DNA of 50,393 nt from Alphaproteobacteria bacterium. Lineage in GTDB: Bacteria; Pseudomonadota; Alphaproteobacteria; Micavibrionales; Micavibrionaceae. Where the stretch lies: contig RZZS01000010.1 of the NCBI GenBank assembly GCA_009929775.1, positions 1-50,393 on the forward strand. The letters are read 5' to 3'. A program made the translations under genes and the position numbers. Below the pieces are notes generated by a model. It was not told the origin of the DNA, did not search any database, and saw only the letters and a list, made by a program, of their open reading frames with translations. Below, piece after piece: positions 1-50,393 of the stretch (the stretch's first letter is position 1; each line of letters opens with the position of its first letter).

Positions 1-28
1 CCGATGGAACCATCTCATGGACCATCGG
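1..28. repeat. Short inverted repeat at the window edge
   Basis: The seven-base arms ccgatgg (1-7) and ccatcgg (22-28) are perfect inverted repeats around a 14-base spacer. The element sits at the very edge of the window in the island, so its context is cut off. It could be an operator, an insertion-sequence end or chance. The rest of 29-180 holds no recognisable gene. Confidence 0.25.
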
Positions 29-180
29 CAGGCAGAGAGGCATTAGCATTTCGTGACGAACACGCCGTTCCGCTCCCGGAACGTACGTCGTCGCGCGTCA
101 TCGTGCATAAGGGCTACAAGGGTTTCCGGCATTTTGTGGGAGGGTTGGGTTTGCCACCTCCACAAAGGAGAAACGCCCTT

Positions 181-354
181 ATGGAACCCGTCGCCTATCG
201 CATCCGCGAATTCTGCCGGATATATGTCATCTCCCGCACCGCCCTGTACCGCGAAGTCAAGGCCGGCCGCCTGCGGATTTTAAAACCCGGAAAACGCAGC
301 CTCATCGAGCGCGCGGAGGCTGAAAGATTGTTTGCTTCGCTCAGGGAAAAGTAA
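181..354 (+). CDS. Excisionase/AlpA-like helix-turn-helix protein
   Basis: A 57-residue DNA-binding protein. The start is ATG 181, chosen because caaaggag lies about 9 bases upstream and homology-like sequence begins there; the open frame continues upstream without meaning. Residues about 6-45 fit the MerR-like/excisionase HTH fold: an aromatic-rich helix (YRIREFC), then SRTALYREVKAGRL as recognition helix, then the KPGKRSLI wing. Proteins of this type act as phage or island excisionases, or as activators of integrase genes. It lies in an island with an integrase remnant, which fits such a role, but the partner integrase here is broken. No operon partner follows. It could equally be a small stand-alone regulator. 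Confidence 0.7.
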   Translation: MEPVAYRIREFCRIYVISRTALYREVKAGRLRILKPGKRSLIERAEAERLFASLREK

Positions 355-544
355 GCATCCAGTGAGCCTGCGAGTTTGCCGGCTGAAGGATGCTTTTGCG
401 CATGTCCGAGATAGAATGCTGCGAGTCATCAAAGTCCAGGACCGTGAAACCCATGACGTTTGGCGCGGCATGAAAATCTCAACAAAAATCAACCTAAAAA
501 AAGCGCACACATAATCATCAGTCGGCGCTCGTTCGAAAGGGCCT

Positions 545-716
545 TCAAAAGATTGACGGCAACATCAGATTGACGGCAACATCAATATTTTTTTCTATCT
601 CATGAAAATCCATACCAAAGTCGTTCCGTCCTGCCCTGACCGGGCCGCGCACGATCAGCGCTGGCATCGCCGATGTGCCGTCCAGAACCCCGGATTTTCG
701 TGTGACCTTTTGTCAT
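545..716 (-). pseudogene. Degenerate copy of an island gene (left of parDE)
   Basis: Reading the minus strand from the ATG at 716, the beginning resembles the start of the gene copy at 1482. Both begin ATGAC and both reach a TKSG(I/V)L(E/D) stretch, but this copy has lost about five bases and is frameshifted against its ATG. From about 700 down to the TGA at 545-547 a different frame is open, encoding KSGVLDGTSAMPALIVRG and continuing to NLMLPSIF. The 3' end includes a perfect 17-base tandem duplication (551-584). I do not recognise the family. The parDE pair lies between this copy and the other. The region 355-544 to its left shows nothing I can support. Confidence 0.4.
551..584. repeat. Perfect 17-bp tandem duplication
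   Basis: gattgacggcaacatca occurs twice head to tail (551-567 and 568-584) with no mismatch. It lies in the last codons of the degenerate minus-strand gene copy. Because 17 is not a multiple of three, it would shift the frame of anything translated through it. Confidence 0.9.
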
Positions 717-783
717 GAAACTCCCCATGGCGTCGAAAGATTGCAGGGTTGACGGGAGTCGGATGCACCCCGGAAGAATTTTC

Positions 784-813
784 TTGCCCTACGGTAGCAA
801 TATTTACTACCAT
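784..813 (+). promoter_or_regulatory. Putative parDE promoter with operator-like inverted repeat
   Basis: TTGCCC (784-789) and TACCAT (808-813) are separated by 18 bases and could be -35 and -10 boxes. Between and over them lies ggtag (793-797) ... ctacc (807-811), a perfect 5-bp inverted repeat with a 9-base centre. ParD-type antitoxins bind such palindromes over their own promoter to autorepress. The site is 20-50 bases upstream of parD. The -10 match is only moderate. Confidence 0.4.
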
Positions 814-834
814 GGAAACAGGAGGATATTGACT

Positions 835-1110
835 ATGGCAAACGTCGAAAAGGTGAGTGTCGCGCTGACGCCGGAGATGCTGGCGGTCGTGCGCGAGGCC
901 GTCGAGAGCGGCGAATATGCGTCCAGCAGCGAGGTCATGCGCGAGGCGCTGCGGGAGTGGAAGCGGCGACGGGCTCTGGAGCGGAAAGAGGTCGAGGAGC
1001 TTCGGCGACTGTGGGAGGAAGGCCTGGCGAGCGGTCCGGGGCGTCTTGGCGACATGGCCGCGATCAAGGCCGAAGCGCGGCAGCGGTTTGTCGAGGCGCA
1101 AGGAACTTAG
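835..1110 (+). CDS. parD: ParD-family antitoxin
   Basis: A 91-residue antitoxin of a type II toxin-antitoxin pair. The ATG at 835 follows a strong aggagg 9 bases upstream; an earlier in-frame ATG at 715 lacks one. The N-terminal half is the ribbon-helix-helix DNA-binding domain (KVSVALTPEMLAVVREAV, then SSSEVMREALREW), which should dimerise and repress the operon. The C-terminal 45 residues are charged and probably disordered until they wrap the toxin. It is followed after 21 bases by the ParE gene, the standard order. The cassette sits in a decayed island and may be what keeps that island in place, which is inference. Confidence 0.9.
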   Translation: MANVEKVSVALTPEMLAVVREAVESGEYASSSEVMREALREWKRRRALERKEVEELRRLWEEGLASGPGRLGDMAAIKAEARQRFVEAQGT

Positions 1111-1131
1111 CAACCGGGAGCGTGAGGGACC

Positions 1132-1428
1132 ATGCCCACCATCCAGCGCACGGCACAGGCCGAAGAAGACCTGATCGACATCTGGCTCTATATCGCCCAT
1201 GACGATATCCGGGCCGCCGACCGGTTTCTTGACGAAATCGAGGAGAAGTCCCTTCTTCTCGCGGATCAATCTTCCCTTGGACCTGCGCGCCCTGACATTG
1301 CGCCGGGCCTGCGCTACTTTCCGGTGCGGCGGTATCTGATCCTGTACCGCCAAATCACCGGCGGCATTGAGGTCGTGCGCGTCGTGCATGGCGCGCGCGA
1401 TGTCCCGACGCTGATGGCGGACACGTAA
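1132..1428 (+). CDS. parE: ParE/RelE-superfamily toxin
   Basis: A 98-residue toxin of the ParE/RelE fold. Diagnostic segments are the N-terminal AEEDLIDIWLYIAHDD, the central GLRYFPVRRYLILYR strand pair and the ending IEVVRVVHGARDV, all typical of ParE. ParE toxins poison DNA gyrase; RelE-like relatives cut mRNA, and sequence alone does not settle the target. Length is normal and no damage is seen, so the pair looks functional. The gene is preceded by gtgaggga about 5 bases before the ATG. It is co-transcribed with parD. Confidence 0.9.
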   Translation: MPTIQRTAQAEEDLIDIWLYIAHDDIRAADRFLDEIEEKSLLLADQSSLGPARPDIAPGLRYFPVRRYLILYRQITGGIEVVRVVHGARDVPTLMADT

Positions 1429-1442
1429 GCCGGCGGTGGTTT

Positions 1443-1482
1443 CCAGAATCCCCGATTTCGTCCCGACCAGTTCGTCCGTCAT
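1443..1482 (-). pseudogene. Start of an island gene, cut off by the parDE cassette
   Basis: On the minus strand an ATG at 1482 follows agaggagggccacc, an excellent ribosome-binding site. It encodes MTDELVGTKSGILETT before running antisense into the end of parE. The same opening, frameshifted, recurs at 716. The simplest reading is a gene disrupted or duplicated when the toxin-antitoxin pair arrived. The remaining frame, open antisense to parDE, looks like a shadow and is not proposed as protein. Confidence 0.4.
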
Positions 1483-1508
1483 GGTGGCCCTCCTCTGGCC
1501 CCACAATC

Positions 1509-1530
1509 GTACATAACCTCCTTTATGTAC
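1509..1530 (-). promoter_or_regulatory. Inverted repeat with a Shine-Dalgarno sequence in its loop
   Basis: gtacataa (1509-1516) and ttatgtac (1523-1530) are perfect 8-bp arms around a six-base centre. On the minus strand that centre reads aggagg. This is just upstream of the truncated gene start at 1482. The right arm contains an ATG that opens an 11-codon frame whose TGA overlaps the ATG at 1482. It may be an operator or an mRNA hairpin controlling that gene. Confidence 0.45.
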
Positions 1531-1558
1531 CATTGATAGCACGGGCCGGGAGGTGGGC

Positions 1559-2008
1559 TCAAGACGGCAGAATTTTCGTGCACCCCTCGTCCGCGACGAG
1601 CCAGAGATTTTCCACCCGGCGGCACAGGCCGCGCCGCGCGCGGTAGCCGTTGACCTGCCGGAGCATGCCGAGATAGCTGTTGAGGCTCGCCGAGAGGTCC
1701 TGCAAGGCTTCCGGGTCCACGGGCGCGCCGTTCCGTTCCCAGGCGCGGATTTTCTGCTTGCAGCGCGAGAGCGAGCTGTTCCGGAGGTAGGTCCTTCCGG
1801 GCAGGATGCGAAAGCCCGTGAAGTCGATGCCTTTCTCGACCCGGTTGATCCATTTCTTGCGCGGATGCAGCGCGAGCTTCAGGCGCTCGCGCAGAAAGCC
1901 GTCGATGGCTTCGTACCAGCCGTTCAGCGCGTCCGGGTCCTCGTGGAAGAGGATCAGATCATCGACATAGCGCCCGTAGTAGCGCGCCTTGAGGTTATGT
2001 TTCACGAA
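1559..2008 (-). pseudogene. Reverse transcriptase, C-terminal fragment
   Basis: About 149 residues of a bacterial reverse transcriptase on the minus strand. They begin near FVKHNLKARYYGRYVDD, where YVDD (1958-1969) holds the two catalytic aspartates of the palm domain. After that come FLRERLKLALHPRKKW, GIDFTGFRILPG and the thumb-like ASLNSYLGMLRQVNGYR ending. The pattern is that of group II-like or diversity-generating-retroelement-type enzymes, more than of retrons. The fingers and the first palm motifs are missing: upstream of 2008 the frame turns into antisense of an IS630 transposase. No template repeat, variable repeat or accessory gene of a diversity-generating element was found. It cannot be active as it stands. 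Confidence 0.75.
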
Positions 2009-2264
2009 GCATCCCCGCTTCCACTTCCATTTTACGGCCACTTCGGCCTCCTGGATGAATGCCGTTGAAGGGTTCTTCTCGAAACTTACGAAAAAACACC
2101 TCAAACGCGGCGTCTTCAAAAGCGTTCCGGAACTTGAAGAGGCCATTATGCGCTTCATCGAAGAAAAAAACCAAAACCCCAAACCATTTGTCTGGACCGC
2201 TGATCCGCACGGAATTATCGAAAAAATCAGCCGCGGGAAGCAAGCGTTGGAATCAATCCACTAG
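2009..2264 (+). pseudogene. IS630-family transposase, C-terminal remnant
   Basis: The frame from about 2009 encodes the end of an IS630/Tc1-type DDE transposase: PRFHFHFTATSASWMNAVEG, then FFSKLTKKHLKRGVF, then NPKPFVWT. This is the last catalytic block; the glutamate of MNAVE is the expected third acidic residue. The first two thirds of the gene are missing and the 5' boundary coincides with the break in the reverse transcriptase. An ATG at 2056 exists, but the homology begins upstream of it. The right end of the element should fall between 2265 and about 2330; I could not identify its terminal repeat. Confidence 0.8.
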
Positions 2265-2396
2265 ATCACTAACTATTTTACATGAGACAACGGCCTAACT
2301 CTGCGTAAGGCTGTCGTTCTCGACCAGCGCCACATGGGACTCTCGGCCCGCTCCTTTTTTCTTGCGATTTCCGTAAAAACCACTACCATTGGGCGC

Positions 2397-3338
2397 ATGG
2401 AAACTAACGAGTCAGTATTCGCGAATACGGCAAACATTTACCTGCGCCGCTGGGGATGCGATCAGGACGGCGAGGCGATGACGACCCATTCGAGCTTGCT
2501 GCTCCCCGTCATTCGGGCGAATGTCCCTTATATGCTTAAGATCGTCCGCCCGGACGATGACGAGGCACATGCGGGCGACATGCTCGCCTTCTACGGCGGG
2601 CGCGGGGCAGTGAGGCTTGTTGAGCGTGACGGGCCGGTTCAGCTTCTCGAGCGGGTCATCAGCGACGCAGCGGAGGAAAGCCTCAAGAAAATGGCCGTGC
2701 GCGGCCGGGACGACGAGGCGACACAGATCATTTGCGACGTGATCGAAAGGCTGCACGAGACGGCAGCGGACACAAAGCAGGTCCCTGCGAACCTGAAACC
2801 GTTCCGCGAGCGGACGCAGGAAATGAAAGAGCTCCTCTCCGAAGGCCGCGTGCAAGAGGAAGACAAGCCTTTGATCCTCAGTGCTTGCGCACTGACCGAC
2901 GAATTCATCGTGCAGGCGCAGGACCCCGCGACCATTCTGCACGGTGACATTCATCACTATAACGTCCTGCACAGCGCGGAGCGCGGCTGGCTGGCTATCG
3001 ACCCGAAAGGCTACATCGGACCGCGCGCCTATGAATATGCCCCCGCTCTCTGTAACCCGACGCTGCACACGAATATCGTTGCCGATCCGACCCGCATGGA
3101 CCGCCGCGCCGCGATCATGGCGGAGCATTCAGGACTGGAAAAGGATGAGCTGCTTCGCTTTGCGTTCGTACATGCCTGTCAGGTCGCGGCATGGTGCCTG
3201 TCGACGCCAGACCAACGTTACTGGCTTGCATGCGCCCGCACAGCGGCAGGCCTTATGTCTGACGCGAGCCGTCCACAAAAAACTTCCCTCCAGTCGCCCC
3301 GATATCCCAAAAACGGCCCCGCAGCGCCGCTGGCTTAA
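2397..3338 (+). CDS. APH(6)/hydroxyurea-type phosphotransferase
   Basis: A 313-residue small-molecule kinase of the aminoglycoside-6/hydroxyurea phosphotransferase family (APH_6_hur). ATG 2397 (METNESVF) is preferred over ATG 2334 because the family fold starts soon after it. Visible motifs are LRRWGCDQDGE and the LLPV...MLKIVRP nucleotide-binding strand with its lysine. Later come the Brenner motif HGDIHHYNVL (catalytic Asp and Asn) and AIDPKGYIGPRAYEYA (metal-binding Asp). Relatives inactivate streptomycin or hydroxyurea by ATP-dependent phosphorylation, but many chromosomal members have unknown substrates, so resistance is not proven. It stands alone between an IS remnant and an integrase remnant, suggesting horizontal arrival. 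Confidence 0.8.
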   Translation: METNESVFANTANIYLRRWGCDQDGEAMTTHSSLLLPVIRANVPYMLKIVRPDDDEAHAGDMLAFYGGRGAVRLVERDGPVQLLERVISDAAEESLKKMAVRGRDDEATQIICDVIERLHETAADTKQVPANLKPFRERTQEMKELLSEGRVQEEDKPLILSACALTDEFIVQAQDPATILHGDIHHYNVLHSAERGWLAIDPKGYIGPRAYEYAPALCNPTLHTNIVADPTRMDRRAAIMAEHSGLEKDELLRFAFVHACQVAAWCLSTPDQRYWLACARTAAGLMSDASRPQKTSLQSPRYPKNGPAAPLA

Positions 3339-3445
3339 TTTGTCATACATCCTGTTATCATACCGCTTTCGCCTCCGGCCATTCCGTGGCAGATCGGGCG
3401 AATGAGCAGCGCACAGCAAACGGCACCGACGGCCTTCGTCACCAT

Positions 3446-3806
3446 TCACCGCATTAGGCCCTCTCGCAACGACACCGGGCTGAGAGCGGCCACCCTCCCT
3501 GTTTCGGCGGCTTGAATATACCGCGCCCAACCCTCCATCATCTCGCGGCGTTTGTCGAACAGGTCGCTGCGGTGGTAGGCGGCCTCGACCTTGTCGCCAA
3601 CCGCATGGGCAAGGGCGGCTTCGGCGACTTCGCGGGGGGTAGGATGTTTGTTCCGCGCACCAGTCACGGAAAGACGAACGAAAGCCGTAAACCGTAATGT
3701 CGGCGCGGTTCATCCGCCGGAGCAAGACCAGCGTCGCCATGTTGGACAATGGGCGGTCCACTTTCTGTCCGGCGAAGACATAGCCCTCGTTTTGACTCCC
3801 TCCTTC
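3446..3806 (-). pseudogene. P4-type tyrosine integrase, broken C-terminal fragment
   Basis: About 120 residues from the catalytic end of a tyrosine recombinase. One frame gives EGYVFAGQKVDRPLSNMA and GFRSSFRDWCAEQTSYP; the next frame continues with PREVAEAALAHAVGDKVEAA and Y-HRSDLFDKRREMM. The frames meet at a run of six G on the plus strand (3634-3639) where five would restore one continuous frame. The usual HGFRS of the catalytic box reads YGFRS here. The AAY segment supplies the likely nucleophile tyrosine. The N-terminal two thirds are missing: a stop lies upstream at about 3807. No tRNA or attachment site was seen nearby. 3339-3445 and 3807-3898 hold nothing else recognisable. Confidence 0.8.
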
Positions 3807-3898
3807 CCGCCATTATCTGCGCCATCCCCATCCCTCCTCGGGTGGGTCACAGATTGCGCGAAAAGGCATCCCGGATGAAAAAGTGTTGTCCCTGGCTG

Positions 3899-5329
3899 TT
3901 ACGCGCTTCCGGTTAGCGATGTCCCGCACCCAAGGTTCGCAACGATGTCCTGCGCAAATGCGGAAAGAGTATCGTCGCGTGCGCCCATGACGACGATGCG
4001 GTCGCCCGGACGCGCTTCCCCGATCAAGCGCTGGCGGATCGCATCGCGATCGGGAATGAACAGTGCCGTTCGCCCTCTTTCTGCGACCGCTCTGACGATA
4101 TCCGCCGATGAAATATCGCGCGCCGCCGTGCCGCCCGCGTAAAAGATTTCCGGCATGATCAGAACGTCTCCTTCCTCAAGCCCGTGGACGAACGACTCGA
4201 CGAGTTCATCGCGCATCAGACGGGTCGGGCCAAAACCGTGGGGCTGAAAGACCGTGAGCACCCGTCCCGGCGAAAGATGCAGCGTCGCCAATGTGGCGGC
4301 GATCTTGTCTGGATTGTGCCCGAAATCGTCAAACACGGCGATTCCTCCGCGTTCGCCAACACGCTCAAGTCTGCGTTTTGTACCGGAAAAATGAGACAGC
4401 GCCGATGCTGCCATATCAGGGGAAACGCCCGCAAGTACGCATGCGCCAATTGCCGCCAGCGCGTTACTGACGTTGTGCATACCCGGAACATTCAGGGTAC
4501 ACGGCACACTACGTCCCTTGTACGTGACCAAAAAGGACGGACGCTGCCCCGCATCCCGGATGTCCACGGCCCGGAGCGCCGCGTCTTCGTTCCACCCGAA
4601 CAGCAGGTCGCCGGGGCGGGCGATCGTTCGCGTCTCCGGGCAATCGCCGTTCAGGACGGCACCGGTCCGCGCCCGACCGATGAATGCCGAGAATAGCGCG
4701 CGCAGCTCCGGCAAAGGCTTGTGGTCCAGAGAGATGTTATTGACGATTGCGACTTCCGGTTCGTAGAGCGCGATGGAGCCGTCGCTTTCACAGGTCTCGG
4801 CAACCATCCACGGCCCCGAACCGGCATGAAACCCCAGCGGCACGCCCCTGTCGTCCACGAAATCGAGCATATGGCCGCCATTGACGACGGTCGGGGAAAA
4901 CCCGGCCTCCTGCAGGATGACGCCAATCATGGCCGTGACGGTCGTCTTGCCGCTGGTTCCGCCAACTGCAACGGATTTTGAAGAATTGACAAGGCCTGCG
5001 AGGATATCCGCGCGACTGACGACGGGAATGCCAAGCCGACGCGCCGCCTGGACATCGGGAATCGCCTCCTCGACCGCGCTTGAAACGACAAGCGTTCCGG
5101 TTTTCGACGACACGCCACTTCCGTCCTGCGGAAATAAACGAATGCCGCGCCCCTCGAGCGCGGCGAAGCGGGAAGCGGCCGGGTCCTGATCCCGACTCCG
5201 GTCCGAGCCGCTGACCTCGCATCCCTTGAGCGCGAGAAGGCTGGCGAGAGGCATCATTCCGCTTCCGCCGACTCCGCAGAAAAAGAACGACCGACTACCG
5301 CTCAAGACATGGCCGCCCCCGGAGACCAC
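3899..5329 (-). CDS. Mur ligase, MurC/Mpl-like
   Basis: A 476-residue ATP-dependent Mur ligase. Domain 1 has the UDP-binding GVGGSGM (about residue 20). Domain 2 has the ATP loop GGTSGKTTVTAM (about 122), AETCESDGS and NNISLDHK. Domain 3 has NVPGMHNVSNALAA and FDDFGHNPDKIAATL. MurC adds L-alanine to UDP-MurNAc; Mpl re-attaches recycled tripeptide. Here the usual MurC PHRYTR block reads HGFGPTR, and the gene is far from any division cluster, so a second, specialised ligase is likely and the substrate is open. The start is GTG 5329, which shares one base with the TAG of the upstream lipoprotein gene, implying translational coupling. Confidence 0.8.
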   Translation of the reverse strand: MVSGGGHVLSGSRSFFFCGVGGSGMMPLASLLALKGCEVSGSDRSRDQDPAASRFAALEGRGIRLFPQDGSGVSSKTGTLVVSSAVEEAIPDVQAARRLGIPVVSRADILAGLVNSSKSVAVGGTSGKTTVTAMIGVILQEAGFSPTVVNGGHMLDFVDDRGVPLGFHAGSGPWMVAETCESDGSIALYEPEVAIVNNISLDHKPLPELRALFSAFIGRARTGAVLNGDCPETRTIARPGDLLFGWNEDAALRAVDIRDAGQRPSFLVTYKGRSVPCTLNVPGMHNVSNALAAIGACVLAGVSPDMAASALSHFSGTKRRLERVGERGGIAVFDDFGHNPDKIAATLATLHLSPGRVLTVFQPHGFGPTRLMRDELVESFVHGLEEGDVLIMPEIFYAGGTAARDISSADIVRAVAERGRTALFIPDRDAIRQRLIGEARPGDRIVVMGARDDTLSAFAQDIVANLGCGTSLTGSA

Positions 5330-6183
5330 TACTGCGTTTCCTCCAGAAAGAGCTCTAGCGGAGTTGAGTCGGCCTGCGGCGCTTCAAGAAATTCCTGCCG
5401 CGTTTCCGGAGCGTAAGGAGGCGGCCGGACGCCAGACAGTGCCTTGCGGGGACGGAAAACCCCGGGATTATACATCTGCGTAAGATCCTCCGCGCTGGCA
5501 GCTCCCGCACCAGGCATCCCGGGAAGTGACGATCGCGGAGTCGGTGGCGCGGATGGAACAAAGTCGCCGGATTCGGCTAATCCTGAATCGTCGACTGGCG
5601 GCACATCCCTTCCAAAGTCCGTCGACTCACCCGGTAAAGCGCCGGACGAATCGTCGCTAGTCCCTTCATCCCGGCGCCTGATCGGGACAGTCTGCCTGTC
5701 CGCGTCTTCTGAAAGCGCGGGATGGCCGGAGCGAAATTCTTCGAGACCGCTCCCGAGCGGCGGCAGGAGATCGTCCGCGTACCGCGCCGGCATCGGCATG
5801 GGTTGAGCCGGAACATCGCGGAAGTCGACGGTCACGAGTTCAGGATACACCCACATCGCCCCGGAGGCCCTGTCGTAGGCTAGTCCCGGCAGGAGGGCAG
5901 TACCGATGTTAAGGAGGAGCGTTTCGGCGGAAACCGGCTCGATCATAACCGACTTTTCACGGTTCCCGGGCGCCTTGCAAAATAACTCGAGCGTGTCCCC
6001 CGCCTTCGAAATCTGCACGGATTCCGGCGGTCGCACCGTATAGCGCCACTCATCCGACTGGATATAGCAAAGAGCGTTCTCGGCGCCGGGCGTTTCGACT
6101 GTGATCGATTGGGTCTGGCCTTCCATAACGGACGCGCAGGAACCAAGCATCAGACTGCAGCAGAGGGCAAAAAGGCGTTTCAT
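5329..6183 (-). CDS. Predicted lipoprotein, proline-rich C-terminal half
   Basis: A 284-residue lipoprotein I do not recognise by name. The signal peptide MKRLFALCCSLMLGSC ends in an LGSC lipobox, so cysteine 16 should be lipidated. Residues about 20-125 look like a compact beta-rich domain (QSITVETPG ... GAMWVYPELVTVDFRD). The remaining 160 residues are Pro/Ser/Asp/Gly-rich and probably disordered. It overlaps the start of the MurC-like ligase by one base, so the two are made together, pointing to an envelope role. There is no clear ribosome-binding site before ATG 6183. The intergenic stretch to clpB (6184-6309) shows no clear terminator. Confidence 0.75.
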   Translation of the reverse strand: MKRLFALCCSLMLGSCASVMEGQTQSITVETPGAENALCYIQSDEWRYTVRPPESVQISKAGDTLELFCKAPGNREKSVMIEPVSAETLLLNIGTALLPGLAYDRASGAMWVYPELVTVDFRDVPAQPMPMPARYADDLLPPLGSGLEEFRSGHPALSEDADRQTVPIRRRDEGTSDDSSGALPGESTDFGRDVPPVDDSGLAESGDFVPSAPPTPRSSLPGMPGAGAASAEDLTQMYNPGVFRPRKALSGVRPPPYAPETRQEFLEAPQADSTPLELFLEETQ

Positions 6184-6309
6184 TCAAGGATTCCCGCGAA
6201 ATGGAAGAGCGTATATTCGCTTTATTTCTAAAGGAAAAACCTTCCCCTGTCCACGCGCAGGCGAAGATAGCAGGGCAATCGCCCGAGCACATCAGGACAT
6301 CATTTATCG

Positions 6310-8886
6310 CTATCTTACCTCGAAATGCAACTCGTCGCCGTGAACGGAAACGATCACTTCGCTATTCTCCGAAACTTTTCCCTCAAGAATCAGCTGCGCA
6401 AGCCGGTTTTGGACGGATGACTGAATTACTCTTTTCAGGGGCCGCGCTCCATAAGCAGGGTCATAGCCCTTGTCCGCAAGCCACAACCGGGCCTTGTCGT
6501 CCATCTTGAGAACGATCCGCCGCCCGGCAAGGAGCTTCTCCAGATGGCGCAACTGGATATCGACGATCCCGGCCATCTGCTCACGCCCGAGGCGGCTGAA
6601 CAGAAGAATTTCGTCAAGTCGGTTAAGAAATTCGGGCCGGAACGCCTGGCGGACAACATTCATGACCGCATCGCGCACGTCTTCGACGTCCTCCCCGTCT
6701 TTTTGCGCGACGAGATATTCCGAGCCGAGGTTCGAGGTCATAATAAGGACGGTATTGGCAAAATCGACTGTGCGCCCCTGCCCGTCCGTAAGCCGACCGT
6801 CGTCCAGGACCTGAAGCAGGATATTGAACACATCCGGGTGAGCCTTCTCGATCTCGTCGAACAGGACGACCTGATAGGGTCTGCGCCGAACCGCCTCGGT
6901 CAAGGCCCCGCCTTCCTCGTAGCCCACATAGCCTGGTGGCGCGCCAATCATGCGCGATACAGAATGTTTTTCCATGTATTCCGACATGTCGAGCCGAACC
7001 ATGGCACTGTCGTCGTCGAAAAGAAATTCCGCGAGCGCCTTGGTCAGCTCAGTCTTGCCGACGCCGGTAGGCCCAAGGAACAGGAAGGACCCGATCGGTC
7101 GCCGCGGATCCTGAAGGCCCGCGCGCGAGCGACGAACTGCATCGGCAACAGCCTTGACCGCATCGTTCTGACCGACAACCCGGCGCGTTATGTTCTCCTC
7201 CATACCGAGAAGCTTCTCGCGTTCGCCCTCGAGCATCTTGTCGACGGGAATGCCCGTCCATTTGCTAACGATCCCGGCAATGTCGTCCTCGGTGACTTCC
7301 TCGTTGATCAGGGCTTTTTCGGCAACCGTCGATGCCTCGTCGAGCTTCCTCTCCAGTTCCGGAATGACCGAGTATTTCACCTCGCTCGCCTTTGCCCAGT
7401 CGCCTTCCCGCTCTGCCCTCTCCAGATCGCTGCGGGCGCGGTCGAGTTCCTCGGTCCAGCGCTGGCCCGCGTTCAGCTTTTCTTTCTCGGCCATCCACTG
7501 CGATGTCAGGTCCGCTGCCCGGGCCTCAAGATCGTCAAGTTCCTCCTCAATACTGCCCAGGCGTTCTTTCGACGCCTTGTCGCTTTCCTTCTTCAGGGCT
7601 TCCTGTTCGATCTTGAGCTGAATGATCTTGCGGTCGAGTTCGTCGATGGCCTCGGGCTTGCTGTCCACCTGCATGCGCAGGCGGGAAGCCGCCTCGTCAA
7701 CGAGGTCAATCGCCTTGTCCGGCAAAAACCGGTCGGTGATATAACGATTCGAAAGATTAGCCGCCGCAACGATCGCCGAGTCGGTCACACGGACACCGTG
7801 GTGGACCTCGTACTTTTCCTTCAGACCACGGAGTATGGAAACCGTATCCTCGACCGTCGGTTCGGAGACGAAGACCGGCTGGAACCGGCGGGCCAGCGCC
7901 GCGTCCTTTTCGATATGCTTGCGGTATTCGTCAAGTGTCGTCGCGCCGACCATATGCAGCTCTCCGCGCGCCAGCGCAGGTTTGAGCATATTCGAGGCGT
8001 CCATCGCCCCTTCTGCCTTTCCCGCGCCGACCAACGTATGAAGCTCGTCGAGAAACAGCACGATCTCACCCGATGCCGCCCGGATTTCATCGAGGACAGC
8101 TTTCAGTCGCTCCTCGAACTCCCCGCGATACTTCGCCCCGGCAAGAAGCGAGCCAAGATCGAGCGCCATCAGGCGCTTGTTCTTCAAACCTTCCGGAACG
8201 TCCCTGTTGACGATTCTCTGGGCAAGCCCTTCGATAATGGCCGTCTTGCCGACGCCGGGCTCGCCGATCAGAACCGGATTATTCTTGGTCCGGCGTGAGA
8301 GGACCTGGATGGTACGGCGGATTTCCTCATCCCGTCCGATCACTGGATCGAGCTTCCCCTCTCGGGCAATCGCCGTCAGGTCGCGAGCGTAGCGATTGAG
8401 CGCGTCAAATTGTTCCTCCGCACCCGGCGTATCGGCCGTGCGCCCCTTTCGCATGTCATTGATCGCCTGATTGAGGCGGGTCGGGTCAATACCGCAGTCT
8501 TCGAGAAATCCCGCAACATCGGCGCGCTTCTCGATGGACATGGCCTGCAGGATTCGTTCTGCGGTAACGAATTTATCGCCCGCTTTTTCTCCGAGACTTC
8601 CCGCGCTGTCGAGAATCTTGGCGAGATCTGTGGAAAGCCGGAGCTGTCCGGCGCCGGAGCCGCTGACGACCGGAAATTTCGCCAGTGCCTCCTCGACCTC
8701 GCGGCGGAGACGTTTTAAATCGGCCCCTGCCGCCACCAGCAATCGGACGACAACGCCGCCCTCTTCGTCGAGCATGACGCGCAAAAGATGCTCGGGCTCC
8801 AGAGACTGGTGGCCGGAGCGCATCGCAAGCGTCTGGGCGGCCTGCAAAAACCCCTTCGTCGTATCGGTAAACCTGTCGAAATTCAT
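6310..8886 (-). CDS. clpB: ClpB disaggregase
   Basis: An 858-residue AAA+ chaperone that, with DnaK, pulls proteins out of aggregates. ATG 8886 (MNFDRFTD) is the family start; an in-frame ATG at 8928 would place the terminator hairpin inside the gene. The N domain is followed by AAA module 1 with [10 protein letters not shown] (about 200) and FLDELHTL. A long coiled-coil middle domain follows (about 400-520). AAA module 2 has [10 protein letters not shown] (about 605) and [13 protein letters not shown]. The C-terminal [15 protein letters not shown] sensor-2 region is intact. Length is normal and nothing is damaged. A heat-shock-type promoter lies immediately upstream. Confidence 0.98.
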
Positions 8887-8900
8887 CGTTGTTCCCGTAA

Positions 8901-8925
8901 TAAAAAAAGGCGGATGTCCGCCTTT
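8901..8925 (-). terminator. Intrinsic terminator of the DUF4167 gene
   Basis: aaaggcgga (8906-8914) and tccgccttt (8917-8925) form a perfect 9-bp stem with a two-base loop. On the minus strand it is followed by a run of T (8908 down to 8902). It lies 45 bases after the DUF4167 stop and ends only 15 bases before the clpB start. Confidence 0.85.
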
Positions 8926-8927
8926 CA

Positions 8928-8956
8928 ATATAGGGTACGTGCGCGAGGATTTAAAG
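8928..8956 (-). promoter_or_regulatory. Sigma-32 (RpoH) type promoter of clpB
   Basis: On the minus strand CTTTAAA (8956-8950) and CCCTATAT (8935-8928) are separated by 14 bases. The RpoH consensus is CTTGAAA, 11-16 bases, CCCCATnT, and alphaproteobacterial versions often read CCTATnT at -10. The expected start, 6-8 bases downstream (about 8921), falls inside the upstream arm of the terminator hairpin. It is positioned correctly for clpB and matches the known heat-shock control of that gene. Confidence 0.7.
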
Positions 8957-8969
8957 GTACCGCCGCAGG

Positions 8970-9350
8970 TTACGCGTCTGCGAATTCGTCCTGCCGGGCA
9001 ACAGCCTGGCTCCGCTCGCCCGCGCCCTTTCCAACGATACTTGACGGAAGCCCGAGATCGTCTTCACCTTCGTCGTACGCGCGGGCATCAGACGTGTCGC
9101 TGTCGCCCCAGCTGTTTATAAGACGCTGGTAATGCTCGGCATGCTGGAGGTAGCTTTCTGCCAAAACCAAATCGCCCTGCGACGACGCGTCTTTCGCAAG
9201 ATTCATGTACTTCTCATGCACCTGATAGGCGGTGCCGCGAATGCGTACGTCGGGGCCGTTACTGTCAAAGACCTGCGCGCGCGGCTGATTTCCTCTTCTT
9301 CCGCCGTTGCCCCGGTTCCGGGACCGTCTGTTTGGTGTGCCGTGCCTCAT
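8970..9350 (-). CDS. DUF4167-domain protein
   Basis: A 126-residue protein of the alphaproteobacterial DUF4167 family. The N-terminus is very basic and Arg/Gly/Asn-rich ([20 protein letters not shown]), suggesting nucleic-acid binding. The conserved block [20 protein letters not shown] ... [16 protein letters not shown] follows as helices at about 35-80, and the acidic tail is probably disordered. The function is not known. Its position between prmC and clpB is usual for these bacteria. aggtga lies 9 bases before the ATG. It ends in its own terminator. Confidence 0.85.
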
Positions 9351-9574
9351 TGTATATTCACCTGCTATTTTAGCGTTACTTGCATAGTTTCCCGAATCAC
9401 CGATACGTACACCTTACACTATTTGCATACGTACCACCATATCCAAACAGCAAAACTATCCCTCCGTGCGAAGACCGCATTGGCCCCCGCGGATGCGTGA
9501 TTTCGTGTTTGCCTTGATGAAGTCAAAATACCGCCGGGGACGAAAAACAATCAACCAGCCCCGCAAGCATTTTC
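9351..9574 (-). promoter_or_regulatory. Upstream region of DUF4167 gene with twin TACGTA motifs
   Basis: This 224-base gap holds no gene. On the minus strand TAAAAT about 25 bases before the DUF4167 start could be a -10 box, but no convincing -35 accompanies it. atacgtac occurs twice, at 9403-9410 and 9427-9434, exactly 24 bases apart. Each contains the palindrome tacgta and each is followed by (c)acc. That spacing suggests a pair of protein-binding sites. Confidence 0.35.
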
Positions 9575-10435
9575 TCAATTATCCCCATGGGAGATTTCCA
9601 CAACCCGCGGAACGCCTGCCAGGTCAGGGTGTACGTCCTTCACTCGGAAACCAGATTCTTCCACGAGTCGCAGCACGTCGTCACGCTGGTCGTAGCCAAT
9701 TTCAAGAAAGGCAAGCCCCTCTCTGTCGAGAAGCCTCTTCATTTCCGTAAGGATGCTCCGAAAGGCATCCAGGCCATCCGGTCCACCCGCCAGGGCAAGA
9801 ATCGGGTCGTGATTTCTTACCTCCCGGGACAATGATTCTATCGCCGCAACCGGAATGTAAGGCGGATTCGATACGATGAGCGGAAATGTCAGCCCCAGAG
9901 CCTCACCCCACGATCCGACCCACAGGTGGCAGCGATCGGCCACGCCAAGGCGCTGCGCGTTACTCGTCGCCATACGGATAGCGCCGAATGATTTGTCCAT
10001 TCCATAGCCTTCCGCCCGTTCCCAGTCGTTTAGAAGGGAAATGAGAATGCAGCCTGTCCCGACTCCCATATCGAGGATCCGCTCCGGCGGCTTCCCAGCC
10101 AGCCGGTCAAGCGCAATCTCGACAAGCGTTTCCGTATCGGGGCGAGGATCGAGCGTGTCAGGACAAAGCTGAAAATCCAGTCCCCAGAACTCCCGCGTGT
10201 TATAGATCCGCGAGACCGGCTCTCCCGAAAGGCGACGCTCGACGTCGAATTCGATCCGGGCGAGCTTGCTCGGGCTGATTTTCGCATCGGGATTGGTAAT
10301 CAGGTCGCCCCAGTCAAGCTGCGTGTGATAACGGATAATAATCCGCGCATCAAGGTCGGCGGTTTCGATTCCGGCGGACCAGAAGCTGTGACGCAAGTGG
10401 TGATATAAGGGCGTTAACCTGTTCGGTAGCGACAT
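9575..10435 (-). CDS. prmC: Release factor glutamine methyltransferase PrmC
   Basis: A 286-residue SAM-dependent enzyme that methylates the glutamine of the GGQ motif in release factors RF1 and RF2, raising termination efficiency. The N-terminal helical domain (1-95) recognises the release factor, including GEPVSRIYNTREFWGLDF. SAM motif I is ILDMGVGTGCILISLL (about 120). The catalytic NPPY is at about 190 within LIVSNPPYIP. It starts four bases after the stop of prfA, whose product is its substrate, so the pair is one operon. The length fits the family. Confidence 0.96.
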   Translation of the reverse strand: MSLPNRLTPLYHHLRHSFWSAGIETADLDARIIIRYHTQLDWGDLITNPDAKISPSKLARIEFDVERRLSGEPVSRIYNTREFWGLDFQLCPDTLDPRPDTETLVEIALDRLAGKPPERILDMGVGTGCILISLLNDWERAEGYGMDKSFGAIRMATSNAQRLGVADRCHLWVGSWGEALGLTFPLIVSNPPYIPVAAIESLSREVRNHDPILALAGGPDGLDAFRSILTEMKRLLDREGLAFLEIGYDQRDDVLRLVEESGFRVKDVHPDLAGVPRVVEISHGDN

Positions 10436-10438
10436 GTC

Positions 10439-11503
10439 CTACATTTCCAGAACCGCGAGCTGATCGGCGTGATCATCGGCGGTCAACCCTTCTATAATCT
10501 CCTCTAATGCGTCACCATGCAATATTTCGTTCAGCTTATAAAGGGTCAGGTTGATTCTGTGATCTGTTACGCGACCTTGCGGAAAATTATAGGTTCGGAC
10601 CCGCTCCGAGCGATCCCCTGTGCCAACCTGGGATTTCCTGTTCGCGGCACGCTGCTCCATTTGCTGACGGTACTGCTCCTCGTAAAGTCTGGAGCGCAAA
10701 ATTTTCAGGGCCTTCGCTCGGTTCTTGTGCTGGGATTTTTCGTCCTGCATCGCCACGACGATCCCGCTCGGCAGGTGCGTGATGCGCACAGCGCTGTCCG
10801 TTGTATTGACGTGCTGGCCGCCCGCGCCTTGCGAGCGGTAGGTATCAATGCGCAGATCCTGCTCGCGAATCTCGACGTCGACGTCTTCCGCTTCCGGCAA
10901 GACCGCGACGGTGGCCGCTGATGTGTGAATCCGCCCGCCGGATTCGGTTTTTGGCACGCGCTGAACCCGGTGAACACCGGATTCGTACTTCAGATGCGAG
11001 AAGACGTTGCGCCCTGAAACTTCCGCGATGATTTCCTTATATCCGCCGAGTTCACTCTCCGACGCCTCGATGACTTCGATTTTCCAGCCTTTCGACACGG
11101 CATAGGCCTTGTACATGGTGAAGAGGTCGCCAGCAAACAGAGCCGCTTCCTCGCCTCCCGTCCCTGCGCGGATTTCAAGGATGGCGTTTTTTGTGTCCGC
11201 CTCATCCTTTGGGATCAGCGCCTTTTTGAGCGCCTCTTCAAGCTCGGGAATGCGCCGGTCGAGTTCGTAATATTCCTCCTGGGCCAGCGCCTTCATCTCC
11301 GGGTCGTCCAGCATAGCCTCAAGGCCGTCGCGATCGGCGATCGCCTTGTTATAGGCGTCGATCGCTGCGACCACCGGGCTTAGCTCGGCATACTCCATCG
11401 ACAGCCGGGCGAATTCCTCCCCCGACAGCCTCCCCGCCGACATCAGCGCGGAAAGCTCTTCATGGCGCGCCTTGATCGGCGCGAGTTTACTTTGCAGTGA
11501 CAT
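10439..11503 (-). CDS. prfA: Peptide chain release factor 1
   Basis: A 354-residue RF1, which recognises UAA and UAG stops. ATG 11503 ([11 protein letters not shown]) is the family start; upstream in-frame ATG 11569 belongs to the vapC remnant region. The GGQ loop [17 protein letters not shown] is at about 230, the residue modified by PrmC. The stop-recognition region and the ending domain ([18 protein letters not shown]) are complete. No clear Shine-Dalgarno precedes the ATG: the sequence just upstream is the end of a decayed toxin gene whose stop lies four bases away. It may have lost its original upstream neighbour. Confidence 0.97.
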
Positions 11504-11507
11504 GTTT

Positions 11508-11880
11508 CTATGGAACCGGATAAACGCGTAAACCGCAATGCTCTTCAAACAATTTAAAGCCCGAATCACGAGTCAGAAGCGGAACGTCGTGGTCGATGCA
11601 GGCCTGCGCAATCAGCGTATCGGAAAACCTGGGTTTGCAGCCCAGCGCGATCAGTTTCGCCCGGGACAAACCGGCGCGCTCCCAGAAACCTTCCGTAACA
11701 TCCAGCAACCGCGCACCGTCCAGCCAACGCCTTTGATCGGCCGGGAAACCCGGATCGCTCAGGATCTCCGCGACAACCGCGGGCGGCATATAAACCCGAC
11801 CGGCTTTTGATCCGAGCCAGCAGTGCCTTCGGCACCTCGACGGTAATTTTCTGCATTTCGGTATCGCCCATGGTCGCCAT
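11508..11880 (-). pseudogene. Deleted vapBC toxin-antitoxin operon
   Basis: From ATG 11880 (after agaaggg) the minus strand encodes about 24 residues of an antitoxin N-terminus, MATMGDTEMQKITVEV then PKALLARIK. Near 11810 the meaningful frame switches to the C-terminal part of a PIN-domain toxin: [45 protein letters not shown], with stop at 11508. The toxin lacks its N-terminus with the first catalytic aspartate. The later acidic residues (the D of FSDTLIA and the D of TRDSGF) remain. An internal deletion joining vapB to vapC explains this. It cannot encode an active nuclease. Confidence 0.75.
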
Positions 11881-11940
11881 CCCTTCTGTATGGCATATAA
11901 CACCATATACCGGCACCACATTTCAACGCGGTGCCTATCC

Positions 11941-12008
11941 GAATTGGGGACGGAGTAAAACACGCGAATTGGGGACGGAGTAAAATGCTCCCTTTTTACT
12001 CCGTCCCC
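11941..12008. repeat. Direct repeat plus 15-bp hairpin element
   Basis: gaattggggacggagtaaaa occurs at 11941-11960 and again at 11966-11985. The second copy's ggggacggagtaaaa (11971-11985) is matched by ttttactccgtcccc (11994-12008), a perfect 15-bp inverted repeat with an eight-base loop. It resembles the extragenic palindromes mobilised by REP-associated transposases. It lies just after the ispG stop and could also act as its terminator, but no T-run follows. Only this one occurrence was seen in the window. Confidence 0.85.
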
Positions 12009-12017
12009 GTTTGAAGG

Positions 12018-13151
12018 TCACTCCGCCGCTTCACGGTCTTTTCCGGCCTCGATTTCGGCGGCTTTGTCCTCGACGAGGCGGACGAGGTGGCCGACGATGT
12101 CCTCGTCCTTGAGGCGGTGGTGCGGTTGTCCGGCGATGTAAACCTGGTGGGTGCCCTTGCCGCCGCCGGTGAAGCCGATATCGGTCATCAGGGCTTCGCC
12201 GGGCCCGTTGACGACGCAGCCGATGACGGAGACGGTCATCGGGGTGGTGATATGCGCAAGGCGCTCTTCCAGTACTTTTACGGTTTCGATCACGTCGAAC
12301 TGCTGTCGCGCGCAGGATGGACAGGACACGACGTTCACGCCGCGATGCCTCAGCCCCAGCGATTTGAGAATCTCGAATCCCACGCGTACTTCCTCGACCG
12401 GATCGTCGGAAAGCGAGACGCGGATCGTGTCGCCGATCCCGGCCCAGAGCAGGTTGCCCATGCCGACGGCGGATTTGATCGTGCCCGTACGTCTCCCCCC
12501 CGCCTCGGTGATCCCGAGATGCAGCGGGTAATCGCAAGCGTCCGCAAGTTGCATATACGCGGCCACGGCCAGAAATACGTCCGAGGCTTTGCAGGATATC
12601 TTGAAATTGAAGAAGTCGTTGTCTTCCAAAATGCGGATATGGCGCAGCGCCGACTCGACCATCGCCTCCGGACATGGCTCACCATAGCGTTCCAGCAGAT
12701 CCCGTTCGAGAGACCCGGCGTTCACGCCGATGCGTACGGAACAATTGTGGTCCTTCGCGGCTTTGATGACTTCGCGCACCCGCGCCTCGCTACCGATATT
12801 GCCGGGATTGATCCGCAGGCAGGCAGCGCCGTTTTCCGCCGCTTCGATGGCGCGTTTGTAATGAAAGTGGATGTCCGCGACGACGGGCACGTTCACCGCC
12901 GGAACAATCTCCTTAAGCGCCGACGACGATTCCCCGTCGGGACAGGACACGCGGACGATGTCGACTCCAGCCGCCTCCAGCGCATGAATCTGCGCGATCG
13001 TTGCCCGCACATCCGTCGTGAGCGTGTTGGTCATAGATTGCACGGTAATCGGTGCATCCCCCCCGACTGGAACGCTGCCAACAAAAATTTTCCGGCTTTT
13101 CCGGCGCTCAATGGCCCGCCAGGGCCGGTGTGCTGTGTGGTCCTGTGACAT
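12018..13151 (-). CDS. ispG: 4-hydroxy-3-methylbut-2-enyl diphosphate synthase IspG
   Basis: A 377-residue iron-sulfur enzyme of the non-mevalonate isoprenoid pathway. It converts methylerythritol cyclodiphosphate to HMBPP. The N-terminal TIM barrel runs from [17 protein letters not shown] through [11 protein letters not shown] and [10 protein letters not shown] to HLGITEAGG. The 4Fe-4S cysteines are in [13 protein letters not shown] (about 280) and [12 protein letters not shown] (about 315). Length is that of the short bacterial form. It follows the RodZ-like gene by 18 bases on the same strand, the usual alphaproteobacterial pair. Downstream lies the repeat/vapBC scar. Confidence 0.97.
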
Positions 13152-13169
13152 GGTGTTAAGTAAATGAAC

Positions 13170-14078
13170 CTAACGGCGCTGCATTTCAAGCATGTTTTTC
13201 AGCGCGTCAGCGCTCAGCGGGATATTGCGCCGGACTTCGCCCGCCTGACCAAAGGAAGGCATTGGCTCGCCATCCACTGTAACTACCAGCCCCCCCGCAT
13301 TACCGGTGGCAAGCAACAAATCTTCCCGGTCACGCGGGACGAAATAGGAGTTTCCGGCGGGCAAAACGCGGGAAAGAATGATCCTGCCCTGCCGGTCGCG
13401 AATTTCAACCCAACTTCGTTCCGTCACTTCGATGATAACGCGGTGCTCCGGATCGATCGGAGGAACATCTGCAGCTTCCGGTTCGGCGGGCGGCTCCTCG
13501 ACCTGAGGCACGGGCTGCTCGGGAGCGACCGCCGGGTCCTCGACCTGCGAAGAGACCGGGTCGCCATGCGTCATCCGGATTGCGTTCGGATCGACTGCCG
13601 GCAAATCGGAAACCTGTGCACGGACTTCCTGCGGCACAGGCGGCACACTCGTTTCAGGCTCGCCCTTGCCTCCGCTCAGAAACGACCAGAGCACGAACAC
13701 GAGGACCAGACCGGCGATCGAGGACGCAATTACCCATGGCCCCGGAATCTTGCTCTCGGAAGCGGGCGCGGGGAAATGCAGCTCCGGAGCGGCTTTGGCG
13801 TCCAGCGACTGGCTTTTGAAAAGCTGGACCATCTGGTCGCCGTCAAGACCAAGATATTCCGAGTAGGATCGTACGAAGCCGATCGCGTAGACCCGACCGG
13901 GCAGTCTCTCGACATTACCGGTTTCGATGGCTTCGAGTTGAACCGCCCTGATGCGAAGAGCACGTTCTATATCCTCAAGCGTCTGGCCGTAATGAAGTCG
14001 CGCACGGCGCAGAATCTCGCCGACGGGCATATCGGTATAATACTCGAAGTGTTTTTGTGCCGGTACCGGTTCGTCCAT
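13170..14078 (-). CDS. rodZ: RodZ-like HTH/transmembrane protein
   Basis: A 302-residue bitopic inner-membrane protein. The cytoplasmic N-terminus carries a Cro/XRE-like HTH (VGEILRRARLHYGQTLEDIE ... RLPGRVYAIGFVRSYSEYLG, about 18-80). A single membrane helix follows (PWVIASSIAGLVLVFVLWSF, about 113-133). Next is a Pro/Glu-rich linker and a C-terminal DUF4115 beta domain (VIIEVTERSWVEIRDRQGR, about 210-290). RodZ links MreB filaments to the cell-wall elongation machinery; alphaproteobacterial members are often shorter and less studied. It is the first gene of a likely operon with ispG. Confidence 0.85.
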   Translation of the reverse strand: MDEPVPAQKHFEYYTDMPVGEILRRARLHYGQTLEDIERALRIRAVQLEAIETGNVERLPGRVYAIGFVRSYSEYLGLDGDQMVQLFKSQSLDAKAAPELHFPAPASESKIPGPWVIASSIAGLVLVFVLWSFLSGGKGEPETSVPPVPQEVRAQVSDLPAVDPNAIRMTHGDPVSSQVEDPAVAPEQPVPQVEEPPAEPEAADVPPIDPEHRVIIEVTERSWVEIRDRQGRIILSRVLPAGNSYFVPRDREDLLLATGNAGGLVVTVDGEPMPSFGQAGEVRRNIPLSADALKNMLEMQRR

Positions 14079-14121
14079 CCCTGCCTGTTCGAAATCTCGC
14101 GGTTACCACGTTCGGCGGCAC

Positions 14122-15354
14122 CTACTTTTTCTCGAGACCATAGGCATCGTGAAGGGTGCGCACCGCGAGCTCAGTATACTCTTCGCCGATCAGAACGGAA
14201 ATCTTAATTTCGGATGTTGAAATAACCTGAATATTGATACCCTTCTCGGACAGGGCCTTGAACATCGCCTGCGCGACACCGGCGTGCGAGCTCATACCGA
14301 TACCGACCACCGACACCTTGCAAACCTTGTCGTCCGTCCGTATGTGATCGGAACCGATACCGGACTTCTCAAGTGCCTTGAGAGCCTTGATCATATCGCC
14401 GCGCGGAACCGTGAAGGTCAGGTCCGTTTTCTGGCCGTCCGCCGAGACGTTCTGGACAATCATGTCGACGTTGACGCTCGCTTCGGACAACGGACCGAAC
14501 ACCCTGGCCGCAATTCCGGGTACGTCCGGGACGGCCAGCAGCGTAATCTTCGCCTCGTCGCGGGAATAAGCAATCCCGTTGACAACTTCCTTTTCCACGA
14601 TGTCTTCCTCTCTCGTCACAAGGGTTCCGGGAAATTCGCTCCCGATATGGTCGTCGAAGCTCGACAGCACCTGTACCGGCACGTCGCGCTTGAACGCCAT
14701 CTCGACGGATCGCGTTTGCAGGACCTTGGCCCCGCTGGAGGCCAGCTCGAGCATTTCCTCATAAGAAATTTTATGTATTTTGCGGGCACGAGGCACGATG
14801 CGCGGGTCCGTCGTATAGACCCCGTCCACATCGGTATAAATGTCGCATCGCTCCGCCCTGATCGCCGCCGCCAGCGCGACGGCGGTCGTGTCCGACCCGC
14901 CGCGGCCAAGCGTTGAAATCCTGTTTCGTTTGGTGGTAATCCCCTGAAAACCCGCAAGAACCGGCACTTCGCCCTCGGTAAAGCGCTTTTCGAACTCATT
15001 CGCCTCGATATCGAGAATGCGTGCCTTGCCGTGTATGTCGTCCGTTCGGATCGGAACCTGCCAGCCAAGCCACGAGCGGGACGTGATTCCGCGCTTTTGC
15101 AGAGCAAGCGCCATGAGACCCGCCGTCACCTGCTCGCCGCTCGAGACGACGGTGTCGTACTCGCGCGCGTCGAACATCGGCGAAATAGCCCCGCAATAGC
15201 CAACGAGTTGGTTGGTTACGCCCGCCATCGCAGAGACGACGACGGCGATATTGTGGCCGTTCTTGTATTCACGGGCGACCTTGTCCGCCGCAGCCTCGAT
15301 CCGCTCGATATCCGCAACCGACGTGCCCCCGAACTTCGCTACGATCCTTGTCAT
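14122..15354 (-). CDS. lysC: Aspartate kinase
   Basis: A 410-residue enzyme phosphorylating aspartate, the first step to lysine, threonine and methionine. The kinase domain starts with VAKFGGTSVADIERIE and includes VVSAMAGVTNQL, STLGRGGSDTTAVALAA and CDIYTDVDGVYTTDPR. Two C-terminal ACT domains (VPDVPGIAARVFGPLSEA, about 265; VVGIGMSSHAGVAQAMFKAL, about 345) should bind feedback inhibitors. Length and motifs are those of monofunctional aspartokinase II-type enzymes. It is divergent from ubiG with a 98-base shared upstream region in which I see no strong promoter boxes. lysA and metA elsewhere in the window use its product. Confidence 0.97.
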   Translation of the reverse strand: MTRIVAKFGGTSVADIERIEAAADKVAREYKNGHNIAVVVSAMAGVTNQLVGYCGAISPMFDAREYDTVVSSGEQVTAGLMALALQKRGITSRSWLGWQVPIRTDDIHGKARILDIEANEFEKRFTEGEVPVLAGFQGITTKRNRISTLGRGGSDTTAVALAAAIRAERCDIYTDVDGVYTTDPRIVPRARKIHKISYEEMLELASSGAKVLQTRSVEMAFKRDVPVQVLSSFDDHIGSEFPGTLVTREEDIVEKEVVNGIAYSRDEAKITLLAVPDVPGIAARVFGPLSEASVNVDMIVQNVSADGQKTDLTFTVPRGDMIKALKALEKSGIGSDHIRTDDKVCKVSVVGIGMSSHAGVAQAMFKALSEKGINIQVISTSEIKISVLIGEEYTELAVRTLHDAYGLEKK

Positions 15355-15452
15355 CTGCGAACCGACTGCCCCTTGCTGTGTAGCCTTTCCCCGCCGGATG
15401 TACTACATAGTTACGCACCGGCGACCTGGATTCTTACAGAAAGGCACCTCGC

Positions 15453-16274
15453 ATGTCTACAACCGTCGAAAAAAGCGAAATCTACCGCTTCGCGCGCGAT
15501 TCCGGGCACTGGTGGGACGAATGCGGCCCCTACGCTTCCCTTCACCGCGTCAATCCTGCTCGCATCGCCTTCCTCCGCGACACTCTGAAGCGCCACTTCG
15601 GACGAGAGGAAGTCCTGGACAAACCGCTTTCGGGCATCCGAATCCTCGATATCGGCTGTGGCGGCGGCCTGGTAAGCGAGCCACTTGCCCGTCTTGGTGG
15701 CTCCGTTACCGGCCTTGATGCGGACGCCAGCGCCATCGCCGTCGCACAGGACCACGCACGGGAACAATTTCTTTCCATCGATTACCGCGCAACAACAGCC
15801 GAGGATGTCGCCACCGAAACACCGGGGTCCTTTGACGCCGTCCTAGCCCTTGAGATCGTTGAACATGTCCGCGACGTTCCGCTGTTCGTCAACATCTGCG
15901 CAACCCTCTGCAAGCCCGGCGGCTGCGTGGTCTTCTCCACCCTCAACCGTACACCGAAGTCTTTCGCCCTGGGTGTCGTGGCCGCTGAGTATATTTTGCG
16001 ATGGGTGCCTCGTGGGACGCACAACTGGAAAAAATTTCTGCGCCCGTCAGAACTTGCCCGGTCCGCACGCTCTGCGGGACTTGCCCAACTTGACATCAAG
16101 GGAATCGTCTACAATCCCTTTCAGCAGGAGTTCGTTGTTTCTGACACCGATCTCGACGTCAATTACGTTATGGTTTTCACAAAGAAACAGAGCCGCGCAG
16201 AGCGTCCCGGATGTCCTGATACTCCGGCTCGTTCTCCGGCGTCAGGAAGCCGTGCCGGAGCAGAAAATCGATGA
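15453..16274 (+). CDS. ubiG: Ubiquinone biosynthesis O-methyltransferase UbiG
   Basis: A 273-residue SAM-dependent methyltransferase performing the two O-methylations of ubiquinone synthesis. The family start is clear (MSTTVEKSEIYRFARDSGHW, with the WWDE block). SAM motif I is ILDIGCGGGLVSEPLARLG (about 70). FDAVLALEIVEHV and PGGCVVFSTLNRT follow, then GTHNWKKFLRPSEL. The family normally ends soon after DVNYVMVF. Here about 30 extra residues (from RAERPGC on) are translated antisense to the Nudix gene, so the original stop seems lost. The two genes overlap 98 bases tail to tail. Confidence 0.96.
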   Translation: MSTTVEKSEIYRFARDSGHWWDECGPYASLHRVNPARIAFLRDTLKRHFGREEVLDKPLSGIRILDIGCGGGLVSEPLARLGGSVTGLDADASAIAVAQDHAREQFLSIDYRATTAEDVATETPGSFDAVLALEIVEHVRDVPLFVNICATLCKPGGCVVFSTLNRTPKSFALGVVAAEYILRWVPRGTHNWKKFLRPSELARSARSAGLAQLDIKGIVYNPFQQEFVVSDTDLDVNYVMVFTKKQSRAERPGCPDTPARSPASGSRAGAENR

Positions 16275-17040
16275 CGACCAGATTGCAATTCGGCTTGAAC
16301 GCATCCTCATCGCGCACCATGCGGGCCACATCCCCAACCGGCAACCGGACGAACTCGCCGACTTCGGCACCATCGGCCACAGGAGCGACCGATTCCGGCA
16401 GTTCAAGATCGTAAACGAAGATCGTATCCCGGCGTACACCTTCCTTCATTCGCATCGTGTACGTAATCTGACCGCAAGGAATCGCCTGCCGCATCAGGTC
16501 CGGAGGGAGCCGGGCCTCTTCCATACCCTCCTTGACGACGTTGTCCTCGAGACTGATTCCGACAGGCTGCCCCCCCGCTACCATCTGGTCAAAGCATCCG
16601 GACCAGACTTTGACGCCGGGGCCCCGCCGCCCGAGCCACATTTCGAGGCCGGAAGAGTTGCGGACAAAGCCGTTCACGTGAACACCAAATACGAGAAGGC
16701 CAAAGAACGGCGTAACAGCGCGGTCGATTGAGAGCAAAGGCTCCTGCCCCCAGGCCTCGACCACTGGGAAAAGCTCTCCTTTCAGCGGATAGGCAAACGC
16801 GCCCTGCCCGGCAAGCACGTCGAGTACACCTGCGACGGCCTCCGTTCTGCCGGCGGGACCGGCAAGTTTATCGGACAGGCGAACGCCTGCTTCATCCACC
16901 GTGAACACATCCGGAAACGCGCGCAGGAAGTCGACATTATCGCGGCGAATTGCGCCGACAGCTTGCCCGGCAACGGAAAAGGCTACAAACGCGCTCCGGT
17001 CGAACTGATTCAGCTCTTTGATCTTTTGAAGGAATGACAT
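16177..17040 (-). CDS. Nudix hydrolase with DUF4743 N-terminal domain
   Basis: A 287-residue protein of the two-domain family found near thiamine-diphosphate-linked genes in plants and fungi and in alphaproteobacteria. The N-terminal DUF4743 part (1-120) includes FVAFSVAGQAVGAIRRD. The Nudix domain starts at about 125 (GVHVNGFVRNSSGLEMWLGR). Its Nudix box GGQPVGISLEDNVVKEGMEE keeps the EGMEE metal-binding glutamates, although the REUXEE core reads KEGMEEA, as is typical for this subfamily. It probably cleaves a diphosphate, possibly a thiamine derivative; the substrate is unproven. It overlaps the unnatural tail of ubiG. Confidence 0.88.
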   Translation of the reverse strand: MSFLQKIKELNQFDRSAFVAFSVAGQAVGAIRRDNVDFLRAFPDVFTVDEAGVRLSDKLAGPAGRTEAVAGVLDVLAGQGAFAYPLKGELFPVVEAWGQEPLLSIDRAVTPFFGLLVFGVHVNGFVRNSSGLEMWLGRRGPGVKVWSGCFDQMVAGGQPVGISLEDNVVKEGMEEARLPPDLMRQAIPCGQITYTMRMKEGVRRDTIFVYDLELPESVAPVADGAEVGEFVRLPVGDVARMVRDEDAFKPNCNLVVIDFLLRHGFLTPENEPEYQDIRDALRGSVSL

Positions 17041-17129
17041 CTTTGCTAACCTGAGGGTCCGGGCTTTCCTGCCTGGTCTGGTTTTGGGTTACTCGTTACT
17101 AGTTCAAGGGTCAGCGGAGTGCAAGCGCC

Positions 17130-17882
17130 ATGAAAATTCTTGTCCCGATAAAGCGGGTCGTCGATTACAACGTCAAGGTCCACGTCAAGGCTGACGAAAG
17201 CGGCGTCGATACAGCCAATGTCAAAATGTCGGTCAATCCGTTCGACGAAATCGCGATTGAGGAGGCCGTGCGCCTGAAAGAATCCGGAAAGGCGGACGAG
17301 GTCGTCGCCGTGACCATCGGCGTTACGAAAGCGCAGGAACAGCTTCGCACAGCAATGGCGATCGGTGCCGACCGGGGCATTCTCGTGGAAACCGACATCG
17401 CACCTGAACCGCTCGCAGTTGCGAAATGCCTCAAAGCACTGGTCGAGAGAGAACGGCCCGACCTCGTAATCATGGGCAAGCAGGCCATCGACGACGATTT
17501 CAACCAAACCGGCCAGATGCTTGCGGCACTGCTGGGATGGGCGCAAGGTACCTTCGCCTCGAAACTTCAGCTTGAATCCGGCCAGGCCACCATTACCCGC
17601 GAGGTCGACGGGGGCCTTGAGACCCTCTTGCTACCCCTGCCCGCGATCGTCACGACCGACCTTCGCCTGAACGAACCACGATATGCCTCTTTGCCAAATA
17701 TCATGAAGGCCAAGAAGAAACCGCTCGACGTGCTGAAACCCGGGGATCTCGACGCAGATTTCTCCCCGCGCCTTGAAACACTCAAGGTTCGCGAGCCAGC
17801 CCGGCGCAAGGCGGGGGTCAAGGTTGCCAGCGTCGACGAACTGATTCATAAGCTTAAAACTGAAGCAAAGGTCCTGTCATGA
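17130..17882 (+). CDS. etfB: Electron transfer flavoprotein beta subunit
   Basis: A 250-residue subunit of the soluble heterodimer that collects electrons from acyl-CoA and other dehydrogenases and passes them to ETF:ubiquinone oxidoreductase. Motifs are [17 protein letters not shown], the [17 protein letters not shown] block and the AMP-binding [18 protein letters not shown]. The recognition-loop helix [15 protein letters not shown] also fits. The start is ATG 17130. The stop overlaps the etfA ATG by four bases, guaranteeing balanced synthesis. The N-terminus and length are standard. Confidence 0.97.
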
Positions 17883-18808
17883 GTACTCTTGTCATTGCCG
17901 AACACGACAATGTTACGCTCGCCCCCGCAACCCTCAACTGCCTCACGGCGGCGCAGAAAATCGGAGGCGATATCGACTTTCTCGTTGCGGCAAATGACGG
18001 CGGGTCTGTCGCGGAAGAAGCTGCGATGGCAGCGGGCGTCCGGAAGGTCCTGAAGGCCGATTCCCCTGCATACGAGCACCCGGTCGCCGAGAACCTCGCC
18101 CCGCTCATCGCCCGGCTTGCCTCTGAGTACACCCACATCCTCGCCCCGGCCACGACCTTCGGCAAAAACATCCTGCCCCGGGCAGCCGGGCTTCTTGATG
18201 TCCAGATGATCTCCGACGTCACCGCCATCGTCGCTCCTGATACGTTCGAGCGACCGATTTACGCTGGAAACGCCATCGCAACGGTTCGCTCGAAAGACGC
18301 GAGGATTCTGCTCACTATTCGCTCTACGGCTTTCGACCCGGCCGCGGCGGGCGGGGGGAATGCCGTGATCGAGAATATTGACGCAACAAGCGACGCGGGC
18401 CTGTCCCGCTTTGTGAAAGCCGAGTTATCCGAATCTGATCGGCCGGAGCTCGGAACCGCCGGAATCGTCGTCTCTGGCGGTCGCGGCGTCGGCTCGGCGG
18501 AAAACTTTTCTTTGATCGAGCAACTCGCTGACAGGCTGGGCGCGGCCGTCGGAGCCTCCCGCGCTGCGGTCGATGCGGGTTTCGTTCCCAACGACTACCA
18601 GGTCGGCCAGACCGGAAAGATCGTCGCCCCGGAGCTTTACATCGCCATCGGGATATCCGGCGCAATCCAGCACCTGGCCGGAATGAAGGACTCAAAGGTG
18701 ATCGTCGCCATCAACAAGGACGAGGAAGCGCCAATTTTCGAGGTGGCCGATTACGGACTCGTCGAGGATCTTTTCAAGGCCGTGCCGGACATTCTCGAGA
18801 AGCTTTAA
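17879..18808 (+). CDS. etfA: Electron transfer flavoprotein alpha subunit
   Basis: The 309-residue FAD-binding partner of EtfB. The N-terminal domain starts LVIAEHDN. The C-terminal FAD domain shows [39 protein letters not shown] and [20 protein letters not shown], then [20 protein letters not shown], all hallmark segments. Four bases overlap etfB at the start (ATGA). The last four bases overlap the end of the convergent pentapeptide-repeat gene. There is no room for a separate terminator between them, so transcripts from the two strands must interpenetrate or end inside coding sequence. Confidence 0.97.
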
Positions 18809-20121
18809 ACCGCTTCGGATTCGTCGTCGTCGCGGGCCCGGAAACGGAACACAGGGCGATCTTCCTCGTGCAGTTCCGCCCCTTCCATATTGGCACCCTC
18901 GAAAACCGTGTTTTCGGTTTTTGCGCCCGTAAAATCGCAGCCGCGCAGATCGGCTCCGGTAAAATCAGTGAAAGATATATCCGCGTTGCGGAACGTCGCG
19001 CTCTTTAGCTGTGCCCCTTTGAGGTCGGCATAGCGCATGACGCAATCGTCGAGATTGCAAGGGCTGAAACGCTTCGTCCCTCCCCCGCCCCCGAACATCA
19101 GAGGCGAGAAGTCCGCGCCGCGCAGCGTGGCGTGACTGAGCATCGCGCCCTTGAGGCTCGTACCGCGAAAGTCGGCTTGCTCGAGGTCGCAGCTTCGGAA
19201 ATCGCTTCCATCGAGCGTCGCGCTCTGAAGTTGAACCTTGTACATGTTCATTCCAAAGAATTTGGCTCCCACGGCCTTGATCGCCGTAAGCCGCTCCCCT
19301 TTCAGGGTCCTGAGCGGACGCAGGTCGTAATTGGAAAGATCGAGTTGCTGGCCCCTTGCGCCAACCGACTCCACCCACGCTCGGTGGTCCTCTATCAACT
19401 GCGCAAGCGGTTTGCCGAGTTCGGAAATCGATGAGCCGATATTATCATCGGTAATCGCGCCGCTGATATCGACGTTTGTGATGGTGATGCGGCTCAAATC
19501 GACGCCTGTCAAAATCGCGGACTTCAGAGACGCCCCAGACAGTTGTGCATCGTCAAGTTCGGCGTCAGTCAGGTCCGCGCCTTCAAGCTGGGCACCGCGC
19601 AGATCCGCACGGCTCATATTGATGCCTGCCATGATCGCATCACGAAAATCGGCCTTGCTGGCGAGCGTACCGGAGAGCTTCGCGCCTGACAGATTCGCGC
19701 CACGGAAATTAACGGACTGCCCGCTATCGTATGAGCCATCCCTCGAAATGCCACCGACTCGCAGATCAGCAGAATCAAGATTCGCGCCCTTCAGATTCGC
19801 GCTTTCAATTCGCGCACCGCGCAGATCACAGCGAATGAATATCGTATTGTTCAGGTCGGAATTCGTCAGATCCACGGCGTAAAGAGAAGCTTCCTGAAAG
19901 TTCGCACCCACCATGTCCATGTTCGTCATCCGGCATCCGGTAAAGTCAGATTGCCGAAGATCCTGGCCGCGTACCGAAAGTCCGTCGAGATCCGTATTCC
20001 GCAGAACCGCGCGGCGACCGCCGAGACGCCCCTCGAGAAAGCGCCCGTGAAGGCGGATCATCGCATCCAGTTGGTCCTGCGTCATCGGACCGGAGTTATG
20101 TTCGCCGTCGTTGCTCGCCAT
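18805..20121 (-). CDS. Pentapeptide-repeat protein
   Basis: A 438-residue protein made almost entirely of A(D/N)LXX pentapeptide repeats, which fold into a right-handed quadrilateral beta helix. Two repeat blocks (about 45-225 and 275-425) are separated by a segment around LIEDHRAWVESVGARGQQLD that seems to be conserved in related alphaproteobacterial proteins. A helical N-terminal stretch (QDQLDAMIRLHGRFLEGRLG) may be a dimerisation cap. There is no signal peptide, so it is cytoplasmic. Some pentapeptide proteins mimic DNA and protect gyrase, but most, including this type, have no known function. It ends overlapping etfA by four bases. Confidence 0.9.
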   Translation of the reverse strand: MASNDGEHNSGPMTQDQLDAMIRLHGRFLEGRLGGRRAVLRNTDLDGLSVRGQDLRQSDFTGCRMTNMDMVGANFQEASLYAVDLTNSDLNNTIFIRCDLRGARIESANLKGANLDSADLRVGGISRDGSYDSGQSVNFRGANLSGAKLSGTLASKADFRDAIMAGINMSRADLRGAQLEGADLTDAELDDAQLSGASLKSAILTGVDLSRITITNVDISGAITDDNIGSSISELGKPLAQLIEDHRAWVESVGARGQQLDLSNYDLRPLRTLKGERLTAIKAVGAKFFGMNMYKVQLQSATLDGSDFRSCDLEQADFRGTSLKGAMLSHATLRGADFSPLMFGGGGGTKRFSPCNLDDCVMRYADLKGAQLKSATFRNADISFTDFTGADLRGCDFTGAKTENTVFEGANMEGAELHEEDRPVFRFRARDDDESEAV

Positions 20122-20269
20122 TACGATACTCTCGGCCTATTGTCCCACGGGAAGGTTAAGAAAACTTGTTATGTGCTGGCAGTGGGCACACGGCAGGATC
20201 GACCGTGGCGGACGCCTACTCTAACACAAATTCTTGGTCGCCTGAAGCAAGCGTGCTAATGATGGCGCC

Positions 20270-20440
20270 ATGAAGATGATATTGACAATGCCATTGCTGA
20301 TTTTCCCGCTCCTGCTTGGCGGCTGCGGCGTAAAGCCGGGAGGCCTTGAGTCCCCTCCGGGCGCCGAGGACTCAGCTTTCCCCCGCACGTACCCTGATCC
20401 ATCGACAGTACCGGGACCAGAGCGAGAATTCAGGTTATGA
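20270..20440 (+). CDS. lptM: LptM-like small lipoprotein
   Basis: A 56-residue lipoprotein easily missed for its size. The signal peptide MKMILTMPLLIFPLLLGGC ends in the lipobox LGGC with cysteine 19. The mature part begins CGVKPGG, like the CG.KGPL beginning of LptM (YifL), and is proline-rich. LptM assists maturation of the LptD-LptE lipopolysaccharide translocon at the outer membrane. Its stop overlaps the lysA start by four bases (ATGA), and a small lipoprotein directly before lysA is the standard proteobacterial arrangement. The 148 bases upstream, shared with the divergent pentapeptide gene, show no clear promoter. Confidence 0.85.
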   Translation: MKMILTMPLLIFPLLLGGCGVKPGGLESPPGAEDSAFPRTYPDPSTVPGPEREFRL

Positions 20441-21708
20441 CTTGCGGCTTTTCCCGCCCCGATGGCGATCTTTGGATTGATGGCATACCGGCCGCTGAGA
20501 TCGTCGCTGCTGTTGGGACCCCCGCTTATATTTACTCGGCGAGCGCGATACGGAGCCAGTTCGCCGATCTTGGAGTGGCACTTGGTGCTGTGCTCGCGGA
20601 ACCGCCATTGATTGCGTACGCATGCAAGGCCAACAGCAATCTCGCCGTCCTCAGGCTTCTTGCCGGACTTGGCGCGGGCGGCGACATTGTTTCGGGAGGA
20701 GAATTGCGGCGATGCCTTGCCGCCGGAATGCCCGCCGAAAAAATCGTATTTTCCGGAGTCAGCAAGAGCGACGAGGAAATTGAGCTCGGCATCCGTCACG
20801 GTATTCGCCAGTTCAACGTGGAATCGGAGTACGAACTCGGACGAATCGCATCGCTCGCGAAAAACGCCGGTCAGCGTGCGAACGTAGCGCTGCGCTTCAA
20901 TCCCGACGTCGACGCCGAAGCCCATCACAAGACGACGACAGGGCGGGCCGAAGACAAATTCGGCCTTTTGCGCTCGGACGTCGAGCGTCTATACGCCGCC
21001 GCTTCCGGCAACCCGAATCTCGGCATGCGGGGTCTGCACGTCCACATTGGCTCGCAAATTACACGGGTCGAGCATTACCGTACCTCCTATGAACGTCTGG
21101 CCGATCTCGCCCGCTCACTCATCAGGGCTGGGTATCCGATGGACACCATCGACCTCGGAGGAGGACTCGGCATCGTCTATGACGCCGAAAAGCAGAGCGC
21201 GCCCGACCTTTCGACCTATGGGGCGATCATCGCACAAACCGTCGGGAACCTTGGCGTCTCCCTTGTGGTCGAACCGGGACGCTTTATCGTCGGAAACGCG
21301 GGCGCCCTGGTTTCGCGTATGCTTTACGTAAAGGAAAGCGGCGGGCGGCGTTTCGCCGTTCTCGACGCCGGTATGAACGACCTGATCCGGCCGGCGCTGT
21401 ACGATTCATGGCACGGAATCGTGCCCGTTTTGCCGCGTCAGGGAGAAGAGCGACCCTGCGACGTCGTCGGTCCCGTTTGCGAGACAGGCGATACCTTTGC
21501 GGTGCAGCGCACGCTTCCTCCCCTTGAAAGCGGAGATCTCGTTGCGATCATGAGCGCGGGCGCATACGGGGCGACGATGAGTTCGAACTATAACACGCGC
21601 CCTCTTCCGCCCGAGGTCCTTGTTGACGGGGACAGGTTCGCGATCATTCGCAACCGGCAGGATGTACAGTCGCTGCTCGATCAGGATATCATTCCGGACT
21701 GGCTATAA
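20437..21708 (+). CDS. lysA: Diaminopimelate decarboxylase
   Basis: A 423-residue PLP enzyme converting meso-diaminopimelate to lysine, the last step of lysine synthesis. YACKANSNLAVLRLL contains the PLP-binding lysine (about 66). Next come GGDIVSGGELRRCLAAG and HVHIGSQI, then the glycine-rich IDLGGGLGI phosphate site. The C-terminal beta domain has VVEPGRFIVGNAG and GPVCETGDTFA, with the catalytic cysteine supplied across the dimer, then GAYGATMSSNYNTR. Length is standard. It is translationally coupled to the preceding small lipoprotein gene. Confidence 0.97.
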   Translation: MTCGFSRPDGDLWIDGIPAAEIVAAVGTPAYIYSASAIRSQFADLGVALGAVLAEPPLIAYACKANSNLAVLRLLAGLGAGGDIVSGGELRRCLAAGMPAEKIVFSGVSKSDEEIELGIRHGIRQFNVESEYELGRIASLAKNAGQRANVALRFNPDVDAEAHHKTTTGRAEDKFGLLRSDVERLYAAASGNPNLGMRGLHVHIGSQITRVEHYRTSYERLADLARSLIRAGYPMDTIDLGGGLGIVYDAEKQSAPDLSTYGAIIAQTVGNLGVSLVVEPGRFIVGNAGALVSRMLYVKESGGRRFAVLDAGMNDLIRPALYDSWHGIVPVLPRQGEERPCDVVGPVCETGDTFAVQRTLPPLESGDLVAIMSAGAYGATMSSNYNTRPLPPEVLVDGDRFAIIRNRQDVQSLLDQDIIPDWL

Positions 21709-21733
21709 TTCATAACCGCCATAATTTGCATAC

Positions 21734-24265
21734 ATGACTTTCTCCGAGGAGAGCGAAATCCGGATGATCGAGCGCCGCCTTGCCCGCCTTGAGCGGCAAG
21801 CGTACATCGTGATTCTATTCGAATCCCTCGGCAGGGCGCTGTGGCGACCGTTCGCATGGACGGCGTTTTTTTGCGGGCTCTGGCTGTTGGGCCTACCCGC
21901 GATCCTGGGTGCCGGCGGAGAAATCGTGTCGGCGCTCGTCTTCCTCGCTGGTCTTACGATTTTCCTCGCTTCGGGCCTCCCGACCCTGCGCATTCCCGGC
22001 AAGCCAGACGTACGGCGACGTATCGAATGCGATTCGGGCCTCCGGCACCGGCCTCTGACGTCGCTCGAGGACAGTCTCGCAAACCGCGGGAACGACGCAG
22101 CCCGGCAGATCTGGCAACAGCGCGGGAGGTGGCTCGCGGATGCCTCTTCGCACGCGCGCGGCACCAGCCTGAAGCCTCTCATGCCCCATCTCGACCCGCA
22201 CGCGCTTCGCTATCTCTCACTTCTCGTCCTGATCCTCGGGGTCGCCGTTGCCGGCCCCCTCTGGAAACAGCGACTGGCCCACGGACTGTTCCCGGTTTCT
22301 TTAGCCGGGAACAGTCCTGACGACAGTCCGCGCATCGTCCTGCGCATTACGCCGCCTGAATATACCGGGCTTTCCGAAGCCGTTATCAGCTCTTTCGGCA
22401 AGGATTCGTCTCCGCTGTCCATTCCCAAGGGCAGTCGCATTAGGGTTTCCGTGACCGGGGGGCCGCCGACACCGAAATTTGTCATCGGCGGGCACTCATT
22501 CCCCATGAAGGAGCTTGCCTCCGGAACGTACGGCCTCGAGACACCGGTTCTGCCCGGCGATTCGATGGTCGTTCGACAACTGTTCATGACACGAGCCCGG
22601 CTTCCGTACGTCTATGTATCCGACCTGCCGCCGACGATCGACGAAGCGGACAAGCTCGAGATCACCCCGGAGGGCAGCATTGGCGTTCCCGTCAGGCTTT
22701 ATGACGATTACGGCGTCAAGGACCTCGTTCTCGATATCGAGCTTGACTCCGTGGTCGAGGATGCGCCGCTTGGCGAGCCGTTTCAGGACCGGCGGCTTAT
22801 TATGAGTCCGGGCGGAGAAACGCTCGAAACCCGGCCCGTCTACGACCTGACGGGTCATACATGGGTCGGCCTTCCCGTCGTCATGACCCTTGTCGCCGTT
22901 GACGGTACGGGACAGAAGTCAGATCCGCTGACTTACAGAACGATCCTGCCGGAACGCACGTTTCGTCATCCGGTTGCCGCGATCCTGATCGAAATGCGCA
23001 AACAACTTGCCTGGCTTCCGGTCTTCAATGCGCAACAGGTGGCCATCGGGCTTGAGGAGTTGCTGCGTCAACCGCAAACGTTCGATGGCGACCCTGTGGT
23101 CTATCTCGCGCTTCGCTCGGCCGCATCCCGCCTTTCCTATGCTCAGTCGGAAGACACGGCGCGGGCGGTTATCGCCCTGCTTTGGGAAACGGCCCTGAGG
23201 CTTGAGGACGGAGGTCTCAGTCTTGCAATGCAGGCCCTGCGCAACGCTCAAAAGGAACTCGAGCAGGCCCTCACGGACCCCGACGCGGGCCAAGCCGAGA
23301 TCGCTCAAAAAATGGACGCCCTGCAGCAGGCTCTCGCCCGATATATGCAGGAGCTTGCAGCAGAGTTGAACAAGCGCGGGGCTGACGGCCAGCCCGTCCT
23401 GATGCTTCCGCCCGAAGCCATGGGACAGGTCATCGACCCGCTCTCGCTCAAGGCCTTTCTCGACCAGCTCCGGGCCGAAGCTCTTTCTGGCGACATGCAC
23501 ACGGCGCAGGAGATGCTTTCGAAAATCCGGAAGATGATGGACATGCTCGACCCTTCCCGCATGGCCGAATTGCCTCCGGAGATCCAGTTCATGAACGAGG
23601 GCCATAATGAACTTCAGGAACTCGTCCAGAAGCAGCAGGAACTTCTCGACCAGACACGCGAGCGTGCCCGCCCGTTGCCGAGTTATGGCGAATGGATTGT
23701 GCCGGAACCGACGATCCGCGGGCCGATCGCGCCAGGGAAGCTGCCGCCGCCCCCCTTACCCGCACCCCAACCGGGCCACCACGCAGACAATCAGGCCGGT
23801 CGCACCGAACAGGAAGCCCTGCGGCTCGTACTCGGCCAGCTCATGCGGGAGGCTGGCGAGATCCTCAATGAGATTCCGGATGGCATGGCGGCCGCCGAGT
23901 TCGAGATGCGCGCCTCATCCGCCGCCCTCGCCGACAACGATCCGATCAGTTCCATTCCCCATCAGGAGCGCGCCCTCGAAAACCTCCAGGACGCCATGGA
24001 GGATATGAATCAACAGATGGCGGCTCGCATGCAGCAGATGATCGGCATGAGTTTTGGAGGCGGAAGCAACCTCGATCCCCTCGGTCGCCCCATCAGCCCG
24101 TCGGAAGGGAACCGAAACTTCTTCGGATCTAATGTCCGGATTCCGGATGAGCAGGATCGGGAGCGGCTGGAGGAGATTTTGCGGATCCTGCGTCAGCGAT
24201 CGGGCGATTTTTCCCGCCCGGAGATGGAACTGGACTATTTCCGCCGCCTGTTGCGTCAGTTCTGA
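21734..24265 (+). CDS. DUF4175 (TIGR02302 family) membrane protein
   Basis: An 843-residue alphaproteobacterial protein of unknown function. The N-terminus has two membrane helices close together (LWRPFAWTAFFCGLWLLGL and GGEIVSALVFLAGLTIFLAS, about 35-85) and a third near 160-175 (YLSLLVLILGVAVAGPLW). A large periplasmic region follows, with beta-rich sections (RIVLRITPPEYTGL, LEITPEGSIGVPVRLYDDYG). Then come long helical, Gln/Glu/Met-rich stretches from about 440 on, likely coiled coils (LDQLRAEALSGDMHTAQEML). The ending ELDYFRRLLRQF is the conserved family terminus, so the gene is complete. It follows lysA by 25 bases. Confidence 0.88.
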   Translation: MTFSEESEIRMIERRLARLERQAYIVILFESLGRALWRPFAWTAFFCGLWLLGLPAILGAGGEIVSALVFLAGLTIFLASGLPTLRIPGKPDVRRRIECDSGLRHRPLTSLEDSLANRGNDAARQIWQQRGRWLADASSHARGTSLKPLMPHLDPHALRYLSLLVLILGVAVAGPLWKQRLAHGLFPVSLAGNSPDDSPRIVLRITPPEYTGLSEAVISSFGKDSSPLSIPKGSRIRVSVTGGPPTPKFVIGGHSFPMKELASGTYGLETPVLPGDSMVVRQLFMTRARLPYVYVSDLPPTIDEADKLEITPEGSIGVPVRLYDDYGVKDLVLDIELDSVVEDAPLGEPFQDRRLIMSPGGETLETRPVYDLTGHTWVGLPVVMTLVAVDGTGQKSDPLTYRTILPERTFRHPVAAILIEMRKQLAWLPVFNAQQVAIGLEELLRQPQTFDGDPVVYLALRSAASRLSYAQSEDTARAVIALLWETALRLEDGGLSLAMQALRNAQKELEQALTDPDAGQAEIAQKMDALQQALARYMQELAAELNKRGADGQPVLMLPPEAMGQVIDPLSLKAFLDQLRAEALSGDMHTAQEMLSKIRKMMDMLDPSRMAELPPEIQFMNEGHNELQELVQKQQELLDQTRERARPLPSYGEWIVPEPTIRGPIAPGKLPPPPLPAPQPGHHADNQAGRTEQEALRLVLGQLMREAGEILNEIPDGMAAAEFEMRASSAALADNDPISSIPHQERALENLQDAMEDMNQQMAARMQQMIGMSFGGGSNLDPLGRPISPSEGNRNFFGSNVRIPDEQDRERLEEILRILRQRSGDFSRPEMELDYFRRLLRQF

Positions 24266-24950
24266 TGTCTGGCATGACCATCGAAACCCGCACCTGCCGT
24301 ACATCTCCGTTCCCGACCGGGTAACTCGTCGAAAAGGTAAGGTTCTGTTCTGCAGCAAGGCCCGGAACCGGCGGCGGAACCACCCATTGCGCAACCGGCT
24401 TGCCGCCCGCGTCAAGGGACGACGCCACCATGCGCGGCAACGCAACGTCCCGTTCATATCGGTTTATAATCCGGCCCTCGACGTACAGAATTTCGTTGCC
24501 ACGCTCGTCCCACGCCGTCTCCGCCTTCACGCGATCGAAAATGAGCTCTTCGCCCGGCACGCTCATCTCAAACCCAAGCGTCTCGAACAGGAGCGCAGAA
24601 GGAGGCCATGCATCCACCACTGTGTTCCGACTCATCGCAAGCACGGTCGCAAGAGCAAGGAACAAAAACGACGCCGCCGCAATACCGGTTACGATCGGCA
24701 TAAGATTCGCATTCCCGGAAAGTATCGGGCCATCGAAGTCTCCCGGCTGCGGCCTTACGCCTGCGGGAACGAACTCAAAATCGTCGTCGCCCGAAGCCGC
24801 CTTCGGCGTGTCGAATTCCTCGAAATCCTCGTCCGGCTCCTGATGCCAGACGTTCTGGCACGCCGAGCAGCGCACGAGACGACCGTCGGGCGCGAGAACT
24901 TGCGCGTCGAGCAGATAACGCACAGAACAGTTGGGACAGGTCAGGATCAT
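24129..24950 (-). CDS. MJ0042-type zinc-ribbon membrane protein
   Basis: A 273-residue protein. The N-terminal zinc ribbon has two CxxC pairs (LTCPNCSVRYLL and RCSACQNVWHQ, residues about 4-40) of the MJ0042 type common in alpha- and deltaproteobacteria. An acidic linker and one membrane helix follow (PIVTGIAAASFLFLALATVLAM, about 88-108). A periplasmic domain comes next (GEELIFDRVKAETAW ... LYVEGRIINRYERDVALPRM), resembling DUF3426. The natural domain ends near VSMVMPDIRTD; the last 40 residues are low-complexity and read antisense to the DUF4175 gene, which it overlaps by 137 bases. Function is unknown. It is divergent from the ftsEX operon. Confidence 0.85.
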   Translation of the reverse strand: MILTCPNCSVRYLLDAQVLAPDGRLVRCSACQNVWHQEPDEDFEEFDTPKAASGDDDFEFVPAGVRPQPGDFDGPILSGNANLMPIVTGIAAASFLFLALATVLAMSRNTVVDAWPPSALLFETLGFEMSVPGEELIFDRVKAETAWDERGNEILYVEGRIINRYERDVALPRMVASSLDAGGKPVAQWVVPPPVPGLAAEQNLTFSTSYPVGNGDVRQVRVSMVMPDIRTDATGGGNSPVPSPGGKNRPIADAGSAKSPPAAPDPAHPESGH

Positions 24951-24980
24951 GGCGGTTTATGGCTTCAGTAACGGGCCGCA

Positions 24981-25009
24981 ATTCATTATTCTAATACAAA
25001 GACTATAAT
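24981..25009 (+). promoter_or_regulatory. Promoter of the repeat protein-ftsEX operon
   Basis: A perfect TATAAT (25004-25009) lies at the right place. The -35 is weak (attcat, 24981-24986, at 17 bases). Transcription would begin near 25016, downstream of the first in-frame ATG (25008) and 13 bases before the second (25029). This argues that the second ATG is the real start. Confidence 0.5.
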
Positions 25010-25028
25010 GCGCGGAATCCTGTTTAGC

Positions 25029-25778
25029 ATGTTTTTGCGACGCCTTGCACTCATCTTTGCCTTTCTGGCGTGTCTGCCCCGCGCCGAAGCTGCCCCATGT
25101 CCGGGCGGTGACCGGGCCTGCCTTCTGAACCAGTTGAACGAATCCATTTCCGCCATCGGCGAAACGGCCTGGCGCGATAAGGCTTTACGCGAATACGCCA
25201 AAACGCTTGCTTTCGATGGGAGGATGGACGAGGCGATTTCCCTCATCGCCCGAATCGAGAACCCCGATACGAAGGCCATGACCATACGCGGAATCGGCAT
25301 GGCGGCCTCTGATATCCGGCTGCCCGCGGAGCAGCGCGAAGCGCTCTGGAGCCAGTTGCACGCCGAAGCCGCAAAGATCGGGCACGACGCCTCGCATGCA
25401 ATCGCGCTCACCTATATCGCAATGGCTCAGGCCTTCGCTGGCGACGACGATGCGGCAACCAGGACAGCGTCTTCCATGGAGAATTCAGCCCTCCGCAACA
25501 AGGCTTTTTCTGAAAGCGCCGAAATCCAGGCTGAGCGCGGCGACTTCGCGACCGCCATGGACAGCATAGGCCGTATCGACAGCGAGCCATTCCGCGACAA
25601 GACGTTCCGGATTGTCTCGGAGGTATTCGCGAAGCGCGGAGCTTTTGGTGATGCCGCCGCCACGGTCGACAAAATCGGCAACGCAACCTTGCGCGCCGAG
25701 GCAATCCAGTCCATCCTCGACAAACAGAAGCCGCGCGACGTTCCGAAACACAACCCGCCGCGCCCTGGAGAAGAGTAA
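25029..25778 (+). CDS. Secreted helical-repeat protein at the head of ftsEX
   Basis: A 249-residue protein I do not recognise as a named family. ATG 25029 gives a clean signal peptide (MFLRRLALIFAFLACLPRAEA, cleaved before APC); ATG 25008 overlaps the promoter. The mature part has two cysteines (PCPGGDRAC) and repeated helical units of about 34 residues with the pattern I-x4-RxKA-x4-A-x6-G-(D/R)-F/M-x2-A. Examples are WRDKALREYAKTLAFDGRMD, LRNKAFSESAEIQAERGDFA and FRDKTFRIVSEVFAKRGAFG, a TPR-like solenoid. The stop directly abuts the ftsE start. FtsEX controls periplasmic wall hydrolysis in other bacteria, so a periplasmic partner is plausible, but this is inference. Confidence 0.75.
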   Translation: MFLRRLALIFAFLACLPRAEAAPCPGGDRACLLNQLNESISAIGETAWRDKALREYAKTLAFDGRMDEAISLIARIENPDTKAMTIRGIGMAASDIRLPAEQREALWSQLHAEAAKIGHDASHAIALTYIAMAQAFAGDDDAATRTASSMENSALRNKAFSESAEIQAERGDFATAMDSIGRIDSEPFRDKTFRIVSEVFAKRGAFGDAAATVDKIGNATLRAEAIQSILDKQKPRDVPKHNPPRPGEE

Positions 25779-26483
25779 TTGATTAAGTTCGAACATGTCG
25801 GTCTGCGTTACGGAATCGGTCCGGAAGTGCTCAGCGATGTGTCCTTCACGCTTGAGCCCGGTTCGTTCCATTTCCTGAGCGGGCCATCGGGAGCCGGGAA
25901 AAGTTCACTCATGTCGCTCCTGTTCATTGGTCGAATGCCGACTCGCGGAATTGTGTCGATGTTCGACCAGAACATCGCCCAGCTCGGACGGAAACAGCTC
26001 ACGGCGATCCGGCGGCGCATCGGCGTCGTCTTTCAGGATTTCAGGCTGCTGAACAACCTGTCGGCGTTCGACAACGTCGCCCTGCCGCTCCGCATTCAGG
26101 GAAAGCCAGAGAAAGAGATACGCGCCAACGTGCACGAGCTGCTCGAATGGGTCGGACTCGGAGATCACATGCATTCACTGCCCAGCACGATGTCCGGCGG
26201 CCAGCAGCAGCGGATCGCCATCGCGCGCGCCGTAATCACGCGTCCGCGCATGCTTCTCGCCGACGAGCCGACCGGAAACCTCGATGACGAGATCGGCTTT
26301 CGCCTGATGAATCTGTTCGAGCAACTAAACCGGATGGGCACGACTATCGTTATCGCCACCCACAACGAGTCCATGATTGAGCGTTTCGCGCACAAGCGTC
26401 TCATACTCGATTCCGGACGGCTTTCCATCGTCGAGCCAAAAAGCTGGGTTCGGCGCAAGATCGAGGAGGTGACCGGAAAATGA
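25779..26483 (+). CDS. ftsE: Cell-division ATP-binding protein FtsE
   Basis: A 234-residue ABC ATPase that with FtsX transmits ATP hydrolysis across the membrane to activate septal peptidoglycan hydrolases. The only in-frame start fitting the family is TTG 25779, with ggagaag six bases upstream inside the preceding gene. Walker A is GPSGAGKSSLM (about 36). The Q-loop VVFQDFRLL, the signature TMSGGQQQRIAIARA and Walker B RMLLADEPTGNLD are intact, as is the H-loop IATHNE. It overlaps ftsX by four bases. Confidence 0.95.
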   Translation: MIKFEHVGLRYGIGPEVLSDVSFTLEPGSFHFLSGPSGAGKSSLMSLLFIGRMPTRGIVSMFDQNIAQLGRKQLTAIRRRIGVVFQDFRLLNNLSAFDNVALPLRIQGKPEKEIRANVHELLEWVGLGDHMHSLPSTMSGGQQQRIAIARAVITRPRMLLADEPTGNLDDEIGFRLMNLFEQLNRMGTTIVIATHNESMIERFAHKRLILDSGRLSIVEPKSWVRRKIEEVTGK

Positions 26484-27415
26484 GGCGACTCTTCCGCGAG
26501 AAGATGCTCGGCAGCGCGCGCAGCCGGACCTACGACATTCCACTCGACAGGGGCGCAGGATCCGGCTTCCTGATCCTGCTGGTCCTGCTGATGACGTTCC
26601 TTGCGATGCTTGCGCTTTCGTCGTCTTTCGTGCTCGGAGCGATGACCAGCCGCTGGTCCTCAGGGCTGGAGAACAAGGTGACCATCGAAATCCCGGCTAC
26701 GAACTCCGAAGGGGAAACACGCAGCCTGGCGGAAATTCAGGCCGTTGCCGGGCGAATGAAGAGCCTGCTCGGCAACCACCCGGCCATCGCGCAAACGGAA
26801 ATTCTCAAGAGCGAAGATGTTTTGGCGCTCGTCGCGCCATGGCTCGGCGAAGATCTGTCTCTTGCCGAGATACCGGTTCCGGGTCTGATCTCCGTCGAAC
26901 TGATTGATGCGGACGCGGCTGTCATCAAGGGTCTTTCAGAACGAATTTCAGCCATTGATGCCGCCTCGCGCCTCGACGCGCACGAAGCATGGCTCGGCGA
27001 CCTCCTCCGGTTCACACGGTCCCTGCACTTCGCAGCCTTTCTTCTCGCCCTCATCATCAGCATTACGACCGTGACCGCCGTCGCCGGAGCGGTGAGGGCG
27101 CGGATGGCGATGCACAAGGCCGAGGTTGAACTGCTCCACCTGATGGGCGCAAGCGACGAGTACATTACCCGCCAATTCCAGCGCCACTCGCTGCTTCTGG
27201 CGCTGAAAGGTGGCATCGCGGGCACGCTCGCCGCTTTCGCGGGACTGATGATTGTCGACTGGATTGGTGGCGAGATGGATGTTGTTCTGCTGCCGGATTT
27301 CCGTCTTCACGTGCTGCAGATCGCTGCTCTTATGGCGATGCCTCTGGCTATCGCGCTCATTGCCACGCTTACAGCGCGGTTCACGGTCATGCGTGCACTG
27401 GTTCGAATGCCGTAG
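26480..27415 (+). CDS. ftsX: Cell-division protein FtsX
   Basis: A 311-residue permease-like partner of FtsE. The cytoplasmic N-terminus is followed by membrane helix 1 (GFLILLVLLMTFLAMLALSS, about 30-50) and a periplasmic domain (about 60-175). Three more helices lie at about 188-212, 245-262 and 275-298. The FtsX signature VELLHLMGASDEYITRQFQR is at about 215. It starts at an ATGA overlap with ftsE. The periplasmic loop is what normally touches the hydrolase activator. The gene is intact and of normal length. Confidence 0.94.
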   Translation: MRRLFREKMLGSARSRTYDIPLDRGAGSGFLILLVLLMTFLAMLALSSSFVLGAMTSRWSSGLENKVTIEIPATNSEGETRSLAEIQAVAGRMKSLLGNHPAIAQTEILKSEDVLALVAPWLGEDLSLAEIPVPGLISVELIDADAAVIKGLSERISAIDAASRLDAHEAWLGDLLRFTRSLHFAAFLLALIISITTVTAVAGAVRARMAMHKAEVELLHLMGASDEYITRQFQRHSLLLALKGGIAGTLAAFAGLMIVDWIGGEMDVVLLPDFRLHVLQIAALMAMPLAIALIATLTARFTVMRALVRMP

Positions 27416-27431
27416 TCAAGACGGTATTGAG

Positions 27432-28031
27432 ATGAAGATTTTTTTTCGATCGGCAGGAGCGTTTCTATTGTTCGCGGTTCTTGGCTGGCTTCTCGGTTTC
27501 GGCGCATTCGCAGTTGATGCGGCGTCGGCGCGTCCCGACGATCTGGCCGGAAGAACCGACGCGGTCGTCGTCCTCACGGGCGGCGCGAACCGGATTGAGG
27601 AAGGCCTTCGCCTTTTCGCGACCGGAAGCGCCCCGCACCTTTTCATATCCGGGGTCCATGAAAGCGTCGACGTCGATTCGATCAAGGCAATGTGGAAAGG
27701 ATCCATCGACCTGCCGGATTGCTGCCTGACGCTCGGCCACTCGGCGAGCAATACAATGGACAACGCGTCCGAAACCCGCCGCTGGCTTGAGGAGAACGAG
27801 ATCAAATCGATCCGGCTCGTAACCTCGAATTACCATATGCGCCGCTCGCTGCTGGAATTCAGCGAGGCCATGCCCGACATAGAGATCATACGCCACCCGG
27901 TCCTGCCAGAGCGGCTGGAGACCTGGAGTGCGCCTTTCTGGTCCCTCGCATTCCGGGAATACCACAAGACCCTCTTGACATGGGTACGCCAGCGCCTTGC
28001 CCTTACCCCGACCTTCACGAAAATCCAATGA
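27432..28031 (+). CDS. DUF218/YdcF-family membrane protein
   Basis: A 199-residue protein of the SanA/ElyC/YdcF family. ATG 27432 (MKIFFRSAGAF) is chosen because the membrane helix FLLFAVLGWLLGFGAFAV follows at once; the longer frame upstream is antisense or shadow of ftsX. The DUF218 domain shows DAVVVLTGGANRIEEGL, PHLFISGVHE, ASNTMDNASET and IRLVTSNYHMRRSLLEF. Relatives affect envelope and peptidoglycan integrity, but the reaction is unknown. It is 16 bases after ftsX and its stop overlaps the acyltransferase start by four bases, so it belongs to the same operon. Confidence 0.88.
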   Translation: MKIFFRSAGAFLLFAVLGWLLGFGAFAVDAASARPDDLAGRTDAVVVLTGGANRIEEGLRLFATGSAPHLFISGVHESVDVDSIKAMWKGSIDLPDCCLTLGHSASNTMDNASETRRWLEENEIKSIRLVTSNYHMRRSLLEFSEAMPDIEIIRHPVLPERLETWSAPFWSLAFREYHKTLLTWVRQRLALTPTFTKIQ

Positions 28032-28789
28032 CGACTTTTTTTCGTTCAAGCATCTTCAATATTGTTTTTGTCCTCTGGAGCGCGGTTCTCAGTATCCTGT
28101 TGTATCCGTCTCTGTTTTTCCTTTCCCGGGAAAAGATGCTTGGAATCGTTCGTTTCTGGGTACGCTCGGTTGTTTGGCTCGAGCGCTCGATTCTCGGCCT
28201 GCGCTATGAAATCCGGGGGTCGCACCATCTTCCGGAAAACGGACCCTGCATCATTGCAGCCAAACACGAGTCGCAATTCGAGACGCTCAAGCTGCACATC
28301 CTGTTTCAGGACCCCGCCATCGTCCTGAAGCAAGAACTCCTGAGGATTCCTCTCTGGGGGCGTTTTCTTGGCGCGATCAAACCCATCGCCATCGATCGTT
28401 CCGCCGGACGGGAAGCCATGGCGCAGGTCGTCGAAGGCGCGAAGACGGTCATGGAGCAAGGCCGTCCGATAGTCATCTTCCCGCAAGGCACCCGCGTCTG
28501 GCCGCATCAAACACCCAAAGACCGCCCCTACAAGATGGGCGTCGCCCGCATTCAGGAAGCGACTGGCCTGCCCATCGTTCCGCTCGCGCTGAACAGCGGA
28601 CTATTCTGGCCGCGCCGCGGCTGGAACAAACCGGCCGGCACCGTCGTGTTCGAGTTTCTGCCGCCAATTCCCCCGGGCAGGCGTCCGGCTGACACGATCC
28701 GCGAACTCGAAACCGCGCTCGAAACCGCCTCGAACGCGCTTCACGATGAGGCGCGCTGGGCATTTCGGCTTAGGGCGGAGGGGCGCTGA
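28028..28789 (+). CDS. plsC: 1-acyl-sn-glycerol-3-phosphate acyltransferase
   Basis: A 253-residue membrane acyltransferase of the PlsC/LPLAT family that makes phosphatidic acid from lysophosphatidic acid. ATG 28028 overlaps the preceding stop (ATGA). The N-terminal helix is IFNIVFVLWSAVLSILLYPS. Motif I is AAKHESQFET (about 77), an HX4E form of the usual HX4D. Motif III reads VIFPQGTR (about 152), where FPEGTR is usual. GLPIVPLALNSGLFWP fits motif IV. The substitutions occur in known members, so activity is likely, but the acyl acceptor may differ. Confidence 0.9.
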   Translation: MTTFFRSSIFNIVFVLWSAVLSILLYPSLFFLSREKMLGIVRFWVRSVVWLERSILGLRYEIRGSHHLPENGPCIIAAKHESQFETLKLHILFQDPAIVLKQELLRIPLWGRFLGAIKPIAIDRSAGREAMAQVVEGAKTVMEQGRPIVIFPQGTRVWPHQTPKDRPYKMGVARIQEATGLPIVPLALNSGLFWPRRGWNKPAGTVVFEFLPPIPPGRRPADTIRELETALETASNALHDEARWAFRLRAEGR

Positions 28790-28822
28790 AGCGTCAAAAG
28801 AGCGTAACTCCCCAGCTGTCGT

Positions 28823-28875
28823 CCCTCTCCCTCACGGCAATCGCTTGAACACAGGTCCGCAGTGAGAGGGAGAGG
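28823..28875. repeat. Imperfect inverted repeat between plsC and DUF2125 gene
   Basis: cctctccctcac (28824-28835) pairs with gtgagagggagagg (28862-28875) apart from a two-base bulge, around a 26-base loop. Elements of this ctctccctcac type are scattered as extragenic repeats in many proteobacteria. It could end the ftsEX-plsC transcript, although no T-run follows. The rest of the 195-base gap shows nothing clear. Confidence 0.55.
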
Positions 28876-28984
28876 CGGTCTGCCCCCGGGCCGGATTATT
28901 TCTGTTCACCCGTTTTCTTTACCGTTGAATTGCATTACGTTTCTTCTGACGGATCGTTTATTGTACCGCCGGGTTGTTTTAAGA

Positions 28985-29809
28985 ATGAGCATCAAATCAA
29001 AATCTGCGGTCGTCGCCGCCATCCTTGTCCCGGTCCTCGTCCTCCTTGCCCTCTTCTGGTCGGTCTTCTGGTGGATAGCGGCGCGGGAAATACGGGATCA
29101 GGCGGAGAGCCTTCGCGCGTCTGTGGCCAGCGACGGGTACGACGTTTATGGTGCGCCCGTCTCGGTCGGCGGCTTCCCCGGCCCGCACGAGGTCCGGTTT
29201 TCCGGAGGGCTGCGCGGATTTGGCCTGAATGTTGAAGTCCCCCTGCTTGTCGCCGAAGGCTTCTTCATGCCCGGACAGGAGGTGTTCGTCACCCTTCCCG
29301 GCGGCGCGCGCCTCCTTGAACCGTCCGACCCGCACGGCCTGTGGCGGCTAAAGAGCGCGGTCGTCTCCTTCATCATTCCCGAACATATTCCTGCCGAGCT
29401 CACCGCGCCCCACATGAAAGCATGGCAGGAAGCGGGCGGCACGCTGGACATTACCGGCTTCGATATCAAGCGCGAGGATCTCGCGGTCACCGGCAAGGGC
29501 GTTGTCCGGCTCGACCCGGACCTTCAGCCGGAGGGACGTATCGCGCTCGAAATGACCGGCCATCTGAAATTTCTCGAGACGCTTAAAAACGCGGGATTGA
29601 TAAATCCGAATCAGGTCATGCTGGTCGGGGCGCTCCTCGCCGCAGCGAGCAAGCCCGCGCCAGAAACCGGCGAACTCATGCTTTCCGCCGACCTGATTGT
29701 TCAGGACCGGACGCTGACGATTGGTCCGGCACGGGTGGGGTCCCTTCCCGCGATCGAATGGCCCCGCCCTTCGACGGATAGACGTAATCCGCCTGCCCCG
29801 CCTCAATGA
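28985..29809 (+). CDS. DUF2125-family periplasmic protein
   Basis: A 274-residue alphaproteobacterial protein of the DUF2125 family. ATG 28985 (MSIKSKSAV) is chosen because the membrane anchor VVAAILVPVLVLLALFWSVF follows. The periplasmic domain contains DVYGAPVSVGGFPGPHEVRF, the diagnostic SVGGFP block, then a long beta-rich region. Function is unknown; the fold is reminiscent of AsmA-like lipid-handling proteins. The natural end is near GPARVGSLPAIEW. The last 14 residues are a low-complexity tail read antisense to tyrC, with 134 bases of tail-to-tail overlap. Confidence 0.85.
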   Translation: MSIKSKSAVVAAILVPVLVLLALFWSVFWWIAAREIRDQAESLRASVASDGYDVYGAPVSVGGFPGPHEVRFSGGLRGFGLNVEVPLLVAEGFFMPGQEVFVTLPGGARLLEPSDPHGLWRLKSAVVSFIIPEHIPAELTAPHMKAWQEAGGTLDITGFDIKREDLAVTGKGVVRLDPDLQPEGRIALEMTGHLKFLETLKNAGLINPNQVMLVGALLAAASKPAPETGELMLSADLIVQDRTLTIGPARVGSLPAIEWPRPSTDRRNPPAPPQ

Positions 29810-30659
29810 CCTGACGCCTTATGTTGCGGGTGCGAGTAAAGAATTTTTCCAGCTGCCGCCCGTCCTGCCAGCGAATCGAGCGCTGAAGCATAGACAAATC
29901 CTCGTTGAACCGCTGAAGCACGTCGAGGACCGCGTCCTTGTTGGTCAGAAACACGTCGCGCCACATAACCGGGTCCGAAGCCGCTATCCGGGTAAAATCG
30001 CGAAAACCCGACGCCGAGAATTTGATGACATCCGACTGAAGATGCTCTTCGAGATCCGTCGCCGTGCCGACGATGGTGTACGCGATCAGGTGCGGCAGGT
30101 GCGAGGTGATAGCGAGCACGATATCATGGCGGTGCGGGTCCATGATCTCTATCCGCGACCCGCAGGCCTCCCAAAAAGCCGTTATTTTCTCAACCGCGCG
30201 AATATCCGTTTCGGGGAGCGGAGTAAGAACGCACCAGCGATTGATGAACAGTTCGTGGAACCCGGATTCCGGACCGGATTGCTCGGTTCCGGCAATCGGG
30301 TGGCCGGGGACGAAGTGTACGCTGTCCGGAAGATGCGGAGCGATGGCGTTTGCTGCGACCTGTTTTACGGATCCCACATCGGTCACGATGGCGCCAGCTT
30401 TCAGAACGGGCCCGACAACGCGGGCCGTTTCGGCGAAGGCCCCGACGGGAACAGCGAAAACGACGAGGTCGGATTCCTGGACGCCTTCGGCGGCATCCAC
30501 AGTTGCCTCGTCGCAAATTTTGAGACGCAGGGCCGTTTCACAAACAGCCGGGTCGCGATCAACGCAAACAACGCGCCGACCGAGCCCATGCACCCGGATC
30601 GCGCGAGCAAGTGAAGAGCCAATAAGGCCCATGCCGATAATGCTAATTCGCTCGAACAT
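29676..30659 (-). CDS. tyrC: Prephenate/arogenate dehydrogenase
   Basis: A 327-residue NAD(P)-dependent enzyme of tyrosine synthesis. The Rossmann start is ISIIGMGLIGSSLARAI. VFAVPVGAF and DVGSVKQVAANAIAPHLP follow, then the catalytic histidine region FVPGHPIAGTEQSGPE. ITSHLPHLIAYTIV and FKFSASGFRDFTRIA-type segments mark the helical dimerisation domain. No ACT domain is present, as in other TyrC proteins. The natural end is near VIEAGQADYVYPS; about 30 further residues are low-complexity, read antisense to the DUF2125 gene. It starts six bases after the chorismate mutase stop, so the two form an operon. Confidence 0.95.
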   Translation of the reverse strand: MFERISIIGMGLIGSSLARAIRVHGLGRRVVCVDRDPAVCETALRLKICDEATVDAAEGVQESDLVVFAVPVGAFAETARVVGPVLKAGAIVTDVGSVKQVAANAIAPHLPDSVHFVPGHPIAGTEQSGPESGFHELFINRWCVLTPLPETDIRAVEKITAFWEACGSRIEIMDPHRHDIVLAITSHLPHLIAYTIVGTATDLEEHLQSDVIKFSASGFRDFTRIAASDPVMWRDVFLTNKDAVLDVLQRFNEDLSMLQRSIRWQDGRQLEKFFTRTRNIRRQVIEAGQADYVYPSKGGAIRSREGTPPVPDQSSASGPEQSGRRKA

Positions 30660-30665
30660 TGCCCC

Positions 30666-31559
30666 TTAGCCTTGCTGCTTCCTGGCGCCAGTCAGGTCGT
30701 CGATCGTTTCATAGAGCGGTGGTCTTGGATAGCCCCCGATACAAGTCGCGCGACCATCGCGATCCTCAAGCTTGTCGAGGAGAGTCCTGAGGCGCGCATC
30801 ATCCGGAGCGACGTAGCCGTCTACGACGAGCAGATGCAGGGACGGCATGCTGTGGTTCGGGCACTTGCGGGAATACATCGAAACCGGCGTGAAACCGGCC
30901 TTGTTAGCCTGCTCGACGACCCGGCCCCGGCTGATGCTCTGGCTGATTTCGAGGGCGACGAAACTCTGGTCATCACCGGTCTCGTCATACGTAATGCGCG
31001 CAACGATGAGGGCCATGCTTTCAGTATCCGGCGATTCGGTTCGTACATCACCGTACGGCAAGCGCACAACGATTCGCATCGGTCTGTCGCCACCGCTCGC
31101 AAGATAATGCCACCACGGGTTCTCGTCGCCATCCACCGGCCACGGCACCACCGCAAAAGTAACTTCCTCCTCCCGGACCATACTGATGGCAGCGAGAGGA
31201 TTCGACACGCGCGTCATCGGCAGGACGCTGCCGAAATAATCACGCGCCTGATCCCATGTATTCTGCTTGCCCTCCGGAGCGCACACCGCCACTTTGAGCC
31301 CTGTCTGCAACAGCGAGACAGCGCCTACGAGCTCGCGCCATATCCTCACAATCGCGGCGCGCGGCAATTTCCCTTCATGGCGTCCCAGAAGCCTGCGGAT
31401 CATGACCGCTTCCCGTGCAGGCTGAATGATTTGCAGGCGGCTCCTGCGCTTTTCTTCGCTGACGTCGACGATAAGCTCCGCACGCTGCATCAGCAAGTCG
31501 TGGATCTGGTTATCCAGCGTGTCGATCTTCCGTCGGATTTCTTCAAGTTTCTTAGACAT
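30666..31559 (-). CDS. Chorismate mutase with a prephenate-dehydratase-like C-terminal region
   Basis: A 297-residue protein. Residues 1-90 are an AroQ-type chorismate mutase helix bundle: LEEIRRKIDTLDNQIHDLLM, then QRAELIVDVSEEK, then PAREAVMIRRLLGRHEGKLP. These carry the Arg, Lys and Glu that bind chorismate. The rest (about 100-290) resembles the periplasmic-binding-like prephenate dehydratase and ACT regions (SRGRVVEQANKAGF). However, I do not see the TRF motif of active dehydratases. It should supply prephenate for tyrC downstream. metA is divergent, 66 bases upstream. Confidence 0.88.
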   Translation of the reverse strand: MSKKLEEIRRKIDTLDNQIHDLLMQRAELIVDVSEEKRRSRLQIIQPAREAVMIRRLLGRHEGKLPRAAIVRIWRELVGAVSLLQTGLKVAVCAPEGKQNTWDQARDYFGSVLPMTRVSNPLAAISMVREEEVTFAVVPWPVDGDENPWWHYLASGGDRPMRIVVRLPYGDVRTESPDTESMALIVARITYDETGDDQSFVALEISQSISRGRVVEQANKAGFTPVSMYSRKCPNHSMPSLHLLVVDGYVAPDDARLRTLLDKLEDRDGRATCIGGYPRPPLYETIDDLTGARKQQG

Positions 31560-31625
31560 GGACTTCTTCGGCGCGTTGCAGCTATAACGTTCCTACTTAC
31601 AGCGCCAACGAGAAGAAATCAAACA

Positions 31626-32687
31626 ATGCCTTTAGTCCAGCATTCAGATTTGCCCACCTTCGAGCGACTCCGCCTCGAAGGCCGCGACGTCCTGCCGGAG
31701 GGCCGCGCCTTTACCCAGGACATTCGCGAACTTCACATCGGTTTTTGTAACATGATGCCGGACGCCGCGCTTGAAGCCGCAGAGCGCCAGTTCTTCCGTC
31801 TCGTCGGCGAGAGCAACAAAATTGCACAGTTCTACATACATCCCTTCACCCTGCCGGTCGTCGAACGCAGCGACAAAGCGAAGGCCTATTTCAACCAGTA
31901 CTACGAGCCTCTCGAAACAATCATGGACGAAGGGCTCGACGCGCTCATCATCACGGGCGCGAGTGAAGAATCAAATCCGAAGGTGAGCGACAAGTCCTAC
32001 TGGAAGCCGCTTCTCGAACTGCTCGAATGGTCGCACCAGAACGTTACGTCTACGCTCTGTTCGTGCCTCGCCAGCCACGCCGCCGTCACGTACAAATACG
32101 GGCAGGAGCCCTCATGGCAGGACGACAAGTGTTTCGGCATTTTTTCCCACCGGGTGGCCGACCGGGGACATCCGCTCGCGCGCTGTATGAATACGGTCTT
32201 TAACGCTCCGCACGCCCGCCACAACCAGATTACAGCGTCGCAGTTCCGGGAAGCTGGCCTTTCGATTGTCGCAGAGAGCGAAGAGGCTGGCGTCCACGCG
32301 GCGACCAGCCGCGACGGAATTCGTCTCGTCTGCTTTCAAGGGCACCCGGAATACGACACGTTTTCCCTGCTAAAAGAGTACCGGCGCGAGATCGAGGTGT
32401 TCCGCGAAGGCGGGCGACCGGACTACCCTACGTTTCCAAAAAGCTACTTTAATCCCGAGGCCGCAGAATTCGTCCTTGGATATCAGTCCGACGTCGAGGC
32501 TGGTAAGGACCCCGGCCCCTTCCCGGAAGAGGAGCTTGCCGAAAAACTCGACAACACATGGACCGACAGCGCGCGCGCGATGATCGCCAACTGGATCGGC
32601 GCCGTTTACCAGATCACGGACGTCGACCGGCGCAAGCCGTTCATGCAAGGGGTCAACCCGGAGGATCCTTTCGGGCTCTATTCCTGA
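31626..32687 (+). CDS. metA: Homoserine O-acyltransferase MetA
   Basis: A 353-residue enzyme of the MetA family that activates homoserine, usually with succinyl-CoA, for methionine synthesis. Segment 31626-32687 is chosen over the longer open frame because IGFCNMMPDAALEAAERQFF and the catalytic core follow ATG 31626. The glutamine-amidotransferase-like fold shows LIITGASEE, STLCSCLASHAAV with the expected nucleophilic cysteine, FGIFSHRV and CFQGHPEYD with the His-Glu pair. The cysteine block reads SCLASHA, where the enterobacterial form is ICWGAQA. Acyl specificity cannot be read from this. I looked for a SAM riboswitch in the 66 bases upstream and found none. Confidence 0.9.
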   Translation: MPLVQHSDLPTFERLRLEGRDVLPEGRAFTQDIRELHIGFCNMMPDAALEAAERQFFRLVGESNKIAQFYIHPFTLPVVERSDKAKAYFNQYYEPLETIMDEGLDALIITGASEESNPKVSDKSYWKPLLELLEWSHQNVTSTLCSCLASHAAVTYKYGQEPSWQDDKCFGIFSHRVADRGHPLARCMNTVFNAPHARHNQITASQFREAGLSIVAESEEAGVHAATSRDGIRLVCFQGHPEYDTFSLLKEYRREIEVFREGGRPDYPTFPKSYFNPEAAEFVLGYQSDVEAGKDPGPFPEEELAEKLDNTWTDSARAMIANWIGAVYQITDVDRRKPFMQGVNPEDPFGLYS

Positions 32688-33433
32688 AAACGCAAACCGC
32701 GCGGCGCACCCGCAGGTTTCGGTGCCAGAAGACCTCGCCCCCGTATTTTCACACGGGCTTCGGCCTTGCTGCCGGTTGGCGCATAGAGCTGCTTGCTTGC
32801 CTCGATCATGTGCAACCCGCCAAGCGCGGGATAAACCGCCTTTCCAACCCCCTCCCAAACGCCTGCGGCGCGGAAGACAACCGAAATCCGAACGGGCGGA
32901 ATGAACAGCATTTCAAACGCCCGCTCCTGTACGAACAAGCAGTCCCGCAGCTGATTGGCAAGTTGTCCCTGCGAAAACGGTCGGCCATGCCCGAACGGTG
33001 ACCATTCAGCCCGCGCCCACATCCCGAGACGATTGGGAGCGATGACGACAAGGCGACCGTTGCTTTTCAAGACGCGCCATATCTCCTCAAGGTTCGGGCG
33101 TATCAACTCGGAATATTCAAGGCCGTGGATCATAAGGACCCGGTCGATGGAATTCGTCTCGAACGGCAACTCCGACTCTTCCGCCATGCAGACGAGATTT
33201 GGTGAGTCGGCCGGCCACGCGTGCGCGCCGAGAGCCGCCGGCATTTGAAGAAAACAGCGCTCGGCCGAATCTGACAGCGCGCGCATATAGGGTGCCGCAT
33301 AGCCGCATCCCAGCACGCTTAAACCCGTGACATCCGGCCAGCATTGCCGGATCCGGTGCGTAATGATCCTGCGTACCACCCTGCCAGCATGGGTGTTGTA
33401 GAAAGTCTTGAAATCATAAACCGAGGAAAACAT
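32678..33433 (-). CDS. SAM-dependent methyltransferase
   Basis: A 251-residue class I methyltransferase of a type common next to mutT and secA in alphaproteobacteria. ATG 33433 (MFSSVYDFKTFYNTHAGRV) shares one base with the MutT stop (TGATG), which supports it over upstream starts. Motif I reads GLSVLGCGYAAPYM, a weak GxGxG. NLVCMAEESELPFETNSIDR and GLEYSELIRPNLEEIWRVLK follow, then GRLVVIAPNRLGMWAR. The substrate is unknown. It overlaps the end of metA by 10 bases on the opposite strand. Confidence 0.85.
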   Translation of the reverse strand: MFSSVYDFKTFYNTHAGRVVRRIITHRIRQCWPDVTGLSVLGCGYAAPYMRALSDSAERCFLQMPAALGAHAWPADSPNLVCMAEESELPFETNSIDRVLMIHGLEYSELIRPNLEEIWRVLKSNGRLVVIAPNRLGMWARAEWSPFGHGRPFSQGQLANQLRDCLFVQERAFEMLFIPPVRISVVFRAAGVWEGVGKAVYPALGGLHMIEASKQLYAPTGSKAEARVKIRGRGLLAPKPAGAPRGLRFQE

Positions 33434-33843
33434 CAGGCGAGCTTCTCGATCTGGCTGATCAGCGGGACATCGGCGTCCGGCATGGACCACGAGCGCAAGT
33501 CGTGAAGCGGTGCCCATGCGAGCGACTCATGCTCCAGCGCCTGCGGCTCTCCATGCCAGAGGCGACACAGGAACAACGGCATAAACAGATGAAACTCGGG
33601 ATAGCGCCAGGACGTAAAGCCGCAGGGAAGAAGATCGCAGGTCTCCACACGAATTCCGAGTTCTTCGGACAGCTCGCGGACAAGGGCCGCTTCTGGAGTC
33701 TCACCCACTTGAACCTTGCCGCCCGGGAATTCCCAAAGTCCTCCCATCGCCTTTCCCGCAGGCCGCTGTGCCAAAAGCACGCACCCGTCCGGATCCACCA
33801 GCGCGGCAGCAACGACGAAGACGAAACCGGACTTCCGATTCAT
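33433..33843 (-). CDS. mutT: MutT-type Nudix pyrophosphohydrolase
   Basis: A 136-residue Nudix enzyme expected to hydrolyse oxidised nucleotides such as 8-oxo-dGTP. The start is VFVVAAALVDPDGCVLLAQR. The Nudix box is intact: GGKVQVGETPEAALVRELSE followed by ELGI, with the RELSEE metal site. YPEFHLFMPLFLCRLWHGEP matches the MutT C-terminal half. It shares a base with the downstream methyltransferase start, so the two are coupled. The terminator of the parvulin gene lies just upstream, so mutT probably has its own promoter, which is not evident. Confidence 0.93.
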   Translation of the reverse strand: MNRKSGFVFVVAAALVDPDGCVLLAQRPAGKAMGGLWEFPGGKVQVGETPEAALVRELSEELGIRVETCDLLPCGFTSWRYPEFHLFMPLFLCRLWHGEPQALEHESLAWAPLHDLRSWSMPDADVPLISQIEKLA

Positions 33844-33861
33844 TTTTTCCTTCCCGGATAT

Positions 33862-33897
33862 AAAAAGGCCGCCCCATCATAACAACGGGGCGGCCTT
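33862..33897 (-). terminator. Intrinsic terminator of the parvulin gene
   Basis: aaggccgcccc (33865-33875) and ggggcggcctt (33887-33897) are perfect 11-bp arms around an 11-base loop. On the minus strand they are followed by a short T-run (33866-33862). It lies 19 bases after the parvulin stop. Confidence 0.9.
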
Positions 33898-33915
33898 CGA
33901 ACCACTTCGTTTACC

Positions 33916-35007
33916 CTACTCCGCGACGTTTTCCGGCTCCGAGGGAGTTGGCTCCTCCACGGGAGCTTCAACGGCAACCGGATCTGCGCTCTCACCTACA
34001 GGAGCCTCATCAGCGTCCGGGCTGGAAATCGGCTCGCCGTTAATGTCGTAGACCGTGACATCGGCCTGCTCGCGCCATTCATCAATCAGGTTGTCGAGAA
34101 CCTGACGGCGGACCTGCGTGTCGAGCATCTGACGGACGTCTTCGAACGCCGGAGCAGGACGCATCCGACGCTCCTCGACCTTGATAACATGCCAGCCGAA
34201 CTGGGTCTTGACCGGAGTGTCGCCGACCTGACCCGGTTCAATCGCAAAAGCAGCCTCGGAGAATTCGGAGACCATCTCGCCTTGCGCAAACCAGCCAAGG
34301 TCCCCGCCTTGCTCAGCCGAAGGGCCGGTCGAGTTTTCCTTCGCGAGTTCAGCAAAGTCTGCGCCAGCCATCGCCTTCTTGATCAGTTCCTTCGCAGCCG
34401 ACTCATCCTCAACAAGAATGTGCCGGGCCTTGACTTCCGGAATCTCACCCATCTTCGCGGCGTACGCGTCGTACAGACTGCGAAGCTTTTCCTCTGTCGT
34501 GCGCTCCTCAACCTGGCGCTGGAGAAAAACGTTGCGCACGATCTGCTGTTTCGCCTGATCCAGCTGTTCCCTGACAGCAGGATCGTTCGAGAGGTCAGCT
34601 TTGCCTGCGCGAGCCTCAACCAGCTTCGTGTTGACGAGCTGGTTGACCGCAAGGCCGTAGAGCTGGTCGACCGGCAACTGCCGGACGTTCTGCGGAAGAG
34701 TCGCGATAAACTGAAAAACATCGGAACGCATGATGTCCTGTCCGTTTACGACCGCGACAACCGGGTCACCCGGCTTGATTTCGAGCTTCGGCTGCTCGGG
34801 GATGGCGGCCTGCTGCCCCTCGGCAGCGGCCTCCTGAGTCGATTCATCCCCGGAGGCGGCTTGCGCCGGATTCGTGGTCTGGTTGCTGCCCGGTTTCCCC
34901 GGGACATTGCCCGAGAGATAAACGAGCGCGGCCACCGCAGCGATGGCCACAATTCCGAGAATAGCGAAAATACCCGCATTCGACTTGCTTTGAGGTGCCT
35001 CAGACAT
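33916..35007 (-). CDS. Membrane-anchored parvulin peptidyl-prolyl isomerase
   Basis: A 363-residue foldase of the SurA/PrsA type. A single anchor helix (GIFAILGIVAIAAVAALVYL, about 11-30) is followed by a Gly/Gln/Ala-rich linker. A helical chaperone region (about 75-190) contains VVAVVNGQDIMRSDVFQFI. The PpiC parvulin domain (about 195-290) has VKARHILVEDESAAKELIKK, FAELAKENSTGPSAEQGGDL and TQFGWHVIKVEERR. The Pro/Glu/Ala-rich C-terminal tail is probably disordered. It acts in the periplasm on exported proteins. secA lies divergently next door, the usual neighbour. Confidence 0.93.
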   Translation of the reverse strand: MSEAPQSKSNAGIFAILGIVAIAAVAALVYLSGNVPGKPGSNQTTNPAQAASGDESTQEAAAEGQQAAIPEQPKLEIKPGDPVVAVVNGQDIMRSDVFQFIATLPQNVRQLPVDQLYGLAVNQLVNTKLVEARAGKADLSNDPAVREQLDQAKQQIVRNVFLQRQVEERTTEEKLRSLYDAYAAKMGEIPEVKARHILVEDESAAKELIKKAMAGADFAELAKENSTGPSAEQGGDLGWFAQGEMVSEFSEAAFAIEPGQVGDTPVKTQFGWHVIKVEERRMRPAPAFEDVRQMLDTQVRRQVLDNLIDEWREQADVTVYDINGEPISSPDADEAPVGESADPVAVEAPVEEPTPSEPENVAE

Positions 35008-35212
35008 GAGAGATTTATCTCCTCTCTTACGTAATTTTGTGGATTAACTGGGAAGACGATAGCGATTCTTGCCCGATCGGCGACCAAAGAGCAAGAGATA
35101 AGAACACTCTTTTTCCCAACGAGTGTAGGCTTTGATTGACGGCATTCGGTACGGGTTTTATATCAAAGGTGCAGATGACACTATCGACATGCCTAAATCC
35201 GAAAGGACCGGA

Positions 35213-37960
35213 ATGCTTCTGAATCTCGCCACAAAGATTTTCGGCACCAGTAACGACCGCGTACTCTCCAGCCTTTTCAAACACGTCGAGCCGATCAATG
35301 CGCTCGAGCCCAGGTACGAGGCCATGAGCGACGACGAACTTAGGGCGCAGACCGGGCATTTCCGTAAACGAATTCAGGATGGCGAAACCCTCGACGACAT
35401 CATGTACGAGGCCTTCGCAGTCGTTCGCGAGGCCGCAAAACGGACCCTCGGCCAGCGCCATTTTGACGTCCAGCTCGTGGGCGGCGCCGTACTCCATCAG
35501 GGCAAGATCGCCGAAATGAAAACCGGTGAGGGCAAGACCCTCGTCGCAACCCTGTCCGTTTATCTGAACGCGCTTTCGGGGAAAGGAGTCCACGTCGTCA
35601 CAGTCAACGACTACCTCGCGAAGCGCGACTCCGAATGGATGGGGCAGATTTATCGTTTCCTCGGCCTTTCCGTCGGCTGCATTCTCGGCAACATGATGGA
35701 TGCCGATCGTCGCCGGGCCTATGCGGCCGACGTGACGTACGGAACGAATAATGAGTTCGGGTTCGACTATCTGCGTGACAACATGAAGTTCCGCCTGACC
35801 GACATGGTGCAGCGCGAGTTCAACTACGCCATCGTCGACGAGGTCGATTCCATCCTGATCGACGAGGCACGGACGCCGCTCATCATTTCCGGTCCGGCCG
35901 AGAGTTCCACGGAACTTTACGTCGCGGTCGACAAGGTTATTCCGAAGCTCACGACGGACGATTTCGATCTCGACGAAAAAATGCGCACCGTTACCTTCAC
36001 CGAGGAAGGCACCGAGAAACTCGAAAAACTTCTCAGCGAGGCAGGCCTGCTTCAGGACGGCGGGCTCTACGACATCCAGAACATCGCCCTCGTCCACCAC
36101 GCCAATCAGGCCCTGCGCGCCCACAAGCTTTTCGCGCGCGACACCGCCTACATCGTCAAGGACGGCAAGGTCATCATCATCGATGAATTTACGGGCCGGA
36201 TGATGGAAGGCCGCCGTTTCTCGGAGGGCCTTCATCAGGCGCTCGAGGCGAAAGAGCACGTTCCGATCCAGAACGAAAACCAGACACTTGCCTCCATCAC
36301 GTTCCAGAACTATTTCCGCCTGTACCCGAAGCTCGCGGGCATGACGGGGACGGCGCTCACCGAGGCATCAGAATTCGCCGAGATCTACCACCTCGGCGTC
36401 GTTTCGATTCCGACCAACGTTCCCGTTCAACGTATCGACCACGACGACAAGATCTATAAAAGCCTCGCGGAAAAGGAAGAAGCCGTGATCGAGCTAATTC
36501 GCGAATGCCGCGAGAGGCAGCAGCCATCCCTCGTCGGCACCGTGTCGATCGAGAAATCCGAAAAGCTCTCGGCTGTTCTTAAAAAGCTGAAAATTCCTCA
36601 CAATGTCCTGAACGCCCGCCACCACGAACAGGAAGCCTTTATTATCGCGCAGGCCGGCAGACCCGGGGCCGTAACCATTGCCACGAACATGGCGGGGCGC
36701 GGGACCGACATCAAGATGGGTGGCGATTTCGACATGCGCGTTGCGGAAGAAGTCAATCCCGAATGGCCGGAAGACCGAAGAAACGCGGCTATCGAGAAGA
36801 TACGGGAAGAAATCGCGGCCGCGAAGGAAATCGTCCGCAAGGCGGGCGGCCTTTTCGTCATCGGCACCGAGCGGCACGAGTCACGGCGAATCGACAACCA
36901 GCTTCGCGGGCGAACAGGCCGTCAGGGTGACCCCGGCGCATCAGCCTTTTTCCTCTCGCTTGAGGACGATCTTATGCGCATCTTCGGCGCCGAAAAAATG
37001 GAAGCGTTGCTCGCGAATCGTCAAATCGGCCTTCGAGACAACGAAGCGCTGACCCACCCGTGGATCAGCAAGGCGCTCGAGCGCGCTCAGGCCCGGGTCG
37101 AGGCACAGAACTTCGAAATCCGGAAAAATCTGCTTAAGTTCGACAACGTCATGAACGACCAGCGCAAGGTCATTTACGAACAGCGCCGGGAGATCATGTC
37201 CGCTGAAGAACTCGAGGAAATGGTTACGGACATGCGACACGAGGTTATCGAGGACATGGTCGCGCGAAACGTGCCTCCGCAAGCCTACGCCGAACAGTGG
37301 GACACCGGCACGCTGCACGCAGAAGCCGAACGGGTCCTCGGCTTGAGCCTTCCCATCGGCGACTGGGCGAAAGAGGAAGGCATCGCCGACCGCGAAATCC
37401 TCGAGCGAATCATCAGTGCCTCCGACAACAGAATGGCGGAAAAAGCTGCCAATATCGGCCCGAAAACGTTCCGCCAGGTCGAAAAGGCATTCGTCCTGCA
37501 ACTGCTCGACCAGCAATGGAAGGAGCATCTGCTGAATCTCGACCATCTGCGACAGGGCATCAATCTGCGCGCATTCGGGCAACGCGACCCTCTGAACGAA
37601 TACAAAACAGAAGCCTTCGCAATGTTCGAGGCCATGCTTGCCCAGCTGCGGGAGCAGGTTACCCAGACACTCAGTCTGGTTCAACTCAACCTTGAGGATG
37701 GTGTCGCACTCCGGATGCAGCCGCGCCAGCCGGATGCATCAAAGATGCGGGAGACCCGCCCCGACGCAGCGACAATGGGAATGGGACACCCGGGCGAGCA
37801 CCCTCAGGACCCGTCAGATCCCCACGCGAAACAAGAACCGGTGGTCAACCGAAGCTTCGACCCGAACGACCAGAGAACCTGGGCCAAGGTTCCCCGCAAC
37901 GCCCCCTGCCCCTGCGGCTCCGGCAAAAAATTCAAGCACTGCCACGGACAGCTCGCGTAG
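35213..37960 (+). CDS. secA: Protein translocase ATPase SecA
   Basis: A 915-residue motor that drives preproteins through SecYEG. ATG 35213 ([16 protein letters not shown]) matches the family start and has gaaagga before it; in-frame ATGs at 35189 and 35132 are less likely. Walker A is [11 protein letters not shown] (about 102) and the DEAD-type box is [14 protein letters not shown] (about 210). Nucleotide domain 2 has [18 protein letters not shown] and [19 protein letters not shown]. The C-terminal zinc site [14 protein letters not shown] binds SecB and ribosomes. Intact and of normal length. Confidence 0.98.
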
Positions 37961-38011
37961 GCGCGGGCTTGCATTCTCCGGCGGCACCCCCTCACCCCGG
38001 AACCGGTCCGG

Positions 38012-38296
38012 TCAGAGAGTGAATTCCGCGCCCTTTTTGACGATTCGCGCGGGTTCAAGCAGAACGGTCAGCGAGGCATCGCGATGCCCCATTTCCTCCA
38101 CCGAGCCGCCGTCGACCGCGACATCGGCGACGAAACCGCCGTCGGTCTTTCGCCGCACGTCAAGCACCGTTCCCTCGACGGGCCGGCTCGCCGGTCCGGG
38201 TTTGACGATAACGGCGTCCCCCGCGGCAAACTGCGTGTAGTACTCCGCGAGTCCGGCGACATCCAGCGCATCCTGTCTTTCCATGGCAATGACCAT
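38012..38296 (-). CDS. Small protein of unknown function downstream of the CorC-like gene
   Basis: A 94-residue protein. ATG 38296 is chosen because gggagg lies 7 bases upstream, overlapping the stop of the CorC-like gene (taa, then ggcg, then ATG); this is clear translational coupling. There is no signal peptide or membrane helix. Residues about 20-90 look like a small beta barrel (GDAVIVKPGPASRPVEGTVL ... GFVADVAVDGGSVEEMG ... LTVLLEPARIV), reminiscent of KOW or PRC-type folds but not assignable. It is the last gene of the aroK-aroB-corC operon and ends 51 bases from secA, convergently. Confidence 0.65.
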   Translation of the reverse strand: MVIAMERQDALDVAGLAEYYTQFAAGDAVIVKPGPASRPVEGTVLDVRRKTDGGFVADVAVDGGSVEEMGHRDASLTVLLEPARIVKKGAEFTL

Positions 38297-38300
38297 CGCC

Positions 38301-39599
38301 TTACCTCCCGCCGGCCTCATTCGCCCCGCCCGTCTCCTCGACAGGAGGCGTAACGCGAAGCAAGGTTATCTGGTTCCTCTGACGACGGACGATATCGAAG
38401 CGGAAACCTTCGAAGGTATAGCTCTGACCAACTTCGGGGATATGCAGGCTTTTGTACAGCACGAGTCCGGCGATGGTCGAATAGTCCTCGTCGTCGGGCA
38501 GGGACCATTCAAATTCACGGTTCAGGTCCCGGATGGTCACCGTCCCGTCGATGAGGAATGAACCTCCCGGCATTTTCCGCACGCCCGCAACCGCGATGTC
38601 GTGCTCGTCGTCGATCTCGCCAACAATTTCCTCAAGGATATCCTCAAGCGTAACGATCCCCATGAACGCGCCATATTCGTCGACCACGATGGCGAAATGT
38701 TCGCGGCGACGTCGGAAGGCCTGAAGCTGATCGTTGAGAGAAGTCGATTCAGGAATGAACCATGGCTCCGCCGCGACGTTCTCGATCCTTATGTCCTCGA
38801 TGTTTCCCCGATCCTTCATTTCGCGCAGGAGCCACTTGGCGTGAATGACGCCGATGATGTTGTCGGGCTCGCCGCGAAATACGGGCAGGCGGGTATAGGG
38901 ACAGTCGAGAACCTGCGCGACGATTCTTTCGATCGGCGAATCCGCGTCGATCATGGTGACGTTCTTGCGATGAACCATGATTTCACAAACCTCGACTTCA
39001 GCAAGATCAAGGATCGATCGCAGCATGGCACGCTGGTCAGTGGCCCCCTTCTCAGGCCCCTGATGCAGGTCAATCACGCCACGCAGGATTTCCAGATGGT
39101 CGCCGACATTGACGACTGAGATATCAACGCCGAACACCTTCAATACGTTGCGAACGACCCAGCTGACCATTTCGGTTACCGGCGAGAAGATGAAGATGAT
39201 CCACCGCATGGCCGGAGCGATGACCATCGCCAGCTTGTCCGCCGCGTGCAGCGCGTAGGTCTTGGGCAACACCTCCGCGAAAATCAGCACCGTGAGAGTC
39301 ATGACAATCGTAGCGTAAACAACCCCCTCCGGCCCCACATAGCGAATGAACAAAGCCGTCGCGAGCGCCGAGGCAAGAATATTAACGAGGTTGTTTCCGA
39401 GCAGAATTGCGCCAATCATGCGTTCCTTGTGCTCCCGAATCGTGTTTACGAGCGCCGCCCGCCTGTTCCCGTCCCTCGCAAGGCTATGCATCCGCGCGCG
39501 GGAGCAAGCCGTCAAAGCCGTTTCCGATCCGGAGAAAAATCCGGAAAACAGGATGAGGACAAAGATCGCGCATATAAGCAGGACAAGTCCGATATCCAT
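38301..39599 (-). CDS. HlyC/CorC-family CNNM transporter-like protein
   Basis: A 432-residue membrane protein of the CNNM/CorC (HlyC) family, linked to magnesium or cobalt efflux. The DUF21 domain (1-190) starts with a membrane helix LLICAIFVLILFSGFFSGSE, with more helices at about 60-80, 90-110 and 135-150. Two CBS domains (about 210-330: MVHRKNVTMIDADSPIERIV; AIVVDEYGAFMGIVTLEDIL) bind adenine nucleotides. A CorC_HlyC C-terminal domain follows (GSFLIDGTVTIRDLNREFEW). The start is adjacent to the aroB stop with no gap. The transported ion cannot be told from sequence. Confidence 0.93.
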   Translation of the reverse strand: MDIGLVLLICAIFVLILFSGFFSGSETALTACSRARMHSLARDGNRRAALVNTIREHKERMIGAILLGNNLVNILASALATALFIRYVGPEGVVYATIVMTLTVLIFAEVLPKTYALHAADKLAMVIAPAMRWIIFIFSPVTEMVSWVVRNVLKVFGVDISVVNVGDHLEILRGVIDLHQGPEKGATDQRAMLRSILDLAEVEVCEIMVHRKNVTMIDADSPIERIVAQVLDCPYTRLPVFRGEPDNIIGVIHAKWLLREMKDRGNIEDIRIENVAAEPWFIPESTSLNDQLQAFRRRREHFAIVVDEYGAFMGIVTLEDILEEIVGEIDDEHDIAVAGVRKMPGGSFLIDGTVTIRDLNREFEWSLPDDEDYSTIAGLVLYKSLHIPEVGQSYTFEGFRFDIVRRQRNQITLLRVTPPVEETGGANEAGGR

Positions 39600-40724
39600 C
39601 TAGATCACCCCGTCAATCGATTCCTGAAGCACCGCGCTAACGTCGTCCTGCGACACGTCTGAACAAATGAAAGCTTCGCCCAGACCACGCGACAAAACGT
39701 AATGGATTGTTCCGGACACGCGTTTCTTGTCGCCCTGCATGCGCTGAAGAAGGGCGCTCGTCCCGACGGCAATCGGCGGATCGATGTCGCGAATTGCTGT
39801 GGGGAGCCCTGCGGCCCTGAGGTGGCCTTTCAGCAGACTCACATCGTCTTCCGGACAGTGCCCCATCCGGTGCGATAGCGTCATCGCGAGCACCATGCCG
39901 ATCGCGACCGCTTCACCGTGGAGAAGACTTGAGTCGAAACCGCAGGCTGCCTCCAGCGCATGACCGAAGGTATGACCAAAATTGAGGATCGCCCGTCGCC
40001 CCTCCTCCCGCTCGTCACTCTGCACCACACCCGCCTTGATGCGACAGTTGCGTTCAATAAATTGCTCGACGAAAACGTCCTCAAGCGAAAGGACTTTATC
40101 GCGGTTCTCTTCCATCCACGCAAAAAACTCCCGGTCGGCAATCGCCGCGTGTTTGACCCCTTCCGCGTATCCTGCGAGAAGCTCGCGGCGCGGCAGGGTT
40201 TGCAAGGTGTCGACATCGACGAGAACGGCGACCGGCTGGTGGAAGGTTCCGACGAGATTCTTCCCCTGAGGCATATCGATGGCCGTCTTCCCGCCGATGG
40301 AACTGTCGATCTGGGCCAGAAGTGTCGTCGGCACCTGCATGAATGGAACGCCGCGCAGTACAATCGACGAGGCAAATCCGACCAGATCGCCGATCACACC
40401 GCCCCCGAGAGCGATCACGAGAGACTTTCGATCAACCCGGTGATCGAGAAGCCAGGACAAGGTCTGTTCAAGATACCGGAACGCCTTCGTATGTTCTCCC
40501 GGCGGCAGGACGAGCGCCTGAACATTACCGGCCGTTGTTCCCTCGAGCCCCCCGATCAGTTTCGCCATGTAATGGGACGCGACATTTTCGTCCGATATGA
40601 TGAATACAGCTCTGCCATCATGACCGCCCGGGATCGCCGCCGCCGCATGTTGCAGATGCCCGCTTCCGATCGCAATGTCGTAAGAGCGTTCGCCCAGATC
40701 GATTTTAACCGAGGTAGTCATCAA
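39600..40724 (-). CDS. aroB: 3-dehydroquinate synthase
   Basis: A 374-residue NAD-dependent, metal-containing enzyme that makes 3-dehydroquinate from DAHP, the second shikimate step. The motifs are LVIALGGGVIGDLVGFASSI (NAD and substrate), FMQVPTTLLAQIDSSIGGKT, YAEGVKHAAIAD and ILNFGHTFGHALEAA. LLHGEAVAIGMVLAM contains the metal-binding histidine. It overlaps the 3' end of aroK by 20 bases. ATG 40724 or 40721 may be used. Length and residues are normal. Confidence 0.96.
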   Translation of the reverse strand: MMTTSVKIDLGERSYDIAIGSGHLQHAAAAIPGGHDGRAVFIISDENVASHYMAKLIGGLEGTTAGNVQALVLPPGEHTKAFRYLEQTLSWLLDHRVDRKSLVIALGGGVIGDLVGFASSIVLRGVPFMQVPTTLLAQIDSSIGGKTAIDMPQGKNLVGTFHQPVAVLVDVDTLQTLPRRELLAGYAEGVKHAAIADREFFAWMEENRDKVLSLEDVFVEQFIERNCRIKAGVVQSDEREEGRRAILNFGHTFGHALEAACGFDSSLLHGEAVAIGMVLAMTLSHRMGHCPEDDVSLLKGHLRAAGLPTAIRDIDPPIAVGTSALLQRMQGDKKRVSGTIHYVLSRGLGEAFICSDVSQDDVSAVLQESIDGVI

Positions 40725-41277
40725 GTTTCTCCAGAACTCTCATCAGCGTTACATTTGGCGCAACGTCTTCGCTGTCGATCACAAGGTTGGCCCGCGCGTA
40801 AAGAGGATAGCGCTTTTCTGCAAGTTCCCTAAGCAGGGATTCAGGATCGTCCCTGGCAAGAAGCGGCCTTTTCCTGTCCCCGGCGGTCCGTTTGGCCAGC
40901 AACGCCGGATCGGCTCGGAGCCATAAAGTCAGCGCCTTCTCCAAAATTATTTCAGCCGTTGCAGGATGAGCGAACGCCCCGCCGCCCGTTGCGACGATCC
41001 CTGGACCGGGGCTGCCGAGAATCCGCGTGATCACACGCCGTTCGGCATCCCGGAAAAACGGCTCGCCATCTTCGGCAAAAATATCGGCGATCCGGCGACC
41101 GGCAGCGGCCTCGATCTCATCGTCCGAGTCGACAAACGGCAGGTCAAGCGCACCGGCGAGAAGGCGTCCCACCCGCGTTTTCCCCGCTCCCATCAGGCCT
41201 GTCAGGACGACAGGAATTTCGAGACGGCGCCGGATTTCTGCGGCGAGAGACGCGATTTGCAGGTCGTTAGGGTCCAT
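40705..41277 (-). CDS. aroK: Shikimate kinase
   Basis: A 190-residue P-loop kinase phosphorylating shikimate. The Walker A loop is LTGLMGAGKTRVGRLLAG (about 28). The shikimate-binding region has FVDSDDEIEAAAGRRIADIF and FFRDAERRVI, then GGGAFAHPATAEII. The lid arginine is in RKRPLLARDDPESLL. About 20 extra residues precede the core. The first gene of aroK-aroB-corC-small protein on the minus strand; the shared upstream region with the divergent gene at 41377 is about 100 bases. Confidence 0.95.
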   Translation of the reverse strand: MDPNDLQIASLAAEIRRRLEIPVVLTGLMGAGKTRVGRLLAGALDLPFVDSDDEIEAAAGRRIADIFAEDGEPFFRDAERRVITRILGSPGPGIVATGGGAFAHPATAEIILEKALTLWLRADPALLAKRTAGDRKRPLLARDDPESLLRELAEKRYPLYARANLVIDSEDVAPNVTLMRVLEKLDDYLG

Positions 41278-41376
41278 GGCTCGTTGTTATGCCACAAGGC
41301 ATGAGAGTTGGAAATTGAAATTACCGCCCGCCTCGTCTACTTTAGGCAGTTGCCGTTGAGTCGAAAGGATTTCGAA

Positions 41377-41514
41377 ATGAAGTTGTTCAATGTCCTGATC
41401 GTCGCCATTGCCCTCGCGCTTGGCGGCGGATTCGTCTGGTTCGCCATGATGGACGTGCCGGTAGAACAACACTCCATAACAGAAGCGATTCCCAATGAAC
41501 GCCTTGGTATCTAG
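41377..41514 (+). CDS. Small single-span membrane protein before xerD
   Basis: A 45-residue protein. ATG 41377 follows gaaagga by 8 bases; an upstream ATG at 41308 has no such site. It is one hydrophobic helix (LFNVLIVAIALALGGGFVWF) and a short tail, VPVEQHSITEAIPNERLGI. A short membrane protein with a similar ending occurs between aroK and xerD in other alphaproteobacteria as far as I recall; no function is known. Its end overlaps the next gene by 20 bases, so the two are co-translated. It could be missed by annotation because of its size. Confidence 0.7.
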   Translation: MKLFNVLIVAIALALGGGFVWFAMMDVPVEQHSITEAIPNERLGI

Positions 41515-43246
41515 GCCCCTCCTCCGCGCGGCAGCCTGTGCAGCCCTGCTTTCGACCGTAATCCCGGCGCCCGCGTTCGCCTCGCCGGCTGACCGGATGG
41601 CAGGCAATTCGCAATCCGCTGCCGAACCGGAACAACCCGAATCATCCTCCAGCGACGAAGCCATTCTCAACGTCGACTTCGTCGAACTCGAATCGTCCGG
41701 GCTGCTCTCATCGTTTCGCGATGGCTCACTTGGAAAGGATGTGTGGCACAGTTCGACCCGGAGCGATCTGGTCGCCGCCATGAAGCATGCAGGCCCGGAA
41801 ATCCGCTCCCCGGTCGTCACCCGCCTGATGCTTCGACTTCTCTTGTCCCGAAGCGATGCGCAACTGGTTCAAAACGACTCGGAGCCAGCAGCAGGCGAGG
41901 ACCTCTTCACGCTGCGCCTTCAGAAGCTTGTCGAGATGGGCGCGCACCAGAAAGCCCTTGATATGTACGGGCTTCGCAAGGATCCGCCGTATCACCCCGA
42001 ACTTGCGCGCGCCGGCGCGCTGGCCATGTTAGGTTCCGGAAACGCCCCGCTTGCCTGCCTCGAAAGCCGCTCGACACAGGGTCGCTTTTCCGGAATCTCC
42101 TTCTGGGACAAGCTCGCCGCGTTGTGCGCCACGATTCTGCCCTCGGACACCGAGGATTCCGGGAATGCGGCAAGCGCTCTGGAGGACAGCAAAGTGCTCA
42201 GCCGAATCGCGTCGGACGAGACCTTCCGCATTCCATTTGCCAGAGGCAGCCAGTTCGACGAATTCTCCTCCCTTGAGCGATCCGCGATCTTTGGCCTTGG
42301 CCGCGTTGAATACGGCGCCGTATCGGATGCCCGGTTCAGGTCGATCAGCGCCGAGGTTCTCGGATTGGTGTTGCACGACGAGAGTCTCCCGGACGATTGG
42401 CGATTCATTGCCGGTGTCGAAGCCCTCAGCCGCGGACTTCGTGACATCGACGTCATTCGGCGCGATTATGACGATGCGATCAAGGCCGCATCGGGTGCTG
42501 TTCCGGAAGCGGCCTCCTTCAGCGACTGGACGGAACTCCCGGACCTCTATGCATCTGCGACAAAAGCGCCACACGGCGACGGACAATGGAACTATCTTCT
42601 TCGTGCGATCCAGATTACTCCAGAAGAAAAAGTTGCGGCACTTTCCCTGTTTGTCGATCTGTTTGCGAACGCCACTCCACCCTCCGACACGTCCGGACAT
42701 TTTCTTATACGAGGTGGAAGCCTGATGCTCAGTAACGGTCGTGCCCTTCCAGACCCCTGGCGCAACGCTCTCGAATCGCTCGCCGAATCGCCTGATGAAG
42801 AGTGGTCGAAGGACGCCGCGCTTGTCCTTATTGCCGATGAAGTTATAAAAAATTCCCGCGATCTCTCCGCTACAATCGGCCGACTTGGCAGCAAACTCGA
42901 GCCCGAAGAAATGGCTCTGGTGGCCCCGTTTCCACATTCACTTGACATAAGCTCATCAAACGCGCTAGAAACAGGCGCTCCTTATGACAAAGGTGCGGGG
43001 TTGACTTTTGGTAAAGATTATGTAATGCCATCAGTTATCCTTATGGATTACCTCGACAAGACCATCGAACAAAAGACACTCGGAGGGGTAATCCTGTTTA
43101 GCGCGATAGCATTCAAGAACCAGAAGCCGTCCGAGATGTTTCCCGGTATGCTTCGAACAGTGGTTACAGGCTTCCGCGTTGTGGGGCTTAATGACGAGGC
43201 CAGAAGAATCGCCGCAGAGGCGATCATCGGCCAAACAGGAGAATAG
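41495..43246 (+). CDS. Large secreted protein of unknown function
   Basis: A 583-residue protein not recognised. The signal peptide (SRPLLRAAACAALLSTVIPA, then PAFA cleaved before SPAD) is followed by a short Ser/Glu-rich spacer. The rest is predominantly helical, Leu/Ala-rich and without a membrane helix, in units such as DLFTLRLQKLVEMGAHQKAL. This suggests a TPR/HEAT-like solenoid (A-x-x-M-x-x-Y patterns). One cysteine pair (LACLESRS and LAALCATIL) could be disulfide-bonded. It overlaps the small membrane protein gene by 20 bases and lies 16 bases before xerD. The order small membrane protein, secreted protein, xerD suggests one transcript. Function is open. Confidence 0.75.
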   Translation: MNALVSRPLLRAAACAALLSTVIPAPAFASPADRMAGNSQSAAEPEQPESSSSDEAILNVDFVELESSGLLSSFRDGSLGKDVWHSSTRSDLVAAMKHAGPEIRSPVVTRLMLRLLLSRSDAQLVQNDSEPAAGEDLFTLRLQKLVEMGAHQKALDMYGLRKDPPYHPELARAGALAMLGSGNAPLACLESRSTQGRFSGISFWDKLAALCATILPSDTEDSGNAASALEDSKVLSRIASDETFRIPFARGSQFDEFSSLERSAIFGLGRVEYGAVSDARFRSISAEVLGLVLHDESLPDDWRFIAGVEALSRGLRDIDVIRRDYDDAIKAASGAVPEAASFSDWTELPDLYASATKAPHGDGQWNYLLRAIQITPEEKVAALSLFVDLFANATPPSDTSGHFLIRGGSLMLSNGRALPDPWRNALESLAESPDEEWSKDAALVLIADEVIKNSRDLSATIGRLGSKLEPEEMALVAPFPHSLDISSSNALETGAPYDKGAGLTFGKDYVMPSVILMDYLDKTIEQKTLGGVILFSAIAFKNQKPSEMFPGMLRTVVTGFRVVGLNDEARRIAAEAIIGQTGE

Positions 43247-43262
43247 AAGGAGAAAAACTACA

Positions 43263-44255
43263 ATGGCACGTCCCGGTCGGCCTCCCATGGCAAAACCAAA
43301 ACTGCATCCTCTGGTCGATTCGTTCCTTGACATGCTGACGTCGGAACGAGGTGCGGCCACGAATACGCGTCACGCCTACTGGCGCGACCTCGCGGACGTC
43401 AGCCAGTATCTGCGCAGCAGGCGCTCGACAGATATCGACAAGGCCAATACAGACGATCTGAAGGCGTATCTCAAGGACCTCAGCGAAAAAACGCATACCA
43501 AGGGAAGCCACAGCGCCCAGATTGCCGTTCGTACGGTCGCGCGCCGCCTTTCCGCCCTTCGCCAGTTTTACCGGTATCTCGTCTCGGAAGACATCCGCAA
43601 GGACGATCCCACGTCTACCATCGACAGCCCGAAGCAAGGACGTACACTCCCGAAAACACTTTCCGAATCGGAAGTCACGGCGCTTATCAAGGCGGCAGCA
43701 TCCGGCGGTGGCAACGACAGCGTGCGTCTCGTGTGCCTTCTGGAAATGTTGTACGCAACCGGCCTGCGGGTTTCAGAGCTGGTCGGCCTTCCCCTTTCTG
43801 CGCTCGGCGACGGTAATCAGTTCCTGATGGTCAGCGGCAAGAGCGGTCGGGAACGCATGGTCCCCCTCTCCGAACCCGCCCGGACGGCACTCGTCTCCTA
43901 CCTTGATGTGCGCACAAGCTTCATCGGCACCGAAGACAAGGGGCGGCAGACCAAATGGCTGTTTCCGTCACGCACGTCGGACAGTGGTCACCTCACACGA
44001 CAGCGCTTCGCGCAGCTTTTGAAGGACCTCGCACGGGCGGCCGACATCGACTCCGACCGGGTAAGCCCGCACATTCTCCGGCACGCTTTCGCGACGCATC
44101 TTCTGAGCCGCGGTGCCGATCTTCGCTCGGTTCAAAAGATGCTTGGCCACGCTGACATTGCTACGACGCAAATATACACACACATCGTCGGCGAGGGCCT
44201 CAGGAAAGCCGTCGAGGAAAAACATCCGCTTGCAAAGACCGGCACCGGCAAGTAG
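43263..44255 (+). CDS. xerD: Site-specific tyrosine recombinase XerD
   Basis: A 330-residue recombinase that with XerC resolves chromosome dimers at dif. ATG 43263 (MARPGRPPMAK) is chosen with aaggag 12 bases upstream. The N-terminal SAM-like domain covers HPLVDSFLDMLTSERGAATN. The catalytic residues are all present: Arg in YATGLRVSELVG (about 166), Lys in VSGKSGRERMVPL (about 192), HILRHAFATHLLSRGADLR (His and Arg, about 270-273), LGHADIATTQ (His, about 295) and the nucleophile Tyr in IYTHI (about 304). It is followed by a terminator. Confidence 0.95.
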   Translation: MARPGRPPMAKPKLHPLVDSFLDMLTSERGAATNTRHAYWRDLADVSQYLRSRRSTDIDKANTDDLKAYLKDLSEKTHTKGSHSAQIAVRTVARRLSALRQFYRYLVSEDIRKDDPTSTIDSPKQGRTLPKTLSESEVTALIKAAASGGGNDSVRLVCLLEMLYATGLRVSELVGLPLSALGDGNQFLMVSGKSGRERMVPLSEPARTALVSYLDVRTSFIGTEDKGRQTKWLFPSRTSDSGHLTRQRFAQLLKDLARAADIDSDRVSPHILRHAFATHLLSRGADLRSVQKMLGHADIATTQIYTHIVGEGLRKAVEEKHPLAKTGTGK

Positions 44256-44285
44256 CCAGCACGGTCCTTATTTATATTAGGAAAA

Positions 44286-44315
44286 GGGAGGTCATTCTGT
44301 TAACCTCCCTTCTTC
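44286..44315 (+). terminator. Terminator after xerD
   Basis: gggaggt (44286-44292) and acctccc (44303-44309) form a 7-bp stem with a ten-base loop, followed by ttcttc. It lies between xerD and accA. The T-run is short, so termination may be partial. Confidence 0.65.
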
Positions 44316-44345
44316 TGTACAGCGTCAACAATTCCATCGGAAACC

Positions 44346-45293
44346 ATGAGCCAGCTTGAATTTGAAAAGCCCATCCTCGAACTCGAAGGCAAGATTCACG
44401 AACTGCGGAACGTAAGCAGCAATGGCGACGTTAACATTGCCGAGGAAATCGGTCGCATGCAGGCGAAGGCGGACAGACTCCTGAGACAAACATACGGGAA
44501 GCTCACGCCGGCTCAGAAGGTTCTGGTCGCTCGGCACCAGAACCGCCCCCATTTTCTCGATTACGTGGACCGGCTTTTCACCGACTTTACACCGCTCGCC
44601 GGCGACCGCCGTTTCGCTGAAGACCATGCCCTTCCCGGCGGTCTGGCAAGATTTCGCGGCACCTCCTGCGTTGTCCTCGGACACGAGAAAGGCGCCGATA
44701 CCGAGAGCCGAATCCGGCACAATTTCGGCATGGCGCGACCGGAGGGCTACCGCAAGGCGCAACGCCTCATGGATATGGCCAACCGGTTCCAGCTTCCGGT
44801 CGTCGCACTCATCGATACTGCGGGTGCATACCCCGGCGTAGGCGCCGAAGAGCGAGGCCAATCCGAAGCAATTGCGAAATCCATTGAGAGCTGCCTGCAC
44901 GTAGGAACGCCCTTCATCGCCGTCATTATTGGCGAAGGCGGCTCAGGCGGAGCAATCGCGATCGGCGTTGCAGACCGTATATACATGCTTGAGCATTCAG
45001 TTTACTCCGTTATATCCCCCGAGGGCTGCGCCTCAATTTTATGGCGCAGCGCAACCCAGGCCAACGAGGCAGCAACCGCACTTAAGCTCACGGCACAGGA
45101 CCTGCTTAGGCTTGGGATCATCGACGGCATAATCGACGAGCCGCTGGGCGGCGCCCACCGGAACCGCGATGAGACAGTCGACCGCACCGGCGCCGTGATC
45201 GAGAAGGCGCTTGGCGAGCTTATGCCCTGTGATTCAGCCTCACTCCGTCAGGAGCGACGAAAAAAGTTCCTCGAAATGGGGCGCGCGGCTTGA
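44346..45293 (+). CDS. accA: Acetyl-CoA carboxylase carboxyltransferase subunit alpha
   Basis: A 315-residue subunit of acetyl-CoA carboxylase, which transfers carboxyl from biotin to acetyl-CoA to make malonyl-CoA for fatty acids. The N-terminal helices ([18 protein letters not shown]) are followed by the crotonase-fold core: [75 protein letters not shown] and [15 protein letters not shown]. All are hallmark segments and length is normal. The partner accD is not in the window. Confidence 0.97.
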
Positions 45294-45322
45294 GCCGCCT
45301 GACCAGTCGAAGCGAATCATTC

Positions 45323-45742
45323 TCATCCATAAATGGATCGCGGTCGGCTCCCCGTCGGCACAGCCATATTTTTAAACTCGTCCCTGTTCAAGCCTTTGGC
45401 AGACTGGTTTCCCTTGAAAGCAGCTGTCTTGATCTTTGCACGAGCCATCATGTTCGCGAAATGGCCGTGACCAGCGCGGCAATGCCCGTCTTCCGTCGCG
45501 GCCGAACGAAAGTATAACATCAGGAACACTCGGATTGACGCCGTCAGCGAAGACTCGCGTTTTTTGCGCGCATAGATGAGAGAACAGATGTCATGAATGG
45601 TGCATTGCTCGCGCCGGGCGATTTCCTTCAACGCATTCCACATCTCGGGCTCAAGACGGACCGAGGTTCTCCTTCCCTGTATGGTAACATTGCGGCTTAC
45701 CAGCGAACTTCTGGTCTCCATATCGTTTTTGGGCTCCTGCAT
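45323..45742 (-). CDS. Ribbon-helix-helix domain protein
   Basis: A 139-residue protein. The middle (about 12-80) is an RHH_4-type ribbon-helix-helix DNA-binding domain: LVSRNVTIQGRRTSVRLEPE, then MWNALKEIARREQ, then TIHDICSLIYARKKRES, then FLMLYFRSAATEDGH. This family is common in Rhodospirillales and Rhodobacterales. The last 55 residues (RAGHGHFANMMARAKIKTAA on) look non-conserved and may be a read-on tail towards accA. The target is unknown. 45743-45848 between this gene and BolA shows nothing clear. Confidence 0.82.
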   Translation of the reverse strand: MQEPKNDMETRSSLVSRNVTIQGRRTSVRLEPEMWNALKEIARREQCTIHDICSLIYARKKRESSLTASIRVFLMLYFRSAATEDGHCRAGHGHFANMMARAKIKTAAFKGNQSAKGLNRDEFKNMAVPTGSRPRSIYG

Positions 45743-45848
45743 GGTTTTATTCTCTCAAGATGATCGTTGGTCTTGAAGGAAGCATAGCAGAGCGAACAAA
45801 CAAAAACAACCGCAAGTTGCTATCCGGTGGGGCTGGCCCCTGAATAAT

Positions 45849-46109
45849 TTACCGCGGAGGTCTTGCGCTAATCGAAAGAGCATGGATGTTTTTAATGACG
45901 CCGCGAAGCAAATCGACCACCACCTTGTGGCGACCTAAACGCGACAAGCCAACGAATCGGGCGCTTTCAATCTCGATATCGAAATGCGTCTCTGGACCTC
46001 CCGGGGCCCCCGCATGCCCCTGGTGAAGACGGCTCTTGTTTTTTACCGACAGATACGTTGGATTTAGCTCCTTAAAGAGTATTTCCTTTATCTGCGCTTC
46101 AATGCTCAC
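45849..46109 (-). CDS. BolA-family protein
   Basis: An 86-residue protein of the BolA family. BolA proteins partner with monothiol glutaredoxins in iron-sulfur cluster handling, and some regulate the envelope. The start IEAQIKEILFKELNPTYLSV matches helix 1. ETHFDIEIESARFVGLSRLG has the invariant RFVGLSRLGRH block with the ligand histidine. A second helix follows (VVVDLLRGVIKNIHALSISA). Divergent from the J-domain gene, 63 bases apart. BolA, J-domain, cobS, cobT is a familiar alphaproteobacterial order. Confidence 0.92.
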   Translation of the reverse strand: MSIEAQIKEILFKELNPTYLSVKNKSRLHQGHAGAPGGPETHFDIEIESARFVGLSRLGRHKVVVDLLRGVIKNIHALSISARPPR

Positions 46110-46172
46110 GACCGCTCCCGATTATGGTCAATGCTTGTCGATCGCGCCGTTAGAACGCATAATGGTAACTGA

Positions 46173-46796
46173 ATGCCCAAAATACATCTAAAGCCCCGTT
46201 CGGCCGAGTTTGCCGACCCCACGAACTCAACCGCAGCGCCAAAACGGTTCTGCGACATGCCCGGCTGCACCGCAGCCGCCGAGCACAAGGCTCCGCGAGA
46301 TCGCAATCTTAGCGAGTATTATTACTTCTGTTTCGAGCATGTTCAAGCCTATAACAAGGCCTGGGACTATTTTTCCGGCATGACGCCAAAAGAGGTCGAG
46401 GAATTTATGCTCCGAAGCATCCACGGAGACCGGCCAACATGGAAATACGGCGTCGGCGGCGACATTAACCGCATCCTCAAGGACCGGGCCTGGCAGGCAT
46501 ACCATTGTACGGAGGACGCCCCCCCGCGAAGCGCGGACGAGGAAAAGCGCCGACATTACAGTACAACCATCGACCGCGCGTCACCGGAATTCGAAGCCAT
46601 GGCGGTCATGGGACTGGAGCCGCCGTTGACGCTGCAACTAATCAAGCAGAAATACAAGGAACTGGTTAAAGTCCATCACCCGGACCGCAACCCGGGCGAC
46701 AAACATTCCGAAGAGCTTCTCAAAAAGATCAATATGGCCTATACGATTCTGAAGCTTTCTTACGAGAAGTACGAGAAACTGAACCCCCGAGCCTGA
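46173..46796 (+). CDS. J-domain (DnaJ-like) protein
   Basis: A 207-residue protein. The N-terminal half is specific to alphaproteobacteria (PKRFCDMPGCTAAAEHKAPR, then YYYFCFEHVQAYNKAWDYFS). Its C-x4-C and C-x2-H spacing could form a zinc site. The C-terminal J-domain (about 140-205) has the HPD tripeptide in LVKVHHPDRNPGD plus flanking helices (LQLIKQKYKEL; KKINMAYTILKLSYEKY). J-domains stimulate DnaK. The C-terminal position of the J-domain is typical for this family. It lies 10 bases before cobS. Confidence 0.9.
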   Translation: MPKIHLKPRSAEFADPTNSTAAPKRFCDMPGCTAAAEHKAPRDRNLSEYYYFCFEHVQAYNKAWDYFSGMTPKEVEEFMLRSIHGDRPTWKYGVGGDINRILKDRAWQAYHCTEDAPPRSADEEKRRHYSTTIDRASPEFEAMAVMGLEPPLTLQLIKQKYKELVKVHHPDRNPGDKHSEELLKKINMAYTILKLSYEKYEKLNPRA

Positions 46797-46806
46797 CGCG
46801 GAAACC

Positions 46807-47835
46807 ATGCAGCACGACATCGACGATCTCGACAAGGAACGGGAGATGACAACCGGTCCTTCGTTCAATATCACGACCATCAAGGACAAGGAGCGTTACT
46901 CCTCGATCCCTGATACGAAATACGACGTGCGCGAGGTCTTCGGCCTCGACGTCGACATGCAGGTGCCGGGGTTCGTGAAGGACAACGCCAACGTTCCCGA
47001 ACGGGACAAGACCTATCATTTCGACCATGACACGACGCTCGCGATTCTTGCGGGGTTCGCGCATAACAGACGCGTCATGATTCAGGGCTATCACGGCACC
47101 GGGAAATCGACCCACATCGAGCAGGTCGCCGCGCGCCTGAACTGGCCGTGCGTGAGAATCAACCTCGACAGCCACGTCTCCCGCATGGATTTGATCGGCA
47201 AGGACATGATCGTCCTCAAGGAAGGCAAGCAGATCACCGAGTTTCGCGAAGGATTGCTTCCCTGGGCGCTCCAGAACCCGGTGGCGCTGGTGTTCGACGA
47301 ATACGACGCGGGTCGGCCGGACGTGATGTTCGTGATCCAGCGCGTGCTCGAATCGGAAGGCCGCCTGACCCTTCTCGACCAGAACCGGATCATCCGCCCG
47401 CACCCGGCCTTCCGGCTGTTCGCCACCGCCAACACGATCGGACTCGGCGACACGTCAGGACTTTATCACGGAAGCCAGCAGATCAATCAGGCCCAGCTCG
47501 ACCGCTGGAACATTCTCGCCACGCTCAATTATCTCTCGCACGAGGACGAAACCAGCATCGTCGCGCGCAAGATCCCCGACTTTGACAAAAGCACGGACAA
47601 GGCCGAGATCGCCCGCATGGTCCGGCTCGCCGACCTGACGCGGCAGGGCTTCATAAACGGCGACCTCTCGACGCTGATGTCGCCGCGCACGGTGCTGAGC
47701 TGGGCGGAAAACACGCAGATTTTCGGCGACCGCGAAATGGCGTTCCGCCTGTCTTTCCTCAACAAGTGCGACGAGACGGAACGCCCGGTCGTCGCGGAGT
47801 ATTACCAGCGCTGTTTCGGGGTGGAGATCCGATGA
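46807..47835 (+). CDS. cobS: Cobaltochelatase subunit CobS
   Basis: A 342-residue AAA+ ATPase of the aerobic cobalt chelatase (CobN-CobS-CobT) that inserts cobalt into hydrogenobyrinate diamide in vitamin B12 synthesis. The N-terminus has the conserved REVFGLDVDMQVPGF. Walker A is GYHGTGKSTHIEQVA, Walker B VALVFDEYDAGRPD, and sensor segments lie in FRLFATANTIGLGDTSGLY. ATG 46846 (MTTGPSFN), with aaggaacgggag just before it, may be the true start and would give 329 residues, the usual length. CobN is not in this window. No cobalamin riboswitch is seen upstream. Confidence 0.95.
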   Translation: MQHDIDDLDKEREMTTGPSFNITTIKDKERYSSIPDTKYDVREVFGLDVDMQVPGFVKDNANVPERDKTYHFDHDTTLAILAGFAHNRRVMIQGYHGTGKSTHIEQVAARLNWPCVRINLDSHVSRMDLIGKDMIVLKEGKQITEFREGLLPWALQNPVALVFDEYDAGRPDVMFVIQRVLESEGRLTLLDQNRIIRPHPAFRLFATANTIGLGDTSGLYHGSQQINQAQLDRWNILATLNYLSHEDETSIVARKIPDFDKSTDKAEIARMVRLADLTRQGFINGDLSTLMSPRTVLSWAENTQIFGDREMAFRLSFLNKCDETERPVVAEYYQRCFGVEIR

Positions 47836-47907
47836 ATCCCCGGGGCCCGAAGGATTCGCGATGAGCGGACACGACACCGTCAATACGGCCGCCCAAGAGC
47901 CTGACAG

Positions 47908-49791
47908 ATGAGCGATCCGGGCGACGAGAAACGCCGACAGGAAACCTTCACCAGCGCCACGGCCTCGGCGCTGCGGGCGATTTCGCGTCTGAAGGGGCTC
48001 GATATCCAGTATTCCGCCGCCATGCGCCACGGCGATTCGCGGGCCGAGCCGCCGACCGTGACCCTTCCGCAACCGGATGCGTGCGATACGCCCGAATCCC
48101 GGACGATGTTGCGGGCGAGCGCCGATGTCAAAGCCTTGCGCCTGCGCGGCCATAACCGGACTGCGCATGCGCGGCTGGCACCTTCGGACCCCGAAGCGAG
48201 AGCGGTGTTCGACGCCATGGAACAGGCGCGCTGGGAAGCCGCCGGGTCCGCGCATATGGAGGGCGTGCGGGACAATCTCGACGCCCTGCTCGCCGCGCGG
48301 TTCGAATCGCTCGGGTACGACAAAATTTCCGGAAAGGATGCGATCCCCGCGCCCGAGGCCCTGCACGCCCTCACCCGGCTCGCCCTGACCGGCCGCGCTC
48401 CGCCGCCATCCGTGCGCAAGGCCTGCGCGTATTGGGAGCCTGCGCTTGCCGAGGCGCTCGGGGCCGAAGGACTGACCACGCTGAACTGCCACATCCACGA
48501 CCAGCGCGCTTTCGCGCGGGCCGCGCGCACGGTTCTCGGGCGGCTCGGCTTCAACGCCGGAGGCGAATCGGAAGGGGAAGACGGGAGGGACGAGGGCGAA
48601 TCGGCAAGCGAATCAGGCGAAGCGCCGCCCGCGCAGGGAGACGACACGAACGCCGCCGATACCGGCGAACGGGAACGCCTGCAAAGCGAAGCGGACCGAC
48701 CGGCAACCGACGAAGAAACCTTGCAGGCGCTGGAACTCGACGAATCGATGCTCGAAGACGCGCAGGGTCCAGACACGCAGGACATCGACGCCCCCGGCGC
48801 CCCGCCTGTCCAGCGCCCCGAAGGGTTCGAGGGCGGCGAGGGCCTCTACAAGGTCTACACGACGCAATTCGACGAGACCGTCCGGGCCGACGAACTGGCC
48901 GACCATACCGAGCTTTACCAACTCCGCGAACAACTCGACCGCCAGCTCACGCACATTCAAGGCATCATCACCCGCCTTGCCAACAAGCTTCAGCGCCAGT
49001 TGATGGCGCGCCAGCAACGCTCGTGGCAATTCGACCTCGAGGAAGGCGTTCTCGACACCGCCCGCCTGCCCCGCGTCGTCGCCAACCCGAACGTTTCCCT
49101 GACCTACAAGCAGGAACAGGAAACGAATTTCCGCGATACGATCGTCACGCTCCTGATCGACAATTCGGGCTCCATGCGCGGACGGCCCATCACGATTGCC
49201 GCGCTGTGCACCGATATCCTTGCACGGACTCTGGAGCGCGCGGGCGTCAAGGTGGAGATTCTCGGCTTTACGACCAGCGCGTGGAAAGGCGGAAAATCCC
49301 GGGAACTCTGGTTCGAAAACGAGCGCCCGCCAAAACCGGGCCGTCTCAACGATCTGCGCCACATTATCTACAAGGCGGCCGACGCGCCGTGGCGGCGCAC
49401 GCGCAAGAATCTCGGCCTGATGCTGAAAGAGGGCGTGCTGAAAGAGAATATAGACGGCGAGGCGCTCGCCTGGGCCTATAACCGCCTCGTCCGCAGGCCG
49501 GAGCAGCGCAAAATCCTGATGGTGATCTCGGACGGCGCTCCAGTGGACGATTCGACCCTGTCGGTGAACCCCTCGCATATCCTCGAGCAGGACCTGAAGA
49601 ACATCATCCAGTGGATTGAAAACACGTCCAAAGTCGAACTCACTGCCATCGGCATCGGCCACGACGTCACCCGCTATTACCGCAAGGCGATGACGATCAC
49701 GGACGCGGACGCGCTGGGGCAGGCGCTGACGGACCAATTGACGGATTTGTTCGAACTCCCGCGGACAGTTACTTTTAGGGCCCAAAAGTAA
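47908..49791 (+). CDS. cobT: Cobaltochelatase subunit CobT
   Basis: A 627-residue partner of CobS in the cobalt chelatase. The N-terminal region (1-215) begins [21 protein letters not shown] very acidic, low-complexity middle follows ([19 protein letters not shown] and beyond, about 215-310). The C-terminal von Willebrand A domain (about 400-620) carries the MIDAS motif [20 protein letters not shown] and later [14 protein letters not shown]. The last eight residues (TVTFRAQK) and the stop lie inside a large palindrome, so the natural C-terminus has been replaced. 72 bases separate it from cobS. Confidence 0.94.
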
Positions 49792-49797
49792 CTGTCC
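49763..49797. repeat. 14-bp-arm palindrome overlapping the cobT stop
   Basis: ggacagttactttt (49763-49776) and aaaagtaactgtcc (49784-49797) are perfect inverted repeats around agggccc. The taa within the right arm is the cobT stop. Just after it, ccaggtttatc occurs twice in tandem (49797-49807, 49808-49818). The stem could terminate cobT transcription, but there is no T-run. The structure resembles an inserted extragenic palindrome. Confidence 0.8.
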
Positions 49798-49871
49798 CAG
49801 GTTTATCCCAGGTTTATCTGAAGGCGAGGGAAACGCTTGCCTTACGCTGCGGGCGACCGTAGAACATCTCT

Positions 49872-50393
49872 ATGACCGAGAAAAAAATCTACAAACCCCG
49901 CCCTGTGAGCGGATTCCCCGAATGGCTCCCCGAAGTGCGGCTCGTCGAGCAGCAGTGGATGGATCATATCCGCCGTGTCTTCGAAAGCTACGGATTCTGC
50001 TCCATCGAGACGCCGAGCGTCGAGGAACTGGACGTCATTAACGCCAAGGGCGGCGATACGGACAAGGAAATCTACGTCATCGAGCGCCTGCACAAGGAAG
50101 ACGGCGACAAGGAGGCGCGGCTCGCGCTCCATTTCGACCAGACCGTGCCGCTCGCCCGCTATACGGCGCAGCATTTCAACGATCTGGTCTTCCCGTTCAA
50201 GCGCTATCAAATGCAGCGCGTCTGGCGCGGCGAGAGGCCGCAGGCCGGACGTTTTCGCGAATTTTATCAGTGCGACATTGACGTCATCAACGTGGATTCC
50301 CTGCCGCTGCACTTCGACGCGGAGATGCCGGCGATTATCTGGGAGGTGCTGAGTTCCCTGCCGGGGATGGAGAACGAGAAGATACAGATACGG
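49872..50393 (+). CDS. hisS: Histidyl-tRNA synthetase (partial)
   Basis: The first 174 codons of a class II aminoacyl-tRNA synthetase that charges tRNA-His; the frame is open to the window edge. ATG 49872 (MTEKKIYKPRPVSGFPEWLP) fits the family. Motif 1 lies at about 15-45 (VEQQWMDHIRRVFESYGFCS). LALHFDQTVPLARYTAQHF and motif 2 (RYQMQRVWRGERPQAGRFRE, then FYQCDIDVI) are complete and diagnostic. In related genomes hisS usually sits between ispG and prfA as I recall; here it follows cobT. Confidence 0.95.
   Translation, partial: MTEKKIYKPRPVSGFPEWLPEVRLVEQQWMDHIRRVFESYGFCSIETPSVEELDVINAKGGDTDKEIYVIERLHKEDGDKEARLALHFDQTVPLARYTAQHFNDLVFPFKRYQMQRVWRGERPQAGRFREFYQCDIDVINVDSLPLHFDAEMPAIIWEVLSSLPGMENEKIQIR

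Follow-up and report, generated by a model that had tools for sequence, protein, structure and literature searches.

At the left end of the window (the whole stretch of 50,393 nucleotides that was analysed), the 3' part of a minus-strand reverse transcriptase (RT) gene meets the 3' part of a plus-strand IS630-family transposase gene (Table 1). To the left of the RT stub lies a ParD/ParE toxin-antitoxin pair, recognised by Pfam, and to the right of the IS630 remnant follows a plus-strand gene (2334-3338) for an APH(6)-family kinase (Pfam APH_6_hur, 3.1e-51), which stays below the NCBIfam cut-offs for named resistance enzymes. Further along, a minus-strand integrase-like C-terminal piece (3129-3761) can be put together by eye over two frames (ORFs 3129-3761 and 3446-3667). 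Of the five plasmid records listed as matches of the shorter ORF, four are annotated integrases, at 46-54% identity, and Pfam reports no integrase family for either. Chromosomal-looking genes, judged by eye, extend from about 3,900 onward. GC content is nearly the same on both sides of this boundary (0.587 for positions 1-3890 vs 0.592 for the rest), and the island of which the preliminary description spoke therefore rests on gene content, not on composition.

Table 1. Features at and around the point where the two gene remnants meet (window positions)
Feature	Position	Strand	Basis
C-terminal 149 codons of a gene for an RT assigned to the DGR type	1559..2008	minus	YVDD and everything after it; 61-70% identity to relatives
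RT/IS630 joint	2008..2010		0-1 base ambiguity; compared with the flanks of nine RT relatives and of three IS630 copies
3' end of IS630-family transposase gene, about residues 276-359 of 359	2010..2264	plus	NCBIfam transpos_IS630 and three complete plasmid copies
Right terminal inverted repeat of the IS630 element	2241..2264		overlaps the transposase stop; 20/24 bases as in the right ends of L076 and L077
DNA right of the IS end, not RT-like	2265..2333		tblastn

Read on the minus strand from 2008 to 1559, the RT remnant is free of stops over 149 residues, from FVKHNLKARYYGRYVDD through CTKILPS, and keeps the YxDD catalytic motif (RYVDD, fragment residues 13-17). The stretch is indeed an RT, as the preliminary description had proposed on the strength of an intact YVDD. 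It aligns with residues 225-373 of the 373-residue RT of Micavibrio sp. UBA6139 (L013) at 70% identity, and with residues 225-373 of the 375-residue RT of a genome of the same family (G031; loci L003, L004 and L014; contig JAIXWE010000085.1) at 68% identity over the length of the stub. The earlier reading of the fragment as the C-terminal third was right that only the C-terminal part is kept; the share, encoded by the 3' part of the gene, is about 40% of the full protein. Everything before residue ~225 of the relatives is absent, including, by alignment, the motif IGNLTSQ and the palm stretch LKADVANFFNSID. The missing part comprises RT motifs 0-4, with the (I/V/L)GxxxSQ sequence and the first catalytic aspartate. 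The diagnostic SQ motif thus falls in the lost part; IGNLTSQ occurs in 9/9 of the full-length relatives aligned, including the viral L024. In Schillinger et al. 2012 (PMC3521204), (I/V/L)GxxxSQ in region 4 is given as a motif of the RTs of diversity-generating retroelements (DGRs).

General profile libraries are weak or ambiguous on the class of RT. Pfam RVT_1 matches it below cut-off, the group II model TIGR04416 reaches 3.5e-8 (32.9 bits, for a cut-off of 300), and PHROG 1423, 'Reverse transcriptase', matches at 1.1e-31. Several defence RT models of PADLOC, a library that may or may not include a DGR RT model, also match, the best being RT_UG17 at 2e-10. Among solved structures the best match is 8ub7 (E 1.8e-12; a group II RT follows at 0.0045), which we take to be a DGR RT structure, the entry itself reading 'Reverse transcriptase'. 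The class of RT is decided by the relatives. In a tree whose input included eight of 51 viral loci, the stub falls among its close relatives with fork supports of 93 and 94 SH-aLRT, and no branch with support of at least 95 holds it in this quick tree method. With close relatives that belong to DGRs, the stub is assigned to the DGR RT clade, the placement resting on relatives at 61-70% identity and on a tree of moderate support. Membership of the group II-intron or defence (DRT/retron) RTs is not indicated, the matches being weak and the loci of close relatives being DGRs. Of the three origins that the preliminary description had considered for the full-length relative (diversity-generating, group II-like or defence-associated), the loci of the relatives point to the diversity-generating one.

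In GTDB genomes, 11 loci matched the stub: ten carry RTs at 61-70% identity, and the eleventh (L023) is at 34%. The ten close loci, labelled alphaproteobacteria, Desulfosarcina, Bryobacterales and Micavibrio, are not all independent: L014 is the G031 locus, and the RTs of L021 and L022 are identical. Nine of the ten have a full-length RT (373-484 residues, counted from the first ATG), and the tenth, in L017, is cut by a contig end. More distant RT matches, below 60% identity, were obtained in 44 phage and 37 plasmid records. From the 51 viral loci, L024 was checked for repeats and L024-L026 were checked for Avd and translated. Among the 14 relatives translated (L013-L026), short RTs occur only in L017, L025 and L026, each beginning at or beside a contig end, and none of the 14 starts naturally at the point where the stub starts. 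Across 58 genomes of the family and order, an RT match was found in two, the present genome and G031. This count, together with the taxonomic scatter of the relatives, suggests gain of the DGR by transfer and its easy loss.

The loci of these relatives have the anatomy of DGRs. Eight of the ten close loci have a repeat pair next to the RT, in a search that covered six of the ten in part only; no pair was found in the short contigs L017 (3,066 bases) and L021 (3,961 bases). The mismatches between template and variable copies fall at template adenines in 5/6 cases in L013, 12/13 in L014, 12/14 in L015, 15/15 in L016, 10/10 in L018 and 11/11 in L022, in 11/15 and 10/11 in two partly overlapping pieces of L019, and in 28/40 in the viral L024, where untrimmed ends are included. 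Binomial p values against the adenine content of each template lie between 3.3e-10 and 5.7e-3, the latter for the weaker L019 piece. These mismatches were counted on the cores of the repeat pairs, wider untrimmed pairs diluting the adenine bias with unrelated flanks, and L020 was left out of the count for an assembly gap in its variable copy, the other 58 bases of which are identical. The adenine-biased pair sought as a signature of DGRs was thus recovered in the seven countable close loci, with differences mostly at template adenines, but not in positions 1-8000 of the window. Read on the strand of the RT, the template repeat precedes the RT gene in six of the eight relatives that have such a pair. 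An Avd gene is present in 11 of the 14 loci L013-L026, including nine of the ten close loci, and in the three that are without it (L017, L025 and L026) the RT stands at the contig start. All seven Avd proteins of the Avd alignment score above the Pfam bAvd cut-off. The gene that carries the variable repeat encodes an Lcl_C domain above the Pfam cut-off in L015 and L019 and below it in L003, L020 and L022; in L013, L016 and L018 it has no Pfam match.

In contrast to the stub, the G031 locus holds a whole system, with the 375-residue RT, bAvd (PF22296, 3.9e-17) and a 153-nt template/variable pair with the 12/13 mismatches at template adenines given above; its RT is encoded on one strand, the repeats and the target on the other. 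The same difference in completeness separates the stub from the loci of Micavibrio sp. UBA6139 (L013 and L020), Desulfosarcina cetonica (L015) and the Bryobacterales MAGs (L016 and L019), each of which combines a complete RT with a repeat pair and Avd. Their RTs are 66-70% identical to the stub, and the tree puts the stub among them. The earlier suggestion that a fuller retroelement was once present here was right, and the comparison of the fragment with other RTs that had been proposed led to relatives at 61-70% identity in loci of this anatomy.

The joint between the two remnants can be placed almost to the base. RT homology, by tblastn with eight relatives, ends exactly at 2008 in seven cases and at 2005 in one, and among the 10 plasmid matches listed (with 101 further records) blastn homology to IS630 begins at 2010 in six annotated copies and at 2009 in one unannotated copy. 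RT and IS630 homology thus meet with a gap of about 0-1 base, as the preliminary description had observed in placing the break at about 2008, and sequence shared at the joint amounts to about one base at most. The plus-strand ORF is open from 1989, with transposase-like codons from ~2010 only. Translated, 1989-2264 matches profile positions 246-297 of 299 of NCBIfam transpos_IS630 (E 1.9e-11; 44 bits, for a whole-protein cut-off of 100) and is 63% identical to residues 269-359 of a 359-residue transposase, window position 1989 corresponding to residue 269. Compared with complete IS630 elements, the joint lies at about codon 275 of 359, and what remains is about the last 84 codons, the 3' quarter of the gene. 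Two complete elements, on Methylobacterium radiotolerans pMRAD03 and Nitrobacter hamburgensis plasmid 1 (L076 and L077), resemble the remnant in the C-terminus of the transposase (63-64% identity) and in the right terminal repeat, but have a complete 359-residue transposase, whereas in the copy in the window the left end and roughly 275 N-terminal residues are missing.

The right end of the IS630 element is retained. Its 20/24-base match at 2241-2264 has no second site in the window that reaches 18 in that orientation (50,000 start positions scored). The ends of L076 and L077 were inferred from their own inverted repeats, and a third copy, L078, has no clear repeat pair. Beyond this end, tblastn with eight full-length RTs at E up to 10 gave no match in the adjoining DNA up to 2333, the nearest on this side being at 2408-2361 with E 9.6, at chance level. 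The earlier description, in which an IS630 insertion beheaded the RT, is not supported by these observations. After a simple insertion, one end of the IS would stand at the joint and RT sequence would continue on the far side of the IS; neither is seen, the joint lying deep within the transposase gene and no RT sequence following 2264. A 24-base pattern spanning the joint had 0 matches in viral contigs.

The lost parts were looked for in the window and in the genome assembly. The N-terminal ~224 residues of the RT were found in neither, and neither the missing IS630 head nor another IS630 copy of the same type was found in the assembly, which consists of 190 contigs, so that absence from it is not proof. 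Nor was a second DGR RT found there; the only other RT match, a distant RT of 442 residues (C42:345-1160, L008; 29% identity, E 1.7e-8), is by eye group II intron-like. The search for a template/variable repeat pair (80 nt, at least 75% identity) in window 1-8000, on a contig that starts at base 1, gave none, and a blastn of window 1-3900 against the records of 16 relatives, intended for a relic of the template repeat, matched only inside the RT. The Avd family profile had 0 matches at E 1 in the present genome, as against 1.8e-73 for the positive control G031, and the best Pfam bAvd match there, at 0.684, is below cut-off and belongs to a gene adjoining leucine-synthesis-like genes (named by eye). 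Two Avd proteins and eight proteins of target or neighbouring genes, compared with the window by tblastn for relics of such genes, likewise had no match at E 0.1. The components of a functional DGR cassette, namely a repeat pair, Avd and a complete RT, are accordingly not assembled at this locus.

Seven Lcl_C matches on the contigs C67, C185 and C176, five of them over cut-off, were considered as orphan target genes, the domain being of the same type as in the targets of several relatives. They were rejected as evidence, since 14 of 57 other related genomes match Lcl_C at E 1e-5 and the DGR-bearing G031 has no match at this threshold. Repeat pairs on these three contigs show no clear adenine bias (at most 8/15 mismatches at A, and 8/16 at T), the paralogues differing throughout. 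On C67 (L085:4250-7637), two double Lcl_C proteins and one shorter protein are paralogous and diverged, and no template was found. The Lcl_C genes on these contigs could be former DGR targets.

An RT without the N-terminal motifs missing here cannot polymerise. With motifs 0-4 gone and neither a template repeat nor Avd found, mutagenic copying is therefore impossible for the stub. Decay of the stub is low: of 53 columns in which nine relatives agree, it shows a private change in 2, and each of those nine does so in 1 to 3 of 52-54 columns (L024 left out). With no excess of odd substitutions and no sign of long decay, the deletion, and with it the loss of the DGR, was probably recent.

The locus is very probably the dead remnant of a DGR, in which one deletion between divergent RT and IS630 genes removed both heads. 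An IS630 copy, oriented divergently, would have lain on the upstream side of the RT gene, and a single deletion with one end in the RT gene and the other in the transposase gene would have taken the N-terminal part of the RT, the intervening DNA and the IS630 head. The intact system would have copied the RNA of the template repeat with random errors at adenines and used these copies to rewrite the variable end of a target protein, which in several relatives is lectin-like (Lcl_C). Since the genes at the joint are divergent, both heads are absent from the assembly, the joint lies inside the transposase gene and the right end of the IS is kept, one deletion accounts for everything, and we infer it to be the simplest account. 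Against this reading count the position of the SQ motif in the lost part, the lack of a repeat pair in window 1-8000, tree support below 95 and the defence RTs that are the best matches in PADLOC.

That the RT and IS630 remnants abut would also be expected if the IS630 element had inserted within the RT gene, and later deletions had taken the left part of the IS and the N-terminal part of the RT gene on its right. Insertion of IS elements in DGR RT genes has been published, with disruption by insertion elements in Acaryochloris marina MBIC11017 (PMC3521204). However, with the right end of the IS kept and no RT sequence beyond it, this course of events demands at least two deletions, one of them at the right edge of the IS, and it is improbable beside the simpler single deletion. 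A joint created in the assembly, by merging two unrelated pieces near a contig end, is more doubtful again. The 190 contigs, a contamination of 3.72% and the distance of 2 kb between joint and contig end would agree with it, as would the scant sequence shared at the joint and the unequal GC content of the two parts (0.492 for IS630 vs 0.631 for RT), but the RT part and the IS630 part have one match each in the assembly and thus offer no repeat that would invite a mis-join, and the ParD/ParE pair and the integrase-like piece nearby are as expected in a real region of mobile-element turnover.

It is hardly credible that the stub is expressed, either as a stand-alone protein or fused to sequence antisense to the transposase, for example as an RNA-binding RT thumb retained after loss of the DGR. 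The frame is open through the joint for 233 codons, with in-frame methionine codons in the antisense of the IS630 part, and the private changes of the stub lie within the range of its relatives. The upstream part of this frame is, however, mere transposase antisense, a recent truncation explains the low decay equally well, and the truncated form occurs in none of the 14 translated relatives except by a contig end.

Under the preferred reading, a single deletion in a former DGR, the stub is an ordinary fossil, a further example of the truncated DGR RTs already published. RT genes of DGRs truncated by transposon insertion, by nonsense or by frameshift mutation are described by Schillinger et al. 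2012 (PMC3521204). Its inactivated DGRs resemble the present locus in having RT genes shortened by a mutation event, transposon insertion included, but differ in the intact VR/TR repeats described beside the broken RT, whereas here neither a repeat pair (window 1-8000) nor Avd (whole assembly) was found. A literature search for 'diversity-generating retroelement' with 'Micavibrio' gave no match, and a search on remnants and pseudogenes had no DGR term among the matches listed. The kind of retroelement that once stood here is settled as a DGR, and the lineage appears to have lost it, apparently recently; from the remnant itself there is no function to learn.

Several features of the relatives' loci deserve mention in their own right. 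Two of these DGRs are 'inverted' (L014:469-2587 and L018:5329-7440), with the RT on one strand and Avd and the template and variable repeats on the other, an arrangement of the RT on the opposite strand that was described in 2012 as a rare event (PMC3521204). In G031, the target gene is preceded (L004:11249-19532) by an 879-residue protein that resembles AAA ATPases weakly (Pfam AAA_22 at 2.8e-4, under the cut-off) and by a 953-residue protein without a Pfam match, a pair that by eye is MoxR/vWA-like; MoxR/vWA pairs have been linked with DGR-diversified conflict systems (PMC10907252). The L013 locus of Micavibrio sp. UBA6139 holds a second Avd copy split over two reading frames (1152-1509), in addition to the intact copy at 2979-3323 on the minus strand. 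Adjoining the same DGR, and distinct from its variable-repeat gene, a minus-strand gene (3392-6325) encodes a 977-residue protein with an inverse autotransporter beta-domain and a FecR domain, and with Lcl_C at its C-terminus. Near both DGRs of this organism lies a similar phage-type integrase of 429/430 residues on the minus strand (L013:6823-8112 and L020:7253-8545), which suggests that these DGRs travel on integrative elements.
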